A stretch of DNA of 64,000 nt from Bacteroidota bacterium (lineage in GTDB: Bacteria; Bacteroidota; Rhodothermia; JANXDC01), in the NCBI GenBank assembly GCA_025059945.1, contig JANXDC010000016.1, positions 1 to 64,000 on the forward strand, written 5' to 3'. Shown in pieces: positions 1 to 64,000 of the stretch. Every line of letters begins with the position of its first letter. The first letter of the stretch is position 1. The notes under the pieces were generated by a model. It saw only the letters and a list, made by a program, of their open reading frames with translations. It was not told the DNA's origin and searched no databases. The position numbers and the translations under genes are program-made.

Positions 1-28
1 CCGCCACCTACAGGCGGGCTTTCGTTTA
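1..28 (+). terminator. Possible Rho-independent terminator of the gene upstream of the window
   Basis: A CCGCC/GGCGG inverted repeat with a 7-base loop (1-17) is followed by a T-rich stretch (ctttcgttt). The left arm may begin before base 1, so the stem could be longer than seen. It would end a transcript entering from the left, just before the DUF420 gene. Confidence 0.5.
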
Positions 29-42
29 TCAGGATCGCCGAC

Positions 43-480
43 ATGGGGCAGCTCTTAGGGCAGCTATCCGTCTACGCGATCGGCCTAAGCGGCCTTTTTC
101 TGCTGATCGGCTACGTTATGATCCGCTTGAAAAAGCGCACCTGGCATATGCGCTTTATGCTTGTGGCCACGGCCTTTGCTGCATTGTTTTTGGTTTTCTA
201 CCTGCTCAAATGGGGCCTTTACGGAACCACGCGATACGCAGGTCCGGAGGCCTGGCGTCTGCCTTACTACGTTTTGCTCTTTCTGCACACCGTGCTGGCT
301 GCGGCCAACGGCCCGATGGTTATCGTGCTCCTCGTGCACGCCTTTCGGGGCCGTTTTGAGCGGCACCGGCGCTTGGCCCGTTGGACTTTTCCGATATGGT
401 TGTTTGTGGCCGTCTCGGGCTGGGTTATCTACTGGGTCCTGCAAGCTTACGGGGAGCCGGCCGGCGCGATCCGATTTTGA
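43..480 (+). CDS. DUF420 family membrane protein (YozB/CtaM-like)
   Basis: This 145-residue protein is almost entirely hydrophobic, with four predicted membrane helices (roughly residues 8-27, 38-58, 75-98 and 113-133) joined by short basic loops. Length, helix layout and conserved histidines near helices 1 and 3 fit the DUF420 family, whose Bacillus and Staphylococcus members help assemble haem-copper oxidases. A role in cytochrome oxidase maturation is inferred; no oxidase genes are visible here, but the upstream neighbours lie outside the window. The ATG is preceded by AGGA at 31-34. The gene is followed by the tRNA-Leu gene. Confidence 0.75.
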   Translation: MGQLLGQLSVYAIGLSGLFLLIGYVMIRLKKRTWHMRFMLVATAFAALFLVFYLLKWGLYGTTRYAGPEAWRLPYYVLLFLHTVLAAANGPMVIVLLVHAFRGRFERHRRLARWTFPIWLFVAVSGWVIYWVLQAYGEPAGAIRF

Positions 481-488
481 GCTCTTCT

Positions 489-520
489 TTGCCCACTCGA
501 GCACTCTGGTCGTATCTTGA
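489..520 (+). promoter_or_regulatory. Promoter of tRNA-Leu
   Basis: TTG at 489-491, a 21-base spacer, then TATCTTGA at 513-520. This matches the TTG-N20/21-TAnnTTTG pattern seen at many starts in this window. The predicted start, a few bases downstream, lies just before the mature tRNA 5' end at 530. Confidence 0.6.
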
Positions 521-529
521 GGCGTCATA

Positions 530-614
530 GCGGAGGTGGCGGAATCCGGTAGACGCGCCAGACTTAGGATCTGGTGGCCTCCAGGCCGTGCGGGTTCGAG
601 TCCCGCCCTCCGCA
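530..614 (+). tRNA. tRNA-Leu (anticodon UAG)
   Basis: The cloverleaf reads directly from the sequence. The acceptor stem pairs gcggagg (530-536) with cctccgc (607-613), with discriminator A at 614. The anticodon stem ccaga/tctgg (558-562 and 570-574) holds a 7-base loop with anticodon TAG at 565-567. A long variable arm and the ggttcgag T-loop region follow, as expected for a class II tRNA-Leu. The 3' CCA is not encoded. It decodes CUA and other CUN leucine codons. Confidence 0.95.
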
Positions 615-641
615 CAATCGCCATCCCATCTGGGGAGCTGA

Positions 642-1958
642 TCAGAAGCCATAAAGCGCGGTTCCCACGGGGCAGTGTAGGCAGCCGCCCTCCGAGCAAA
701 AGCGACCAAAGAGGTGCTGTAGGGCCTGTGCGTCAGCCTCTGTTTGTGCGCTTAAGGGGGAATGCGCAAAGCGCCGGCTGATGCGGTTGTACCCCCTCAG
801 CGGCACAGAGCGATATAGAGCAAGCAAGCGCGCAAACCAGTCGAGCGGCTGTGCCTCCTCGCGTAGCGCACACAGGGCCGGCAAGACGGCGTTTACCAAC
901 AGCACATCCAGGCGCTCTCGGCCAAGCCCAAGACGAGACGGCTGTCGCAGCCTAACGCCCCAGGTTCGATGTTCTTGCCAATACGCGGACACCGGTGTCT
1001 GCAGCAGCCGGCGTAGCGCCGGCAACCCCTGCTGCGCGGCCTGTTGCAAGCGCGGCGCAAAGGGCGCCTCCAGAAGACGTTCTGCGAGCGCGGCGGCCTG
1101 GGCGATGCGGGGCACGGGATGGTTAGCGGGCCGCACCCGAGCTGTGCGCCATAACGTGCCGGGTATGGGCTCCGGGAGGTCCGCAAGATGCTCCCAGGCG
1201 GCGCGTACAGCTTGGGCATAGGCATCAAGGCGAGCCTGCTCGGGATCCGGCAGCCAGCCCGCCACCCCGAAAAGCAACGCCTCGCGGCTTATGCGATCAG
1301 GTAGGCTCCTTAGCCGCTCCAGCGGAACCCTTTCGGCCAGCAGGCGCATAGGCTCTCGGTTGGCGGAGTATCCCAGGGCTTCGGCCAAGGCGCGCCAGAG
1401 CGCCTCATCCCAGGATGCTATCTGGCGTGTTCGGAGGCGCTCGCTATCGCGCCGAAACCGGGCTGTTTTGTCCAGCAGCCGCGCCCTCTGTAGCGTGTCC
1501 AGTATCCGACGCGCCTCTTCTGGCCGCAATCTGGCTAGCTCGGGCTTGCAGTAGGGGATCCGTTCCAGATCGGGATGCTCTAACGTTCGTAAAGAGGCAG
1601 GTGCTAGGGGTTGCAGCACAAGCTCAGGAAGCCGGGATCCGTCGGCTCGGTATAGAGCGCCTGTACACGGATCGGCCCGCCAGATGAGGTGCAAGATGAC
1701 GGCGTTGTAGCGGGGGTCTTGGTGGTGTCCGTGTCGCACCCAGTCGGCCGATCGCCAGTGGAACTCAAGAGCGCCTGCCCAACGCTGCTCCCCTATGAAC
1801 AGTTCGGCCCCCTCTATGTCTGGCCCTTGATCCGGATTGGGTCGGCCCAGCCGCACCACGCGCACGGGGAGGCCCTCTACGGTGCGAAGCGCATGCGTCT
1901 CGAAGGCGCCGTACAGCCAAAGCGCATGCAGCAGCCGCTCCGATGGGGCAGGTCGCAT
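642..1958 (-). CDS. DUF2851 family protein
   Basis: A 438-residue cytoplasmic protein of the DUF2851 family, known mainly from Bacteroidota and relatives and without an assigned function. Visible hallmarks are the N-terminal block around GPDIEGAELFIG, the ALEFHWRSADW segment followed by HGHHQDPRYN, and a C-terminal cysteine cluster (FCSEGGCLHCP) that could bind metal. Length is normal for the family. It starts 43 bases after the pyrF stop on the same strand, so it is probably the last gene of the serS-pyrF-DUF2851 operon. The tRNA-Leu gene converges on it 27 bases from its stop. Family assignment is confident; function is unknown. Confidence 0.85.
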   Translation of the reverse strand: MRPAPSERLLHALWLYGAFETHALRTVEGLPVRVVRLGRPNPDQGPDIEGAELFIGEQRWAGALEFHWRSADWVRHGHHQDPRYNAVILHLIWRADPCTGALYRADGSRLPELVLQPLAPASLRTLEHPDLERIPYCKPELARLRPEEARRILDTLQRARLLDKTARFRRDSERLRTRQIASWDEALWRALAEALGYSANREPMRLLAERVPLERLRSLPDRISREALLFGVAGWLPDPEQARLDAYAQAVRAAWEHLADLPEPIPGTLWRTARVRPANHPVPRIAQAAALAERLLEAPFAPRLQQAAQQGLPALRRLLQTPVSAYWQEHRTWGVRLRQPSRLGLGRERLDVLLVNAVLPALCALREEAQPLDWFARLLALYRSVPLRGYNRISRRFAHSPLSAQTEADAQALQHLFGRFCSEGGCLHCPVGTALYGF

Positions 1959-2001
1959 TTGCGAACATCCAGCGGACAGGACCTCGCGGTCCAGGCCGCC
2001 G

Positions 2002-2832
2002 TTACACCGATCGATGGGCCCAGAGCAGCTGGCGCAGTGTCTCGGCTTGCTTGCGGGCCTGTTCGGCGAAGTCCGGGCCCGAGCCCGCCTCCAGAACGCT
2101 CCGGCTCACGTTGATCAGGACGCAGCCTCCGCCGGCCGTTCCGTACCGAACGGCCTCGGCCAGGGCCCCGCCCTGGGCTCCTATGCCGGGGATGAGCAGC
2201 GGAAGCTCGGGGGCCTTGTGGCGCACGTTCCGGATCGCCTCCGGTTCCGTGGCGCCGACCACAAGCCCCAGGTTCAGGGATCGAGCGCGGGCCCAGGCGT
2301 TGACTTGGGCGGCCACCTCTTGGTAGAGGGAGTGTCCCGCTTGCAGGCGCTTTTCCTGTAGCGTCTGCGCCCCCGGATTTGACGTGCGGCAGAGCACGAA
2401 GACCGCTTTATCTGGGTAGGCCCAAAACGGTTCCAGGGCTTCAAGCCCCATATACGGGGAGGCCGTCACGGCATCCGCCCGCGGCATGCGCCCCAGGAGG
2501 GCTTGCGCGTAAAAGCGCGCGCTATGAGGGATATCGGCCCGCTTGGCGTCCAGGATCACCATCGGACCCGGTGGCACGCTCGATACGAGCGCCTCCAAGG
2601 CCGCCCAGCCCGCCGCTCCGTGCGCTTCATAGAAGGCCGTGTTGAACTTAAAGGCGCAGACCACTTCCTCCGTGGCGGCGATCAGGGCCGAAACAAACCG
2701 GTAGATGGCCTCTACGGGGTCGCGCTCCGGATGTAGCGCAGCCGGCAACCGTTCCGGATCCGGATCCAGGCCCACGCACAGAAGCGAGCGGCGGGCCTCC
2801 TGCAAGGCCCTTAGGCGATCCAGCCAGCTCAT
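2002..2832 (-). CDS. pyrF: Orotidine 5'-phosphate decarboxylase, type 2
   Basis: PyrF converts OMP to UMP, the last step of de novo pyrimidine synthesis. The 276-residue protein shows the type 2 signature DAKRADIP with the catalytic Lys/Asp array, preceded by FKFNTAFYEAHG, and ends with the phosphate-binding GIGAQGG and INVSRSV region. The frame stays open upstream into serS, but the conserved N-terminus starts at MSWLDRL. That ATG overlaps the serS stop as ATGA (2829-2832), suggesting translational coupling; an in-frame ATG at 2844 is an alternative. The usual DxKRGD motif has Ala for Gly here, a small variation. Confidence 0.92.
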   Translation of the reverse strand: MSWLDRLRALQEARRSLLCVGLDPDPERLPAALHPERDPVEAIYRFVSALIAATEEVVCAFKFNTAFYEAHGAAGWAALEALVSSVPPGPMVILDAKRADIPHSARFYAQALLGRMPRADAVTASPYMGLEALEPFWAYPDKAVFVLCRTSNPGAQTLQEKRLQAGHSLYQEVAAQVNAWARARSLNLGLVVGATEPEAIRNVRHKAPELPLLIPGIGAQGGALAEAVRYGTAGGGCVLINVSRSVLEAGSGPDFAEQARKQAETLRQLLWAHRSV

Positions 2833-4106
2833 ATGGAAAGCCATTCCGCGTTCAGGTACGGAACCAAGACCTCCGGCACGCGTACGCGTCCCTCCCGGGT
2901 CTGGTAATGCTCCAGAAGGGCCGCCACCACGCGCGGCAGGGCCAGACCGGAGCCGTTGAGTGTATGCACCAGACGGGGCCGGGATCCATCCCGGGGCCGA
3001 AAGCGCAGGTTCATGCGGCGGGCTTGAAAATCCTCGAAATTCGAGACGCTGGAGACCTCCAGCCATCGGCTCTGTGCAGGGCTCCAGACCTCCAGGTCGT
3101 ACTTTTTGGCCGGCGTAAAGCCCAGATCGGCTGTGCACATAAGCAAAACCCGATAGGGAAGCCCAAGTAGCTGCAGCAGCCGTTCGGCGTCCTCTCGCAG
3201 GCTTTCCAGTTCCGCGTAGCTCTGTTCCGGATGCGCGATCCTAACCAGCTCGACCTTGTCGAACTGATGCAGCCGGTTAAGCCCCCGTACGTCTCGGCCG
3301 TAGGAGCCGGCCTCGCGTCGAAAGCAGGGCGTGTAGGCGCAAAGCCGTATAGGCAGGGCGTCCTCCTCCAGCAGCTCGTCTCGGTAGTAGTTCGTCAAGG
3401 GGACTTCGGCCGTGGGAACGAGGTAAAGCTCGTCGCGCTCGATTACGTACATCAGGTCCTCTTTGTCGGGAAGCTGGCCCGTGCCGCGGGCGCTGGAGGC
3501 GTTTACCAGCAGCGGGGGCTCCATCTCCAGATAGCCCCGCCGGGCCGCCTCGTCCAAGAAGAAGGCGATAAGCGCCCGCTGCAGACGGGCCCCCATGCCG
3601 ACGTAAAACGGAAAGCCGGATCCCGACACCTTGGCTCCGCGGGCAAAATCGATGATCCCCAGCGCCTCGGCGATCTCCCAATGCGGCCGCAGCCCCTCAG
3701 AGGGGCGAGGGTCTCCCCAAATGCGCACGACCTGGTTGTCTGAGGCCGACCGCCCAACGGGCACCGAGGGGTGGGGGGGATTGGGGATCTGCAGCAGAAG
3801 CGCCTCTTGCTCGGATTCGATCGCCTGCAGGCGCTCTTCAAGCTGCCGGATGCAGTATTTGAGCTCCGCCGTCTGGGTCTTGATCGCGCTGGCCTCCTCT
3901 TGACGACTCTGCCCCATGAGCTGACCGATTTGTCGAGAGAGCGCATTCAGCTCAGCCCGCAGACGATCGGCCTCTGCTTGCAGGCGGCGCCGCTCCTCGT
4001 CCAAGCGCAGGATTTGATCCACCAGTGCCGGATCGCCGGCTTGCTTAAGCAAAACAGCCTGCCGGATCCGCTCTGGGTCTTGTCGCAACAGCCGAATATC
4101 GATCAT
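2829..4106 (-). CDS. serS: Seryl-tRNA synthetase
   Basis: A class II aminoacyl-tRNA synthetase of 425 residues, the usual bacterial length. Residues about 30-105 are a charged heptad-rich segment (the tRNA-binding coiled coil). Motif 2 is visible as [12 protein letters not shown] followed by [11 protein letters not shown], and motif 3 as [16 protein letters not shown] near the C-terminus. It charges tRNA-Ser and tRNA-Sec with serine. It is first in a leftward operon with pyrF and DUF2851 and has its own promoter at 4133-4164, which lies back to back with that of rpmE. Confidence 0.97.
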
Positions 4107-4132
4107 GCTTTGCAGAACGGGCTATGCGGCCG

Positions 4133-4164
4133 CCAAGCTACACCTTTTGCCGCGGCTGGCGCAA
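4133..4164 (-). promoter_or_regulatory. Promoter of serS-pyrF-DUF2851
   Basis: On the minus strand, TTG (4164-4162), 21 bases, then TAGCTTGG (4140-4133). The serS ATG lies 26 bases further. The -33 element is only 4 bp from the oppositely oriented -33 element of the rpmE promoter. Confidence 0.55.
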
Positions 4165-4168
4165 TCGG

Positions 4169-4200
4169 TTGCGATCCGATCGCGTCCCGCTGTACCTTTG
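4169..4200 (+). promoter_or_regulatory. Promoter of rpmE
   Basis: TTG at 4169-4171, 21 bases, then TACCTTTG at 4193-4200, a perfect match to the Bacteroidota-type -7 consensus TAnnTTTG. The rpmE ATG follows 31 bases later. Confidence 0.7.
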
Positions 4201-4231
4201 TTCAGGATGCATAGCAAGCGAAGGTAGCAAC

Positions 4232-4447
4232 ATGAAGCCCGGTATCCATCCCGAGTACCGCGAAGTAACCGTGCACTGCATCTGCGGCAACAGCTTCAAG
4301 ACACGCTCGACGGCCAAGCGGGACATCAAGGTCGAGATCTGCGCGGTCTGCCATCCGTTCTACACGGGTAAGCAAAAGTTCGTCGACACCGCAGGCCGCG
4401 TCGAGAAGTTCATGCGCAAATACGGCCAAGCTTACAACCCGCAGTAG
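4232..4447 (+). CDS. rpmE: 50S ribosomal protein L31, zinc-binding type
   Basis: This 71-residue protein begins [16 protein letters not shown], the standard L31 N-terminus. It has the four-cysteine zinc ribbon, CxC (CICG) and CxxC ([10 protein letters not shown]), which marks the C+ zinc form (RpmE rather than YkgM). The frame is open further upstream, but homology and the promoter at 4169-4200 place the start here. It is monocistronic: its own promoter lies upstream and a terminator follows at 4478-4510. Confidence 0.95.
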
Positions 4448-4477
4448 GACATAAGCGTGTAGCGTGCACACAGGCGG

Positions 4478-4510
4478 GGCGGCCACATAAGGTCGCCTCT
4501 GTTTGTTTTT
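4478..4510 (+). terminator. Rho-independent terminator of rpmE
   Basis: A 7-bp stem GGCGGCC/GGTCGCC (4478-4484 and 4491-4497, one G-U pair) with loop ACATAA is followed by TCTGTTTGTTTTT. The ribosome binding site of the next gene lies only 5 bases further. Confidence 0.75.
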
Positions 4511-4527
4511 GGGCCGGAGCTCGGCGC

Positions 4528-5778
4528 ATGACCCAGATCGTTTATCTCGTGGAGGATGCCCAAGTAGCGCGCCTGCTTCCGCTGGTGTGGACCCGACCTG
4601 TTTTCGAGCTGCGCGTGGGCGTGCGCACGCTCTGGGAGAAGCATCGTCGGCTCTGGGGGGGCGGTGTGGAGCTGCGGGCCTGGGTGCGGCCCTTCCTGGC
4701 GCCCTGGACCGAGCAAGCCTACGACATCGCGGCAAACCGGTGGAGGCCCGCGGATGTCATTTTTTGGGTGAACGCCCGCTGGATCCCCACAGAGACCCAG
4801 GTACGCGCCATGAGGGATGCGCGGGGGCCGCAGAGCTGGTGGTCGGGCTCGCAGTGGTTGGCTCTGCGCCTGGAAGGCGAGGCGCTGCTGAGGTGGGATC
4901 CCGAACAGGGGGACCCGAACAAGGCCTCCGAGGGATGGCCCCGCACCGATTGGGAGGGGGTTCAGCTCCTGCGGAGGCTAGGGGATGTGGTTTACGAAAG
5001 CGCGGCCGAGTTGACGCGAGAGCTCAGCGATTTCCCCCTAGGCCGCTTTGAGGGTCGAATGCACGCAGGCGCCCTTGGGCTTACACCGGAGCGCATATAC
5101 CTGGCCCCCGGATCGGTGGTTTATCCGGGCGCGGTGCTCAATGCGGAATCCGGCCCGATCGTGGTCGACGAGGGGGCTGAGGTGGGAGAGTTAGCCGCCA
5201 TCCGCGGGCCATGCTACATCGGCCCGCATACGCAGGTGCGTATGGGCGCGCGCCTGTATGGCGGCACAAGCATTGGGCCCGTCTGTAGGGTGGGGGGAGA
5301 GGTCGTGATGACGACTTTCCAGGGCTATGCCAACAAGGCCCACGACGGGCATCTGGGGCATGCCTGGATCGGCGCATGGGTCAATTTGGGGGCCGGCACG
5401 CAGAGCTCCAATCTCAAAAACGATTACCGGCCCGTGCGCATCTGGGATGCGCTCGAGGGTCGTTTTGTGGACACGGATCGGCAGTTTTTGGGGCTATTTG
5501 CTGCCGACCACGTCAAATCCGCCGTCGGAACCACGTTCAATACGGGCACGGTCGTGGGGGTGGGGGCCAACGTATTCGGGGCCGGTTTTCCCCGAACGGT
5601 CATCCCGTCGTTTAGCTGGGGAGGGGCGGCGGGCTTCAGCACCTATCCCCTGGACCGCTTTTTGGCCGCAGCCGAGCGCGTGCTTGCTCGTCGAAATCGC
5701 TCCCTATCGGAGGCGGACCGGGAGCTGTTGCGCTACGTCTACGAGGCCACACGCCCAGAGCGCACTTGGGAATCCTGA
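4528..5778 (+). CDS. GlmU-like sugar nucleotidyltransferase / acetyltransferase (Bacteroidota type)
   Basis: A 416-residue protein with two parts. The N-terminal half (about 1-190) starts MTQIVYLVEDAQVARLLPLVWTR, resembles the Bacteroidota alternative GlmU family (TIGR03991) and lacks the classical GxGTR nucleotide-binding signature. The C-terminal half (about 195-385) has hexapeptide-repeat character (IVVDEGAEVGELAAI, CYIGPHTQV, then GTVVGVGANVFG), forming a left-handed beta helix as in acetyltransferases. By family it would make UDP-GlcNAc from GlcN-1-P for cell wall precursors; substrate is inferred. GGAG at 4515-4518 supports the ATG. Its stop overlaps the rsmB start as TGATG. Confidence 0.75.
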   Translation: MTQIVYLVEDAQVARLLPLVWTRPVFELRVGVRTLWEKHRRLWGGGVELRAWVRPFLAPWTEQAYDIAANRWRPADVIFWVNARWIPTETQVRAMRDARGPQSWWSGSQWLALRLEGEALLRWDPEQGDPNKASEGWPRTDWEGVQLLRRLGDVVYESAAELTRELSDFPLGRFEGRMHAGALGLTPERIYLAPGSVVYPGAVLNAESGPIVVDEGAEVGELAAIRGPCYIGPHTQVRMGARLYGGTSIGPVCRVGGEVVMTTFQGYANKAHDGHLGHAWIGAWVNLGAGTQSSNLKNDYRPVRIWDALEGRFVDTDRQFLGLFAADHVKSAVGTTFNTGTVVGVGANVFGAGFPRTVIPSFSWGGAAGFSTYPLDRFLAAAERVLARRNRSLSEADRELLRYVYEATRPERTWES

Positions 5779-7118
5779 TGCCGCGCCGATCTGCGATTCC
5801 ACGTCCGGCGCCACAGGCGCCGATGCGCCAGTGGGCCTTATATGCGCTGCGGCGCGTAGCAGAAGAGGGGGCTTTCGCCGCCCGGTTGGCCGATGCCGAA
5901 CGGCTTACGATCCCCCAACGCCCCCAAGTCACGGAGCTGGTTCAGGGGGCGCTGCGGTGGCGCCGCTATGTGGACTTTCTGCTGGCGCGCTGGTACCGTC
6001 GCGCCGATCGTCTGGAGCCCGCCGTGCGGGCCATGCTTTGGATCGGGCTATACGAGCTGCGTTTTACAAGCGCCCCGACCCCGGTCGTGGTGAACGCCTG
6101 GACTGAGATCGCTCGAGAGTATCTTCATGAAGGCGCAGCCAAGCTGGTGCACGCTCTGCTGCGCCGTGCCCTGCGCGAGCCGCGCTGGCCGGAGCCGGAT
6201 GTCGAGGATGCCGTGCAGCGGCTCGGGATTCGGTATTCGTACCCGGATTGGATCGTAGAGGGCTGGCTGCGCTGCTGGGGGCGCGAGCGTACAGAGGCCT
6301 TGTTGCGCTGGGGTAACGAGCGGCCGCGTTTTGCTGTGCGCCTCAACCCCCGCCGGGTGCGCTCTTGGCAGGACCTGGGACTGTCTTCGGAGACGCTGGA
6401 GCGCCTGCGGCCGGAGCCCGTAGAGGGGTTAGAGCGGACCTTTTGGGTGCACGCTCTGGCGCCGCTTCGAGGTGCCCTTCTGCGAGGCATGCTCGCAGTA
6501 CAGGATCCGGCCTCGGCTTGGGTGGTGCGGTTGTTGGATCCCCAACCCGGGGAGCGCATCTTGGACCTTTGCGCCGCCCCAGGAGGGAAAACCTTGCTCA
6601 TTGCCGAGCTGATGGCCGATCAGGGGGAGGTTTGGGCTATAGAGGTTCACCCTGGTCGGTCGCGTTACCTGGAGGGCGCCGTCGGCCGGTATGGCGCCCG
6701 ATGCGTGCGCGTGTTGCAGGCGGACGGTCGACGGTGGCGACAGGGGCTTTTCGACCGGGTTCTCGTAGACGCCCCCTGTACGGGCCTGGGTGTGCTCGCC
6801 AAGCGAGCCGATCTGCGCTGGGCGCGGCAGCCAGAGGATGTGCCTAAGCTGGTGGCTCTGCAGCGGGAGCTTTTGGAGAACGCCGCCCAACTCGTCCGGC
6901 CCGGCGGGGTGTTGTTGTACGCCACTTGCACGCTGTGGCCCGAGGAGAACGAAGAGCAGGTGCAGGCCTTTTTAGCCCGACATCCGGAGTTTACGCTGGA
7001 GTCCGCATGCGGCTGGGTGCCTGCCGGTTGGGTTCAGGAATCGGGCTGGATGGTGAGCTTTCCCCCCGATACGGGCGCCGATGGGGTTTTCGCTGCGCGG
7101 TTGCGCCGGCATCGCTAG
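5778..7118 (+). CDS. rsmB: 16S rRNA (cytosine-967-C5)-methyltransferase
   Basis: A 446-residue RsmB/Sun-family enzyme. Residues about 1-135 form the NusB-like RNA-binding domain. The C-terminal methyltransferase domain shows the SAM motif LCAAPGGKT, the catalytic-cysteine motif DAPCTGLG, and a second cysteine in ATCTLWPEENE. It methylates C967 of 16S rRNA in the small-subunit P-site region. The ATG at 5778 shares its A with the TGA stop of the preceding gene, so the two are translationally coupled. A TTG 12 bases upstream is possible but less likely. Confidence 0.93.
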   Translation: MPRRSAIPRPAPQAPMRQWALYALRRVAEEGAFAARLADAERLTIPQRPQVTELVQGALRWRRYVDFLLARWYRRADRLEPAVRAMLWIGLYELRFTSAPTPVVVNAWTEIAREYLHEGAAKLVHALLRRALREPRWPEPDVEDAVQRLGIRYSYPDWIVEGWLRCWGRERTEALLRWGNERPRFAVRLNPRRVRSWQDLGLSSETLERLRPEPVEGLERTFWVHALAPLRGALLRGMLAVQDPASAWVVRLLDPQPGERILDLCAAPGGKTLLIAELMADQGEVWAIEVHPGRSRYLEGAVGRYGARCVRVLQADGRRWRQGLFDRVLVDAPCTGLGVLAKRADLRWARQPEDVPKLVALQRELLENAAQLVRPGGVLLYATCTLWPEENEEQVQAFLARHPEFTLESACGWVPAGWVQESGWMVSFPPDTGADGVFAARLRRHR

Positions 7119-7145
7119 GCGGGAATGGAGCGGCCCTCTTTGCTG

Positions 7146-7174
7146 TTGAAAGGCTCGGAAAGATTTTAGATTTT
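7146..7174 (+). promoter_or_regulatory. Weak candidate promoter of the sdh operon
   Basis: TTGAAA at 7146-7151 and TAGATTTT at 7167-7174, with TTG-to-TA spacing of 18, shorter than the 20-21 seen elsewhere. It lies in the 114-base gap between rsmB and sdhC. Tentative. Confidence 0.35.
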
Positions 7175-7232
7175 CGCTATTCGAAGGTGCATTTTGCGAC
7201 GCCCCCGTTGGCCTCAGAGTGCGGAGGACGGC

Positions 7233-7598
7233 ATGAGATGGTGGGAGCTGCTCTTTCGTTATAAAATGCGCGTGGGCATGCTGGCCTGGCTCTTTCACCG
7301 CATCAGCGGCCTGGCCCTCGTGGGCTACATTATTGTCCACGTCTACGGGCTTCGGACCCTAACGGATCGCGATCAATTCAACGCCCTGATCGCGGGTTAT
7401 CATCATCCCCTCTTTCGGGTGCTGGAGATCTTCCTTTTGGCTGCTGTGACGTATCACGCGCTAAATGGGTTGCGGATCGTGCTCATTGATTTTCTGGGAT
7501 GGTCTCCCCAGCAGAAACGGCTTTTCTGGACCCTTTCAGGAGCCGCGGTGCTCATCATCGGGCTGGGGGCCTATCCTATCTTGCGGATGTTCTTTTAA
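7233..7598 (+). CDS. sdhC: Succinate dehydrogenase cytochrome b subunit 1
   Basis: A 121-residue membrane subunit of complex II with three predicted helices. The first carries HRISGLALVGYIIVH and the second TYHALNGLRIVLID, the usual pattern of histidine haem ligands in SdhC-type cytochromes. With SdhD it anchors the SdhAB dimer and passes electrons to quinone. An upstream extension is open, but GGAGG at 7223-7227, six bases before this ATG, fixes the start. It is first in the sdhC-sdhD-sdhA-orf-sdhB operon. Confidence 0.9.
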   Translation: MRWWELLFRYKMRVGMLAWLFHRISGLALVGYIIVHVYGLRTLTDRDQFNALIAGYHHPLFRVLEIFLLAAVTYHALNGLRIVLIDFLGWSPQQKRLFWTLSGAAVLIIGLGAYPILRMFF

Positions 7599-7613
7599 GG
7601 AGCGCACGAGACC

Positions 7614-8093
7614 ATGAGGCATCTATATCAGCCCTCGCCACGTCCCCGGGCATTTTGGTGGTTTTTCCATCGGGTCTCGGGAAGCGTGCTTGTGATTATG
7701 CTCATCGTGCACTACTGGGTGCAGCATTATGATCCGGCCACGGCCACGATGACCTCCGAGCTGCTTTCTGAGGGGGAGCTACCCCGCTACGGAGAGGCCG
7801 CGCAAGCCCGCACGGGGCTAGTAGAGCCGACGCCATACGATCTGGTCATGGCCCGACTGGCCGATCCTGCTTATGCGTGGTTTTGGAAGACCTACAACCT
7901 GCTTTTTCTGCTCTTCGCCTTACATCATGGCTTTTACGGGCTCTCCAACATAATCGGAGACTATGTTCGCCACGACATGGCGCGGCTGCTGCTGACCGTG
8001 CTGGCCTGGTGTGTGGCTCTGTTTTTGCTCGTGGTTGGGGCCTATTCCGTGATCACGGCGGGCTGGAATTACACTCCCCCCAAGCCCGGCTGA
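7614..8093 (+). CDS. sdhD: Succinate dehydrogenase membrane anchor subunit 2
   Basis: A 159-residue second membrane subunit with the same architecture as its neighbour: FHRVSGSVLVIMLIVHYW in helix 1, HHGFYGLSNIIGDYV in helix 2, and a third helix near the C-terminus. A hydrophilic insert of about 45 residues separates helices 1 and 2. Two anchor subunits, each with histidines in helices 1 and 2, fit a di-haem (type A-like) complex II; this is inferred. TAAGGAG lies upstream of the ATG, 15 bases after the sdhC stop. Confidence 0.85.
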   Translation: MRHLYQPSPRPRAFWWFFHRVSGSVLVIMLIVHYWVQHYDPATATMTSELLSEGELPRYGEAAQARTGLVEPTPYDLVMARLADPAYAWFWKTYNLLFLLFALHHGFYGLSNIIGDYVRHDMARLLLTVLAWCVALFLLVVGAYSVITAGWNYTPPKPG

Positions 8094-8118
8094 CATCCGA
8101 AAAGGGGGATAATCGGGT

Positions 8119-9942
8119 ATGGCGGTCTTTGAGCATGAGGTCGTCGTAGTGGGCGCAGGGGGCGCGGGGCTCATGGCGGCTCGTTATGCCGCCGAGGGAG
8201 CCGATGTGGCCGTGCTTAGCAAGCTGCATCCGTTGCGCTCCCATACCGGGGCCGCTCAGGGCGGCATCTGCGCTGCTTTGGGCAACGAGGAAGAAGATCA
8301 CTGGATTTGGCACGCCTTTGATACGGTCAAGGGCTCCGATTATCTGGGCGATCAGGACGCGATCGTGGTCATGTGCCAAGACGCGCCCCGGACCATCATC
8401 GAGCTGGAGCACGACGGCGTGCCGTTTTCCCGCACCCCAGATGGCAAGATCGCCCAGCGGCCCTTTGGCGGGCATACGCGCAACTTCGGGCAGGCCCCTG
8501 TACGCCGGGCCTGTTACGCGGCCGATCGAACGGGCCATGTGATCCTGCACACCCTCTATGAGCAGTGTCTGAAGCGCAAGGTGCGCTTCTATAATGAGTT
8601 TCAGGTGCTGGACTTGCTGATCAACCCCGATGGCGAGACGGCCGGTGTGGTGGCCTACGAGATTCGAACGGGTGAGATCCACACATTTCGCGCTAGGGCC
8701 GTTGTGCTCGCCACCGGCGGCTACGGCCGCGTCTACAAGACGACCTCAAACGCGCACGCCAACACGGGCGATGGGTTCGCCCTCGCCTTGCGAGCCGGCA
8801 TCCCGCTAGAAGACATGGAGTTTGTGCAGTTTCACCCCACGGGCATGTACCGGCTGGGCATCCTCATCACGGAAGGTGCCCGCGGCGAGGGCGGCGTGCT
8901 GCGTAACCGCTATGGGGAGCGCTTCATGGAGCGCTACGCCCCGACGGTCAAGGATCTGGCCCCGCGCGATGTGATCAGCCGCTGTATCTACCAGGAAATC
9001 CGCGAGGGCCGCGGCATAGACGGCAAGGACTACGTGTATTTGGATCTCACCCACCTGAGCCTTAAGGAAATCGAAACGAAACTTCCCGAGATCGCCACGT
9101 TTTCGAAGATTTACCTCGGTATCGACCCGTCACGGCAGCCTGTGCCCGTGGCCCCCACCTGCCATTACGCCATGGGGGGCATTCCGACGGATGTGGACGG
9201 ACGCGTCTACCGGTCCGTTCGGTTGCTAGACGGTCGAGACGGAAACTATCAGGACGCAAAGGGCCATTGGGTCACCCCGTCTTTTGAGCTAGAGTACGTT
9301 CCGGGCTTGTATGCGGCTGGAGAGGTGGCCTGTGTCTCCGTGCACGGCGCCAACCGGCTGGGCACCAACTCGCTACTGGATCTTGTGGTCTTCGGACGTC
9401 GAGTGGGCAAGGCCATTGTGCGCGAACTCGAAACAGGCGGGCGCAAGCTGCCTGCGCTTCCGGATAACCCCGAGCAGCGGGCTCGGCAGGTGTTGGAGGC
9501 TATCTTGAGCCGCACCGAGGGGGAGTCCGTGGCTCGGGTGCGGGCCGATCTGCAGCAGATGATGATGGATTACGTTTCCGTCTTCCGCACCGCCGAGACC
9601 TTGGAGAAGGCTCGCCAAGCGATCGCCGAGATACGCCAGCGGGCTGAGCGCGTGCGCATCGACGACCACGGCAAGCAGTTCAACACCGATCTTATGGAGG
9701 CCTGGGAGCTGCTGTCCTTGGTGGACGTAGCCGAATCGATTATCCACAGCGCCGAAGCCCGCACGGAAAGCCGCGGCGCCCACACCCGAGAAGACTATCC
9801 CAATCGGGACGATCAACGTTGGCTCAAGCACACGCTCTTTTACCGACACCCGGATCAGTCCACAGAGCTGCGCTATCGACCCGTGGTCATCTTGCCGGCG
9901 GAGCAGTATCCTTTCTTCCAGCCCAAGGAGCGCAAGTACTGA
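8119..9942 (+). CDS. sdhA: Succinate dehydrogenase flavoprotein subunit
   Basis: A 607-residue flavoprotein that oxidises succinate to fumarate in the TCA cycle. The FAD-binding GAGGAGLMAA motif is at the N-terminus. The SHTGAAQGG segment contains the histidine that binds FAD covalently. The active-site block TEGARGEGGVLRN and the HGANRLGTNSLLDLVVFG motif are intact. A GGGGG Shine-Dalgarno-like run precedes the ATG. Its stop overlaps the start of a 65-codon ORF as TGATG. Confidence 0.97.
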   Translation: MAVFEHEVVVVGAGGAGLMAARYAAEGADVAVLSKLHPLRSHTGAAQGGICAALGNEEEDHWIWHAFDTVKGSDYLGDQDAIVVMCQDAPRTIIELEHDGVPFSRTPDGKIAQRPFGGHTRNFGQAPVRRACYAADRTGHVILHTLYEQCLKRKVRFYNEFQVLDLLINPDGETAGVVAYEIRTGEIHTFRARAVVLATGGYGRVYKTTSNAHANTGDGFALALRAGIPLEDMEFVQFHPTGMYRLGILITEGARGEGGVLRNRYGERFMERYAPTVKDLAPRDVISRCIYQEIREGRGIDGKDYVYLDLTHLSLKEIETKLPEIATFSKIYLGIDPSRQPVPVAPTCHYAMGGIPTDVDGRVYRSVRLLDGRDGNYQDAKGHWVTPSFELEYVPGLYAAGEVACVSVHGANRLGTNSLLDLVVFGRRVGKAIVRELETGGRKLPALPDNPEQRARQVLEAILSRTEGESVARVRADLQQMMMDYVSVFRTAETLEKARQAIAEIRQRAERVRIDDHGKQFNTDLMEAWELLSLVDVAESIIHSAEARTESRGAHTREDYPNRDDQRWLKHTLFYRHPDQSTELRYRPVVILPAEQYPFFQPKERKY

Positions 9943-10139
9943 TGGACAGCTGGTCGACGATGTCCCTGATCTGGGCCGTGGCCCTGAGCATTCTAGCTCT
10001 ACATGGGGGGCGTCGGGCGTGGATGCGTTATCGCAACGGGGACTATGACTTGATTAGGCTTCTGGGCCTTTGGGGCGGATTGCTCCTGGGGTGTGCCCTC
10101 TTGTGGCTAGGCTACTGGACCATTCGCGGAGCCATCTGA
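9942..10139 (+). CDS. Small membrane protein inside the sdh operon
   Basis: A 65-residue ORF beginning MDSWSTMSLIW fills the gap between sdhA and sdhB. Its ATG shares a base with the sdhA stop (TGATG, 9940-9944), and it ends 16 bases before sdhB. It has two predicted membrane helices (about residues 6-20 and 38-62) separated by a basic loop, HGGRRAWMRYRNGD. I do not recognise a family. Exact coupling to sdhA and the clean fit between two conserved genes argue that it is translated; a small accessory or assembly subunit of complex II is an inference. Confidence 0.7.
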   Translation: MDSWSTMSLIWAVALSILALHGGRRAWMRYRNGDYDLIRLLGLWGGLLLGCALLWLGYWTIRGAI

Positions 10140-10155
10140 AGGCGAGGAACGACCC

Positions 10156-10854
10156 ATGCAGGTGACAGTCAAAATCAAGCGCTTCAATCCCGAGACCGAC
10201 TCGGCGCCGCACTGGGCAACCTACCAGGTGCCGGCTGATCCCATGGATCGGGTTCTAGACCTGCTCAACTACATCAAATGGAACATCGACGGCACGCTCA
10301 CGTATCGACGCTCCTGCGCCCATGGCGTATGTGGGTCCGACGCCATGCGGATCAACGGGGAGAACAAACTGGCCTGCTCCGTGCTCGTCAAGGACTTGGG
10401 CTCTGAGATCACCATCGAGCCTCTGCCCGTGCTTCCGGTGATCAAGGACCTGGTCGTAGACATGAGTGCTTTTTTCCGGAAGTACGAAGCCGTCAAGCCC
10501 TGGCTCATCAACGAAGACCCCCCGCCGGAGCGGGAGCGGCTGCAAAGCCCTCGGGAGCACGCCCTGATCGAAGAGGCCACCAAATGCATCCTGTGCGGGG
10601 CCTGCACCCAAAGCTGCCCTTCGACCTGGGCCGATCCCGACTACCTGGGCCCGGCCGCCCTGCTTAAGGCCTACCGGTTTGTGTTCGACTCCCGGGATCA
10701 GGGCGCGGAGGAGCGGCTGCGCATCGTCGACAGCAACGAAGGCCTCTGGAAGTGCTACACGATCTTCAACTGCGTGCAGGCCTGCCCGAAGGAGATCGAC
10801 ATCACGCGCTGGATCTCCGCGCTGAAGCGGCGCGCCGTCACCGCCCGCTATTGA
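10156..10854 (+). CDS. sdhB: Succinate dehydrogenase iron-sulfur subunit
   Basis: A 232-residue subunit carrying electrons from SdhA to quinone. The [2Fe-2S] motif is SCAHGVCGSDAM with a later LAC; Asp replaces the third cysteine, as in E. coli SdhB. The [4Fe-4S] and [3Fe-4S] ligands are in CILCGACTQSCP and NCVQACPKEID. It is the last gene of the operon, followed by a terminator at 10921-10962. Confidence 0.96.
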   Translation: MQVTVKIKRFNPETDSAPHWATYQVPADPMDRVLDLLNYIKWNIDGTLTYRRSCAHGVCGSDAMRINGENKLACSVLVKDLGSEITIEPLPVLPVIKDLVVDMSAFFRKYEAVKPWLINEDPPPERERLQSPREHALIEEATKCILCGACTQSCPSTWADPDYLGPAALLKAYRFVFDSRDQGAEERLRIVDSNEGLWKCYTIFNCVQACPKEIDITRWISALKRRAVTARY

Positions 10855-10920
10855 CCCGATCGTTCCTTGCTGCATTACTTGGAGTTGTCCAAAGACCTAA
10901 TCTCAACCCACACCACTTGC

Positions 10921-10962
10921 CAGGCGCGCGTCCCTGAGAGGGCGACGCGCCTGTTTGTTTTC
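10921..10962 (+). terminator. Rho-independent terminator after sdhB
   Basis: The arms AGGCGCG and CGCGCCT, extended by imperfect pairing (cgtccc/gggcga), enclose a short loop and are followed by GTTTGTTTTCTT. It ends the sdh transcript and abuts the next promoter, whose TTG starts at 10963. Confidence 0.7.
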
Positions 10963-10991
10963 TTGACTTTCGCGGCCGTTTTCCGTAATTA
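10963..10991 (+). promoter_or_regulatory. Promoter of purNH (and probably the mre operon)
   Basis: TTGACT at 10963-10968 and TAATTA at 10986-10991. The TTG-to-TA spacing is 20. It sits directly after the sdh terminator and about 210 bases before the purNH start. Confidence 0.6.
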
Positions 10992-11202
10992 GCGGCGCCC
11001 CGAAGATCTGCCGCATCCGAATCGGATGTTTTCGGAAAGCGCACACAGCGGGTCGCCTTCTGCTCGCAAAGCGGGATCGATCCGCAAGTGAGGATCTTCG
11101 GGTCGATTGGCGACGGCGTGCGGTTCTGCTGGGGTTTCTTGTGTCCCATTCCGAGCCGGGCAAGCCGCCGCAGAGGCACATCTACGGGAAGCGTCGCAAC
11201 CA
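10992..11202 (+). other. Long 5' leader of purNH
   Basis: About 205 bases separate the predicted transcription start from the purNH ATG, the longest leader in this window. I could not match it to a purine, PRPP, ZMP or THF riboswitch consensus by eye. Upstream in-frame codons are open from 11107 but show no PurN-like sequence. No supported gene lies here. Confidence 0.4.
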
Positions 11203-13359
11203 ATGATGCGGTTAGCCGTTTTCGTATCCGGTCGCGGGTCGAATTTACGCGCCCTCTGGGGGGCTATTCGGTCAGGCTATGTACCGGCGGAGCTCGCTTG
11301 CGTGGTATCCGACCGGGCTTGCGCGGCCTTGGGCTGGGCCCAAGAGCAGGGCATTCCCGCTCATGTAGTGCCCTTTACGGAGGACGCAGAGGCCTTCGCC
11401 CAAGCCCTGCAGGCCGTGCTATGGCCCTACGGGGTTGAGGGCCTGGTTTTGGCTGGATATCTGCGGCCGATCCCCCCGGCCGTGGTCTCGGCCTATCGAG
11501 ACCGGATCTTAAACGTGCATCCGGCCCTGCTGCCGGCCTTTGGCGGAAAGGGCTTCTACGGACGGCGCGTGCACGAGGCTGTGCTCGCCTCCGGGGTGCG
11601 CTGGACGGGGGTTACGGTGCACCTGGTAAACGAGGCCTACGATGCGGGTCCCATTGTAGTCCAGGAGCCCGTGCCCGTGCTGCCCGAGGATACGCCTGAG
11701 TCGCTGCAGGCGCGCGTGCAGGCTGTAGAGCATCGGCTGTTGCCGCTTGCCGTGCGTTGGCTAGCCCAGGGGCGTATTCGTTTGCAAAACGGACGGGTGC
11801 AGCTTCTACCTCCTGAGCCCGTTTTGGAGCAGGAGCTTCAGGTTCGACGGGCGTTGCTGTCCGTTTCCGACAAGACCGGTCTGCTGGAGCTGGCCCGTGC
11901 GCTGCAGGAGTTGGGCGTGGAGCTGCTCTCCACGGGGGGGACGGCGCGCGCACTGCGAGAGGCTGGCCTAGAGGTGACGCTCGTAGAGGCCTACACGGGC
12001 TGGCCGGAGATGCTCGGGGGGCGGGTTAAGAGCCTGCATCCGCAGCTGCACGCCGCGATTCTGGCCCGTCGGGATCAAGTGGCGGACCTAGAGGCGCTGG
12101 AACGCTGGGGGGTGGAATGCATAGATCTGGTGGTGGTCAATTTCTACCCGTTTCCGAAGGCGTCCGCTCAAGCCCTAGCGACGCAGGAGGAAGCGATAGA
12201 GCAAATAGATATCGGGGGGCCGGCCCTGGTGCGCGCGGCGGCCAAAAACCATCAATGGGTGGCCGTGCTGACCGACCCGGCTCAGTATGCGGAGATTCTG
12301 GAGGAGTTGCGCGCCTCCGGCGGGCGGCTTTCGCTTCGGACCCGAAAGCAACTGGCTCAGGCCGCTTTCGCCCGCACGGCGGCCTATGAGGCGGCTATAG
12401 CTCAGTACTTTGCACAAGAGCCATGGCCCACATGGTGGGCGCAGGCCTGGCCCTTGGCGCAACCGCTTCGCTACGGGGAAAACCCTCATCAGCGGGCGGC
12501 CTTTTACGGCGACATGGCCGCTTTTATCGAGTTGCTTCACGGGCGGGAGCTTTCGTACAACAACCTGCTCGACATCGACGCGGCGCTTCAGCTGGCTGAG
12601 GAGTTCGCCGAGGACGCGATGCTATGCGCCATCTTCAAGCACACCAACCCCTGTGGGGTGGCCTTGGGCGGCAGTGCGCGCCAGGCCTGGGAGCGGGCCC
12701 TGCGAGCCGACCCGCAGGCCCCGTTCGGGGGGATCGTGATTTTTACCCACCCCATAGACGACGAGGCGGCGCAGGCCGTAGATCAGCTGTTTACGGAGAT
12801 TATCCTGGCGCCGGACTTTACGCCGGAGGCTCTGGAGCGACTAAAACAGAAGCGCCATCGTCGGCTCATTCGCTGGCGTCCGGCCCAGAGGCCCCGCTGG
12901 CAACTGCGCTCCGCGCTCGGGGGGGTGCTGGTGCAGGAGCGCGACACGGGCGCGGATGCGGACGTATCTTGGTGGGTTCCCACCCGGCGCCAGCCCACAG
13001 AGGCCGAATGGAGGGCGCTTCGGTTCGCCTGGCGCGTGGTGCGGCATGTAAAATCCAACGCGATCGTCGTGGCCGAGGAAGGGGCCACTTTGGGCATAGG
13101 GGCCGGCCAGATGTCCCGCGTTGACGCGGCGCGCTTGGCCGTCTGGAAGGCGCAGCAGGCCGGTTTCGCCCTTCGGGGTGCTGTGGCGGCTTCGGACGCC
13201 TTCTTCCCGTTTCCCGACGGTTTAGAGGTGCTAGCCGAAGCCGGTGTGCGGGCCGTCATACAGCCCGGCGGTTCGATTCGAGACGCCGAGGTGGTGGCGG
13301 CGGCCGATCGGATGGGGGTGGCGATGGTTTTCACCGGAACAAGACACTTCCGACACTGA
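11203..13359 (+). CDS. purNH: Fused GAR transformylase (PurN) and AICAR transformylase/IMP cyclohydrolase (PurH)
   Basis: One uninterrupted 718-residue frame contains two complete purine enzymes. Residues about 1-195 are PurN: the N-terminus MRLAVFVSGRGSNLRAL, the catalytic Asn and His in ILNVHPALLPAF, and the Asp in YDAGPIVVQ. From about residue 215, PurH begins with RRALLSVSDKTGLLELA (IMP cyclohydrolase, followed by LSTGGTA). The AICAR transformylase part has LRYGENPHQ and the catalytic Lys-His in FKHTNPCG. Together they catalyse step 3 and the last two steps of IMP synthesis. Both transformylases use 10-formyl-THF, a plausible reason for fusion. Start is 11203 or the adjacent ATG at 11206. 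Confidence 0.95.
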   Translation: MMRLAVFVSGRGSNLRALWGAIRSGYVPAELACVVSDRACAALGWAQEQGIPAHVVPFTEDAEAFAQALQAVLWPYGVEGLVLAGYLRPIPPAVVSAYRDRILNVHPALLPAFGGKGFYGRRVHEAVLASGVRWTGVTVHLVNEAYDAGPIVVQEPVPVLPEDTPESLQARVQAVEHRLLPLAVRWLAQGRIRLQNGRVQLLPPEPVLEQELQVRRALLSVSDKTGLLELARALQELGVELLSTGGTARALREAGLEVTLVEAYTGWPEMLGGRVKSLHPQLHAAILARRDQVADLEALERWGVECIDLVVVNFYPFPKASAQALATQEEAIEQIDIGGPALVRAAAKNHQWVAVLTDPAQYAEILEELRASGGRLSLRTRKQLAQAAFARTAAYEAAIAQYFAQEPWPTWWAQAWPLAQPLRYGENPHQRAAFYGDMAAFIELLHGRELSYNNLLDIDAALQLAEEFAEDAMLCAIFKHTNPCGVALGGSARQAWERALRADPQAPFGGIVIFTHPIDDEAAQAVDQLFTEIILAPDFTPEALERLKQKRHRRLIRWRPAQRPRWQLRSALGGVLVQERDTGADADVSWWVPTRRQPTEAEWRALRFAWRVVRHVKSNAIVVAEEGATLGIGAGQMSRVDAARLAVWKAQQAGFALRGAVAASDAFFPFPDGLEVLAEAGVRAVIQPGGSIRDAEVVAAADRMGVAMVFTGTRHFRH

Positions 13360-14385
<1,026 letters not shown>

Positions 14386-14397
14386 GGCGTCTTCCCC

Positions 14398-15243
14398 ATG
14401 GCAGGCTTCTGGCGCATCTGGGGGCGGATCCGCGACCACGTGTTGCTCGCGGTCCTGCTCAGCTTGAGCCTGCTTACGCTGTTGCATCAACAGAGCGAAC
14501 AGCTTCGTTTGCTCCGTCTGTTGGCTTTAGGGGCCACGGCTTGGGTGCTCGATTACACGGATCGGGCTTTAGGGATCCTCCGGCTGGCCGGGGAAAATGA
14601 GCGGCTGCGCCAAGAAAACCTGCGCCTTTCAGGGGAGCTCAGCAAGCTTCGCACGGCGGAGGTGCTGTATCAACGCCTGGAGGGCTGGTGGCGGGCCCCC
14701 GATTCCCTGTTTCGCGCCTGGCCCGCCGTGCCGGCCCGTGTGGTGGGGAAGGATCTTACGGGCCTACACAACCGGCTTGTACTCGGCATCGGGCGCTCCT
14801 CTGGCGTTGAACCCGGCATGCCTGTCGTGACCCCCGAGGGGCTAGTGGGCAAAATCCTCGTAGTGGGGTCCCGTTATAGCTTAGCCCAGGCGTATTTGAA
14901 CACGGACTGGCGCGTGAGCGCCGTGTTGATGCGGCAACGAGCCCTCGGTGTGGTGCGCTGGGATGGTCGTAGGCCCGATCGGCTGCTGCTTGATTACATC
15001 GTTCCGAGCGTAGAGGTGCGCCCCGGGGATTCGGTCTTGACCTCGGGTCTGAGTTTGGACTACCCGGCGGGGATTCTGATCGGGCGCGTGCATAGCGTGC
15101 GTGCTGATCCGCGTCGACCCTTTTGGCACATCGAGCTTGAACCCGCTGTACCGTTGTGGTCGCTTGAGGCGGTTTTCGTGCTGCGTTTTCGGGCCGATCC
15201 TGAGCGCGTGGCGATCGAACGCTCCGGATTTAGCGCAAGATGA
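14398..15243 (+). CDS. mreC: Rod-shape determining protein MreC
   Basis: A 281-residue elongasome scaffold. It has one N-terminal membrane helix (about residues 15-35), a predicted coiled coil (about 62-90, rich in ENERLRQENLRL-type heptads), and a periplasmic double beta-barrel with the typical VVTPEGLVGKI and LTSGLSLDYPAGILIG motifs. It links MreB to PBP2 and MreD. Its TGA overlaps the mreD ATG as ATGA (15240-15243). Confidence 0.93.
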   Translation: MAGFWRIWGRIRDHVLLAVLLSLSLLTLLHQQSEQLRLLRLLALGATAWVLDYTDRALGILRLAGENERLRQENLRLSGELSKLRTAEVLYQRLEGWWRAPDSLFRAWPAVPARVVGKDLTGLHNRLVLGIGRSSGVEPGMPVVTPEGLVGKILVVGSRYSLAQAYLNTDWRVSAVLMRQRALGVVRWDGRRPDRLLLDYIVPSVEVRPGDSVLTSGLSLDYPAGILIGRVHSVRADPRRPFWHIELEPAVPLWSLEAVFVLRFRADPERVAIERSGFSAR

Positions 15244-15725
15244 TCGCGCGTTGGTTGCGCTACATAGGGGGCCTTCTAGGGATCGGATTGGCGCAGGCGA
15301 TCCTCTTAGAGCGCTTGATCCTCTGGGGGGCGGTGCCGGATGCGCTTTTGCTCCTGGTGGCCTGGGTGGCGCTTCGGCGGGGGCGACTAGAGGGTTTGCT
15401 GGTGGGGTTTATGGCGGGCCTGCTGCTTGATGCCATCCGCGACAGCTGGGGCCTGCAGATGTTCACCAAGACCCTTACCGGCTATCTTATCGGCCTCTAT
15501 CCCATAGAAGACCGAGCGGGATTCGTCTTGCGCTCGCAGGAAGCCGCTTTAGTGGCGTTTTTGTCCGCCCTGCTGCATAATACGTTTTGGGTGGGGTTGT
15601 TGGCTCTTGGCCAGCCTGTGTCATTGGGTAGACTGGTTGGCTCGGTATGGCTAGGCGGAGCGCTGTATACGGCCCTCATAGCCTGGATCGGGTTTTTGTT
15701 CTGGAGGCCCCATCGTGTCGCCTAA
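15240..15725 (+). CDS. mreD: Rod-shape determining protein MreD
   Basis: A 161-residue hydrophobic protein with about five membrane helices, the usual size and character of MreD, which shows little sequence conservation. The LLDAIRDSWGLQMFTKTLTG stretch is typical. Identity rests on size, topology and position between mreC and the PBP2 gene. It overlaps mreC by 4 bases and the next gene by 11. Confidence 0.85.
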   Translation: MIARWLRYIGGLLGIGLAQAILLERLILWGAVPDALLLLVAWVALRRGRLEGLLVGFMAGLLLDAIRDSWGLQMFTKTLTGYLIGLYPIEDRAGFVLRSQEAALVAFLSALLHNTFWVGLLALGQPVSLGRLVGSVWLGGALYTALIAWIGFLFWRPHRVA

Positions 15726-17517
15726 TCCCCCCATAGCGCCCGAACCCGTAAGTAGGCTTCGGCTGTTGCGGTTTGCCATACTGACCCTCATGGGCCTGCT
15801 TGCGCTGCGGCTTTTCTGGCTGCAGGCCATAGAGTACTGGCGACACGCGGAAAGTTCCCGTCGAACTACGCTGCGGGCCCAGCCGGTTGATCCTCCCCGG
15901 GGCACCCTGTATGATCGCAATGGGGTCGTGCTCGTCGATACGGAGCCGGCCTTTACGGTCACCCTTACGCCCGTTGACTTCGACACCCGGCAAATTCCAG
16001 GGCTGGCTCGTCTGCTAGGGGTGCCGGATTCGCTCCTCTGGGCTCGCTATCGGCAGGCGCGCGCTTATAGCCTCTATCGCCCCTCTCGCTTGCTTCGGGA
16101 TCTCGACGCCCGGCAATTCGCCCGGCTGCAGGAGAACCTATATCGCTTCCCCGGTATTGATCTGCAGGTGGAGACCCGTCGCCGGTATCCGGCCGGTGTC
16201 CGGGGGGCGCACGTATTCGGGTACGTCCGGGAGATTTCGGCCGGGGAGCTGGCCCGGCGCCGGCCCGTATACCAGATGGGCGACCTGATAGGGCATACAG
16301 GCCTGGAGCGGTTTTACGAGGCCGAGCTGCGCGGACAGCGGGGCCAACACCTGGTGCTGGTAAACGCCTTGGGTCAGGCTATAGGACCTTATCGGGAGGG
16401 CGGTGAGGATGTGCCCCCGCAAAGCGGATTTGACCTGGAACTGGGTCTAGACGCCAACCTGCAGGCGCTGGCCGAGTCGCTCATGACCGGGCGTCAGGGC
16501 GCGGTAGTAGCTATAGACCCCCAGAACGGAGAGATACTGGCGCTCGTTTCCAGTCCGGATTTCGATCCGAAGGCGCTTACCGGTGTGGTAGACCCCTCGC
16601 TTTGGAGAGACCTCAACACGGATCCGGCGCGGCCCTTGTTCAATCGGGCCATTCAGGCCGAGCAACCTCCCGGTTCCACGTTCAAGCCTTTTATGGCTTT
16701 ACTGGCGTTGCAAGAGGGGATAATTACGCCGCAAACGACCGTACGCTGTGGAGGGGGGTTCTACTTCGGCCGCTTTTTCCGTTGTTACGGCGGCGCTCAC
16801 GGGCCCGTGAACGCGCAGCGCGCCGTGCAGGTCTCCTGCAACACGTTCTTCTACTGGCTGATGACCCGCCTAAACCTGCAGCGCTGGCATTGGTACGGCC
16901 GGCAGTTCGGCTTCGGTCGGCCCACGGGCATCGACCTGCCCGGAGAGCGGGGCGGTGTGCTGCCGGATAGCGCCTACTTTAACCGCCTCTACGGGCCAGG
17001 CCGCTGGACGATGGGCTACCTGATCAGCCTCGGTATCGGCCAAGGCAACCTGACCGTTACACCCCTGCAGATGGCGGCCTACTGCGCGGCCCTGGCCAAC
17101 GGGGGCTGGTACTACACCCCTCATGTGGTGCGTCGGATGCGCAATCCGCAAACCGGACAAGAACGCCTTTGGCGTGAAGCGCCCAGGCGTATACCCATAG
17201 ATTCGACCTATATAGCGCTTATTCGAGAGGGTATGCGTCTGGCCGTGGAGGCCGGAACCGGAAGGGCCGCGCGCGTGCCCGGGATCGCGGTCGCGGGCAA
17301 AACGGGCACGGCGCAGAACCCTCATGGGCGCGATCACGCCTGGTTTATCGGCTTTGCCCCGTTTGAGAAGCCCCGCATCGCCGTAGCCGTGTTGGTGGAG
17401 AACGCTGGCTTCGGTGGGGTTCACGCCGCCCCGATCGCGCGGGCGCTTTTTGAGCGCTATCTTCGAACCCGGTCTGTTCGGCCGCAGACGGTCAGCCGTC
17501 CGCTCAGCTTGCGCTAG
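15715..17517 (+). CDS. mrdA: Penicillin-binding protein 2 (peptidoglycan transpeptidase)
   Basis: A 600-residue class B PBP, the transpeptidase of the elongasome. One membrane helix (about residues 20-40) is followed by the pedestal domain (RGTLYDRNG) and the transpeptidase domain. Catalytic motifs are SxxK as STFK (Ser about 321), SxN as SCN, and KTG at about residue 529. The GTG start at 15715 overlaps mreD; no ATG exists before the membrane helix, so GTG is the sensible start. It works with the RodA polymerase encoded next. Confidence 0.95.
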
Positions 17518-17528
17518 GGGCTCCCTAT

Positions 17529-18863
17529 ATGGGCTCTCTTTCCAAGCGCTCCTGGATGCCTGGATGGGCCTGGTACGCCGTGCCGGGTGCGGCTCTGCTG
17601 CTCATCCTGTGGGGGCTTTTGGCGATCTACAGCACCACACACGGGGTCGCCGCCGAACATTTGAGCCCGATCCTGAGGGCTAACTTTGAGCGGCAGCTGC
17701 TCTGGTTCGTCCTAGCCCTGCTTTTGGTGGGTTTCGTTTTCTTGCTCCCGGAGGAGGCCTACTACCAGCTAGCCTATCCGATCTATGGGGTTACGCTGCT
17801 GTTGGTCGCGGCCACGGTGCTATGGGGGCGAGAGGTCAACGGCGCCAAATCGTGGCTCTACTTCGGTCCAGTGGGCATCCAGCCGGGCGAGTTCATGAAG
17901 ATCGGCACCCTCTTGGCCATGGCCCGTTATCTGAGCGGGCTTCGACAGCGCAACACGTTCGTTTCCTTTGCGCGCCTCCGGCCCCGGGCGCACTGGCTAC
18001 AGCGCTACTATCCGCTGATGGGGCGGTTGCGCGATGGGATGCTGCCCGTATTGTTGGTGCTGGCGCCCGTAATACTACTCATCGCACAAAACGATACGGG
18101 CACGGCCCTCGTCTTTCTCATCCTCATCCCCGCCCTGCTTTTCGGCTCGGGCCTGTCTTTGGGCGTTACGGTATCCATGATCATCCCTGTCTTGGTGCTC
18201 TATCTGGGGTTGCTTGATCTCCGCATAGCCACGGGGGTGGCGATAGGGGGCGCGCTGCTTGTGGGGATGCTCGAACGGGATCGCCGCCTGGTGTTCTTCG
18301 GGGCTTTATTCAACGGGACCGCCCTGGCCGGCGTCTTTGCGCTGCCTTATCTGCTCAAACCGCATCAGGTAGCCCGACTGGAGGCCTTTGTGAACCCGGA
18401 GCTTGACCCGCGCGGGGCGGGCTGGAACGTGCTTCAGGCGCAGATGGCCATTGGCTCCGGTGGCATATGGGGTAAGGGCTTCCTCCAAGGGGCTCAGACG
18501 CAGGCGGGGTTTGTGCCGGCTCAGTCGACGGACTTCATCCTCTCCGTAATCGGGGAGGAGTTTGGTCTTGTGGGCACTTTGAGCGTTTTGGCGCTCTACG
18601 CCGTATTGTTGCTGGGTTTGCTCCATATGGTCGAACGGGGAGGCTGGTTCACGCGTCTGGTTGGCATCGGGGTGGTGAGCTTGCTGCTTGTGCACATCGT
18701 GATCAACGTGGGCATGAACACGGGTCTAATGCCCGTTATCGGAGTCCCGCTGCCGTTTGTCAGCTACGGGGGCTCGGCGCTGCTGACGAACATGTTTCTG
18801 GTTGCGCTCATCATGCGCCTGTATCGGGAGCATCAGCAGCGGCTGCGGTTTCGCCAGCTGTAG
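17529..18863 (+). CDS. rodA: Rod-shape SEDS peptidoglycan polymerase RodA
   Basis: A 444-residue SEDS glycosyltransferase with about ten membrane helices, longer than the roughly 370 residues of E. coli RodA because of an insert between helices 4 and 5. Recognisable are [19 protein letters not shown], the Asp-containing NDTGTALV (the likely catalytic Asp region), and the C-terminal [13 protein letters not shown]. It polymerises lipid II in complex with PBP2. It begins 11 bases after mrdA. Confidence 0.94.
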
Positions 18864-18865
18864 GT

Positions 18866-18897
18866 TTGCTCGGCCTTCGAGCGAAGACGTAATTTCC
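18866..18897 (+). promoter_or_regulatory. Promoter of mdh
   Basis: TTG at 18866-18868, 21 bases, TAATTTCC at 18890-18897. It starts 2 bases after the rodA stop and ends 31 bases before the mdh ATG. Confidence 0.6.
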
Positions 18898-18928
18898 GCA
18901 CATCAAAAGCAAGGGGACGTGTTCGATC

Positions 18929-19867
18929 ATGAAAGTCAGCATCGTAGGGGCCGGCAACGTGGGGGCTACGGTGGCCGACGTGCTAGCCCGTATGGATCTG
19001 GTCCAAGAGGTCGTGCTCGTGGACATCAAAGAGGGGCTACCCCAAGGCAAGGCGCTCGACATCGCGCAAAGTGGCCCGATTGCGGGCTTTGACACCCGTC
19101 TTATCGGCACGCAAGACTACGGCCCCACGGAGGGCTCGAACATCTGTGTCATCACGGCGGGCCTGCCCCGCAGGCCCGGTATGAGCCGGGACGATCTACT
19201 GGACGCCAACTCGCGCATCGTACAAGAGGTCACGGAAAACCTCGTGCGGCGCTCTCCGGATGCGATCCTGATCGTCGTTTCCAATCCGCTGGACGTCATG
19301 ACCTACGTGGCCTACGAGACGAGCGGCTTTGAACCTCAGCGGGTCTTCGGTATGGCCGGGGTCTTGGATACGGCCCGCTACCGGGCCTTCATCGCCGAGG
19401 CCCTCAAGGTTTCGGTGCGCGACGTTCAGGCGCTCCTGCTGGGAGGGCACGGGGATACGATGGTTCCCCTGCCCCGTTATACAAGCGTGGCGGGGATCCC
19501 GGTAACGGAGCTGTTAGATGAACGGACCCTGGCCCAGATCGTGGAACGCACCCGATACGGCGGCGGGGAGATCGTAAACCTGCTGGGCACCAGCGCCTGG
19601 TACGCCCCTGGAACGGCCGTGGTCGAGATGATCGAGGCCATCATCAAGGACAGCAACCGGATTCTGCCCGTCGCGGCCTGGTTAACGGGTCAGTACGGGA
19701 TCCGCGACCTCTTCCTCGGGGTCCCTGTCAAGCTCGGCCGAGGAGGCATCAAGGAGGTGATCGAACTCAAGCTGACCGAAGAGGAGCGGAGGCTTTTGCA
19801 TCGATCGGCCGAACATGTTCGCGAGCTCCTGGAAGCCTATAAACGCATTGCCGCGACGCGGACGTAG
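18929..19867 (+). CDS. mdh: Malate dehydrogenase (LDH-like type)
   Basis: A 312-residue NAD-dependent enzyme that interconverts malate and oxaloacetate in the TCA cycle. The Rossmann motif VGAGNVGAT begins at residue 6 and the cofactor Asp is in VLVDI. The substrate loop reads [12 protein letters not shown], with the arginines that select malate over lactate. The catalytic His is in GGHGDTMVP. It is the short tetrameric LDH-like form common in Bacteroidota and Chlorobi. AAGGGGA precedes the ATG. Confidence 0.95.
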
Positions 19868-19935
19868 GCCCTTCACCAAGCCGCTGAGGCCTCGGCTAAG
19901 CGCGGACGGTGTCTTGCTATTTAAGGGAGCAGGCC

Positions 19936-20685
19936 ATGAAGAGCATACGCTACGGTGCCTGGTTGCTAGCAGCCCTTCTGGGGCTGGGTTGCGGAAAGAC
20001 CGAAAAGCCGTATTTCTCCGGCTCCATCGGGGCCACCTGGACTTACGACGTCTACAGCTTTCGGCAGGCCAACGAGGCCGATCGCACCAAAACGGGAGAG
20101 CGCACCACGCAGAACGCAGCTGAGGTCTCCATCGGCGGGCGCTCGGCTATCTTGCAGCGCAATGTTACGGGTTCGGCTGTAGACACGACGTACGTGCACC
20201 TGGATGGGGATGGCAACCTCTGGCGCTACTACCGCAGCCCTCGAGAGGTACTAGGAGCCCTGACCGCCTCGATTCGCGTCACGGGAGGTTTCAGCCCTAG
20301 CTGGCAGCCCTTTATCCGTTGGGATGCCGGGGCCTCTGGCTATAGCTTTTTCCCGTCAGGGCCCTACCAGGTGCAGGGCGTCCTGAGCGGGCTCAGCTTC
20401 ACGGGCACTTTACAGGTCAACTCCACCGGCCGCCAGGTGGGCATCGAAACCGTCACAGTGCCAGCTGGCACGTTTCGCGATGCGGCCAAGTTTGTGCTCA
20501 ACGCCGCCCTGCAGGGCAACCTGCAGTCGCCCGCGGGCCCGATAAACGTCACCGTACCCGTTACGATCACCGTTTGGGTCGCCCGGGGGGCGGGGATCAT
20601 ACGCCAAAGGACAGATCCCATTACGGTTTTCACCGAAACCCTGGCGGGCACCATTTGGGAGCTACGTTCCGTATCGGGCTTTTAG
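19936..20685 (+). CDS. Predicted lipoprotein, DUF3108-like
   Basis: A 249-residue protein with a short signal peptide and the lipobox LGLGC (Cys19), so it should be membrane-attached. The body is beta-rich; VPAGTFRDAAKF followed by a GAGIIRQ segment resembles secreted DUF3108-like proteins, but I cannot name a function. AAGGGAG supports the start. Its TAG stop interlocks with the TAA stop of the facing gene in the 4 bp TTAG at 20682-20685. It begins 68 bases after mdh. Confidence 0.7.
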   Translation: MKSIRYGAWLLAALLGLGCGKTEKPYFSGSIGATWTYDVYSFRQANEADRTKTGERTTQNAAEVSIGGRSAILQRNVTGSAVDTTYVHLDGDGNLWRYYRSPREVLGALTASIRVTGGFSPSWQPFIRWDAGASGYSFFPSGPYQVQGVLSGLSFTGTLQVNSTGRQVGIETVTVPAGTFRDAAKFVLNAALQGNLQSPAGPINVTVPVTITVWVARGAGIIRQRTDPITVFTETLAGTIWELRSVSGF

Positions 20686-21731
20686 CTGCTTTCAGGGGCC
20701 GGAAGCGCGAAAAAAAGCAGCCGCTGAGGGTGTCCCTCGTACACGCCAAAGTTCTCGCATAGCAGCCAGCCGCCCCACCACGGGCTTTGGGGCGTACGGA
20801 AGACGAGCTCTAGCTCCCGCAGCTGAGGCCCGATTTCGGCCGTCGAACCGGGCCAAGGTCGGTAAGGGGCGGGGCCAACGAAGAGCAACACGCTCGATTC
20901 AACGGGTCGGATGAGATGAAACGGATTAAGCGGCGGTTGCACACAAGAGCTCGTAGCTGCGCATCGGATGCGTAGCCGCACGATGGCCCAGAGGCTGCCT
21001 GGCTGAGGCCTCCAAGGGCCTCCGCCCTCTACGGGCAGGGCGCGTTCAGTCAGTTCTAAGCCGATCACGCTGAACTCCCAGCCGTTATAGAGCCGAACGG
21101 AGCTTCCCACAGGCAGAGCCGTATCCGGTAGAAGCCCCTCCAGACCGGGATGCTTAGTGCCCAGGTACACAAGCGCTACAGGTCGCAGCTCCGTGTAGCG
21201 GGTAAAGGGAAACAGGGGGGAAACCCCCTCTCGGAAGCTTCCAAGCCGCAGATATATCGGAACGTAGCCACTGCGCACGGCGAAACGCACCCGCATGCGG
21301 CGCTCCCATCCTGGGGGCTCTTGTCCTGTCGTCCCGGGTATGCCTGGCTGACCGTCCACCTGCCCATTCCATAGGGCCCGGAAAAGGCCCCTACCGGGGT
21401 CAAATACCACAAGCATGAGCCCGATTCCTTGGTTAGAGCCAGCGGGAAAGAAAAAGGGGTTCATCCAACCTTCTCCGGCCTCCGGACCAAGCCGACGCAG
21501 CGTGACGGAAACCTCCACATGGGGTCCGGTCAGGGATACGTGTTCGATTCGGATCACGTAAGCCCCTATACGCGTCGGCGCCTCCCGAGGCAGGCGCGGC
21601 AGGGATTGCACCTCCTGAAACTCTAGCTCCGCCTCTAAGAGCGCGGGGTCGCTTTCCGGCTCTACGAGTGGCGTTACGCGATCGCAGGCGCTGGCGACGA
21701 GAGCCAATAGCAGGTATCCGAGGCGCTTCAT
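20682..21731 (-). CDS. Predicted lipoprotein of unknown function
   Basis: A 349-residue protein with a signal peptide and lipobox VASAC (Cys16). The mature part is proline- and aromatic-rich and mostly beta-strand in character, with two cysteines close together (CAATSSC). I do not recognise a family. GAGGAG upstream supports the ATG, and a candidate promoter plus a 17-bp palindrome lie just upstream. The 3' end interlocks with the facing lipoprotein gene. Confidence 0.7.
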   Translation of the reverse strand: MKRLGYLLLALVASACDRVTPLVEPESDPALLEAELEFQEVQSLPRLPREAPTRIGAYVIRIEHVSLTGPHVEVSVTLRRLGPEAGEGWMNPFFFPAGSNQGIGLMLVVFDPGRGLFRALWNGQVDGQPGIPGTTGQEPPGWERRMRVRFAVRSGYVPIYLRLGSFREGVSPLFPFTRYTELRPVALVYLGTKHPGLEGLLPDTALPVGSSVRLYNGWEFSVIGLELTERALPVEGGGPWRPQPGSLWAIVRLRIRCAATSSCVQPPLNPFHLIRPVESSVLLFVGPAPYRPWPGSTAEIGPQLRELELVFRTPQSPWWGGWLLCENFGVYEGHPQRLLFFALPAPESS

Positions 21732-21763
21732 AGGCGGATTCTCCTCAACTAGATATCCAAAAA

Positions 21764-21790
21764 CAATTATCCGGAAGCTCAGCGCGTCAA
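21764..21790 (-). promoter_or_regulatory. Candidate promoter of the leftward lipoprotein gene
   Basis: On the minus strand, TTGACG begins at 21790 and TAATTG spans 21769-21764, with 18 bases from TTG to TA. It is 32 bases upstream of the ATG. A perfect palindrome lies 11 bases upstream of the -33 element. Confidence 0.45.
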
Positions 21791-21800
21791 GCGTTCGGCA

Positions 21801-21817
21801 AAAAGACCGGGTCTTTT
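21801..21817. repeat. 17-bp perfect palindrome, possible operator
   Basis: AAAAGACC-G-GGTCTTTT, two 8-base arms around a single central G. The loop is too short for a transcript hairpin, so protein binding is more likely. It lies just upstream of the candidate promoter of the leftward lipoprotein gene. Confidence 0.45.
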
Positions 21818-22096
21818 CGGTTGCGCTTCTATCGCGAGTGCGGGCAAATTCGATCCGTCATGTGCCAAAACGATTCCGCAAGCTAGCCGCCCGAGCGCGC
21901 AAGGCACACCCCATATCCAGGTAGATCGCGGACGAACGCTCTCGATGTCGGATTTTTGCAAAACTAGACAGAGAATGTCTCGGTTGCTCAGTTTTCCGTA
22001 GGCACTGCGAATGGCGAGGTGCGATGGTGCCCGCCTTCCTTTAGGATTTGGCAGCATAGGCCGGTTGAAGGGAAACGCTCCGTTTGTGAAGTCGGT
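21818..22096. other. Intergenic region without a supported gene
   Basis: About 280 bases between the leftward lipoprotein gene and the rightward epimerase gene. A short inverted repeat, AGACA-gagaa-TGTCT, lies near 21967-21981. Frames are open on both strands but show no family resemblance or ribosome binding site. I could not place a convincing promoter for the epimerase. Confidence 0.4.
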
Positions 22097-23083
22097 ATGA
22101 TCGTGGCCGTTACGGGCGCCACAGGGCTAGTGGGCTCCCACGTGGTTCGGGCGCTTCTGCGCAGGGGGCTAAAGGTGCGCGCCCTCGTTCGCCGTCCGGA
22201 TCGCCTGGATGTGCTCTCCGATTGCCTTTCTTCCGTGGAGTTCGTCCCCGGAGACATAGAGGATCCAGAGGCTCTGCGGGCGTTGCTCAGGGAAGCCGAC
22301 GCGGCTGTGCATGCGGCGGCCCTGGTGGCTTTTCATCCGCGCTGGCGGGCGCAGATGCGGCGCGTAAACGTGCGCGGCACCGCTTGTCTTGTCGACGTCG
22401 CCCTGCAGACCGGGCTTAAGCGGTTGGTGCATCTCAGTTCCGTGGCCGCCCTGGGGCTTCCAGAGGATGAGGAGCCGATCGATGGCGCGTTACGTTTCGG
22501 ATTTCCCGCATGGTCCTCGTATTACGGCTACACGAAATACCTAGCTGAGCTTGAGGTGTATCGGGGCATCGCCGAGGGGCTTCCGGCCGTCCTGCTGAAT
22601 CCGGCTTTGGTTTTCGGACCAGGGCGCATCCGCGAGGGGACAGGACGGCTCTTTTGGGCCCTCCATCGGGGTTGGATTCGTTGCTATCCTCCGGGCCGGG
22701 TCGCCTCCGTAGACGCCCGGGATGTGGCCGAGGCCGTCTGCTTGGCCCTGGAGAAAGGCACGGTAGGCCGCCGCTACGTGCTGTCGGCGCAAGAGCAGTC
22801 GTTTCGAGAGCTTTTGGCGGAGATCGCCCACGCGCTAGGACGGCCTGTGCCTGAGCGCCCCATAGGGGCGCACGCGCTGCGCTGGCTCGGCTGGATTGGG
22901 GAGGCATGGGGGTGGATTAGCCCCAAGCCCGTAGGACTGACGCGAGAGATCGCGCAGGCCGCTTGTCGGACCCCACGCTACGACGTTCGAATGGCTCAAG
23001 AGGAACTGGGGGTGGTCTTCCGCCCCTTTTCCGAAACCGCGGCCGATACCGTAGCGCATTACCGAACCACAGGGCAGCTTTAG
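22097..23083 (+). CDS. NAD(P)-dependent epimerase/dehydratase (extended SDR family)
   Basis: A 328-residue extended short-chain dehydrogenase. The Rossmann motif TGATGLVGSHVVRALL is at the N-terminus, a Ser in HLSSVAALG and the catalytic YxxxK is YGYTK (after SSY). It resembles the NAD-dependent nucleotide-sugar epimerase or dihydroflavonol reductase-like group; the exact substrate cannot be read from sequence. The frame is open to 22019, but the Rossmann fold begins at this ATG. The NagB/PIG-L gene follows 63 bases later. Confidence 0.85.
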   Translation: MIVAVTGATGLVGSHVVRALLRRGLKVRALVRRPDRLDVLSDCLSSVEFVPGDIEDPEALRALLREADAAVHAAALVAFHPRWRAQMRRVNVRGTACLVDVALQTGLKRLVHLSSVAALGLPEDEEPIDGALRFGFPAWSSYYGYTKYLAELEVYRGIAEGLPAVLLNPALVFGPGRIREGTGRLFWALHRGWIRCYPPGRVASVDARDVAEAVCLALEKGTVGRRYVLSAQEQSFRELLAEIAHALGRPVPERPIGAHALRWLGWIGEAWGWISPKPVGLTREIAQAACRTPRYDVRMAQEELGVVFRPFSETAADTVAHYRTTGQL

Positions 23084-23146
23084 GCGCGATCGCGCACCCG
23101 AGATGCCTATTTGCCGAACGCCTCAACAAGCAGGGATCACGTCCAT

Positions 23147-25084
23147 ATGGCCTCACGCGTTCACAAATCGCCTGCGCACCCCGAATCCGCAAGCGCTCGC
23201 ACCTTGGCCACGTATATCAACGCCGGCACAAGCCGGGAAAAGATCCCCGTGCTCATCTTCGAAGACCCCCATCAGATGGCCGTGCAGGTCGCCAAGAAGA
23301 TCGTGCGCTTGATCGAGGAGAAACGCGCCGTCGGCGACTGGGCTGTCCTGGGTCTGCCCACCGGCAGCACCCCCATCGGGGTTTATCAGGAGCTTGTGCG
23401 CCTGCACCGGGAGGAGGGCGTGGACTTCTCGAACGTCGTCACGTTCAACCTAGACGAATACTACCCGATGCACCCCGACTCGCTGCAGAGCTACCACCGC
23501 TTTATGTGGGAGAACCTCTTTGAGCATCTCGATATCCCCCCCGATCAGATCTTCATCCCGCGAGGGGATATTCCGCGCGAGGCCGTCGAGGAACACTGTC
23601 AGTGGTATGAGCGCATGATCCGCAAATACGGCGGGCTGGATCTGGTGCTGTTGGGCATCGGCCGCTCCGGGCATATCGGCTTCAACGAGCCCGGATCGGA
23701 CCGTTCCACGCGCACGCGCCTGGTCGTACTCGATGAGATCACGCGCAAGGACGCTGCCAGCGACTTCTTCGGAGCTGAAAACGTGCCCCGAGAGGCCATC
23801 ACCATGGGGGTGGGTACGATCCTGGAGGCCCGCGAGGTTATCCTCATGGCCACCGGGGAACACAAGGCGGCCATCATCCAGCGCGCGGTTGAGGGGGAGA
23901 TCTCCCGTCAAGTGCCGGCCTCCTTCCTGCAGGAGCATCCGAGCGCGTTCGTCTACGTCGACCGGGCGGCTGCCGCGGAGCTGACGCGCGTCAAGACCCC
24001 CTGGCTCGTCATGGACGTACCGTGGGACGATGCGTTGGCCAAGCGAGCCGTGATCTGGCTCTCCAAGCAGGTGGGCAAGCCCATCTTGCATCTGGAGAGC
24101 GCCGATTTCTACAACCACCACCTGCACGCCCTCGTGCACCGCTACGGGGACGTGGACCGGCTCTGTCTGCGGATTTACGAAGACCTCCGGAGCCGGATCT
24201 ACTACGCCGACCGGCTGCCGAAGCGCAAGCGCTTGATCGTTTTTAGCCCCCATCCCGATGACGACGTCATCTCCATGGGCGGCACGCTGCGCAAGCTCGT
24301 CGAAAACCATAACACCGTGGTCGTGGCCTACATGACCAACGGCAGCGTGGCTGTTTTCGACAACGACGTGCGCCGGCATCTGCGCTTCGTGGAGATGGCC
24401 TCTGGCATACTGGGCATCACGGGCGAAGCCCTAGAGCGCCTGCGCCGGGAGCGAGATCGGATCTTCGAGTTTTTCCGCCGCAAGCGGCCCGGGGAGGTAG
24501 ACCTGCCCGAGGTGCAGGCCCTGAAGGCCTACATCCGATACTCGGAAGCCATCGCGGCCCTGGAGACGATCGGTTTGGGCCCAGAAGCGGCTCGCTTTCT
24601 GGACATGCCGTTTTACAAGACCGGTCAGGTGCGCAAGCTCCCGATCAGCCAAGCCGACATCGCGATCGTACTGGGCCTTCTGCGAGAGCTGGAGCCATAT
24701 GCGATCTTCGTCGCAGGCGATCTTTCCGATCCCCACGGCACCCATCGGATGTGCTATAACGCCATCATGGCCGCCCTGGAGCAGTACGAGGCCGCAGGGT
24801 ACGCCCGCCCCCAGGTCTGGCTCTATCGAGGCGCCTGGCAGGAGTGGGGGTTGGAGGAGGCGACCGTGTTCGTGCCCATGTCGAAATCCGAGCTAGAGTG
24901 GAAAATCGAGGCCATCTTTAAACACGAAAGCCAAAAAGATCGGGCTATGTTCCCGGGCGCTTACGATGATCGGGAGTTCTGGCAGCGTGCGCGCGATCGC
25001 AACCAGGGCACGGCCCGTGAGCTGGATCAGCTGGGCTTGCCGGCCTTCTACGCCGTGGAGGCCTTCCTTGTGCAAGGCCTCTAG
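23147..25084 (+). CDS. NagB-like sugar-phosphate deaminase fused to a PIG-L deacetylase domain
   Basis: A 645-residue two-domain protein, the long NagB form seen in Bacteroidota. Residues about 35-300 are the glucosamine-6-phosphate deaminase/isomerase domain: LPTGSTPIGVYQEL (phosphate binding) and FNLDEYYPM. The active-site block reads GIGRSGHIGFNEPG; E. coli NagB has Asp where Ser stands here. Residues about 365-640 are a PIG-L/LmbE domain with the zinc motif FSPHPDDDVISMGG and a later DPHGTHR. Likely roles are amino-sugar deacetylation and deamination to fructose-6-phosphate; specificity is inferred. The ATG chosen follows homology; a TTG at 23111 would add 12 residues. Confidence 0.85.
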   Translation: MASRVHKSPAHPESASARTLATYINAGTSREKIPVLIFEDPHQMAVQVAKKIVRLIEEKRAVGDWAVLGLPTGSTPIGVYQELVRLHREEGVDFSNVVTFNLDEYYPMHPDSLQSYHRFMWENLFEHLDIPPDQIFIPRGDIPREAVEEHCQWYERMIRKYGGLDLVLLGIGRSGHIGFNEPGSDRSTRTRLVVLDEITRKDAASDFFGAENVPREAITMGVGTILEAREVILMATGEHKAAIIQRAVEGEISRQVPASFLQEHPSAFVYVDRAAAAELTRVKTPWLVMDVPWDDALAKRAVIWLSKQVGKPILHLESADFYNHHLHALVHRYGDVDRLCLRIYEDLRSRIYYADRLPKRKRLIVFSPHPDDDVISMGGTLRKLVENHNTVVVAYMTNGSVAVFDNDVRRHLRFVEMASGILGITGEALERLRRERDRIFEFFRRKRPGEVDLPEVQALKAYIRYSEAIAALETIGLGPEAARFLDMPFYKTGQVRKLPISQADIAIVLGLLRELEPYAIFVAGDLSDPHGTHRMCYNAIMAALEQYEAAGYARPQVWLYRGAWQEWGLEEATVFVPMSKSELEWKIEAIFKHESQKDRAMFPGAYDDREFWQRARDRNQGTARELDQLGLPAFYAVEAFLVQGL

Positions 25085-25089
25085 TTTCC

Positions 25090-25121
25090 TTGACTTTACG
25101 CGCCGAAGCCGGCTATTTTTG
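25090..25121 (+). promoter_or_regulatory. Promoter of the rplM-rpsI-rpsB-tsf operon
   Basis: TTG at 25090-25092 (within TTGACT), 21 bases, then TATTTTTG at 25114-25121, a perfect TAnnTTTG. It begins 5 bases after the preceding stop codon. Confidence 0.75.
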
Positions 25122-25158
25122 CGCGCTCTCTTTATAGGCAGCCGGAGTCGCGGTGCAG

Positions 25159-25590
25159 ATGCATAAGACATATCAAGCCAGGCCAGGCGAAGTGGAGCGC
25201 AAATGGTACCTAGTCGACGCCGAAGGCAAGACCCTGGGTCGCCTGGCCAGTCGGATCGCGGCGATTCTGCGGGGCAAGCATAAGCCCCAATATACGCCCC
25301 ACGTGGATGTCGGCGATTTCGTGGTCGTTATCAATGCCGATAAGATCCGGCTCACGGGTCGGAAGTGGACGCAGAAGCTCTATTGGCGTCACAGCGGCTA
25401 TCCCGGTGGGGTGAAAACGGAGACGGCGCGGGACCTGGCGCAGCGGCGGCCGGAGCGGCTCTTGGAGCTTGCTGTCCGCGGGATGCTGCCCAACACGGTT
25501 TTGGGGCGGGCGCAGTTTCGGAAACTGAAAGTGTACGCCGGGCCGGTCCATCCGCATCAAGCCCAGCAGCCGGAACGGATCGAACTGTGA
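25159..25590 (+). CDS. rplM: 50S ribosomal protein L13
   Basis: A 143-residue early-assembly large-subunit protein. The N-terminal [16 protein letters not shown] and central SGYPGGVK motifs are diagnostic, as is the VRGMLP segment. The start is ambiguous: ATG at 25159 gives MHKTYQAR, while GTG at 25153 lies at better spacing (6 bases) from GGAG at 25143-25146. It is the first gene of the ribosomal operon. Confidence 0.96.
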
Positions 25591-25600
25591 GGGGGCCATT

Positions 25601-25993
25601 ATGGCGTTGATCCAATATCAGGCCGTTGGCAGACGCAAGACGAGCACAGCACGCGTGTATCTGCGGCCCGGCACGGGGCAGATCACGGTCAACAAGCGCC
25701 CCTTTGAGGTGTACTTCCCCCTTGCTTGGCATCGGGAAGAGGTCCTGCAACCGCTCAAGTTAACCGGCACACTGGGCCAGTTCGATATAACGGCGACCAT
25801 CCGCGGCGGGGGCACGACCGGACAGGTCGGTGCGATGCGCTTGGGCATCGCGCGCGCCTTGGTGCGGTACAACGAAGCCTTCCAGGAGCCCCTGCGCAAC
25901 GCAGGTCTGCTCACCCGTGATCCGCGCATGGTGGAGCGCAAGAAGTACGGCCAACCCAAGGCCCGCAAGCGCTTCCAGTTCAGCAAGCGGTAA
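25601..25993 (+). CDS. rpsI: 30S ribosomal protein S9
   Basis: A 130-residue small-subunit protein. The [13 protein letters not shown]-terminus, the [19 protein letters not shown] core and the basic C-terminal tail ending KRFQFSKR, which reaches the P-site tRNA, are all present. GAGGGGG lies upstream of the ATG, 10 bases after rplM. Confidence 0.97.
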
Positions 25994-26087
25994 AAGGCGC
26001 TTTCCCGCATACAACCTCTGCCTGGGCGCATTCAGCTGGATGTGCAGGCGGAGAGCACACATACGTCTGGACCGCCGCGGTGGAGTG

Positions 26088-26105
26088 TCCCGCCTCGGGG
26101 CGGGA
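26088..26105 (+). promoter_or_regulatory. Hairpin in the rpsI-rpsB intergenic leader
   Basis: A perfect 7-bp stem TCCCGCC/GGCGGGA closed by a TCGG tetraloop lies in the 167-base gap upstream of rpsB. There is no T-run, so it is not a simple terminator. A role in autoregulation by S2 or in RNA processing is possible but inferred. Confidence 0.4.
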
Positions 26106-26160
26106 TGGCCGGGCGGGAGGAAGGGCGTAGAGGCGAAACTCCAAACCGAAAGGATGGGTC

Positions 26161-26976
26161 ATGAGCGTTGTTGCCGAACCCCGCGCGCATCGGGTCAGCC
26201 TGGAGGAGCTTCTACAAGCGGGCTGTCATTTTGGGCACTTGACGCGCAGGTGGAATCCCAAGATGCGCGACTTTATCCTCATGGAGCGCAACGGGATCCA
26301 CATCATCGATCTGCATCGCACGCAGCAGTTGCTCGACGAAGCCTACGAGGCCGTTGTCGAAATTGTCAAATCAGGCAAGCAAGTCCTGTTTGTGGGCACC
26401 AAAAAACAGGCCCAAGAGATTATCCGCCGTGAGGCCGAGCGCTGCGGCATGCCTTACGTCGTGGAGCGCTGGCTGGGGGGTATGCTTACGAACTTTGCCA
26501 CCATCCGGCGTGCTATCAAGCGCATGGAGCTGATCGCCCGCATGGAGACCGACGGAACCTTCGAGAGCATCACCAAAAAGGAGCGCCTGATGCTCATCCG
26601 GGAGCGCGAAAAGCTCGAGAAGGTCTTCGCCGGCGTGGCGGAGATGACCCGGCTTCCCGGCGGTGTTTTCGTCGTCGACACCAAACGCGAACACATCGCC
26701 GTATCCGAAGCAAACCGGCTGGGCATTCCCGTCATCGCCATGGTGGACACCAACAGCGATCCAGAGCTCATCGACTACCCCATTCCCTCCAACGACGATG
26801 CGGCCCGGGCCATTGAGCTCATCACGCGTTTGATCGCGGATGCCGTCTTAGAGGGTCAGGCCGCGCGCAAGCGGGAGGAGGCCATCGCCCGTGCCGAGCG
26901 CAGCAAGCGCGCCACGGGACGGGATAAGGCCGGGGCCGAGTCGGATATGCCCGAAAACGAGGGATCTTCGCTATGA
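26161..26976 (+). CDS. rpsB: 30S ribosomal protein S2
   Basis: A 271-residue small-subunit protein. The family motifs [15 protein letters not shown] near the N-terminus, [10 protein letters not shown] in the middle and the [24 protein letters not shown] block are clear. A charged C-terminal tail of about 35 residues extends beyond the core. AAAGGA precedes the ATG, and the stop overlaps tsf as ATGA (26973-26976). Confidence 0.97.
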
Positions 26977-27815
26977 TCACCGCTGCGGACGTAAAACGAC
27001 TCCGGGACCTGACCGGAGCTGGGATGATGGACTGCAAACAAGCCCTCGAAGAAGCAGGGGGCGACATCCAGAAGGCCATCGAGATTTTGCGCAAAAAGGG
27101 CCAAAAAGTGGCCGCTAAGCGCGCCGAACGCGTGGCCTCCGAGGGGGTTGTGGTGGCTCGGGTCAGCCCGGACGGCAAGCGAGGGGTTTTGGTGGAGGTG
27201 AACTGCGAGACCGATTTCGTGGCCCGCAGCGAGGACTTTGTGTGCTTTGCCGATCGCGTGGCGGAGCTCGCGCTGGCCCACGCGCCTGCGGATCTGGAGG
27301 CCCTGCAGGCCCTATCCTATGGGGAGGGGCGCACGGTGGCCGAAGCGCTACACGAACTCGTAGGCAAAATAGGCGAAAAGATCGAGATCGCCCGCTTCAC
27401 CGTACTCCAAGCTCAGGGCGTGCTGGTGGCCTACGTGCACCCGGGCAATAAGCTGGCCGTTCTGGTGGACATCGAGGCCAGCGGGGAGCTGCTTCAGAGC
27501 TTGGGCCGCGACATGGCCATGCAGGTGGCCGCGATGAACCCGGTGGCCCTGGACCGGGAGTCTGTGCCCGCCGAGATCCGGGAGCGGGAGCTGGAGATCG
27601 CCCGGGAGCAGGCCCGGGCCGAAGGCAAGCCTGAGGCCATTGTGGAGCGCATCGCCCAGGGGAAGCTGGAGAAGTTCTACAAGGAGCATGTGCTTCTAGA
27701 ACAGCCCTTCATCAAAGACGGGGAAAAGACGGTATCTGAGGTGCTGCGTGCGCACACAGGGGCGCGCTTGTTCCGCTTCGTGCGCTACATGCTCGGTGAG
27801 CGCCAACTAGGCTAA
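26973..27815 (+). CDS. tsf: Elongation factor Ts
   Basis: A 280-residue nucleotide exchange factor for EF-Tu. The N-terminal UBA-like domain reads [20 protein letters not shown], followed by the core with [12 protein letters not shown], which contains the TDFV sequence contacting EF-Tu, and the C-terminal [16 protein letters not shown] block. It is coupled to rpsB by a 4-base overlap and followed by a strong terminator. Confidence 0.97.
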
Positions 27816-27833
27816 GGCTTCCGTTTCAGGATG

Positions 27834-27862
27834 AGGCGACCCCCGAAAGGTCGCCTTTTTTG
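27834..27862 (+). terminator. Rho-independent terminator after tsf
   Basis: A perfect 8-bp stem AGGCGACC/GGTCGCCT (27834-27841 and 27849-27856) with loop CCCGAAA is followed directly by TTTTTTG. It separates the rplM-tsf operon from pyrH. Confidence 0.9.
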
Positions 27863-27923
27863 TAGCCTTCGAAGGTGGTCTTTCTCAGGGGCAACACGCT
27901 ATTTTCCCCGCTGGAGGCAGGCT

Positions 27924-28661
27924 ATGGGCTCGTTGCGGTACCGCCGGATCCTGCTTAAGCTCAGTGGTGAGGCCCTCATGGGCCAGCAAGGATACGGCAT
28001 CGATCCGGAGATGCTGAGGCGCTTCGCACACGAAATCTACGAAGTGCACGCCTTGGGTTGTCAGGTGGCCGTCGTCATCGGAGGAGGCAACATCTTCCGG
28101 GGAAGCCAGGCTCAAGCCCTCGGCATGGATCGCGTGCAAGGGGATTACATGGGCATGCTGGCCACGGTGATCAACGCCATGGCCCTGCAAGATGCGCTGG
28201 AAAAGCTAGGCGTGCACACGCGCCTGCAGTCGGCTATCAAGATGGAGCAGATCGCCGAGCCCTTCATCCGCCGGCGCGCCATCCGACACCTGGAAAAGGG
28301 TCGGGTAGTGCTCTTCGGCGCCGGCACAGGCAATCCATATTTCACAACGGATACGGCCGCAAGCCTGCGCGCTATGGAGATCCGAGCTGAGGTGATCCTC
28401 AAGGGGACCCGGGTGGACGGGATTTACGATGCCGATCCGGAGCGGAATCCGGCAGCTGTGCGCTTTGAGCGGATCTCCGGCGCGGATGTGATCCGGTTGG
28501 GCTTGGAGGTGATGGACCTGACGGCTTTCACCTTGTGCCGGGAAAACAATATTCCGATCATCGTCTTTAATATGCATGTACCCGGCAACCTGCGTCGCAT
28601 TGTGCAGGGTGATTCCGTAGGTTCGCTCGTCTACTGGGGCGAGCCGACCCCGGTACTGTAA
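27924..28661 (+). CDS. pyrH: Uridylate kinase
   Basis: A 245-residue amino-acid-kinase-fold enzyme that phosphorylates UMP to UDP. The N-terminus is [14 protein letters not shown], followed by IGGGNIFRG, the UMP-binding [12 protein letters not shown] and the [17 protein letters not shown] loop. GGAGG at 27913-27917 picks this ATG over upstream in-frame codons, which overlap the tsf terminator. Frr follows 26 bases later, a conserved gene pair. Confidence 0.97.
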
Positions 28662-28687
28662 AGACTAGTTTTAGAGGAGGCCGGAGT

Positions 28688-29263
28688 ATGCTGCCGCTTC
28701 CGGAAAACGCCTCGGCGGTGCTGCGGAACGCCGAAGAGCACATGAAGAAGACCTTGCAACACCTGCAGCATGAGTTGCTGCATATCCGAGCCGGTAAGGC
28801 CACACCAGAGCTGTTAGACGGCATCAGGGTCGAGTACTACGGCACCTCCATGGCGATCCAGCAGCTGGCCAGTATCTCTACCCCCGATGCGCGGCTGATC
28901 GTGGTGCAGCCTTGGGACAAAGGTGCCATCACGGCCATCGAACGGGCCATCCAGAGCTCCGGCCTGGGGCTGAATCCCTCTAATGACGGCAATGTGATCC
29001 GCATTCCCATCCCGCCGTTGACGGAAGAACGGCGTCGTGAGCTCGTTAAGCGGGTCAAGCGCATCGGCGAAGATGCCAAGGTGGCCGTGCGCAATATTCG
29101 GCGCGAGGCCATCGAGGAGGTGCGCGCACTGCAGAAAGAGGCCCATCTGCCCGAAGATCTGCGGTATGCGGCCGAAGAGGAGATCCAGAAGCTCACCAAC
29201 CGCTACATCGAACGCATCGATCAGCTGTTAGCAGCTAAGGAAAAGGAGATCCTGGAAGTCTAA
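28688..29263 (+). CDS. frr: Ribosome recycling factor
   Basis: A 191-residue two-domain protein that splits post-termination ribosomes together with EF-G. Family blocks LLHIRAGKATPELLDGI (arm domain), DKGAITAIERAI, and NVIRIPIPPLTEERRRELVK are all seen. GAGGAGG upstream supports the ATG. It is downstream of pyrH as in most bacteria. Confidence 0.97.
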   Translation: MLPLPENASAVLRNAEEHMKKTLQHLQHELLHIRAGKATPELLDGIRVEYYGTSMAIQQLASISTPDARLIVVQPWDKGAITAIERAIQSSGLGLNPSNDGNVIRIPIPPLTEERRRELVKRVKRIGEDAKVAVRNIRREAIEEVRALQKEAHLPEDLRYAAEEEIQKLTNRYIERIDQLLAAKEKEILEV

Positions 29264-29328
29264 CTTCCCCAAGGATCCAACCAGGGGGCAGGCGCGCTCG
29301 TGCCCTCGTTGATTTCGCAAAGCGCCCT

Positions 29329-32300
29329 ATGGCAGAATTTGTACACCTGCACTTGCATACGCAGTACAGCCTACTCGATGGCGCCTCTCGGATCGAAGAC
29401 CTTATGCTTCGGGCCGCGGAACTGGGCATGCGGGCCGTAGCCATCACGGATCACGGCAACCTATTCGGCATCCCGGAGTTCGTCGCTGCGGCCAAGGCCC
29501 GTGGCATCCGCCCCATACTGGGCTGCGAGTTTTATTTGGGACAAAAAAGCCGCTTCGATAAGACCGATAAAATCCGCTATCATCAAGTGCTGTGGGCCAA
29601 AAACGCGCAGGGCTACCGCAACCTGGTGCGTCTGGCTACGCTGGCGTATCTAGAGGGGTACTACTACAAGCCCCGCATCGATAAAGAGCTGCTGCGCGAG
29701 TGCCGGGAGGGCCTGGTGGCGAGCACCTGCTGCCTGCAAGGCGAGATCCCCCAAACGATCCTGCGCCACGGAGAAGAGGAGGCCCGGAAGGTTTTTGAAT
29801 GGTGGCTGAATCTTTTCGGAGAGGATTTTTACGTCGAGCTGCAACGGCACGGGATTCCGGAGCAGGAGCGGGTAAACGAGGTGCTTCTGCGCTGGGCGCG
29901 CGATTACGGGGTGCCCGTGATCGCCACCAACGACGTACACTACATCCGGCCCGAAGATCACGACGCGCAAGACGTGCTTCTGGCGCTGCAGACGGGCAAG
30001 GATCTGCACGATCCCAATCGGCTGCGTTTCGAACAGCGCGAATTCTATTTCAAAAGCCCGGAGGAGATGGCCAGGCTATTCCAGGACGTACCGGAGGCGC
30101 TGGAAAACACGCTGCGCCTGGCCGAGTCCTGCACCTTCGAGCTCCGCTTCGGGGATGTGCTGCTGCCGTATTACGAGCTTCCTCCGGGGTTTCGGAGCAT
30201 GGACGCGTATCTGGAGCATTTGGCCTTCGAGGGCGCCCGCCGTCGTTATGGGGAGATTACTCCGGAGATTGCGGAGCGCCTCCGCTATGAACTCAAGGTC
30301 ATCAGCCAGATGGGCTATGCGGGCTACTTTTTGATCGTGCAGGACCTGACCAACGAAGCCCGCCGCCGAGGCGTTTGGGTGGGGCCTGGACGCGGTTCGG
30401 CTGCGGGATCGCTTGTGGCTTATGTCATCGGGATTACGAACGTCGATCCGCTGCGCTACGATCTGCTCTTTGAGCGTTTCCTCAACCCCGAACGCGTCTC
30501 GATGCCTGACATCGACATCGATTTCGACGATCGGGGACGGCAGCTGGTCATCGATTACGTGGTGGAAAAGTACGGACGGAATTCAGTCTGTCAAATCATC
30601 ACCTTTGGCACCATGGGCGCGCGCGGCGCCATACGCGATGTGGGCCGCGTGCTGGGGTTAAGTCCCAAGCAAGTGGATGCGATCGCCAAACTCGTTCCCG
30701 AGGGGCCCAAGGTCTCGTTGCGCCAAGCTCTACAAGAGGTCCCTGAACTGGCCCAAATGGCCAACGGGCCGGATCCCACGCTGCGCAAGCTGTTTCAATT
30801 CGCTCAGGTGCTGGAGGGCTCTCCGCGTCATACGGGGGTGCACGCAGCGGGCGTGATCATCGCCCCTGGGGATCTCATGGAGTACGTGCCCTTATATCGG
30901 GCCGAAGGCGGGGTCGTGACCACCCAGTTTGAGGGAGCCTGGGTCGAACAGTTCGGCCTGCTTAAGATGGATTTTTTGGGGCTGGATACGCTGACGATTC
31001 TCAAAAACGCCGTGGCCATGATCCGGGAAAACCACGGCGTTGCGATCGATCTGGATCGCATTCCCCTGGACGATCCCAAGACCTACGCGCTCTTTCAGCG
31101 CGGCGAGACGATCGCCGTCTTCCAATTTGAATCCGAGGGCATGCGCCGCTACCTGCGCGAGCTCAAGCCCACCTGCATCGACGATCTCATCGCCATGAAC
31201 GCGCTCTACCGGCCAGGGCCCATGGATTACATCCCCGTCTACATCCGCCGCAAACACGGCCTGGAGCCGGTTGAGTATCTGCACCCCATGCTAGAGCCCA
31301 TTTTGCGGCCTACCTACGGGATCGCTGTCTATCAGGAGCAGATCATGCGCATTGCGCAGGTCATGGCCGGCTACAGCTTGGGACAGGCCGATCTGCTTCG
31401 GCGCGCGATGGGCAAGAAAAAGCCCGAGGAGATGGCGCAGCATCGGGATCTCTTTGTGCGTGGGGCCATGGAACGGGGCGTAGACCGGGAGACGGCGCTG
31501 CGCGTCTTCGAGATGATGGAAAAATTCGCCGGCTACGGCTTCAACAAAAGCCATGCGGCGGCCTATGCCATTTTGGCCTATCAGACCGCGTATCTGAAAG
31601 CGCATTATCCCGCGGAGTTTATGGCAGCTGCCCTTACGGCCGAAATCGGAAAAGCCGATCGCATCGCCTTCTTGCTCGAAGAGTGCCGCCGCATGGGCCT
31701 GGAGATCCTGCCTCCCTCTGTAAACACAAGCCGGGCGCACTTCTCCGTGCAGCGCGGCGCTATCCGCTTCGGGTTGGCCGCCATCAAGGGGGTAGGGGAG
31801 AGCGCGGTGGAGGCGATCCTGGAGGCCCGCTCCCGAGGCGGGCCGTTTCGGACACTGTTTGAATTTTGCCGCCGCGTCGATCTGCGCTCGGTCAACCGGC
31901 GTTGCCTGGAGGCCCTCATCGTAGCCGGAGCCATGGACGAACTAGAGGGCACGCGGGCGCAGAAACTAGAGGCGGTGGAGGCCGCCATTCGCTATGCGCA
32001 GCGCGTCCAAGAGGCCCAACTGGTCGGCCAAAATAGCCTCTTTGAGGCCCCCAACGGCGAATCTGGTCTGATGCCGCCTGAGCCCCCCTTGCCGGCCCTT
32101 CTTCGAGACTGGAGCATCATGGAAAGGCTACGTCGGGAGCGCGAGCTACTGGGGTTTTACCTGTCGGGGCATCCTTTGCATCGCTATCAGGATGAAGCCC
32201 GGGCGCTAGCCACGGCTTTCTTCGGACAGCCGGATGGCATCCAGGACGGACAGAAAGTGCGCGTCGTGGGCATCGTTGTCGAAGTCCAGCGTCGCACAGA

Positions 32301-32766
32301 CCGCCGGGGCAACCCCATGGCGTTCGTTACGCTAGAGGATCTGACGGGCTCCGGAGAGGTCATCTGCTTCGCCGAAGCCTTTCATAAATACCAGGCCTAT
32401 CTAGAACTCGACCAGGTATTGGTCGTCCTCGGTATTGCCGACACCCAGACGGGTGCGCTTAAGATCCGCGTCCTGGAGATCTGGCCGATCGCCTTAGCCC
32501 GCGATACCCTCATCGAGGGCGTGGTACTGCATCTTGGGCTTGATCAGCTCGCAGAACCTCTCGTGGAGGACCTATACGCCGTTTGTCAGCGCTACCCCGG
32601 TCAGCGTCGGTTGGAGTTTCTGTTGCATTGCCCCGAGCGATCCCGACCGCAGCGGCTGCGTGCCCGGCGCGTGCTTATCGATCCCGTCCCCGAGCTAGTG
32701 GCCGAGTTGCGCCAGCTGCTGCCGTCCGAATCCATCCAGCTTCTGGTTCGGACCAACGGCCTGTAG
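29329..32766 (+). CDS. dnaE: DNA polymerase III alpha subunit
   Basis: The 1145-residue replicative polymerase catalytic subunit. Residues about 1-280 are the PHP domain, starting VHLHLHTQYSLLDGAS. The polymerase core includes GPGRGSAAGSLVAY and the catalytic aspartates in MPDIDIDF, then GRRHTGVHAAGVII-like and FNKSHAAAYA blocks. The C-terminal region has a helix-hairpin-helix and an OB fold (VRVVGIVVEVQRRTDRRG). Length is normal for DnaE. It starts 65 bases after frr without an obvious Shine-Dalgarno. Confidence 0.97.
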   Translation: MAEFVHLHLHTQYSLLDGASRIEDLMLRAAELGMRAVAITDHGNLFGIPEFVAAAKARGIRPILGCEFYLGQKSRFDKTDKIRYHQVLWAKNAQGYRNLVRLATLAYLEGYYYKPRIDKELLRECREGLVASTCCLQGEIPQTILRHGEEEARKVFEWWLNLFGEDFYVELQRHGIPEQERVNEVLLRWARDYGVPVIATNDVHYIRPEDHDAQDVLLALQTGKDLHDPNRLRFEQREFYFKSPEEMARLFQDVPEALENTLRLAESCTFELRFGDVLLPYYELPPGFRSMDAYLEHLAFEGARRRYGEITPEIAERLRYELKVISQMGYAGYFLIVQDLTNEARRRGVWVGPGRGSAAGSLVAYVIGITNVDPLRYDLLFERFLNPERVSMPDIDIDFDDRGRQLVIDYVVEKYGRNSVCQIITFGTMGARGAIRDVGRVLGLSPKQVDAIAKLVPEGPKVSLRQALQEVPELAQMANGPDPTLRKLFQFAQVLEGSPRHTGVHAAGVIIAPGDLMEYVPLYRAEGGVVTTQFEGAWVEQFGLLKMDFLGLDTLTILKNAVAMIRENHGVAIDLDRIPLDDPKTYALFQRGETIAVFQFESEGMRRYLRELKPTCIDDLIAMNALYRPGPMDYIPVYIRRKHGLEPVEYLHPMLEPILRPTYGIAVYQEQIMRIAQVMAGYSLGQADLLRRAMGKKKPEEMAQHRDLFVRGAMERGVDRETALRVFEMMEKFAGYGFNKSHAAAYAILAYQTAYLKAHYPAEFMAAALTAEIGKADRIAFLLEECRRMGLEILPPSVNTSRAHFSVQRGAIRFGLAAIKGVGESAVEAILEARSRGGPFRTLFEFCRRVDLRSVNRRCLEALIVAGAMDELEGTRAQKLEAVEAAIRYAQRVQEAQLVGQNSLFEAPNGESGLMPPEPPLPALLRDWSIMERLRRERELLGFYLSGHPLHRYQDEARALATAFFGQPDGIQDGQKVRVVGIVVEVQRRTDRRGNPMAFVTLEDLTGSGEVICFAEAFHKYQAYLELDQVLVVLGIADTQTGALKIRVLEIWPIALARDTLIEGVVLHLGLDQLAEPLVEDLYAVCQRYPGQRRLEFLLHCPERSRPQRLRARRVLIDPVPELVAELRQLLPSESIQLLVRTNGL

Positions 32767-32769
32767 AGA

Positions 32770-32800
32770 TTGCGCTTGCCCGGCCCCTCAGCTACCTTGT
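32770..32800 (+). promoter_or_regulatory. Promoter of the beta-lactamase-like gene
   Basis: TTG at 32770-32772, 20 bases, TACCTTGT at 32793-32800, starting 3 bases after the dnaE stop. The ATG of the next gene is 24 bases beyond. Confidence 0.55.
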
Positions 32801-32824
32801 GCCGGTTACCGGAGGAGGCGCGCT

Positions 32825-33817
32825 ATGCGGTCTAGGATGTACCCGTGGCTTGTTGCACTCTTGTGGGCAGGCCCCTCGGCTTGGGCGCAGGGCGATGCGA
32901 GCCTGGCGCGTCTGGAGCGCGAAATCGCTCGTCTGGCCTCCATAGCCGGAGGGCGAGTGGGGGTGGCGGCCGTGCACATCGAGACCGGTCGTTGGGTCGC
33001 GCTCAACCCGCAGGAGCGCTTCCCGATGGCCAGCACCTACAAGGTCCCCATCGCGATCGCGCTCTTAGAGCGGGTCGATCGCGGAGAGCTGCGGCTTGAT
33101 GCGCTGGTGCCGATCGACACATCGGACGTAAGCCCCGGATCCGGCACGTTGGCCGATCTGTTTCAGCACCCCGGCGTGGCGCTTTCGGTGCGCAACCACC
33201 TAGAGCTCATGATGCTCATCAGCGACAACACGGCCACCGACGTATGCCTGCGCCTAGTCGGCGGCCCCGAGGCCGTAACCGAGCGCCTGCGCGCCTGGGG
33301 GATCGAGGGAATCGGCGTGCACCGGCCCACCAAGCGGCTAATCGCCGATTGGCTCGGGCTGGAGGATCAAACCGCGCCTTGGTCTATAGCGCGTTTTCGC
33401 AGCGCGCAGGCCCGCCTGAGCCCAGAGGCGCGCCAGGCGGCCGCGGCGCGCTTCGATGCGGACGAACGCGACACGGCCACCCCTGTGGCCATGGCCGAGC
33501 TGCTGCGTAAGCTTTTTCTGGGGCACTTCTTAAGCCCGGGCAGCACCGCCTTGTTGTTGGACATCATGTACCGGTGCCGAACGGGTCCGAACCGGCTTCT
33601 TGGGCTACTGCCTGCGGGCACGCGCGTGGCGCACAAGACGGGCACCATCGGGGGTACGCTAAATGATGTGGGCATCATCGCCCTGCCCGACGGGGCCGGA
33701 CACGTGGCCATCGCCGTCTTTATCAAGTCCTCCGACCGGGACACGGCCACGCGCGAGCGGGCCATAGCCGAGATCGCCCGAGCCGTGCACGATTATTTTC
33801 TGTTTGTGCGCCCCTAA
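32825..33817 (+). CDS. Class A beta-lactamase-like serine hydrolase
   Basis: A 330-residue exported protein with a signal peptide ending about AWA-Q. It has the penicillin-recognising motifs SxxK (STYK, Ser70 of the precursor), SDN (about 133) and KTG (about 271), in the usual order and spacing of class A beta-lactamases. The omega loop keeps DERDTATP, but the preceding ExxLN catalytic motif is not recognisable; the region reads LSPEARQAAAARF, so deacylation capacity is uncertain. It may be a true beta-lactamase or a related peptidase/esterase. GGAGGAGG precedes the ATG. Confidence 0.8.
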   Translation: MRSRMYPWLVALLWAGPSAWAQGDASLARLEREIARLASIAGGRVGVAAVHIETGRWVALNPQERFPMASTYKVPIAIALLERVDRGELRLDALVPIDTSDVSPGSGTLADLFQHPGVALSVRNHLELMMLISDNTATDVCLRLVGGPEAVTERLRAWGIEGIGVHRPTKRLIADWLGLEDQTAPWSIARFRSAQARLSPEARQAAAARFDADERDTATPVAMAELLRKLFLGHFLSPGSTALLLDIMYRCRTGPNRLLGLLPAGTRVAHKTGTIGGTLNDVGIIALPDGAGHVAIAVFIKSSDRDTATRERAIAEIARAVHDYFLFVRP

Positions 33818-33833
33818 AGCCGAGAGGTCCGCT

Positions 33834-35195
33834 ATGGGAGAGCTGGAGCGCGCCCTGCGCACGGGCGATCTTACCCTGCTTGTGGTGGGCTTGGTCATCG
33901 GATCGGGCATTTTTCTGGTCCCCGGTGTGGTCCTGCAGCAGGTCGGAGGATACGCGGGATTGGCGCTCGTTGTGTGGATAGCAGGGGGGCTGCTTTCGCT
34001 TTTGGGCGCCCTTACGTACGGTGAGCTCAGCGTTCGGCATCCGCAGGCCGGAGGGCTGTACGCGCACCTGCGCCAAGCTTTCGGGCCCCTTGTGGCTTTT
34101 CTGTACGGATGGACGCTGCTACTGGCTATCGCCTCTGGGGCGCTGGCCACGCTTGCGGTGGCCTTTGGGGAGTATCTGGCCCACCTGGTACCGTTGGGTG
34201 CGCTCGGGCAGAAGGTGGCGGCCGCCGGGCTCATCCTGTGCGTGACGGCCGTCAACGTGCGCGGGGTACGGCATGGAGCCCGGTTGCAGAACGGCACCAC
34301 GCTCTTTAAAATCGCCTCCCTACTGGGCCTAAGCCTGCTTCTGTTGTGGCTCTCAGAGGGCTCAGGGCTTAGGGAGCAGCGTGCACAGTGGTGGCCCGCC
34401 ACCTGGGATCCGGCCTGGCTTAGCGGGGCCGGACTAGGTCTGATTGGTGTCCTATGGGCTTACGAGGGCTGGCAGTATGGAACCTTTAGCGCCGGGGAGG
34501 TCCGAAACCCCCGGTGCGCTTTTCCGCGGGCCTTCAGCGTGGGGCTTCTTGTGCTTATCGCGCTCTATAGCCTGGCCAACTTGGCCTATCTTGCCGCCCT
34601 GGGCTCGGCGCGCATGGGGGGCTCTGTGAGCGTGGCTGCCGAGGCCGTATCCCACGTATGGAGCCCCGCGGCCGGCCGTTGGGTGGCCCTGGCCATTCTC
34701 GTCTCCATTCTGGGCGCGGCCAACGGGCTCGTGCTTACGGCTTCACGCGTCTACTACGCCATGGCTCGAGACGGGTTGCTTTTCGCCTGGCTCGGTTGGG
34801 TGCATGTGCGATACCGTACGCCGGTTCCGGCGCTTTTGGTGAGCTCAGCCTGGTCTCTGCTGCTGGCCCTGCTGGGCACTTTCGAGACCCTCTTGACCTA
34901 TGTTGTCTTTTCGGGCTGGCTCTTCTACGGGCTGGGGGCGCTAAGCCTATTTGCGTATCGACGTCGGGATCGGTCGAAGCCTTCGGAGGCTGTTTATCGG
35001 GTGCCGGTATATCCGTGGACGCCCGTGCTTTTCGCGCTAGCCGCATTAGGGATTGTGCTCAATACGCTTTTGGCCCGGCCCGCTCAAGGGGCGGTGGGGC
35101 TGTTGATCGTCGCCACAGGCCTGCCCGTATACGGGCTCTGGCGCTGGCGCGCCCGCCGAGTTGCGGCTTCCGCCGAGCCTGAGGCTTCCCGGTGA
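33834..35195 (+). CDS. APC-family amino acid permease
   Basis: A 453-residue transporter with about 12 membrane helices. The helix 1 motif VVGLVIGSGIFLVPG, typical of APC/LAT-type amino acid exchangers, and the helix 6 region YEGWQYGTFSAGEVRNP are clear. Substrate cannot be read. AGAGG upstream supports this ATG rather than an upstream GTG that would overlap the beta-lactamase-like gene. The 16-base spacing suggests the two are co-transcribed. Confidence 0.88.
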   Translation: MGELERALRTGDLTLLVVGLVIGSGIFLVPGVVLQQVGGYAGLALVVWIAGGLLSLLGALTYGELSVRHPQAGGLYAHLRQAFGPLVAFLYGWTLLLAIASGALATLAVAFGEYLAHLVPLGALGQKVAAAGLILCVTAVNVRGVRHGARLQNGTTLFKIASLLGLSLLLLWLSEGSGLREQRAQWWPATWDPAWLSGAGLGLIGVLWAYEGWQYGTFSAGEVRNPRCAFPRAFSVGLLVLIALYSLANLAYLAALGSARMGGSVSVAAEAVSHVWSPAAGRWVALAILVSILGAANGLVLTASRVYYAMARDGLLFAWLGWVHVRYRTPVPALLVSSAWSLLLALLGTFETLLTYVVFSGWLFYGLGALSLFAYRRRDRSKPSEAVYRVPVYPWTPVLFALAALGIVLNTLLARPAQGAVGLLIVATGLPVYGLWRWRARRVAASAEPEASR

Positions 35196-35225
35196 GCTCA
35201 CTGGCTGGCAGGAAAGGGGGATACA

Positions 35226-36032
35226 ATGGACCACTACGCGGCCTACCGTCGGTTGCGCTTTGAGCGGCCCGAAGAGGGGATTCTGGAGGTGATCTTGGAC
35301 GTTCCGGGTCGGCTCAACGCCGCGGATGCCGAGCTGCATCGGGAGCTGGCCTACGTTTGGCGCGCGATCGACGAAGACCCCCGTGTTCGGGCCGTGATCG
35401 TGCGCGGCCAAGGGGGGGCTTTTTCCGCCGGCGGGGACTATACGCTTATCGAGTCCATGATGCAGGACTACGGCACGCTGGTGCGGGTTTGGAGGGAGGC
35501 TCGGGATCTGGTCTACAACGTGATCAACTGCTCAAAGCCTATCGTCTCGGCCATCGAGGGCCCCTGCGTGGGCGCCGGTTTGGCGGTGGCCCTGCTGGCC
35601 GATGTTTCGATCGCGGGGCGTTCTGCCCGCATGCTGGACGGACATCTTCGCCTGGGCGTGGCCGCGGGCGATCACGCTGTGCTGATTTGGCCGCTTTTGG
35701 TCGGAATGGCCAAGGCCAAGTACTACTTGCTTCTAAACGAGCCCATATCGGGGGAGGAGGCTGAGCGTATGGGCTTGGTATCCCGATGCGTAGACGACGA
35801 CCGGGTCTACGAGGTGGCGCTTGAAGTGGCGCGGCGCTTGGCCCAAGCCAGCCCCACGGCCGTGCGGTGGACGAAGTACGCCCTTAACAACTGGCTGCGG
35901 CTTTTCGGGCCGGCCTTTGACACCTCACTTGCCCTGGAATTTCTGGGCTTCCTGGGCCCGGATGCTCGTGAGGGGCTCAACGCGTTGCGCGAAAAGCGGC
36001 CCCCCCGTTTCGAGCGGGAGGTGCCGCTTTAA
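35226..36032 (+). CDS. Enoyl-CoA hydratase/isomerase family protein (crotonase)
   Basis: A 268-residue crotonase-fold protein. The oxyanion-hole segments [11 protein letters not shown] and [19 protein letters not shown] are intact. The usual catalytic Glu-rich PE motif of enoyl-CoA hydratase is replaced by [12 protein letters not shown], so the reaction may be isomerisation, hydrolysis or hydration of an unusual acyl-CoA. AAAGGGGG lies upstream. Its TAA interlocks with the TAA of the facing serine hydrolase gene in the palindrome TTAA (36029-36032). Confidence 0.85.
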
Positions 36033-37144
36033 CGGAGGGCCTCCTCAAACCAGACGGCGAGTTGAAAGCCCGCTCCCGCTAGCCCCGCGTTCTGCATGTT
36101 TGCGATCAGCGCCACCACCACGCTCGTTTCGGGCCGCAGCAGCAAAATGGCGCTTCCGCCCACGGCCCCGCCCGTATGCCAGACCGTGCGGCGTCCTGCG
36201 CGTTCCCCGGTGGACCAGCCGATCCCGTAACCCGTGGGCCGGCCGTCGCGGGTGCGTTGCGAGCTGAAGAGCAACTCCACGGTCTGCGGCCGAAGCAGAC
36301 GGCCTTCGAGAAGCCCGGAGCCGAAGCGCACCAGATCCTCGGCTGTGGACAGAAAGCCGCCTCCGGCCCACTTGACCGAATTATCCACATACGGGGCGTT
36401 GAGAATTCGGCCCAGGGAGTCGCGCACGTAAAAACGAGCCCGGCCCAGGATGAGGCTGTCCGTGTGTTCGGCTACCGTATAGCGCATGCCGAGGGGCTCG
36501 AAGACGCGTCGGCGCATGAGGCCCAGGAACTCCTCGCCTGAGGCACCCTCGATGACGGCGCTTAGCAGGTTCCAGCCGTAGCTGGAATAGCTATACCGGG
36601 TGCCGGGTTCAAAGAGCAGGCTGTCGTCCTGAAAGACGCTAAGCGCCTCCAAGACGCTGCGGTAGCGGCGGCTGCTCAGAAACTCTTGACCCCGATAGTG
36701 CCGGATCCCGGCCAGGTGCCCGGCCACCTGACGGACCGTAATGGGCCAGCGTTTGCGCGGAAAGGAGGGCACGTAGCGCTGCACCTCAGCGTCTAGGTCC
36801 AGCCGCCCCTGCTCCCAAAGTAGCCCCAATGCGGCCGAGGTAAGGGCCTTCGATACGCTGGCCACCCGAAAGCGCGTGCTGGGCCAGACGGGAACGCGGT
36901 TTTCCAGGTCCGCCCAGCCAAAGCCCTCCGACCACACGATGCGTCCCCGGATGGCCACGGCCACCTGTAGTCCCGGTATGGCCCGATCCCGCATAAGCGC
37001 AAGGAGCGAATCGCGCGCCCGTTCTATTACGGGCGCAAACCGGCCCTCGACGGCCGGCGCTTGCGCCAGCGGCAGCGCCTGCTGCGCCGACACCCGAAAG
37101 GCGACCCCAAGCAAAAACAGCAGCGCCAAAACCCTCTTCAACAT
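36029..37144 (-). CDS. Serine hydrolase of the beta-lactamase (class C/PBP4*) family
   Basis: A 371-residue exported protein with a signal peptide ending about VSA-Q. The SxxK motif is SVSK, with a Tyr-containing YSSYGWN motif corresponding to YxN, and a C-terminal HTGG motif (WHTGGAVGG), the usual third element in this family. Members include D,D-peptidases, esterases and beta-lactamase-like enzymes; the substrate is unknown. GAGGAGG supports the ATG. It lies 34 bases after the PLP enzyme gene on the same strand. Confidence 0.85.
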
Positions 37145-37178
37145 GGCGGTCCTCCTCTGCCATGGCCGTGTCGCGTCG

Positions 37179-38306
37179 CTAGACTCCAGATAACGCCTGC
37201 TCCAGGTCCGCTATGAGGTCCTCAGGATGCTCGATTCCGACCGAAAGCCGCAGCAGGTTTTCCGGTGCGCGCGTGCCGGGCCCTTCAATTGAAGCGCGAT
37301 GTTCGATTAGGCTCTCTACCCCGCCCAGGCTAGTGGCGCGGATAAACAGGCGCGTGCGCGCCGCCACGGCCAAGGCCTCCTCGGCTGAGCCGCGCACCAG
37401 AAAAGCGACCATGCCTCCGAAGCCGCCTGCCATTTGGCGTTTGGCGACCTCATGCCCCGGATGGCTCTCGAGGCCCGGGTAGAAGACGGCCTCCACCCGC
37501 GGGTGGGCGCAAAGAAAGCGGGCCACGGCCAGGGCGTTTGCCGAGTGCGCGCGCACGCGATAGGGCAACGTTCGGATGCCCCGCAGCAGCAGCCAGCAAT
37601 CAAACGGTGAGGGCACGGCCCCGCCCTGGATTTGGATAAAGCGGATGCGTTCAAAAAACGCATCCGCTTCGCGCGCGATGACGGCGCCCCCCGTTACGTC
37701 GGAATGGCCGCCGATGTACTTCGTTGTGGCGTGCACGACGAGGTCTACCCCGAATTCCAGCGGACGCTGCAACACGGGTGTGGCCCAGGTGTTGTCGCAT
37801 GCGACGCGGGCTCCAATCTGGTGGGCGATGCGCACCGTTTCGGCGATGTCCGTGATGCGCAGCAAGGGATTTGAAGGGGTCTCCACCCATACCAGGCGCG
37901 TATTGGGCCGCAAGGCGGCGCGCAGCGCATCCGGATCCCAGACGTCGGCGAATGTAACCGCTAGCTTCCAGTCCACAAAAAGCCCGCGCAGCAGTTTCGC
38001 CGTGCCGTGGTAGACGTCTTGGGGCACGACGACGTGGTCTCCGGCCTGAAGGGCCTGGAAGACGGCCATAATGGCCGCCATGCCCGAGGAGAAGACGGCC
38101 GCTATTGAGCCGCCCTCAAGCTGGGCTAAGGCCTCCTCAAGCTGAACCCGATTGGGATTGTTCAGGCGGCTGTAGATGTACCCATGCGGAAAGGAGCCGT
38201 CTGGGGCTCGTTCAAAGGTCGTCGACAAGTATATGGGTGGAACCACCGCCCCTGTCGTGGGGTCTGGATGTAGGCCTGCGTGTACGGCCAGCGTCTCTAA
38301 GCGCAT
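37179..38306 (-). CDS. Cys/Met metabolism PLP enzyme (cystathionine gamma-synthase/lyase family)
   Basis: A 375-residue fold-type I PLP enzyme. The N-terminal ETLAVHAGLHPDP, YSRLNNPNRVQLEEALAQLE, the FSSGMAAIMAVFQAL cofactor motif, and the PLP lysine in HATTKYIGGHSD are diagnostic of the Cys/Met transsulfuration family. Sequence alone does not separate cystathionine gamma-synthase, beta-lyase, gamma-lyase and methionine gamma-lyase. No other methionine genes are adjacent. It lies 31 bases downstream of the PQQ-type dehydrogenase gene. Confidence 0.9.
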   Translation of the reverse strand: MRLETLAVHAGLHPDPTTGAVVPPIYLSTTFERAPDGSFPHGYIYSRLNNPNRVQLEEALAQLEGGSIAAVFSSGMAAIMAVFQALQAGDHVVVPQDVYHGTAKLLRGLFVDWKLAVTFADVWDPDALRAALRPNTRLVWVETPSNPLLRITDIAETVRIAHQIGARVACDNTWATPVLQRPLEFGVDLVVHATTKYIGGHSDVTGGAVIAREADAFFERIRFIQIQGGAVPSPFDCWLLLRGIRTLPYRVRAHSANALAVARFLCAHPRVEAVFYPGLESHPGHEVAKRQMAGGFGGMVAFLVRGSAEEALAVAARTRLFIRATSLGGVESLIEHRASIEGPGTRAPENLLRLSVGIEHPEDLIADLEQALSGV

Positions 38307-38337
38307 TTTGGGTTTCCCGTTTCTCTAAAGGCACCGC

Positions 38338-39483
38338 TTACGGGCGGCGGTAGGTGATCCGATAGATCGCGCCCGCGTGATCATCGGAGACCAGAAGCGA
38401 GCCGTCAGGCATCACGAGCACGTCCACAGGCCGGCCCCAAACGGAGCCATCCGGCCCCAGCCAGCCCTCCGCGAAGACCTCGTAGGAAACGGCTCGATTG
38501 CCCTCCAGACGCACAAGCGTAAGGCGGTACCCGATGGGGGTGCTGCGGTTCCAGGATCCGTGCTCGGCGATGAAGATCTGATTGCGGTATTCGGCCGGAA
38601 ACAGGGAGCCGGTGTAGAAGCGCATACCTAAGGCGGCCACATGAGGGCCCAACTCTTGAACCGGGGGCACGAAGGCCGAACAAGGCCGCCTGCGCCCGTA
38701 TTCGGGGTCCGAGATGTTGCGGCCGTGGCAATACGGATAGCCAAAATGCAGGCCCGGACCCGGGGCTCGGTTGAGCTCATCTGGGGGTAGATCGTCGCCC
38801 ATCCAATCCCGGCCGTTGTCCGTAAACCAGAGCTCCCGCGTTACGGGATGCCAGTCGAAACCGACCGTGTTGCGCACCCCGCGGGCGAAAACCTCCACGT
38901 TCGATCCATCCGGATCCATGCGCAGAATCGTGGCATATGGGTCCTCGCGCTCGCAGATGTTGCAGGGGGCGCCTACGGGAACGTAGAGTTTCCCGTCGGG
39001 CCCGAAGGCGATGAATTTCCAGCCGTGATGGCGATCCGAAGGCAGTTTATCCGTCACCACCACGGGCTGAGGGGGGTTCTCGAGGCGGTTTTCGATGTTG
39101 TCGAAGCGCAGGATCCGGTTGACCTCGGCCACGTAAAGGGAGCCGTCGCGAAAGGCCACCCCGTTGGGCATGTTGAGCCCCTGGGCGATTGTGTAGACGC
39201 GATCGGCACGGCCGTCGCGGTTTTCGTCCACCACGGCGTAGACCCGGCCGGCGGTTCGGGTGCCCACAAACAGGATCCCGCGAGGGCTTAAGACCATGGA
39301 GCGGGCGTTAGGCAAGTTGTCGGCGAAAACGCTGATCACAAATCCAGAAGGAAGCTTGATACGCTCAAGGGGAAGCCTAGAGGCGGTCTGCCTTTGTGGA
39401 TCCTCCCCTCCGGAGGAGGGGGCGGAATCAGGGGCACAGTGGCAGCCGATTCCGAAGCTCACAATCCAGCTAAGCAACAGCAT
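38338..39483 (-). CDS. PQQ-dependent glucose/sorbosone dehydrogenase-type beta-propeller lipoprotein
   Basis: A 381-residue protein with a short signal peptide and lipobox FGIGC (Cys14), so probably outer-membrane or periplasmic. The propeller shows LPSGFVISVFADNLPNARSM, the DRHHGWKFIAFGPDGKLYV block and WFTDNGRDWMGDD, typical of soluble PQQ glucose/sorbosone dehydrogenases. AGGAG upstream fixes this ATG; upstream in-frame codons are open but lack signal-peptide logic. Whether it binds PQQ and oxidises a sugar is inferred. Confidence 0.85.
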   Translation of the reverse strand: MLLLSWIVSFGIGCHCAPDSAPSSGGEDPQRQTASRLPLERIKLPSGFVISVFADNLPNARSMVLSPRGILFVGTRTAGRVYAVVDENRDGRADRVYTIAQGLNMPNGVAFRDGSLYVAEVNRILRFDNIENRLENPPQPVVVTDKLPSDRHHGWKFIAFGPDGKLYVPVGAPCNICEREDPYATILRMDPDGSNVEVFARGVRNTVGFDWHPVTRELWFTDNGRDWMGDDLPPDELNRAPGPGLHFGYPYCHGRNISDPEYGRRRPCSAFVPPVQELGPHVAALGMRFYTGSLFPAEYRNQIFIAEHGSWNRSTPIGYRLTLVRLEGNRAVSYEVFAEGWLGPDGSVWGRPVDVLVMPDGSLLVSDDHAGAIYRITYRRP

Positions 39484-39563
39484 GCATCGCACTCCTATGT
39501 GGTTCGCGGCACGCACGGCATAGATGGTACACAATCACGCCTTATGGCGCAACGTCGGTTTCT

Positions 39564-40328
39564 TCATTCGAGGACCAGACAGAAAAGCACGCGGCGGTTT
39601 TGGGCGTAATAAAGCCGGCCCCGCCGAAGCAGACACGCATCGGATTCAGGAGCGCGGACCTCGTGCGAGATCTGATCGCTCCAGAGCCGCCTTCCATGCG
39701 GACCGTCCCAAACCTCCAGCCAGGTGCCCCGGTCCGCTCGAAACGCGACCCCAATCCACCAGCGTCCCCAAGAGAGCGCCTCCAAATGCCCCGGATCCGC
39801 CTCCAGGAGGAACGGGGCTTGGAGCACGGGCTCGGGAAAGCAGGCATCCTGATGCGAAACCGGGGGTTTCGCCTCCGGCCGCAGCGCCTCCACGAGGCGA
39901 CGATCCGAACCGAGGGCACGCCGGAGCCGGCCGCTAGCCGGATCGAGAAGCTCGTAGAGCAGCTCAAGCCCCTGACGACGATATGCGCAGAGCCCCTGTT
40001 CGGGATGCCAAAACAGCAAGCTATGCGCAGCCGAACGCCAGCGCTCTCGCCCCGTCTCGAGCTCAAGCGCGATCAGACCGCGGTGCTCAGGCAGCCTCGG
40101 GTCGGCATAACCGTGCACGAGCACCAGGTTCTCGCCTACGGCCTCTAGGCCCAGCCACCACGGCTCTTCCGGGTTCTGCCATCTCCAGCGCAGTTGGCCG
40201 GTTTCGGCCTCCAGAGCGACCAGGTGCGCCGTCTTGCGCTCTGGATCCCGGACCTCGGCGATCAAGAAGGACCCTTCGAAGGCGATCCGCCACAGGCGGG
40301 CGCCGCTATCGAAGCTCCAATATCGCAT
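39564..40328 (-). CDS. DUF4905 family protein (beta-propeller-like)
   Basis: A 254-residue protein without a signal peptide. Repeated ALE-ETGxxRWRW-type strands (ALEAETGQLRWRW and ALELETGRERWRS) give a PQQ/WD-like propeller appearance. The N-terminus (FDSGARLWRIAFEG) fits the Bacteroidota DUF4905 family, whose function is unknown. It begins 31 bases after the sucD stop on the same strand, so the two may be co-transcribed. Confidence 0.7.
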   Translation of the reverse strand: MRYWSFDSGARLWRIAFEGSFLIAEVRDPERKTAHLVALEAETGQLRWRWQNPEEPWWLGLEAVGENLVLVHGYADPRLPEHRGLIALELETGRERWRSAAHSLLFWHPEQGLCAYRRQGLELLYELLDPASGRLRRALGSDRRLVEALRPEAKPPVSHQDACFPEPVLQAPFLLEADPGHLEALSWGRWWIGVAFRADRGTWLEVWDGPHGRRLWSDQISHEVRAPESDACLLRRGRLYYAQNRRVLFCLVLE

Positions 40329-40359
40329 GGTCCGAGACTAGAGGCAGGCCAAGAGGGCT

Positions 40360-41229
40360 TTAACGCAGTCGTTCGTATATGGCGCGCCCGATCACGGCGG
40401 GGCTGCGCACAACCGTGACTCCGGCCGCTTCGAGAGCGGCCATTTTTTCGGCCGCTGTTCCGGAGCCTCCGGAGATGATCGCGCCCGCATGCCCCATGCG
40501 CCGGCCCGGTGGGGCCGTCTGGCCGGCTATGAAGGCCACGACGGGTTTGCTTACGTGTTCGCGTATGAAGGCCGCGGCTTCTTCTTCGGCCGTCCCCCCG
40601 ATTTCGCCGATCAGCACGATCCCCTCGGTTTCGGGATCCTGTTCGAAAAGCGCAAGCGCATCGACAAACCGGGTGCCGATTACGGGGTCGCCGCCGATGC
40701 CGATGCAAGTCGACTGGCCCAGTCCAAGCTGAGTGAGCTGATAGACGGCCTCGTAGGTGAGCGTGCCGCTGCGGCTGACGACCCCGATGGAGCCGGGTTG
40801 GTGGATAAAGCCCGGCATGATGCCGACTTTGGCTTTGCCGGGGGAGATCACGCCTGGACAGTTGGGCCCGACTAGCCGCACACCGCGCTTGCGCACGTAC
40901 TCATAGGCCCTGAGCATATCCCGGGTTGGGATCCCCTCGGTGATGCAGACAATGAGCGCGATGCCTGCATCGGCGGCCTCCATGATGGCATCGGCCGCAA
41001 ACGCCGGAGGCACGAAGATGATCGACGTGTTGGCGCCCTCCTGGCGGACGGCTTCGTAGACGGTGTTGTAGACCGGTCGCTCCAGGTGCCGTGTACCCCC
41101 TTTACCGGGGGTGACCCCGGCGACGACCTGGGTGCCGTACTCGATCATCTGTTGGGCGTGAAAAGTCGCTTCCCGTCCCGTAAAGCCCTGTACGAGAAGG
41201 CGGGTTTGCTCGGAGACCAGTATGCTCAT
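40360..41229 (-). CDS. sucD: Succinyl-CoA ligase alpha subunit
   Basis: A 289-residue subunit that carries the phosphohistidine in succinyl-CoA synthesis/cleavage in the TCA cycle. N-terminal [13 protein letters not shown], the CoA-binding [26 protein letters not shown], and the active-site His in [11 protein letters not shown] are intact. Length is exactly typical. Upstream in-frame codons are open, but AAGGGGG precedes this ATG. The partner sucC is not adjacent. A promoter inside the 3' end of the upstream gene (41261-41292) fits separate expression. Confidence 0.96.
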
Positions 41230-41248
41230 GAACCGCGCACCCCCTTTT

Positions 41249-41653
41249 TTAGGCCGGCTCCGAATATACGGCCCCTGCTGAGCGAGGGCCAAGTGTGGCC
41301 CCCTGGGAGCAGACGGAGAGCAGATGGGCAAGGGGCAAATCCGGATCTCCCAGATTCGCAAGCAGTCCTTCAAGCGCCGCTAGCAGCGCTTTCATGTCCA
41401 GGCCCCGGTAGGAGCTTGGCGCCTGAGCCAGCCGAGCTCGGCTTCTGGTGAAAAGGGTGTAAGCTCCCTTCGGGTTGCCTCGCTGAAGATGCAGGCAACC
41501 TGCCGCCAGCTGCGCCCAGCCCTTCCAGAGCGCGCGCTCCGGTTCCCGGGCCGAGCGCCAGCCCCTCTCCCAAGCTTCGTGCGCCTCCAAGAAGGCTTCT
41601 TTTAGGAAACACGACAGGCCCTCTTGCCAGTATGCCTCTAAAGTATCCATCAT
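41249..41653 (-). CDS. DUF309 family protein
   Basis: A 134-residue helical protein. The HEAWERGW motif followed by [22 protein letters not shown] is the DUF309 signature, with a conserved HExWE that suggests a metal or substrate site; function is unknown. Its ATG directly follows the stop of the response regulator (TAA-ATG, no gap), so it is probably translationally coupled to the two-component system. Confidence 0.85.
41261..41292 (-). promoter_or_regulatory. Promoter of sucD, inside DUF309
   Basis: On the minus strand, TTG (41292-41290), 21 bases, TATATTCG (41268-41261). It lies within the last codons of the DUF309 gene, 31 bases upstream of the sucD ATG. Confidence 0.5.
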
Positions 41654-42391
41654 TTAGCAGGCCAAGAGGCGCTTGAGGTATCGGCTCCGCTCTCGGCTGG
41701 CGATAAGCTCCCGACCGTCGAGTAACACAACTTTCAGGCGGCCGCTAAACCAGGGAATGAGCTCCCGGATTGCATCCAGCCGCACCAAAGCGGAGCGGCT
41801 GATGCGCAGGAATCGCTCCGGATCCAGACGCGCCTCCAGTTGCTCCAAGGAGCTGCGCAGCAGGTATCGGCGCTCTGGGGTGTACAGGTACGTCAGTCCG
41901 TCGTGAACTTCCACGGAGAGCACCTCCTGCAACGACACCAAGACCAGGCGGTTGCGGTAGGGCACCGCCAAATGCTGAGGGGCGGGGGAGGCGGAGGGCC
42001 GGCGCTGATGCGCCTGCACGAACAGCCGGGCCCGCTCTAGGGCCTCCGAGAGGGCGCGCAGCTCGACGGGCTTAAGCACGTAATCGAGGGCTCGGACCTG
42101 AAAGGCGCGCAGGGCGTAATCGGGGTAGGCCGTAACGAAGATCACGTACGGCGGGCGGGCCATTTGCGCGCGCAGGCGTTCTGCCAAGGCCAGACCGTCT
42201 TGCTCCGGCAGCTGAATGTCCAGCAAGATCACATCAACCGGTTTTTGCTCAAGCAGGCGGAGTGCCTCCTCGGCGTCGGCCGCTTCGGAGACGAGCTCCA
42301 CGGCCTGCATACGGCTTAGCAGCCGACGCAAGCGATGTCGGGCCGGCTCTTCGTCCTCCACGATCAACACGCGCAGCGGATTCGGCTCCAT
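41654..42391 (-). CDS. LytTR-family response regulator
   Basis: A 245-residue regulator. Residues 1-120 form the receiver domain with acidic pair EDEE, phospho-acceptor Asp58 in ILLDIQLPEQDG, the conserved Thr in FVTAYPDYALRAF and the Lys in YVLKPV. Residues about 145-245 are a LytTR DNA-binding domain (SVEVHDGLTYLYT, LRISRSALVRLDAI). It should act on promoters after phosphorylation by the upstream kinase. Its first 143 bp overlap the 3' end of the kinase gene in another frame. Confidence 0.93.
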   Translation of the reverse strand: MEPNPLRVLIVEDEEPARHRLRRLLSRMQAVELVSEAADAEEALRLLEQKPVDVILLDIQLPEQDGLALAERLRAQMARPPYVIFVTAYPDYALRAFQVRALDYVLKPVELRALSEALERARLFVQAHQRRPSASPAPQHLAVPYRNRLVLVSLQEVLSVEVHDGLTYLYTPERRYLLRSSLEQLEARLDPERFLRISRSALVRLDAIRELIPWFSGRLKVVLLDGRELIASRERSRYLKRLLAC

Positions 42392-44810
42392 GGCCGCTCT
42401 CCTCCAACGGACGAGGCAGGCGCAGGCGCGCGCACGTGCCTTCGGCGTGGCTGTCGAACTCCAGAAGGCCAGCCAGGCCGTACAGATGCGCCAAGCGCTG
42501 GGCCAAGTTGGTTAAACCCGTGCCGAAAAAATCGGTTCGGTCTGGCTCAAAGCCCGAAATGCCCGGCCCGGTATCCGAGACCTCCACCCAGAGTGCCTCT
42601 CCGTCAATCCAGGCGCGAAGGCGCACCGTTCCCCCACAAGCCTGACGGGCAACCCCATGCTGCACGGCGTTTTCTACAAGCGTCTGCACGGCCAGCGTGG
42701 GCACGGGCCAATCGAGGGCCTCGGTCGCGATATCGTATTCGACGCGCAGCCGCCGGCCCAGGCGCGTACGCTCTATGTCCAGGTAGCTGGTGACCAGCTC
42801 CAGTTCCGTCTCCAGGGGTACGAGCGCCTGTCCGGCGTGTTCGAGCACATGGCGGAACAAGTGCGCCAGGCGCTCGACAGTGGCCTCGGCCTCTTGCGGG
42901 CGGTCCTCGATGAGCGCCGCAATCGTGTTGAGCGTGTTGAATAGAAAATGCGGATTGATGCGCGCGCGCAAGGCGGCCAGCTCCGCTTCGGCCGTGCGGC
43001 GCACCAGGGCTCGTTCGCGTTCCAGAAAGGCCCATCGCTCAGCGGCTTGCGCTATATAGGCTGCCCAGGCGCGGGCTCGCTCTATGTCGTCCAGGTTGAA
43101 CACGCGCCTCCGGCGGCCCAAGGCGAGCAGGCCCCAGGTCTGGTTTTCGGTTCCTATCGGCACAAGCAGGCCCGTGTGGCGCGCCTCCAGAGCGCGTTCA
43201 AGCTCCCCAGGCAGATGAGATCGCGGCAGCACCGGAGAGGGCATCCAGAGGCCGTCTTGGGGGGTGGTCCTGTAAAGCGCGCGCCAAAATGACTCCGGGC
43301 CTGGGTCCGAGGGCCAACCTTGCAAGATCGCGGGGCGCTCTGGAGGAAAAAGAGCCAGGGCGGCCCAGGGGGTTTCGAAGAGTTCTGCGCTGGTGCGCGC
43401 GGCCTCCTCAGCCATCCGGGCCAGATCCCCGTAACGACTCAAGGCTTCGCCAGAGCGGCGCAGGCGTGCCCAGTAGGCGCGCTCATCGGCCAGCAGCGTT
43501 CGTTCCAACACCCGATAGGCGATCGGAGCGATCGTGGCCAGCGCCGCAGCCGCTAGCCAGTCCCTGGCCGGCACGGGCAGGGGGCCAGAGGGGTCCCAAA
43601 ATCCGCGCAGCAAACTATAGCCCCACAGCCCTACAAGGAGCGTCCCCAGGCCCGCTACGGCTCGGCGCATCACCACGGATACAGGTCCGTACTTAAGGGT
43701 GCTATAGGTGAGCAGCAGTACGGGAAACAGGCTCAATACCTGCACCAATAGCACAAGCCCCACGGTGAACCGATCGGTCGTGTAGGCTACTTCGGGTAGT
43801 ATCCCCAAAACGGCCATGAGGGCTAGCAGACACAGGGCCAAAAACAACCCCGTGCCCATGCGGCTCATCCAGCCCGGGCCGGGCTCTAATGGGGGCCCCA
43901 TGAGCAGAAGTCCTGAGGCTCCCATCATGTACGCGCTTACACACAGCAGCAGAGAGGCGGTGAGGGTGTTGATCGTAAACCCCCCTGGCCAGCCGCTGAA
44001 AAAAGCCGCGCTAAACAAGAGCCCTGCATAGAGGCTCGGTGGGACAAAGCTCCACAGGCTTAAGGGAAGGGGAACGGGCCACACGGTCCGCGCTGCACGC
44101 CAGAGCAGAAGGCTCGGAAAGGCGAGCCAACCCAGTACGGCTAGAAACGTTAGCCCGGGCAGCAGGGCCGGCGTAGGACCCTCAAGGGGTCCCCAAAGGG
44201 ACAGGAGCAGGATGCGAGCGGTGTTGCCGCCAAACCACAGCGCTCCGAGCGCGATCAGGCCTACGTCGATCCAGTGGCGGCGGTTGCGCCAGGCCAACGG
44301 CAGCAGGATGAACAATCCAACCCCGTGCACCAAGAAGCCGAATCCAAACCCCCATCCGGCTGCCGCCCACAGCACAGGATCGATGGGATACAGCAAAGCG
44401 GGATACTCGGTGATGCGCACGGTAACGGAGAACAGGCGCTCTCCTCGAAGCAACTCGTACAAGACCTCTGAGCCCGGCTTAATGCCCCGTATCGCCTGGT
44501 CTACCGCTTCGAGACTAAAGAGGGCGCGGCCTTGTATGCGCACCAACCGATCGCCTGCTCGGATGCCGGCCCGGTCCGCGGGTCCGCCGGGAAACACAAA
44601 ACCCGCCTCCGGACCTCGGCCTTGGTCGCGCCAGTGCACCCAGTCGTAGCCGCGCGTCTGGGGAAAGTGCGGCTCCCCAAAGGCGCGAAAGCGAGCCCAG
44701 TCCAGCCCGATCTGATACAAGGGCACCAGGGCCCAGGCCGGCACCAAAAGCAACACAAGTTTTGCTGCGGTCGCGCGGGCCACGAACGCAAAGTACGCCC
44801 CTAAACCCAA
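42249..44810 (-). CDS. Membrane sensor histidine kinase (LytS/YehU type) with PDZ and GAF domains
   Basis: An 853-codon frame. A first membrane helix (about residues 15-35) is followed by an extracytoplasmic PDZ-like domain (about 65-130; GGPADRAGIRAGDRLVRIQG) and about nine further helices to about residue 440. A GAF-like domain (about 465-600) precedes the His_kinase domain (INPHFLFNTLNTIAALI, about 625) and an HATPase with ENAVQHG and DTGPGISG. The recognisable kinase ends near residue 805; the last 47 codons overlap the response regulator gene in another frame. The start is a TTG; no ATG exists near the N-terminus. The signal sensed is unknown. Confidence 0.88.
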   Translation of the reverse strand: MGLGAYFAFVARATAAKLVLLLVPAWALVPLYQIGLDWARFRAFGEPHFPQTRGYDWVHWRDQGRGPEAGFVFPGGPADRAGIRAGDRLVRIQGRALFSLEAVDQAIRGIKPGSEVLYELLRGERLFSVTVRITEYPALLYPIDPVLWAAAGWGFGFGFLVHGVGLFILLPLAWRNRRHWIDVGLIALGALWFGGNTARILLLSLWGPLEGPTPALLPGLTFLAVLGWLAFPSLLLWRAARTVWPVPLPLSLWSFVPPSLYAGLLFSAAFFSGWPGGFTINTLTASLLLCVSAYMMGASGLLLMGPPLEPGPGWMSRMGTGLFLALCLLALMAVLGILPEVAYTTDRFTVGLVLLVQVLSLFPVLLLTYSTLKYGPVSVVMRRAVAGLGTLLVGLWGYSLLRGFWDPSGPLPVPARDWLAAAALATIAPIAYRVLERTLLADERAYWARLRRSGEALSRYGDLARMAEEAARTSAELFETPWAALALFPPERPAILQGWPSDPGPESFWRALYRTTPQDGLWMPSPVLPRSHLPGELERALEARHTGLLVPIGTENQTWGLLALGRRRRVFNLDDIERARAWAAYIAQAAERWAFLERERALVRRTAEAELAALRARINPHFLFNTLNTIAALIEDRPQEAEATVERLAHLFRHVLEHAGQALVPLETELELVTSYLDIERTRLGRRLRVEYDIATEALDWPVPTLAVQTLVENAVQHGVARQACGGTVRLRAWIDGEALWVEVSDTGPGISGFEPDRTDFFGTGLTNLAQRLAHLYGLAGLLEFDSHAEGTCARLRLPRPLEESGHGAESAARVDRGGRRAGPTSLASAAKPYAGRGARLRSGRRRGGTPPA

Positions 44811-44838
44811 AAAGCCAATCCGGCAATCGCGCCCTTGT

Positions 44839-44869
44839 TTGCCCCGTCCGCTTTAGGCAGCTAATTTTG
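44839..44869 (+). promoter_or_regulatory. Promoter of the TIGR02757-MFS-DUF502 operon
   Basis: TTG at 44839-44841, 20 bases, then TAATTTTG at 44862-44869, a perfect TAnnTTTG. Only 11 bases separate it from the ATG at 44881, implying a leader of about 5 bases. Confidence 0.7.
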
Positions 44870-44880
44870 GCGTTCCTGAC

Positions 44881-45678
44881 ATGACGGCTCGCGACGCCTA
44901 TATCAAGGCCTATCTTGAGCTGCTGGTGGAGCGCTACAATCGGCCGGAGTTCATCGGATCAGACCCCGTAGCTTGCGTGCACGCCTTTGATGATCCCCGA
45001 GATCAAGAAATCATAGGGCTCTTCGCGGCCCTTTTCGCCTGGGGGCGGCGCGATGTGGTTTTGCGCAAGCTCTTTGAGCTCTGTGAGCGCCTGAACCTAG
45101 CCCCTCGTTGGTATGCGCTCACCTTCGAGCGGCATGAGGGGGAGAGCTTGCGGGGCTTTGTCCATCGTACGTGGTCGGAACACGATCTGTGCGCGTTCTG
45201 GCGAGGTTTAGGTCGGATCCTGCGGCGTTATGGATCCCTGGAAGCCGCCTTTTACGCGGGCTACGAGCCACAGGCTCCTACCGTGGAGGGAGCCCTAGAG
45301 CGCTTCATCGGCCTTCTGGAGCAAGAGGTGGGCAGAAACGCAAGGCGGCACCTGAGGCGTCCTTCAGAGGGCTCCAGCTGTAAGCGTCTCAACTTGTATC
45401 TGCGCTGGATGGTGCGTCGGGATCGCATCGTGGATCTGGGCATTTGGGCTGAGGTAAATCCAGCACAGCTCATCATACCCCTCGACGTGCATGTGGGCCG
45501 CGTGGCTCGGGCCCTGGGCCTGTTAAGGCGCAAAAGCACCGACTGGCGTGCGGCCCGAGAGTTGACCGAGCGCTTGCGCGTCTTTGATCCGGAAGATCCA
45601 GTGCGGTATGATTTCGCGCTGTTTGGTCTGGGGGTGTTCCGGGAGCCCCTGCCTGATCTAGAGGGCGCTATGGCATGA
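44881..45678 (+). CDS. TIGR02757 family protein (DUF2400)
   Basis: A 265-residue protein of the TIGR02757/DUF2400 family, frequent in Bacteroidota and related to the helix-hairpin-helix DNA glycosylase superfamily. Family blocks include AYLELLVERYNRPEFI, DQEIIGLFAALFAWGRRDVV, KRLNLYLRWMVRRD, and LIIPLDVHVGRVARALGLL, where the Asp corresponds to that of HhH glycosylases. Its activity has not been established to my knowledge. The predicted mRNA has almost no 5' leader and no Shine-Dalgarno. Its stop overlaps the next ATG as ATGA. Confidence 0.85.
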   Translation: MTARDAYIKAYLELLVERYNRPEFIGSDPVACVHAFDDPRDQEIIGLFAALFAWGRRDVVLRKLFELCERLNLAPRWYALTFERHEGESLRGFVHRTWSEHDLCAFWRGLGRILRRYGSLEAAFYAGYEPQAPTVEGALERFIGLLEQEVGRNARRHLRRPSEGSSCKRLNLYLRWMVRRDRIVDLGIWAEVNPAQLIIPLDVHVGRVARALGLLRRKSTDWRAARELTERLRVFDPEDPVRYDFALFGLGVFREPLPDLEGAMA

Positions 45679-46856
45679 AGCGCGCGCCGCTTTGGGTGCT
45701 GTTTCTGACGGTGCTCATCGACCTGATCGGCTTTGGGATTGTGCTACCCCTTTTACCTTTTTACGCCCGTCGGTATGGGGCGAGCGAACTTGAGATTGGC
45801 CTTCTGTATAGCGTCTATTCCCTGATGCAGTTTCTGTTCGGGCCTCTCTGGGGTAGGCTCTCAGACCGGATCGGCCGTCGGACCGTGATCTTGGTTAGCG
45901 TAGCGGGATCGGTGGGCTCATATCTGCTTTTTTCGTGGGCGCGTTCGGTGGAGCTGTTGTTTTTGGCCCGCCTCTTCGCCGGTGTGGCGGGTGCCAACCT
46001 AGCCGTTGCGCAGGCTTATATCGCCGACGTGACCCCGCCGGAGGCGCGTGCCCAAAACATGGCCTTAATCGGCGCCGCTTTCGGCCTGGGTTTCGTGTTA
46101 GGGCCTGCTATCAGCGGCACCTTTATGCCCCTGGGTTACGCGGTGCCCCCGCTTATCGCGGCTGGGCTTGCCGCTATAAACTGGCTGATGGCTTTTCTCC
46201 TGCTTCCGGAGCCGGAACGCCGTACGGACCTTCCGGAACAGCATCGCCTGCCGGCGCTCAAAAGCCTTGGCGGGCTTTTGCGTCGGCCCCGGCTGGGGCC
46301 CCTGCTTGGGGGTGCATTTCTGCTTTCCTTCGCGCAGGCCAACATGTACGGGATCTTCCCCCTGCTGGGCTCTGAGGTGTTGGGCCTTGATGAGCGTCAG
46401 GTGAGTTACCTGTTCATGTACTTGGGCCTGCTTTCGGTGTTCGTACAGGGGGTCTTGGTGCGCGTGCTCGTCCGGCGTCTGGCGGATCGACATCTTTTCT
46501 ATTACGGAGTTGGGATGAGTGCGGTGGGATACGCGCTGTTGCCTCTTTGGCATGATCTAGCGGGCGCTTTGCTCCTGTTGGGCCTCCTTGCAGTCGGCAG
46601 CTTGGCCGTGCCCGCTCTAAGCGGCCTTATCTCGCGCTCGGCGGGTCCTCAAGAGCAGGGACTAGTCCTCGGCGTAGCGCAAAGCCTAGGCAGCCTGGGC
46701 CGCACTTTGGGACCTGCCTGGGGAGGCCTATGCTACGGTCTGCATCACGGCCTGCCGTTCTGGAGCGCCGCGGGTGTCTTGGTGTTTGCCTTGGTGCTCA
46801 ACCGGTCCCTTTTCAGAATCTCACACCCCCCATCCGTCTCGCGTTCCGATATATGA
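45675..46856 (+). CDS. MFS transporter (TetA-like drug:H+ antiporter family)
   Basis: A 393-residue major facilitator with 12 predicted helices. The loop 2-3 motif GRLSDRIGRRTVIL (motif A) and the first-helix motif DLIGFGIVLPLLPFY match the DHA1/tetracycline-resistance group. Substrate and role are unknown. It overlaps its neighbours on both sides by ATGA (45675-45678 and 46853-46856), a three-gene coupled unit. Confidence 0.88.
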   Translation: MKRAPLWVLFLTVLIDLIGFGIVLPLLPFYARRYGASELEIGLLYSVYSLMQFLFGPLWGRLSDRIGRRTVILVSVAGSVGSYLLFSWARSVELLFLARLFAGVAGANLAVAQAYIADVTPPEARAQNMALIGAAFGLGFVLGPAISGTFMPLGYAVPPLIAAGLAAINWLMAFLLLPEPERRTDLPEQHRLPALKSLGGLLRRPRLGPLLGGAFLLSFAQANMYGIFPLLGSEVLGLDERQVSYLFMYLGLLSVFVQGVLVRVLVRRLADRHLFYYGVGMSAVGYALLPLWHDLAGALLLLGLLAVGSLAVPALSGLISRSAGPQEQGLVLGVAQSLGSLGRTLGPAWGGLCYGLHHGLPFWSAAGVLVFALVLNRSLFRISHPPSVSRSDI

Positions 46857-47524
46857 AGGATCGCCGCTTGACCCGATTGCGTCGGTACCTCCTTACGGGG
46901 CTTTTGGTGTTGGCCCCGACGGTGATCACGTATCTCGTGTTGCGCTTTCTGTACGAGACCCTGGAGGGGCTACTCGGCCCGAGCCTGCGTCGGCTGCTCG
47001 GGGTGGAATTGCCCGGAATCGGCATCCTGGGTCTGTTTTTATCGGTGCTGTTGCTGGGCGCTTTTGTCTCGCGCGTCGTAGGCTATAGCCTTTTTCAGTG
47101 GTGGGAGCGTCTTTTGCACCGCATGCCCTTGGTGGGCGCTATCTACAGGGCCGCTCAGCAGACGATCGGGATCTTTGCCCGGCCCTCTGAGGAGTCCTTT
47201 CAGCGCGTCTGCTTGGTTCCTTTTCCCCTGGAGAGCGACTCTTGGGCGCTGGGCTTTGTAACGGGCCAATCGGAGTTGGACGATGGGCAGCTGTGGCTGC
47301 ACGTTTTCCTCCCCACCCCTCCGATCCCGTCCAACGGCATGCTGCTTTTCGTCAAGCCAGAGCGAGTGCGCTATCTGAGCTGGAGCGTCGCCGAGGCGAT
47401 GCAGTTTGTGGTCTCCTTCGGCAGCCTAAGCCCGGGGGGCGCTCGTCTGGTTCTGCTAAGCCCCGAGGAGGCCTTCGGCTCCAAAGCGCGGCCGTCGGCC
47501 TCTGCGGGATCGGCGCAGGGTTAG
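46853..47524 (+). CDS. DUF502 family membrane protein
   Basis: A 223-residue protein with two N-terminal membrane helices (about residues 12-32 and 55-78), including LLVLAPTVITYLVL, then HRMPLVGAIYRAAQQTIGIF and a soluble domain with LGFVTG. These are the DUF502 features. A longer in-frame reading begins at 46730 inside the MFS gene, but this ATG overlaps the MFS stop and starts at the conserved N-terminus. Its stop interlocks with that of the facing Vps10 gene in TTAG (47521-47524). Confidence 0.87.
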   Translation: MKDRRLTRLRRYLLTGLLVLAPTVITYLVLRFLYETLEGLLGPSLRRLLGVELPGIGILGLFLSVLLLGAFVSRVVGYSLFQWWERLLHRMPLVGAIYRAAQQTIGIFARPSEESFQRVCLVPFPLESDSWALGFVTGQSELDDGQLWLHVFLPTPPIPSNGMLLFVKPERVRYLSWSVAEAMQFVVSFGSLSPGGARLVLLSPEEAFGSKARPSASAGSAQG

Positions 47525-50412
47525 CCCTCCTCCGGTTCTCCCCCGCTTCGCGTCGGCGTCCGCCTGGGCGCGGGCCGAATCTCCAGGGGTATGCTGCTGC
47601 GATGGGAGCCGGATGCGAACTCTAGCCTGTAGCGACCGGCGCGCAGGTAAATCTGTCCGTCCTGAGCCGGCTGCCAGCCGAGGCCAGCTGCTTGCACTAA
47701 GCCGGGGTCAACGGCCAAATCCCACGTGTGTACGTTAAAGCCCCGATCCGCCGAACCCCGCAGCACCTTCAAGGGTCGGCCCTGAGCGTCTAGGACCGTG
47801 ATCGCCGAAGAGTCCGTTCCAGCCTCGCGCAGCCACCAGACCAGGCGCACAGAGGGCCGGATCGGATCGCGCCAGTTTGGCCTGCGGCCCCAATTGGGGT
47901 TTTCTGGGATGGGCTCCAGGGCGAAGGCGTGGATCGGTTTGGCCAAGACGGAGTCCACAAGCTGCTGCACCTCTTCCAGGTCCAGCACATAGATGCTTCT
48001 TCCGTGGGTGGCCACGACTAGGTCTTTGTCGCGCGCCTGAATTTTGATGTCGTAGACGGCCACATCCGGAAGCCCGCCCATGAGGGGCTCCCAGCTGCGG
48101 CCCTGATCCAGGCTGATGTAGAGGCCGTCCTCGCCCCCTAGATACAGGATGTTCGGGTTTACCGGATCCTCCCGGATCACGTTAAGAGCTAGCCGGCGCG
48201 GCAGCCCCCTTGACAAATCAACCCATGTCTGGCCGTAGTCCGTGGTCTTGTACACATACGGGGTGAAGTCGTCCTCCCGATAGCCGGTCAAGGTCACGTA
48301 GGCCGTACCCTCCTGATAGCGGGAGGCCACAACGCGCGTAACCCACTTGCGCGGGGGTACGGTCGCGTTGCGGTTGCGCGGCCTGGGGGCGTTTACCTCG
48401 GTCCACGTCATCCCGCCGTCGCGCGTCACCCAAATGCGTCCGTCGTCGGTACCTACCCAGATGAGCCCGAAGCGCAGCGGGGATTCGTCGATCGTCGTAA
48501 TGGTGCCATAGGGCACATCGCCCTCGCGGCGGCCGAAGGTGAGATCCGGGCTGATGGGCGTCCAGCTGCGGCCTTGATCCAGAGAGCGAAACAGGCGGTT
48601 GGCCCCAAAGTAGATGATCTGTTGGTTGTGCGGGGACGGGATCACGGGAGTGAGCCAGTTGAAGCGCAGAGGCTCTTCTCCCAGCTTGTGCCGGGGTCGG
48701 ATCGGGGCTCGCTCGCCGGTTCGGCGGTTGATGCGAAAATAGTTGCCGAACTGAAAGCCGGCGTACACGAGCTCGTTGTTCGACGTATCGGGCTCTGTGT
48801 ACATCCCGTCGCCCCCCAGAAGCCGGCGCCAGCCGTCGCGTTCCTCGCGCTCCCAGACGCGTTCGATCGAGCGCCGTTGCCCATACCAGACCCCGTTGTC
48901 CTGCAGTCCCCCGTAGATGTTATAGGGGCGAGCGTTATCCACGGCGACCGTGTAAAACTGGCCTACGGGGACCGTGTTGAGCACCTGCCAGGAGACCCCG
49001 CCGTCGTAGGTCACGTTCACCCCGCCGTCGTTGCCGTTAATCCAGTGCAGCGGGAAGGCGGGGTTTTTCCAGAGCGCATGGTGATCTACGTGCACGTTGG
49101 GCCTGTCCACGGCCCGAAAGCTCTTGCCCCCGTCCTCGGAGTACAGCAGGGGCACCCCGGCCACGGCGAGGCGATCCGGGTTTTGCGGATCGACCCAGAT
49201 TTTGCCGAAGTAGTAGCCGTACGTGAAAAAGACGCCGTCCAAATATGCCGTATGCGTTTTGCGCCAGCTGCGGCCGCCGTCATCGGAGCGGTAGATCTCA
49301 GGCCCGATGATGGGGGTTTCAAACAGGGCCCGATTGGCGTCCCCGCCCAAGTACTCGTAGAGCGTTCTGGGGCTGATCTCGCCCTTTTGGATGAGCTCCC
49401 GGATGCGCGCGGCCGTGTACTCGGCCGGAAAGTCATTGGCGCGCAGAAAGGCTTCCAGCGTATCGATCGGCACGGCCAGGAAGGCCTCTCGCGTCATAGT
49501 GGCCAGTTTCCGCACCGTAAGGATGCGCGTCGCTTCGGCCGGTTGCCCCTCCTCTGGCCGGTGGGTTTGGTTATCGATCACCGCGTAGAGCACGTTCGGA
49601 TTGCTGGGTGAGATGGCAAGCCCGATGCGGCCCACGTGTTCCCCCTGGGGTAGGCCGTTGCCCAGGCGTGTCCAGGTTTCCCCGCCGTCGGTGGACATCC
49701 AGATGCCGCTGCCCGCTCCCCCTTCGACGAAGTTCCACGCCCGCCGCTCCCGCTCCCAGGTGGCCACATAGAGGATGTTGGGGTTTTGAGGGTGCACGAC
49801 GAGATCGATGGCCCCCGTGCGGGGGTTGACGTAGAGCGTTTTGCGCCAGCTGCGACCGCCATCGGTGGATTTGTACACCCCTCGGTGCTCATCTTGGCTG
49901 TAGAGCTTGCCGATCGCGGCCACCCAAACGATATCCGGATTCTGCGGATGCACCCGAATGCGGCCGATCCGATGCGTTTCTGCCAGGCCTACATACTGCC
50001 ACGTTTTGCCTCCGTCTGTGGATTTGAACACGCCCAAACCCGCATAGGAGGAACGGCTGGAGTTGTTCTCCCCGGTTCCTAGATAGAGCACGTCCGGGTT
50101 GCTTGGTGCCATGGCTAGATCCCCCACGACCTGCGTGGGAAGCTCCTCACTCAGAGGCGCGAAGGTGGTCCCGTTGTTGCGCGTCTCCCAGACGCCTCCG
50201 GAGGCGTAAGCGACCAGAAACCGAAACGGGTTGCGGGGATCGACCTCGATGTCCACCACGCGCCCGCCCATCTGCACGGGCCCTACGTTCTCGAAACGCA
50301 AGTTTTTAAAGCGGGACTCGGCCTTGCGCCGCAGATGTTCCTGCACCGGTTCCGGCAGGCTTTGAGCCCAAGCGGGCCAAGCCACTAGCAGCCACAGCCA
50401 GGCATGTCGCAT
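47521..50412 (-). CDS. Exported Vps10/sortilin-type BNR-repeat protein
   Basis: A 963-residue protein with a signal peptide ending about AWA-Q. At least nine Asp-box (BNR) repeats are visible, such as STDGGKTW, STDGGRSW, SEDGGKSF, TYDGGVSW and TRDGGMTW, spread over residues about 60-780, giving one or two beta-propellers. The remaining C-terminal part (about 800-963) is beta-rich. Such proteins are called sortilin-like or glycosyl hydrolase BNR proteins in Bacteroidota, but no catalytic glycosidase residues are evident; substrate is unknown. AAGGAGG precedes the ATG. Confidence 0.88.
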   Translation of the reverse strand: MRHAWLWLLVAWPAWAQSLPEPVQEHLRRKAESRFKNLRFENVGPVQMGGRVVDIEVDPRNPFRFLVAYASGGVWETRNNGTTFAPLSEELPTQVVGDLAMAPSNPDVLYLGTGENNSSRSSYAGLGVFKSTDGGKTWQYVGLAETHRIGRIRVHPQNPDIVWVAAIGKLYSQDEHRGVYKSTDGGRSWRKTLYVNPRTGAIDLVVHPQNPNILYVATWERERRAWNFVEGGAGSGIWMSTDGGETWTRLGNGLPQGEHVGRIGLAISPSNPNVLYAVIDNQTHRPEEGQPAEATRILTVRKLATMTREAFLAVPIDTLEAFLRANDFPAEYTAARIRELIQKGEISPRTLYEYLGGDANRALFETPIIGPEIYRSDDGGRSWRKTHTAYLDGVFFTYGYYFGKIWVDPQNPDRLAVAGVPLLYSEDGGKSFRAVDRPNVHVDHHALWKNPAFPLHWINGNDGGVNVTYDGGVSWQVLNTVPVGQFYTVAVDNARPYNIYGGLQDNGVWYGQRRSIERVWEREERDGWRRLLGGDGMYTEPDTSNNELVYAGFQFGNYFRINRRTGERAPIRPRHKLGEEPLRFNWLTPVIPSPHNQQIIYFGANRLFRSLDQGRSWTPISPDLTFGRREGDVPYGTITTIDESPLRFGLIWVGTDDGRIWVTRDGGMTWTEVNAPRPRNRNATVPPRKWVTRVVASRYQEGTAYVTLTGYREDDFTPYVYKTTDYGQTWVDLSRGLPRRLALNVIREDPVNPNILYLGGEDGLYISLDQGRSWEPLMGGLPDVAVYDIKIQARDKDLVVATHGRSIYVLDLEEVQQLVDSVLAKPIHAFALEPIPENPNWGRRPNWRDPIRPSVRLVWWLREAGTDSSAITVLDAQGRPLKVLRGSADRGFNVHTWDLAVDPGLVQAAGLGWQPAQDGQIYLRAGRYRLEFASGSHRSSIPLEIRPAPRRTPTRSGGEPEEG

Positions 50413-50522
50413 GGGAAACCTCCTTGCCCCTTCGACGTGCTAAAGAAACGGAAGGGTTGTGTTTCGGTACAGGTGGGATCATCTAACTTTCACCAGACCG
50501 TAACACGGAGTCTCAACGGATC

Positions 50523-50554
50523 TTGCTTTTGGTTTGGAGTTGCGCCTATTGTGA
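50523..50554 (+). promoter_or_regulatory. Promoter of the lipoprotein-rluE pair
   Basis: TTG at 50523-50525, 21 bases, TATTGTGA at 50547-50554. The ATG is at 50581, 26 bases beyond. Confidence 0.5.
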
Positions 50555-50580
50555 ACAACCTGTTCTTGAGAGGTTTGTCC

Positions 50581-51312
50581 ATGAGAGCCGCGATCTTAAG
50601 CCTGCTGTTTTTGGGACTGGGGATGGGATGCGGACTTCTAAGGAGCCCCGGGGGCGTGCCGGAGCCTGAGGAGCGGACGGGTTTCTATCCGACCCTGCGC
50701 CGGGTGCCGCATCCGGATTCCACCTACCACTTGAATTTGAGTTTCACCGAGGTTGAGCCCCTGTGGTCGGTGGGGTTCGTGGATATTCGAAACGGCCGTC
50801 TATTTCGTACGGCCTATCGGCAGACCTACGCCACGCTCTGGGCCCGCGAGGTGGCCATGACCTGGGTGGCGGCTTTGGTCAAGCAGGAGCAGATGACGCG
50901 CGAACAGGCGCGTCAGCTGGCCGACGAACAGGCTGAGCTGCAGAGCAAGTACTTGACCATCGTCGTGCATGTCTTTACCAACGATCGATACCGGGACGCC
51001 TTTTTCGCTACGGATCTAAACCGATTCGGGTTCGATTTCGAGCTGCGCGATGATCGGGGGCAGGTTTATCGCCCTGTGAGCGTCGAGTCGGAGTCCACGC
51101 ATCCGATCTGGAGCCCATCAGGAGGGCGCCTGGACGCCTTCTACCGGATGAACGTGCTGCGCTTTGCCCGCTATCAGAACGGACGCGACATTCTCTCCGG
51201 CGTTCGCCGGCTCACGCTTGCGATGCGCAGCGTGACGGGCCCCGGTTTCCAGCTGCAATTCCGCTGGGAGATCGAACCGAAAGCCTTCGCCACCGCCCGA
51301 ACGGATGCGTAG
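50581..51312 (+). CDS. Predicted lipoprotein of unknown function
   Basis: A 243-residue protein with lipobox LGMGC (Cys17). The mature part begins with a Gly/Pro/Glu-rich linker, followed by a mixed alpha/beta domain with a helix rich in Glu and Gln ([17 protein letters not shown]). I do not recognise a family. The frame is open from 50404, but the signal peptide and promoter place the start here. Its stop overlaps the rluE start by 8 bases. Confidence 0.7.
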
Positions 51313-51916
51313 GCGGTTTCGCTACCTGGCCTTCTACAAACCCTACGGGGTGTTGAGCCAGTTTACCGATCCGGCGGGCAGACCTACGCTCAAGGCCTAC
51401 ATCCCCGTGCCGCGCGTCTATCCCGTCGGCAGGCTTGATCTGGACAGCGAGGGGTTGCTGCTGCTTACGGACGACTTTGGGCTGCGGCATCGGCTCATGG
51501 ACCCCCGCTATGGGCATCCCCGCACCTATTGGGTGCAGGTGGAGCGGATCCCCACCGAGGCGGCGCTGCGTCAGCTCGCCCAGGGGGTGGTGATCTCAGG
51601 CGGTTATCGAACCCGTCCGGCCCGCGTGCGCATAATCCCGGAGCCTGCGCTTCCGGAGCGGCCCGTTCCGATCCGGTATCGCAAAACGGTCCCCACTTGC
51701 TGGTTGGAGCTGGAGCTGCGGGAGGGCAAAAACCGACAGGTGCGGCGCATGACGGCCGCGGTGGGGCATCCGACCCTGCGGCTTGTGCGCGTGGCCGTTG
51801 GGCCTATTACGCTAGAAGGGCTTAGTCCGGGTCGATGGCGCGATCTTAGCCCGCAGGAAGTGCGGCGACTGCGAGAGCTAACGGGGCTTGAACGGGAACG
51901 CTTACAAACCGGCTAG
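51305..51916 (+). CDS. rluE: 23S rRNA pseudouridine synthase, RluE-like
   Basis: A 203-residue RsuA-superfamily pseudouridine synthase without an N-terminal S4 domain, as in RluE. It begins with the family block [11 protein letters not shown] and has the catalytic Asp in [15 protein letters not shown], followed by [11 protein letters not shown]. By homology it modifies U2457 of 23S rRNA; RsuA/RluB-type sites cannot be excluded. The final 15 bp overlap the end of the facing gene. Confidence 0.88.
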
Positions 51917-52819
51917 CCGGTCCGTGTTGGATCCCGTCAGGACGACCACTATGGGCTCCCGGTCCGGCAAGCGCCGAAAGCGCAGCGCGGCCAGCGCCAC
52001 GGCCGCAGAGCCCTCCAGGCGTTCCCCGAGCTGATGATAAGCCCAGTGCATGCTGTCCCAGATCTCAGGTTCGCTGACCAAGTAGATCCCCTCAATCAGC
52101 TTGTGCAGCAGCCTTACGGTGATCGCTTCGGCCTCAACGCCTCCGGAGAGCCCCTCGGCCAGCGTAGGTCGTTCAGGCAGGTGCGACCCGTAGAGGGCGT
52201 TGTACAGGCCGGGGGTGCAGACGGACTGCGCACCCCAGATCAGCGTCTCGGCTCGATGGGCCCGAATCCAGAGGGCCATCCCGCTAAGCAGCCCGCCGCC
52301 TCCGACGGGGGCTAAAAGCATCCCGAGTTCCGGAGCCTCTTCCAAGATCTCTAGACCGATCGTGCCCTGTCCGGCCACCACAAACGGGTCGTTGTAGGCC
52401 GAAACGTAGACGCCTCCAAGCTGCGCCGCGGCCTGGCGTGCAGCCTGCTCGGCCTCCGAAAAACCGGAGCCGCACAGGCGCACCTCGGCTCCGAGGTCCC
52501 TTAGCTTGTGTAGCTTCGCGCGCGGGGTGTTCTCTGGGACGAACACCCAAACGGGTCCCGCCTTAAGAAGGCCGGCCGCATAGGCCAGGCCGATGCCGTG
52601 GTTGCCCGCCGAGGCCGTAATCCAGGGACCCCGAAGCCCTTGCTCTCGATAACCTACTAGAGCCGCTAGGGCCCCTCGAACCTTAAAGGAGCCCGTCTGT
52701 TGGCGGTTTTCGAGCTTCGCGTACACCTGTCGGCCCTCAAGCGGAAGCCGTCGCAGGGGTGTGCGCACAAGGTGCGCGCCTATGGCCTGGGCCGCCCATC
52801 GCACCATGTCGGGCGTCAC
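51902..52819 (-). CDS. Threonine dehydratase / serine racemase-like PLP enzyme
   Basis: A 305-residue fold-type II PLP enzyme. The PLP lysine is in [10 protein letters not shown], the substrate loop in [12 protein letters not shown], the phosphate-binding GGGGLLSG, and TGSNTD near the C-terminus. It lacks the C-terminal regulatory domain of biosynthetic IlvA, so a catabolic threonine/serine dehydratase or serine racemase is likelier. GTG at 52819 overlaps the upstream stop as GTGA; an ATG at 52858 is a longer alternative. It is coupled to the D-amino-acid enzyme gene before it. Confidence 0.87.
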
Positions 52820-53958
52820 TGGGAGCGCCCCCGGGCTATGATGGGCCACCGATCGCATACCCGCAGTTCCTCTTCCACGACGTATTGATCGAAGAGGTTG
52901 GCCACCACACAGGCGTGCACGGGGAAGATGCGCACCCGGCTGCCCACGCCCAGCTTCAGATGCCGCGGGGCCCGGATCCAGCCGTGTTCTTCGGAGAGCG
53001 CCTCCAGGCGCACCCCCGGATATGGGGATCGCGTCTCGGGATCGGCCACTATCCCGTAGCCTTCTACGAGCCGGTGCGTGTCCGTGGTGAGCGCTTTTTT
53101 GCCGGCATCCACGTACAGGCGGGTTTCTTGGCCCTCCTCATGGCGCGCTACCACCGTGGCCAGGACCGACAGGGCTACCTCATCGAGCGCGCAGCTGCCC
53201 AAGGCGACCTGCATGGCGTCGAAGAAGACGTAGTTGCCGGGCCGCATCTCGGTCACCAGGGGCCGCCCGGAAGGCCTAAAATGCACCGCCGTGGGCGTGG
53301 AGCCGACGCTGACCTCCTGAACCGGTAGGCCGCGAACCTGCAGGGCCCTAGCCAGGGCCTCGATGCGGTCTCGCTCCTCATCGCTTATCCGTTGGGCCCA
53401 GGCGCGGCTGCTGAGCGGATCCTGAGCCCCTTGGTAGCTATGCCCGGCGTGCGTAAGCACCCCCTCTGGCTCTAGGCCCGCAAGCGCATGCAGGCGCTCG
53501 TACAGGGATACGGCCTCCGGCGCATCCCATCGAACCCCCGTGCGTCCGTAGCCCACGTCGACCTCAAGCAGCACCGGAACGCGGCGGCCGCGGGCTCGGA
53601 AGAAGTCCGAAAGCAGCTGAGCCCCCTCCGGACTTTCCACCAACACCCGCACCCGAGCACGCTCCATGAGCCTTGCCAAGCGCTCGTGGGCGGCATCTCC
53701 CACGACGGGGAAGGCGATCGTGATGTCCGAAAAGCCGTTTTCAACAAACGCTTCGGCTTCGCTCACCTTGGCGGTTGTAAGCCCCGATGCGCCCAAAGCC
53801 AATTGGCGCCGGGCGATCTCCGCGCACTTGTGGGTTTTGGCATGGGGTCTTAGCCGCACCCCAGCCCGAAGGGCCCGCTCCTGCATGGTCTGCAGGTTGC
53901 GCTCCAAGCGCACGGCATCCACGAGCAGAGCCGGCGTGGGAAGATCGAAGATCGTCAT
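52816..53958 (-). CDS. D-threonine aldolase / D-serine dehydratase-like PLP enzyme (DSD1 family)
   Basis: A 380-residue fold-type III (alanine racemase-like) PLP enzyme. The N-terminus TPALLVDAVRLERNL and PLP lysine in RPHAKTHKC are diagnostic, and the C-terminal HAC (VHACVVANLFDQ) is the zinc-binding HxC motif of the eukaryotic-type D-serine dehydratase/D-threonine aldolase group. It would act on D-serine, D-threonine or a related hydroxy-D-amino acid. The start at MTIFDLPTP has AAAGAG upstream. The following gene encodes a fold-type II enzyme acting on similar substrates. Confidence 0.9.
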   Translation of the reverse strand: MTIFDLPTPALLVDAVRLERNLQTMQERALRAGVRLRPHAKTHKCAEIARRQLALGASGLTTAKVSEAEAFVENGFSDITIAFPVVGDAAHERLARLMERARVRVLVESPEGAQLLSDFFRARGRRVPVLLEVDVGYGRTGVRWDAPEAVSLYERLHALAGLEPEGVLTHAGHSYQGAQDPLSSRAWAQRISDEERDRIEALARALQVRGLPVQEVSVGSTPTAVHFRPSGRPLVTEMRPGNYVFFDAMQVALGSCALDEVALSVLATVVARHEEGQETRLYVDAGKKALTTDTHRLVEGYGIVADPETRSPYPGVRLEALSEEHGWIRAPRHLKLGVGSRVRIFPVHACVVANLFDQYVVEEELRVCDRWPIIARGRSQ

Positions 53959-54034
53959 GGCGTCTCTTTCGGCATCTTGATGCGAGAGCAAAGCTCGTAT
54001 TCGATAGCGGCCGCGGGCAAGGCGCGCACAACGG

Positions 54035-54502
54035 CTACTTAAGTGGCAGGGTGTATGTTACAAGAAACGGCTCTCCCCCCAAGGCCTCCCAAAAGGCTCG
54101 GGAATGAGGGTTGCGGTAAAGCGTGTTGAGTTCCACTTGATGTGCCCCGCGGGTGCGTGCCCAGGCGCAGAAGGCCTCCACGAGGGCCCTGCCGTGGCCC
54201 CGGCGCCGGTGCGCGGGCTCCACATACAGCTCCTGAATAAAGCCCATAAGCGCCTCCCCCCAGACCGGAGGCCGACGCACGAGAAGGCCATGCAGAAACC
54301 CCACCGGCTCTTCGGCCTCAAGCGCCAGCCAGAGGGCCCGATAGGGGCCCTGCAGGCCCTCCTGCAACTCCCGCTCAAAAAGCTTCGCCGCGCCCGGCAC
54401 GGGCTGCGCGCGCGCATCGTAAGGCTGTTGCTCTCGATGAAGCGCCTCAAAGAAGCGCACCAGCGTGGGGATGTCCTTTGCGCGCGCAAGCCGAACGGCC
54501 AT
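54035..54502 (-). CDS. GNAT family N-acetyltransferase
   Basis: A 155-residue GNAT-fold protein. The acetyl-CoA pyrophosphate loop reads RRRGHGRALVEAFCAWA, preceded by the IQELYVEPAHR strand, and ends with LNTLYRNPHSRAFWEALGG. The acceptor substrate is unknown. It starts 35 bases from the divergent endonuclease III-like gene. Confidence 0.87.
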   Translation of the reverse strand: MAVRLARAKDIPTLVRFFEALHREQQPYDARAQPVPGAAKLFERELQEGLQGPYRALWLALEAEEPVGFLHGLLVRRPPVWGEALMGFIQELYVEPAHRRRGHGRALVEAFCAWARTRGAHQVELNTLYRNPHSRAFWEALGGEPFLVTYTLPLK

Positions 54503-54537
54503 GGGGCACTCCGCCTTGTCGTAAATTAGCTCTGGCT

Positions 54538-55239
54538 ATGGATCGCATCGCAACGTTGCTTGAGCGTCTGGAGGCGCGTTACGGGCGCCCCGTGTGGCGG
54601 CCCCGTATGGGGGTCCTGGAGGAGCTAGTACATTGCATCCTCTCGCAACACACCTCGGATGCGAACTCCTTTCGCGCCTTCGAGGCCCTGCGACGCGCAT
54701 ATCCGACTTGGGAGGCCGTTTTGCAGGCCCCTGAGGAAGAGCTCGCAGCCGTGATCCGATCCGGGGGGTTGGCCCGCCAGAAGGCCAAGCGAATTCAGGC
54801 GGTCTTGGCGCGCATTCGCGAAGACCAGCCCGATCTGCGGCTGGAGCGCAGGCTAGCGGGCCTTTCAGACGCCGAGGCTCGGGCCTACTTGATGGCCCTT
54901 CCGGGCATCGGGCCCAAATGCGCGGCCATCGTGCTTTGCTTCGCGCTGGGCCGGCCTGTGCTGCCCGTTGATACGCACGTATTTCGGGTCTCCTGGCGCC
55001 TAGGGCTTATTGAGGAGCGCCTGGGCCCGGATCGCGCACATGAGGCCCTGCAGGGGCAGCTCCGGCCGGAGCTCGTGTACCGATTTCATGTGGCCCTTAT
55101 TCGACATGGCCGCGCCATGTGCAAGGCGCAGCGGCCTCGCTGCGCCGACTGTCCCCTGCTAGCGCTTTGCTCCTACGGACAGACTGCATTGAGCGCGGGG
55201 CAGACTCCAGCCGCACCCTCCCCGGAGGCCCAGGCCTGA
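54538..55239 (+). CDS. Endonuclease III-like DNA glycosylase (divergent paralogue)
   Basis: A 233-residue HhH-GPD glycosylase. The helix-hairpin-helix reads LPGIGPKCAAIVLC with the catalytic Lys, the Asp is in VDTHVFRVS, and the iron-sulfur ligands have spacing C-x6-C-x2-C-x5-C (CKAQRPRC, CADC, C). It differs from canonical Nth, which has GVGRKTA and is encoded at 59511-60152. It presumably excises oxidised or otherwise damaged bases, perhaps with other specificity. The start at 54538 fits family length; an upstream frame is open. Its 3' end overlaps the LysR gene by 67 bp. Confidence 0.88.
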   Translation: MDRIATLLERLEARYGRPVWRPRMGVLEELVHCILSQHTSDANSFRAFEALRRAYPTWEAVLQAPEEELAAVIRSGGLARQKAKRIQAVLARIREDQPDLRLERRLAGLSDAEARAYLMALPGIGPKCAAIVLCFALGRPVLPVDTHVFRVSWRLGLIEERLGPDRAHEALQGQLRPELVYRFHVALIRHGRAMCKAQRPRCADCPLLALCSYGQTALSAGQTPAAPSPEAQA

Positions 55240-56114
55240 ACCTCCTCGCGCAGCATCCGCCAGAAGCTTGCGCTGATCGCGCACACGTAGCGCCCCTTAC
55301 GGAAAAGGCCGCCCACAGTGCGCCGCGGAGTGGGATCCACAAGCCGAACGGTACGCAAACCCTCAGCAAGGGGGTTATGCCGAGCTAACTGCGGCAAAGC
55401 CGTAGCCAGATCCACTCGATGGGCAAGCCGCAAAAGCCCATCGATCGTGTTGAGCTCGGCTGCGACCACAGGCTTTAGGTCCGCCTCGGCCGCGCAGCGA
55501 TCCCAGAGCCGGCGCGTGCAAAACGACGGCGGCAAAAGCGCAAGCGGCACCCCGTCAAGCTCACATAAGCGCACCTGCGCTCGCCCGGCCAAGGGATGGC
55601 CGGGACGCACAAAGAGCACGAGCTCCTCCACAAACAGGGGCTCCACCTCCAGGCCCGCAAGATGAGGAGGCACAAAGGAAAGCCCCAAATCCAGCTGTCC
55701 GTCGATTACGGCTCGCTCGATCTCGTCGGCGGATAGCTCGCGGACCCGAAGGCGCACCTTGGGATGCCGCGTCCAAAAACGCGCTAGCGCGGAGGGGATC
55801 AGGTAGGCGTTTACCGTCTGCACAGCCCCTACGGCGAGCTCCCCCCGCTCCAAGCCCACAAGCTCCCGAATGGCCGATCGGGCCTCCTCTAGCTCCCGCA
55901 ACGCGCGCCGCGCGCCGCGCACCAGCAGCTCTCCGGCCGGCGTCAAGCGCACCCGCCGACCTGAGCGGTCCAGGAGCGCCACCCCCAACTCCCGCTCTAG
56001 CAGCTGAAGCTGCTGCGACAAGGCCGGCTGCGTCACGTAAACCCGCTCCGCCGCGCGCGTAATCGAACCCTCCTCCGCCACGGCAAGCAGATAGCGTAGC
56101 TGGCGTAGTTCCAT
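55173..56114 (-). CDS. LysR-family transcriptional regulator
   Basis: A 313-residue LTTR. The winged HTH (about residues 1-60) reads LRYLLAVAEEGSITRAAERVYVTQPALSQQLQLLE, clearly LysR type, followed by a linker helix and a periplasmic-binding-fold effector domain. The effector domain resembles the CynR/CbbR group; the inducer is unknown. It is divergent from the protoglobin gene with an imperfect inverted repeat between them, so protoglobin is a likely target. Its stop lies inside the endonuclease III-like gene on the other strand. Confidence 0.9.
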   Translation of the reverse strand: MELRQLRYLLAVAEEGSITRAAERVYVTQPALSQQLQLLERELGVALLDRSGRRVRLTPAGELLVRGARRALRELEEARSAIRELVGLERGELAVGAVQTVNAYLIPSALARFWTRHPKVRLRVRELSADEIERAVIDGQLDLGLSFVPPHLAGLEVEPLFVEELVLFVRPGHPLAGRAQVRLCELDGVPLALLPPSFCTRRLWDRCAAEADLKPVVAAELNTIDGLLRLAHRVDLATALPQLARHNPLAEGLRTVRLVDPTPRRTVGGLFRKGRYVCAISASFWRMLREEVQAWASGEGAAGVCPALNAVCP

Positions 56115-56128
56115 AAGTGTAGCTAATG

Positions 56129-56178
56129 TATCAATCAGAAAAAAGTATTTTCGCTGATCAATATAGCCGCTTACTTTG
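56129..56178. promoter_or_regulatory. LysR operator and protoglobin promoter region
   Basis: Two half-sites, TATCAATCAG (56129-56138) and CTGATCAATA (56154-56163), form an imperfect inverted repeat (8 of 10 pairs) with a 15-base spacer. A rightward -33/-7 candidate (TTT at 56148-56150, TTACTTTG at 56171-56178, spacing 20) overlaps it. The region is unusually AT-rich for this window. Binding by the adjacent LysR protein is inferred. Confidence 0.5.
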
Positions 56179-56209
56179 ACTGGGGCAACCCAAGGGGAGG
56201 AGAGCGACT

Positions 56210-56800
56210 ATGGAGCTTGAAGCGATTCCGGGCTACACGTACGGAACGGCCGAGGTGGCGCGATCGCCGCTAACGGATGAGGAGTTCGCTCAGCTCAAGG
56301 CGGCCTTGCTTTGGTCTGAGGAGGACGTTCGCTACCTGCATCTAGCAGGCGAAGTGCTGCGCGATCAGGTTGAAGCGGTGCTGGATGTCTGGTATGGTTT
56401 TGTGGGCTCCCATCCGCATTTGCTGTACTACTTCGTCGGGCTCGATGGGAAGCCGATCGAAGCCTACCTGGAGCGCGTGCGCAAGCGCTTCGGACGTTGG
56501 ATCTTGGACACCTGTTTTAGACCTTATGATCGGGCTTGGCTGGACTATCAGCAGGAGATCGGGCTGCGCCATCATCGGAGCAAGAAGAACCAGACCGATG
56601 GCGTCGAGGCCCCTGCTTATGTGCCCTTGCGGTACTTGATCGCCTTCATCGCGCCCATCGCGCTCACGATCAAGCCCTTTTTGGCCAAGCGCGGCCATGG
56701 GCCCGAGGAGGTGGAGAAGATGCACGCGGCTTGGCTTAAGGCCGTCGTGTTGCAGGTGGCCTTATGGAGCCGTCCCTACGCCCGGGAGGAGGACTACTGA
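56210..56800 (+). CDS. Protoglobin
   Basis: A 196-residue single-domain haem protein of the protoglobin family. The proximal-histidine region reads EIGLRHHRSKKNQTDGV, matching archaeal and bacterial protoglobins, with the N-terminal IPGYTYG and WYGFVGSHPHL blocks upstream. It probably binds O2, CO or NO in the cytoplasm; there is no attached signalling domain. GGGGAGGAG precedes the ATG. It is divergent from the LysR regulator gene. Confidence 0.92.
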   Translation: MELEAIPGYTYGTAEVARSPLTDEEFAQLKAALLWSEEDVRYLHLAGEVLRDQVEAVLDVWYGFVGSHPHLLYYFVGLDGKPIEAYLERVRKRFGRWILDTCFRPYDRAWLDYQQEIGLRHHRSKKNQTDGVEAPAYVPLRYLIAFIAPIALTIKPFLAKRGHGPEEVEKMHAAWLKAVVLQVALWSRPYAREEDY

Positions 56801-56810
56801 GTCAGCGGGC

Positions 56811-56842
56811 TTGAGCGGGTCCGCTCCGCGCTTGTATTCTTG
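56811..56842 (+). promoter_or_regulatory. Promoter of the TonB-dependent receptor
   Basis: TTG at 56811-56813, 21 bases, TATTCTTG at 56835-56842, starting 10 bases after the protoglobin stop and 30 bases before the receptor ATG. Confidence 0.55.
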
Positions 56843-56872
56843 ACGTCGGACAGGCGGAGCCGGTCCGGGCGC

Positions 56873-58915
56873 ATGTGCTGGGGGTTGCTGTTGAGCGCTG
56901 TTCTAGGGGCGGAGCCGGATACCACGGCGGACACGGTTCGGATCCGAGCCGTGCTTCCTGAGCTGGTCATCAGCGCGCCCCGATGGCCCGTGGAGCGTTG
57001 GGGCGCGCCGGCCGCCGTGTACGCGGTCGAGGTGCGGCAGCGGGGGCAGGCGGGGGCCCTGCGTTCGCTTGGGGAGCTTCTGGAGGGGCTTCCGGGGCTG
57101 ATGGCGTTTAACTTTTTCAACGCCGCCCAGGACGTCCGATTGGCCGTGCGCGGCCTGGGCGCTCGGGCGGCCTTCGGCATCCGGGGCCTGCAGGTCTGGG
57201 TTGATGGGCTGCCCCTGACGCTGCCGGATGGGCAGACGGCTATCGAACACGTTGATCCGGCCGAGGTGCGCCGCTTGGAGCTCCTGCGCGGCCCCGCAGC
57301 GGCCCTCTACGGGAACGCCTCCGGCGGGGTGCTCGCGCTCGAGACGGCCCCCCGGGATTCGGATCCTTCCGTGGAGCTAGACGCTTCTTGGGGGGCCTAC
57401 GGGTGGAGGCGGCTTGGGATGCGGGCCTGGACCAAGGGCCCGGGGATGCGCCTGGGCGCCTCCGCCGCCTACGGGCGCAGCAAAGGGCATCGCGCCGGAA
57501 GCGCATGGGAGCGTTACCTAGTCTCGGCTTGGACGGAGGTGCAATCGGGCCCCCGGCATCGGTGGACGCTTCGCGTGGGGCTGCTCGATACCCCTTGGGC
57601 CGGAGATCCCGGAGGGCTTAGCCGGGCGCAGGCCGCAGCCGATCCCTGGGGGGGCGATCTCAGCGCCGTGCGCTTTCGAACCGGGGAGTCGGTGGGGCAA
57701 CTAATGGGCTCGGCCCGCTATACGGGCCTGTGGGGCGATCACGGGGTCTTCGAAGCGGGGACCTACGCGCTGGGTCGTAGCTTCTTCAACCGGCTGCCCT
57801 TTAGCACGGGCGGGATCGTCCTGCTGCAGCGCTGGGTTTGGGGCGGATATGCGCGCTACCGCTGGGAGCGCTTGGGACGAGGCGATCGGGGCCGGCGGTT
57901 GCTTCTGGGCTTGGACTTGAGCCGGCAGCGCGACGAGCGGCGGCGCTTCGACAACCGCTCCACAGACGAGCTGGGGCCTCTGCGGCTGGACCAACGCGAG
58001 GAGGCCGCCACGTTTGGGCTGTACGGGCTTTTTGAGGGGCGGTGGGGGCCATGGACGCTTCAGGTGGGGCTGCGCCGAGACGAGCATCCTTTTCGGATCC
58101 GGGACCGCTGGCTGTCCGATGGGGACGACTCCGGCAGGCGGTGTTTCCGGGCCTGGAGCGCGACGGCCGCTCTGGGGCGCCGGCTTGCGGGGCGCCTGTA
58201 TGCCCACGCGCGGCTGGGCACGGGCTTCGACACCCCCACGTTTACTGAGCTGGCCAACCCCACGGGGGGCGGAGGCATGAACGCCGAGCTGCGGCCCCAG
58301 CGCGCTTTAGGTGGGGATGTGGGCCTGAAAGGCTCTTGGGACTCCGTTCTGAGCCTAGAGGTGATCGGCTTTTACGTGTCCCTGTGGGATGAGCTAGTGC
58401 CCTTTGAGCGGCCCGAGTTCCCGGGAAGGCGCTTCTTCCGCAACGCCGGGCGATCCGAGCGCCGGGGCCTGGAGGCCGCCTTTCGGGTGGGACTTCCAGG
58501 CGGATGGGCGATCTCGGCCGCGATCACCGAACTAGAGGCCCGGTTTCGGCGCTATGGGCTCGCGGGAGCCGATCTGCGGGGTCGCTCGGTGCCGGGTCTT
58601 CCTCGACGGGAGCTTTACGGGGCGCTGTATCGGGTGGCTCAAGACGGTCTTACGGTCCGTCTTTTTGTGCGGCACACCGGTGTGCAGTACGCAGACGAGG
58701 CCAATCTGGAGCGCGTTCCGGCTCAGACCTTGGTGGGGATGGTTTGGGGGGCGCGCTGGCGGGTCGGCTCGTTCAGGATCAACCCGTTTGGAGAGGTGCA
58801 CAACCTTTTCGATGTGGCCCATTACGCAAACGTGCGCCCCAACGCCGCCGGTGGGCGCTACTACGAACCCGGACCAGGCCGGCATCTCGTAGTGGGGCTG
58901 CGGCTAGAAGGATAG
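56873..58915 (+). CDS. TonB-dependent outer-membrane receptor
   Basis: A 680-residue receptor. A short signal peptide (about 1-15) is followed by a TonB-box-like segment (ELVISAPR) and the plug domain (about 50-165) with VRGLGARAAFGIRGLQVWVDGLPLTLPDG and VRRLELLRGPAAALYGNASGGV. The remainder forms the 22-strand barrel, ending with an aromatic-rich strand (HLVVGLRLEG). It has the architecture of siderophore/vitamin receptors (FecA/BtuB-like), not SusC. Ligand unknown. The upstream TTG at 56840 is inside the promoter, so ATG is preferred. Confidence 0.92.
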   Translation: MCWGLLLSAVLGAEPDTTADTVRIRAVLPELVISAPRWPVERWGAPAAVYAVEVRQRGQAGALRSLGELLEGLPGLMAFNFFNAAQDVRLAVRGLGARAAFGIRGLQVWVDGLPLTLPDGQTAIEHVDPAEVRRLELLRGPAAALYGNASGGVLALETAPRDSDPSVELDASWGAYGWRRLGMRAWTKGPGMRLGASAAYGRSKGHRAGSAWERYLVSAWTEVQSGPRHRWTLRVGLLDTPWAGDPGGLSRAQAAADPWGGDLSAVRFRTGESVGQLMGSARYTGLWGDHGVFEAGTYALGRSFFNRLPFSTGGIVLLQRWVWGGYARYRWERLGRGDRGRRLLLGLDLSRQRDERRRFDNRSTDELGPLRLDQREEAATFGLYGLFEGRWGPWTLQVGLRRDEHPFRIRDRWLSDGDDSGRRCFRAWSATAALGRRLAGRLYAHARLGTGFDTPTFTELANPTGGGGMNAELRPQRALGGDVGLKGSWDSVLSLEVIGFYVSLWDELVPFERPEFPGRRFFRNAGRSERRGLEAAFRVGLPGGWAISAAITELEARFRRYGLAGADLRGRSVPGLPRRELYGALYRVAQDGLTVRLFVRHTGVQYADEANLERVPAQTLVGMVWGARWRVGSFRINPFGEVHNLFDVAHYANVRPNAAGGRYYEPGPGRHLVVGLRLEG

Positions 58916-58974
58916 CCTATAGCCCCTATCCGGCAAAGGCGCTTAAGTGGATGTTCCGAGGTATGGAGGAGAAC

Positions 58975-59514
58975 ATGTCCGAAACGCTCTGGGATGCGCG
59001 TCGCTACCCGATCGGGCCTTTTCGGTATGCGCCCCCCGCGAGCCGAGAGGAACGGCGCGAGCGCATAGAGGAGCTGGCCGCTTTTCCCGCTATGCTCGGG
59101 AGAACGCTGCAGCGGGTCTCCAAATCCGACTGGGCCCGTTCATACCGGAGCGGGGGATGGACGGTGCGCCAGCTGGTGCATCATCTGGCCGATAGCCACC
59201 TGAACGCCTTTGTGCGTTTTAAACTTGCTCTCACAGCCGAACAGCCGCAAATCACCCCTATTGAGGAGGCCCGTTGGGCGGAGCTAGCCGATGTGACCCA
59301 AGTCGACCCATGGGTTTCGGTGCGCCTTCTGGAGGCCCTGCATATCCGCTGGGTGTCTTTGCTGCGGGCGATGGCAGAAGAGGACTTTTCCCGCACCTAC
59401 TGGCATCCGGCCCAGGGGCGCGCTGTGACGCTCGAAGAGGCCTTGGCGCTGTACGATTGGCATGGTCGACATCATCTGGCTCATATTGAGCTCGCATTGG
59501 AGGGCCTCTTATGA
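58975..59514 (+). CDS. DinB/YfiT-type metal-dependent protein (BstA-like)
   Basis: A 179-residue four-helix-bundle protein of the DinB superfamily, YfiT subgroup. Metal-binding histidines appear in RQLVHHLADSH and in DWHGRHHLAHIE, and the N-terminus (RYPIGPFRYAP) matches the YfiT/bacillithiol S-transferase group. A thiol S-transferase detoxification role is inferred from homologues. GGAGGA five bases upstream fixes the start. Its stop overlaps the nth ATG as ATGA. Confidence 0.87.
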   Translation: MSETLWDARRYPIGPFRYAPPASREERRERIEELAAFPAMLGRTLQRVSKSDWARSYRSGGWTVRQLVHHLADSHLNAFVRFKLALTAEQPQITPIEEARWAELADVTQVDPWVSVRLLEALHIRWVSLLRAMAEEDFSRTYWHPAQGRAVTLEEALALYDWHGRHHLAHIELALEGLL

Positions 59515-60152
59515 CCCCCCGCAAGGGTGCCGCGGCCATAGAGGGGATCCGATCCCGGCTTCGGGACCTCTATCCCGAGGCCACCACGGAGCTACTTTGG
59601 GAGAGCCCGTTTCAGCTTCTGATAGCGACCATTTTGGCCGCACAGGCCACGGATCGGAAGGTGAACGAGATCACGCCCCTGCTTTTCGCCCGCTACCCTG
59701 GGCCGGAGGCCCTGGCCAAGGCCGATCCCGAGCAGGTGGAGGCCATCGTGCGGCCGCTGGGGTACTACAGGCAGAAGGCGCGCGCCATCATCGCCGTTTC
59801 CCAGAAGCTCTTGGAGCGCTATGGCGGGCAGGTGCCCCGAAGCATGGCCGAACTGGTGGCCCTGCCGGGTGTGGGACGCAAAACGGCCGCCGTCGTGCTG
59901 GGCACGGCTTACGGGATACAGGAGGGGATAGCGGTGGACACCCACGTAAGCCGCGTCGCTCAGCGTTTGGGCCTTTCTCGGCACCGGCAGCCGGAGCGGA
60001 TCGAGGCCGATCTGCTGCGCCTTGTGCCGCAGCCGGAGTGGAGCTGGTTCGGGCACGCCCTCACCCTGCATGGGCGCTATACGTGCACCGCACGCAAACC
60101 GCGTTGCACAGCCTGCGCCTTGGAGCCCTACTGCGAGCAAAACGGGCTTTAG
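59511..60152 (+). CDS. nth: Endonuclease III
   Basis: A 213-residue bifunctional glycosylase/AP-lyase that removes oxidised pyrimidines. HhH motif LPGVGRKTAAVVLG with the catalytic Lys, the Asp in VDTHVSRVAQRLGL, and the [4Fe-4S] ligands with spacing C-x6-C-x2-C-x5-C at the C-terminus. Length is exactly that of E. coli Nth. It is coupled to the DinB-like gene. Its TAG stop interlocks with the TAA of the facing amidohydrolase gene (TTAG, 60149-60152). Confidence 0.95.
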   Translation: MTPRKGAAAIEGIRSRLRDLYPEATTELLWESPFQLLIATILAAQATDRKVNEITPLLFARYPGPEALAKADPEQVEAIVRPLGYYRQKARAIIAVSQKLLERYGGQVPRSMAELVALPGVGRKTAAVVLGTAYGIQEGIAVDTHVSRVAQRLGLSRHRQPERIEADLLRLVPQPEWSWFGHALTLHGRYTCTARKPRCTACALEPYCEQNGL

Positions 60153-61732
60153 CGCGTGCCCAGCTCGGGTCCCACGGCGGAGGGCCGCCGGAGCGCGCCT
60201 GCGGGCCGAGCACCGGTATGCTGGCCTTCCTTTACGACCAGCACGCCGTTTACGATCACGTACTGTATGCCCTCCGGGTATTGATGGGGCCTCTCGAAAG
60301 TGGCGCGGTCCTGGATCCGATCGGGGTCGAAGACCACGATATCGGCGACCATGCCGGGCCGGATCAGGCCTCGGTCCCAGAGCCCGAAGGTCTGAGCCGG
60401 CAGGGAGGTCATCTTGCGAACCGCCTCCTCCAGGCTGATGATGCCCTCTTGGCGCACGTAGCGGGCTAGCACGCGTGCGGCGTTTCCGTAGCCGCGTGGA
60501 TGGGGCACGCCCACGCCGTAGCGGATGATCCCCGCATCGGCCCCGATCATGGTAAAGGGTTGGGTTAAGATGTAGCGGACGTCTTGTTCGCTCATTTTGT
60601 GATACACCATGCCCACTCGGCGGGGGCTGGCCGCGTACATGTCGAGGACCTGCTCGGCTTGATCCCGAGGGCTCGATCGACCCCGCAGGCGGCGCGTGAT
60701 CTCCGAGATCCGCAGCCCGTTGAGCGTCGTATCCGGGCCGTAGTAGGCCACTTGGGCATGGGAGAAATCGCGGAAACCCTGCGCGCGCAGGGAGCGGAGC
60801 ATCTCCGCGATGATGCGACGCCGAAGCGTGGGGTTTTGCAGCCGCTTTAGGGCCGAGTCCCGGCCCCCGTCGAAGACCCAGGTGGGGATGAGCACCTCGA
60901 TTCCGGTGCTGGAGGCCGGGTAAACGTACTGATCCACCGTCACGGCCAGCCCCTCGGAGCGGGCCTGTGCTACGAGGGCCACGGTGTGGCGGCTATCGCC
61001 CCATTTGCGTTTGCTGGCGATTTTGAAGTGCGAAATCTGCACCGGACATCCCGCCTGGCGGCCCACCTCGATCGCCTCCTGGATGGCCGCTTCGACCTGG
61101 TTGCCCTCATCCCGGATGTGGCTCACGTACAGGCCGCCTAGATGGGCGCACTGGCGCGCCAGCGCCACCACTTCATCGGTTTGCGCGAAGGTGCCGGGGG
61201 TGTATATGAGCCCTGTAGAAAAGCCCAGGGCGCCGGCTCGCATGCCCCGGGCCACGAGCACGCGCATGCGCTCCAGCTCTTCGGCGCTCGGCGGGCGCGC
61301 GGCCTCCCCCATCACGAGGCGCCGAACCGTGTTGTGTCCGATCAAGCTGGCCACATGAATCGAGGTGCGCACGGAGTCCAGTTGCCGGAAAAAGCGCTCT
61401 ATGTCCGCAGCCGATCCCCCGCAGTTGCCCGTAATGGCCGTGGTGATCCCCATGCGCACGAAGTTATCCGCTGTGGGAAGCTCTAGGATGCTGCCCTCCA
61501 GATGGGCGTGCGTGTCGATGAAGCCAGGCGCGATCACCTGCCCCTGTACGTCAAGTACGGTGCGGGCATGCAGATGGGCCAGGTTTCCTATGGCTGCTAT
61601 CTTGCCGCCGCGGATTCCGACGTCGCCATAAAACCACGGATTGCCCGTTCCGTCCACGATCCGCCCGTTGCGCAAGAGCAAATCCAGCGTGTCCGCCCCC
61701 TGTCCCAGTAGGGCAAGCGCAAGCAGCCACAT
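60149..61732 (-). CDS. N-acyl-D-amino-acid deacylase family amidohydrolase
   Basis: A 527-residue exported amidohydrolase with a signal peptide of about 12 residues. The metal site HxH is in DTHAHLEG, the bridging Cys in TGNCGGS, and further ligands in VSHIRDEG and QISHFKI, as in D-aminoacylases. The C-terminal beta-sandwich (GMVADIVVFDPD, IVNGVLVVKEG) is present. It likely releases D-amino acids from N-acylated forms or acts on dipeptides; substrate is inferred. It converges on nth with a 4-bp overlap. Confidence 0.9.
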   Translation of the reverse strand: MWLLALALLGQGADTLDLLLRNGRIVDGTGNPWFYGDVGIRGGKIAAIGNLAHLHARTVLDVQGQVIAPGFIDTHAHLEGSILELPTADNFVRMGITTAITGNCGGSAADIERFFRQLDSVRTSIHVASLIGHNTVRRLVMGEAARPPSAEELERMRVLVARGMRAGALGFSTGLIYTPGTFAQTDEVVALARQCAHLGGLYVSHIRDEGNQVEAAIQEAIEVGRQAGCPVQISHFKIASKRKWGDSRHTVALVAQARSEGLAVTVDQYVYPASSTGIEVLIPTWVFDGGRDSALKRLQNPTLRRRIIAEMLRSLRAQGFRDFSHAQVAYYGPDTTLNGLRISEITRRLRGRSSPRDQAEQVLDMYAASPRRVGMVYHKMSEQDVRYILTQPFTMIGADAGIIRYGVGVPHPRGYGNAARVLARYVRQEGIISLEEAVRKMTSLPAQTFGLWDRGLIRPGMVADIVVFDPDRIQDRATFERPHQYPEGIQYVIVNGVLVVKEGQHTGARPAGALRRPSAVGPELGTR

Positions 61733-61817
61733 AGTCCAGCTCCTCCAACAGTTTTGCTTTCCAAAAGAAGCGGCCCCGTGAGCGGGCAGGCAAGCGAAAA
61801 ACTCGTAACCGGACCGC

Positions 61818-61848
61818 TTGTCCCCGGCGCGAGAGGGCCCTATTTTTT
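61818..61848 (+). promoter_or_regulatory. Promoter of the acyl-ACP thioesterase gene
   Basis: TTG at 61818-61820, 20 bases, TATTTTTT at 61841-61848. The ATG is only 14 bases further, so the predicted leader is under 10 bases. Confidence 0.55.
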
Positions 61849-61862
61849 ACCAAAAGCTTCCC

Positions 61863-62651
61863 ATGCGGCAAGATCCGGTCGAGTCTAGAGAACCGCCCTG
61901 GTGCCGATTTACCTGCGAAATCCCCGTACTGGGGCACATGCTCGATCCCCAAGGACGGCTTTACGTGCACCGGTTGCAGGAGTTATTTCAGGAGCTCGGC
62001 TACCGGGCCAGTGCTGAACGCGGTTTGGATGTGCGTTGGTATGCAGCGCATCATAGGGGATGGCTTATGCGCCATGTCAAGGTCTCGGTTTCCCTATGGC
62101 CTTGCGGAGAGCGTCTGCTGCGAGGGCAGACGTGGGTATGCCTGTTTGCGGGCGCCCGCTCGGCACGTGTCTACCAGCTCTGGGATGCCGAGCAGGAGCG
62201 CTTGCTCTTGGAAGCCGAGGTGGAGTGGGTCTTTGTGGACCTAGAGCGCCGCCGTCCCGTGGAGATCCCTCATACGATATCGCGCGCCTTTGAACCATTG
62301 GGCCCGTCTTTGCGGTTGCCGCTCCCACCAGAGCCTCCTGAAGGCGAAGTCATCAACCACAAGCCCTGGGTGGTGGGCTATACGGACTTGGACGCCTATG
62401 GGCATGTCAACAACGTCCGCTGGGTGGCTTGGTGGACCGAGCACGCTCACCAATTGGGCCTAGAGGGCGTTCCCGATCGCTGGTGGTTGCAGTTTTATCG
62501 GCCGGCTCAAGATGGGGAACAACTGCGCGCTTGCTCCGTATGTGTTGCGGCTCCCGGTCTGGGGCGCTTCTGGCGTTGGTTAGTGCGGGGTTCGGGTGAG
62601 CAACCCTACGTGGAGCTTCGAGCGATGTGGCTCAAAAGCCAAGGAGGATGA
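61863..62651 (+). CDS. Acyl-ACP thioesterase (FatA/FatB family)
   Basis: A 262-residue protein with two hot-dog domains. The first carries FTCEIPVLGHMLDPQGRLYVHRLQELFQELGYR; the second has GYTDLDAYGHVNNVRWVAWW, with the Asp/Asn/His active-site signature of acyl-ACP thioesterases. It releases free fatty acids from ACP. No Shine-Dalgarno is visible and the predicted leader is very short. Its stop lies 5 bases before the YtxH start. Confidence 0.9.
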   Translation: MRQDPVESREPPWCRFTCEIPVLGHMLDPQGRLYVHRLQELFQELGYRASAERGLDVRWYAAHHRGWLMRHVKVSVSLWPCGERLLRGQTWVCLFAGARSARVYQLWDAEQERLLLEAEVEWVFVDLERRRPVEIPHTISRAFEPLGPSLRLPLPPEPPEGEVINHKPWVVGYTDLDAYGHVNNVRWVAWWTEHAHQLGLEGVPDRWWLQFYRPAQDGEQLRACSVCVAAPGLGRFWRWLVRGSGEQPYVELRAMWLKSQGG

Positions 62652-62656
62652 GGCAT

Positions 62657-62986
62657 ATGGCGACCGACGGGCGCGCGCTGGGGCGGCTGCTTATCGCAGC
62701 GGCCGCTTTTTTAGGCGGTTTAGCTGTGGGCCTGCTTTTCGCTCCGCGATCCGGAGCCGAGACCCGGCGCATCCTGGGAGCAAAGGCCCGCGAGGCAGGC
62801 CAGTGGGCCGGAGAAAAGGTTGGACATCTGCGGCAGGAGGCCGTAGCCCGTATCCGAGAGGGGTTGGCTAGAGTCGAGGCGGAACTGGAGCATCTGCGGG
62901 AGCGCGTGCTGCCGGATTTGGGTGAGTCTGTGGAGCGGGCATCCGATAGCGATCTGCTCAGCGACCTGTCGCAGATGCCCAAATAA
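62657..62986 (+). CDS. YtxH domain-containing protein
   Basis: A 109-residue protein with one N-terminal membrane helix (about residues 12-30) containing the YtxH signature GGLAVGLLFAPRSGAETRR. A long amphipathic helix with coiled-coil character (about 40-90) follows. Function is unknown; YtxH proteins are stress-associated in Gram-positives. GGAGG at 62643-62647 is 9 bases before this ATG; an ATG at 62648 is too close to it. The 3' end overlaps pgpA by 29 bp. Confidence 0.85.
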   Translation: MATDGRALGRLLIAAAAFLGGLAVGLLFAPRSGAETRRILGAKAREAGQWAGEKVGHLRQEAVARIREGLARVEAELEHLRERVLPDLGESVERASDSDLLSDLSQMPK

Positions 62987-63437
62987 GGGCGCCTAACTCC
63001 ACCCCCAGGGCGGCTCCCAGCCCCGCCGCCACATCATCCAGCAGCAGGCCCCATGCGCCGGGTAAGCGCTGCAGGCTTTGGATGGGGCCGGGTTTTAGTA
63101 TGTCCAGGGCTCGGAAAAGCCCAAAGGCCAAAGCGTAAAAGGGCCATTCTGCTCGTGCCGGTAGCAGGGCGAGCCACTGGCCTATCCATTCGTCTACGAC
63201 CACCCGCGGAGGGTCGGGCCCGTATCGCCGCTGCATGTGTTGGCTTGCCTGCAGCGCGAGCCCGAAGAGTCCGGCTATGCCGAGCAGCTGCCCCCAGAGC
63301 GGCAGCTGAGCAAGGCCGGAGACGGCATACAGCAGGGTCCAGGTCAGGCTAGCCAGGGTCCCGGGTCCATAAGGGAAAAGGCCTATACCGAAACCCGTCG
63401 ACAGGAGCCGAGCCCAAACGGGTGGTGTAGGGTTCAC
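62958..63437 (-). CDS. pgpA: Phosphatidylglycerophosphatase A
   Basis: A 159-residue integral membrane phosphatase converting phosphatidylglycerophosphate to phosphatidylglycerol. Motifs GPGTLASL, VVVDEWIGQWLAL, FRALDILKPGPI and LLLDDVAAG are all present. GTG at 63437 overlaps the pgsA stop as GTGA; a further GTG at 63461 would add 8 residues. It acts directly after PgsA, encoded just upstream, so the pair makes phosphatidylglycerol. Confidence 0.93.
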   Translation of the reverse strand: MNPTPPVWARLLSTGFGIGLFPYGPGTLASLTWTLLYAVSGLAQLPLWGQLLGIAGLFGLALQASQHMQRRYGPDPPRVVVDEWIGQWLALLPARAEWPFYALAFGLFRALDILKPGPIQSLQRLPGAWGLLLDDVAAGLGAALGVELGALIWASATGR

Positions 63438-64000
63438 CTCGCTGTGGCCTCTCGAAACCACGCCCAGCTATAGTCCAGAGCCGTCCAGAGGCTCAGGCCC
63501 ACCAGCGCCGCAAGCCCCCAACTGGTTAGCTCATGCTGTAACCAGAAGCGCGCTGTCTCCCGCCATGCGGGGTGTTCGTAAAGGGCTAGCCAGGTGAGCA
63601 CGTAGCCCAAAAAGAGCATCTGCAGGGCCGTTTTCCAGCGTGCCAGCTCCGAGGTGCGGATCGGTTGGCTGCGGTGTTCCCCCCACAGCCGCAGGGCCGT
63701 CATCCATAGGTCCCGTCCAACAAGCAGAGCGACTGCCCACCAGGGAAAGCGGCCCGGATACACGAAAGGCAGACACAGCAGGGCGCTGAGGGTGAGGATT
63801 TTGTCGGCCAGCGGATCCAAGAACTGACCTAGCCGAGAGCGGGCCCGGTAGGCGCGCGCGATCCGTCCGTCGATCCAATCCGTGAGCGCGGCCACCAGAA
63901 ACACCAGAAGCGCCAGCAACCGCGACGCAAACCCCGGAAGCAACAGCAGGCAGACGAAGACCGGGCTCATTACCAGGCGCGACAGGGAGAGTATGTTGGG
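63434..64000 (-). CDS. pgsA: CDP-diacylglycerol-glycerol-3-phosphate 3-phosphatidyltransferase (5' end outside window)
   Basis: At least 188 residues of a CDP-alcohol phosphatidyltransferase. The full signature D-G-x2-A-R-x8-G-x3-D-x3-D is visible (DGRIAR, then GQFLDPLAD). The frame stays open to the right edge, where PNILSLSRLVM precedes the ATG at 63970. That segment is the typical PgsA N-terminus, so the gene is cut by the window rather than starting at 63970. It makes phosphatidylglycerophosphate, the substrate of the overlapping pgpA product. Confidence 0.92.
   Translation of the reverse strand, partial: PNILSLSRLVMSPVFVCLLLLPGFASRLLALLVFLVAALTDWIDGRIARAYRARSRLGQFLDPLADKILTLSALLCLPFVYPGRFPWWAVALLVGRDLWMTALRLWGEHRSQPIRTSELARWKTALQMLFLGYVLTWLALYEHPAWRETARFWLQHELTSWGLAALVGLSLWTALDYSWAWFREATAR

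Follow-up and report, generated by a model that had tools for sequence, protein, structure and literature searches.

Does a LytS-type sensor kinase carry an extracytoplasmic PDZ domain, and what might such a domain recognize? The question is raised by a minus-strand open reading frame in a 64,000-nucleotide stretch of a Bacteroidota contig, JANXDC010000016.1, referred to here as the window. PDZ domains are normally the protein-tail-binding part of proteases; an example of relevance here is DegS, the envelope-stress protease of E. coli. A sequence-only reading of the locus had described the encoded protein as a LytS-type kinase with a PDZ domain between its first helix and about nine further helices, and had suggested that it could detect exposed protein C-termini. 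Our analysis favors, with a probability of roughly 75%, a kinase that acts as the sensor in a LytS/LytTR two-component system and has a ComP-like anatomy, in which one transmembrane (TM) helix, an extracytoplasmic PDZ domain and nine TM helices precede cytoplasmic GAF, dimerization/phospho-acceptor and ATPase domains (Table 1). The fold, the membrane side, the intact phosphorylation motifs and the fixed regulator partner are supported by prediction and comparison, the PDZ fold and the topology being predictions throughout.

Table 1. Features of the kinase and regulator genes (window positions; residues of the kinase)
Feature	Position	Strand	Basis
Sensor histidine kinase ORF, 853 aa	42249..44810	(-)	ORF call, orthologs, alignment
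TM1, residues ~14-36, N-terminus inside	44703..44771	(-)	Hydropathy and model
Extracytoplasmic PDZ, residues 52-139	44394..44657	(-)	PDZ_6 E 1.7e-8; DegS PDZ structural match
R53-W60, carboxylate-binding loop position and first strand	44631..44654	(-)	Register inferred from aligned ends
Nine TM helices, residues 145-440	43491..44378	(-)	Model helices; hydropathy, positive-inside alternation
GAF, residues 463-592	43035..43424	(-)	Pfam below cut-off; 6oap E 4e-6; PDE6 GAF Z 14.0
LytS-type His_kinase, phospho-acceptor His621	42747..42986	(-)	Pfam; ortholog alignment
HATPase_c	42408..42692	(-)	Pfam E 2.6e-8
Kinase 3' end/regulator gene overlap, 143 nt	42249..42391	(-)	ORFs; overlap shared by sister genome
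Response regulator, receiver and LytTR	41654..42391	(-)	Pfam; adjoins kinase in 16/16 ortholog loci

The open reading frame proposed earlier is present, with TTG at 44810 as its listed start, and alignment with the sister protein suggests that GTG at 44783 may be the true start instead. At the other end, the coding region for the final ~47 residues of the kinase overlaps the beginning of the regulator gene in another reading frame; these residues form a disordered tail in the AlphaFold2 model. The overlap is the same in the sister genome, while most other kinase orthologs end within ~50 nt of the regulator start (these spacing values exclude loci L175 and L183).

Evidence for the PDZ domain comes from three directions. 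Pfam PDZ_6 matched residues 74-117 with 34.5 bits against a cut-off of 27 (E 1.7e-8) and PDZ_2 also matched, the segment GGPADRAGIRAGDRLVRIQG falling within both matches, far above chance. A profile built from 21 PDZ sequences of the family recovered DegP, DegQ, and DegS from the PDB with a best E-value of 9.3e-13, and the lone PDZ sequence as query still reached DegQ (E 3.7e-8) and DegS (E 1.6e-7). Residues 52-139 of the whole-protein AlphaFold2 model (mean pLDDT 78.7, pTM 0.60) superimposed on the DegS PDZ with a Z-score of 15.3 and an rmsd of 1.2 Å over 88 aligned residues. Modeled by itself, the domain (pLDDT 87.4) again adopted a PDZ fold; its top Foldseek match was DegS in complex with a YRF peptide (E 1.3e-7), and comparison with DegS carrying a YQF peptide gave Z 16.2 and rmsd 1.2 Å over 89 residues. 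The agreement of Pfam matches, PDB profile matches and predicted fold indicates a genuine PDZ domain and rules out a chance PDZ-like motif, as the sequence-only reading had anticipated. Its assignment of GGPADRAGIRAGDRLVRIQG to the carboxylate-binding loop has to be revised: the segment is the strand-helix-strand signature GxPAxxAGIxxGD, and the loop lies upstream, around R53-V58 (44637-44654).

Hydropathy and the AlphaFold2 helices together indicate ten TM segments, of which the first precedes the PDZ domain and the other nine follow it. The net charge of successive loops is +2.0 for the inside N-terminus, -4.7 for the PDZ loop, and then +2.9, 0.0, +1.9, -0.3, +1.6, about 0, +1.5, and +0.1, such that positive charge falls on alternate loops and the strongly negative PDZ loop is placed outside the cytoplasm. 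On the strength of this alternation, a cytoplasmic PDZ is rejected. Thus, neither of the outcomes that had been named in advance as refuting the proposal, a failure to obtain a PDZ fold or a cytoplasmic location, occurred in structure prediction or topology analysis. Parts of the TM region were modeled at pLDDT 55-70, so helix packing is unreliable in places. The PDZ domain is connected to TM2 by a conserved FLYP linker and subsequent tryptophans (44349-44402), a zone in which P137, W148, and W153 are invariant in the 21 orthologs; the linker possibly fixes the PDZ domain against the membrane.

The cytoplasmic half of the protein is that of a LytS-type kinase with a GAF domain, again as first described. 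His_kinase (PF06580) scored 90.8 bits and is followed by HATPase_c, and His621, Asn714, and Gly748/750 are invariant in 21 orthologs, whereas the GAF domain is sub-threshold in Pfam (20.8 against 22.4 bits) and is backed by its profile and fold matches. LytS-type kinases that work with LytTR regulators include LytS, BtsS, and YpdA, and a 5TMR_LYT sensor region is typical of LytS. The present kinase resembles these systems in its PF06580 and HATPase_c domains and in the LytTR regulator gene beside it, but differs in its sensor, which consists of the PDZ domain and nine TM helices; no 5TMR_LYT region was found by Pfam at E ≤ 1. Nor was HisKA_3 (PF07730) at the same threshold, PF06580 being present instead.

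The expected LytTR partner is encoded by the adjoining gene. A search by tblastn with the window regulator located a regulator beside the kinase on the same strand in all 16 ortholog loci fetched, and both regulators scanned by Pfam contained a LytTR domain. Because the kinase is the only PF06580 protein of its small genome and the adjoining regulator the only LytTR protein, their pairing is unambiguous and the targets should be directly findable. Beyond the genus, the regulator was the only one of the window genes tested that adjoins the kinase in these loci, and no other neighbor was common to all of them. A TatD-like gene (named from a reading of its sequence) is divergent from the kinase in 10 fetched loci. 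In six, the regulator is followed by a gene with a SpoIID domain, assigned by Pfam in the one case scanned, L170:10497-11852. In the window, neither gene lies close to the kinase. No clear repeated operator emerged when four upstream regions were aligned.

The sequence-only reading had noted that PDZ domains usually sit in proteases; it missed that a PDZ domain in a kinase sensor has a precedent. According to PMC9620489, the first two of the ten TM helices of Bacillus amyloliquefaciens ComP enclose an extracellular PDZ domain, and binding of ComX by that domain is suggested there as a proposal. A streptococcal kinase whose PDZ domain has one TM helix on one side and nine on the other is called 'characteristic of a ComP-like HK' in PMC3353171. 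Given these published layouts, the sensor anatomy is already known, and hydropathy and modeling predict that the present kinase shares it. Like the ComP-like kinases of Bacillus ComQXPA and of TCS-15 in mutans streptococci, it has one TM helix, an extracellular PDZ domain of ~85-90 residues, nine TM helices and a cytoplasmic kinase, with N and C termini both inside. It differs in its output, which is a LytS His_kinase with a LytTR regulator rather than the HisKA_3 of ComP, in the tryptophan that its orthologs carry where the ComP binding loop has glycine, and in having no signal-peptide gene adjoining it within the window. The kinase is therefore a known ComP layout joined to a different output; no description of a PDZ domain in a LytS-type kinase was found in the open-licence literature searched.

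Whether the common layout reflects homology of the whole sensor was addressed with ComP-like genes of Bacilli, drawn from 80 of 107 matching stretches; 17 proteins, hand-picked by length and a PDZ-like motif, were aligned. All four that were scanned had HisKA_3, and their PDZ matches lay close to the cut-off or under it. Direct hhalign comparison of the TM region of the kinase family with that of ComP gave a probability of 0.07, below permuted controls. As the TM-only profiles do not align, the initial alignment of the full N-terminal regions was probably carried by the PDZ domain, and homology with ComP is not demonstrated for the sensor as a whole.

Proteins with a TM-PDZ-multiTM-GAF order were also encountered within the phylum, in 19 of 296 genomes (loci L206-L225, reached via L055 and L056); 20 matches were fetched, and the 10 scanned all ended in a SpoIIE domain. 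These putative phosphatases share the order of TM, PDZ, multi-TM region and GAF with the kinase but have a SpoIIE phosphatase output in place of LytS. Some of them carry an additional insert of ~80 residues ahead of the PDZ domain. The N-terminal profile of the SpoIIE family could be aligned with that of the kinase family (357 columns, probability 98.9, E 3e-17) and with that of ComP (probability 99.3, E 1.6e-20). When profiles were confined to the TM region, the similarity between ComP and the SpoIIE family was clear (probability 97.3, E 2.4e-11; score 88.6 against 47.0 for the best control). That between the kinase and SpoIIE families is a modest, suggestive signal (probability 58.7, E 9.5e-5), its score of 41.6 exceeding all 41 controls (maxima of 16.8 for 20 column-permuted and 30.6 for 20 block-permuted controls, and 22.1 for the reversed control). 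These profile comparisons make a common TM-PDZ-nine-TM module plausible, although its TM part is not demonstrated.

Full-length kinase orthologs were identified in 21 of 60 related genomes, its own included. Across 296 genomes of the phylum, the N-terminal profile recovered the whole sensor in 22, all of the same class, and in 11 more matched over the PDZ domain or little beyond. The profile of the nine-TM region returned the same 22 genomes plus weak matches in G159 and G234 (E about 0.001), and hence at strong E-values this region was not seen apart from a PDZ domain. Among the matches listed for 299 genomes of the phylum that includes Bacillus, the N-terminal profile covers the PDZ domain and little more.

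The binding loop bears on what the PDZ domain recognizes. A Gly-containing carboxylate-binding loop is typical of PDZ domains but not universal. Residue 52 pairs with DegS residue 255 in both models (against 3gdv_C and 6ew9_A for the whole protein and 6ew9_C for the PDZ domain alone), so that R53-G54-Y55-D56-W57-V58 corresponds to DegS R256-G257-Y258-I259-G260-I261, the DegS loop that holds the peptide carboxylate; this register derives from the ends of the aligned ranges, with no printed residue alignment. Loop and first strand read RG[FY]DWVxW in the family and RGYDWVHW in the kinase described here, against RGYIGIGG in DegS. The position of DegS G260 is tryptophan in 20 of 21 orthologs and is preceded by aspartate in 19; it is glycine in DegS and in DegQ PDZ1, and, paired by eye, the invariant G34 of all 17 ComP-like proteins. 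On this inferred register, the canonical Gly-containing loop is absent from the kinase PDZ of 20 of the 21 orthologs. Such a family-wide change argues for an altered mode of recognition but leaves loss of peptide binding unproven. Because the loop is unlike that of classic PDZ domains that bind C-termini, the kinase PDZ probably recognizes its ligand in some way other than the simple capture of a free carboxylate seen in DegS. A bolder proposal, which we consider rather unlikely as a whole, is that TM-PDZ-nine-TM is an old portable receptor module serving at least three outputs (HisKA_3 in Bacilli, LytS here, and SpoIIE in the phylum) and that in this branch its groove was rebuilt, by the change of glycine to tryptophan and the preceding aspartate, so as to read extracytoplasmic ligands of a class that does not present a free C-terminus.

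For the LytS/LytTR sensor with ComP-like anatomy, a route of signaling can be envisaged in which the PDZ domain would bind a ligand. The likeliest candidates would be a polypeptide of the envelope or a molecule associated with the membrane and lodged between the PDZ domain and the TM bundle. Binding would alter the packing of the bundle, and the long helix running from TM10 into a coiled coil would relay the change to the GAF domain and His621. Phosphate would then move to the LytTR regulator, which would switch its target promoters.

A role for the PDZ domain as a docking or regulatory lid without a free ligand, one that keeps another membrane protein docked or rests against the TM bundle while a small or lipid ligand, or the state of the membrane, is sensed by the bundle, is the most probable alternative, albeit a tentative one. 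It is consistent with the altered carboxylate loop, the conserved FLYP linker and the 17 columns of the TM region, among them His162 and Arg199, that are invariant in 21 orthologs, but sits less well with gene neighborhoods in which, outside the genus, the regulator is the only one of the tested window genes to persist beside the kinase and no other neighbor is common to all fetched loci.

Sensing of envelope stress in the manner of DegS, through free C-termini of misfolded envelope proteins, was the function first proposed and is now partly disfavored. The nearest solved structure is indeed the DegS PDZ complexed with YxF peptides, and the two domains are both membrane-tethered and periplasmic, share a fold at Z 15-16, and have the same RGY start and EYPA end; the kinase, in contrast, lacks a protease domain as well as the insertion after the first strand of its PDZ. 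Both the replacement of the loop glycine and the absence of any envelope-stress gene among those window genes that are conserved beside the kinase count against this explanation, leaving it improbable, and detection of exposed C-termini a possible but not favored mode. Least probable is a quorum sensor resembling ComP whose signal would be a peptide that is secreted and possibly lipidated. Such a sensor would fit the shared anatomy and the suggested binding of ComX by the PDZ domain (itself a proposal in PMC9620489) but is opposed by the LytS output, the lack of direct TM similarity to ComP and the distance of only 70 bp to the divergent upstream gene, which leaves no adjoining signal-peptide gene in the window.

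PDZ-containing membrane sensors, ComP included, are poorly understood. The occurrence of LytS/LytTR and SpoIIE outputs on the same kind of sensor would allow sensing by the PDZ domain and TM bundle to be separated from the action of the kinase.
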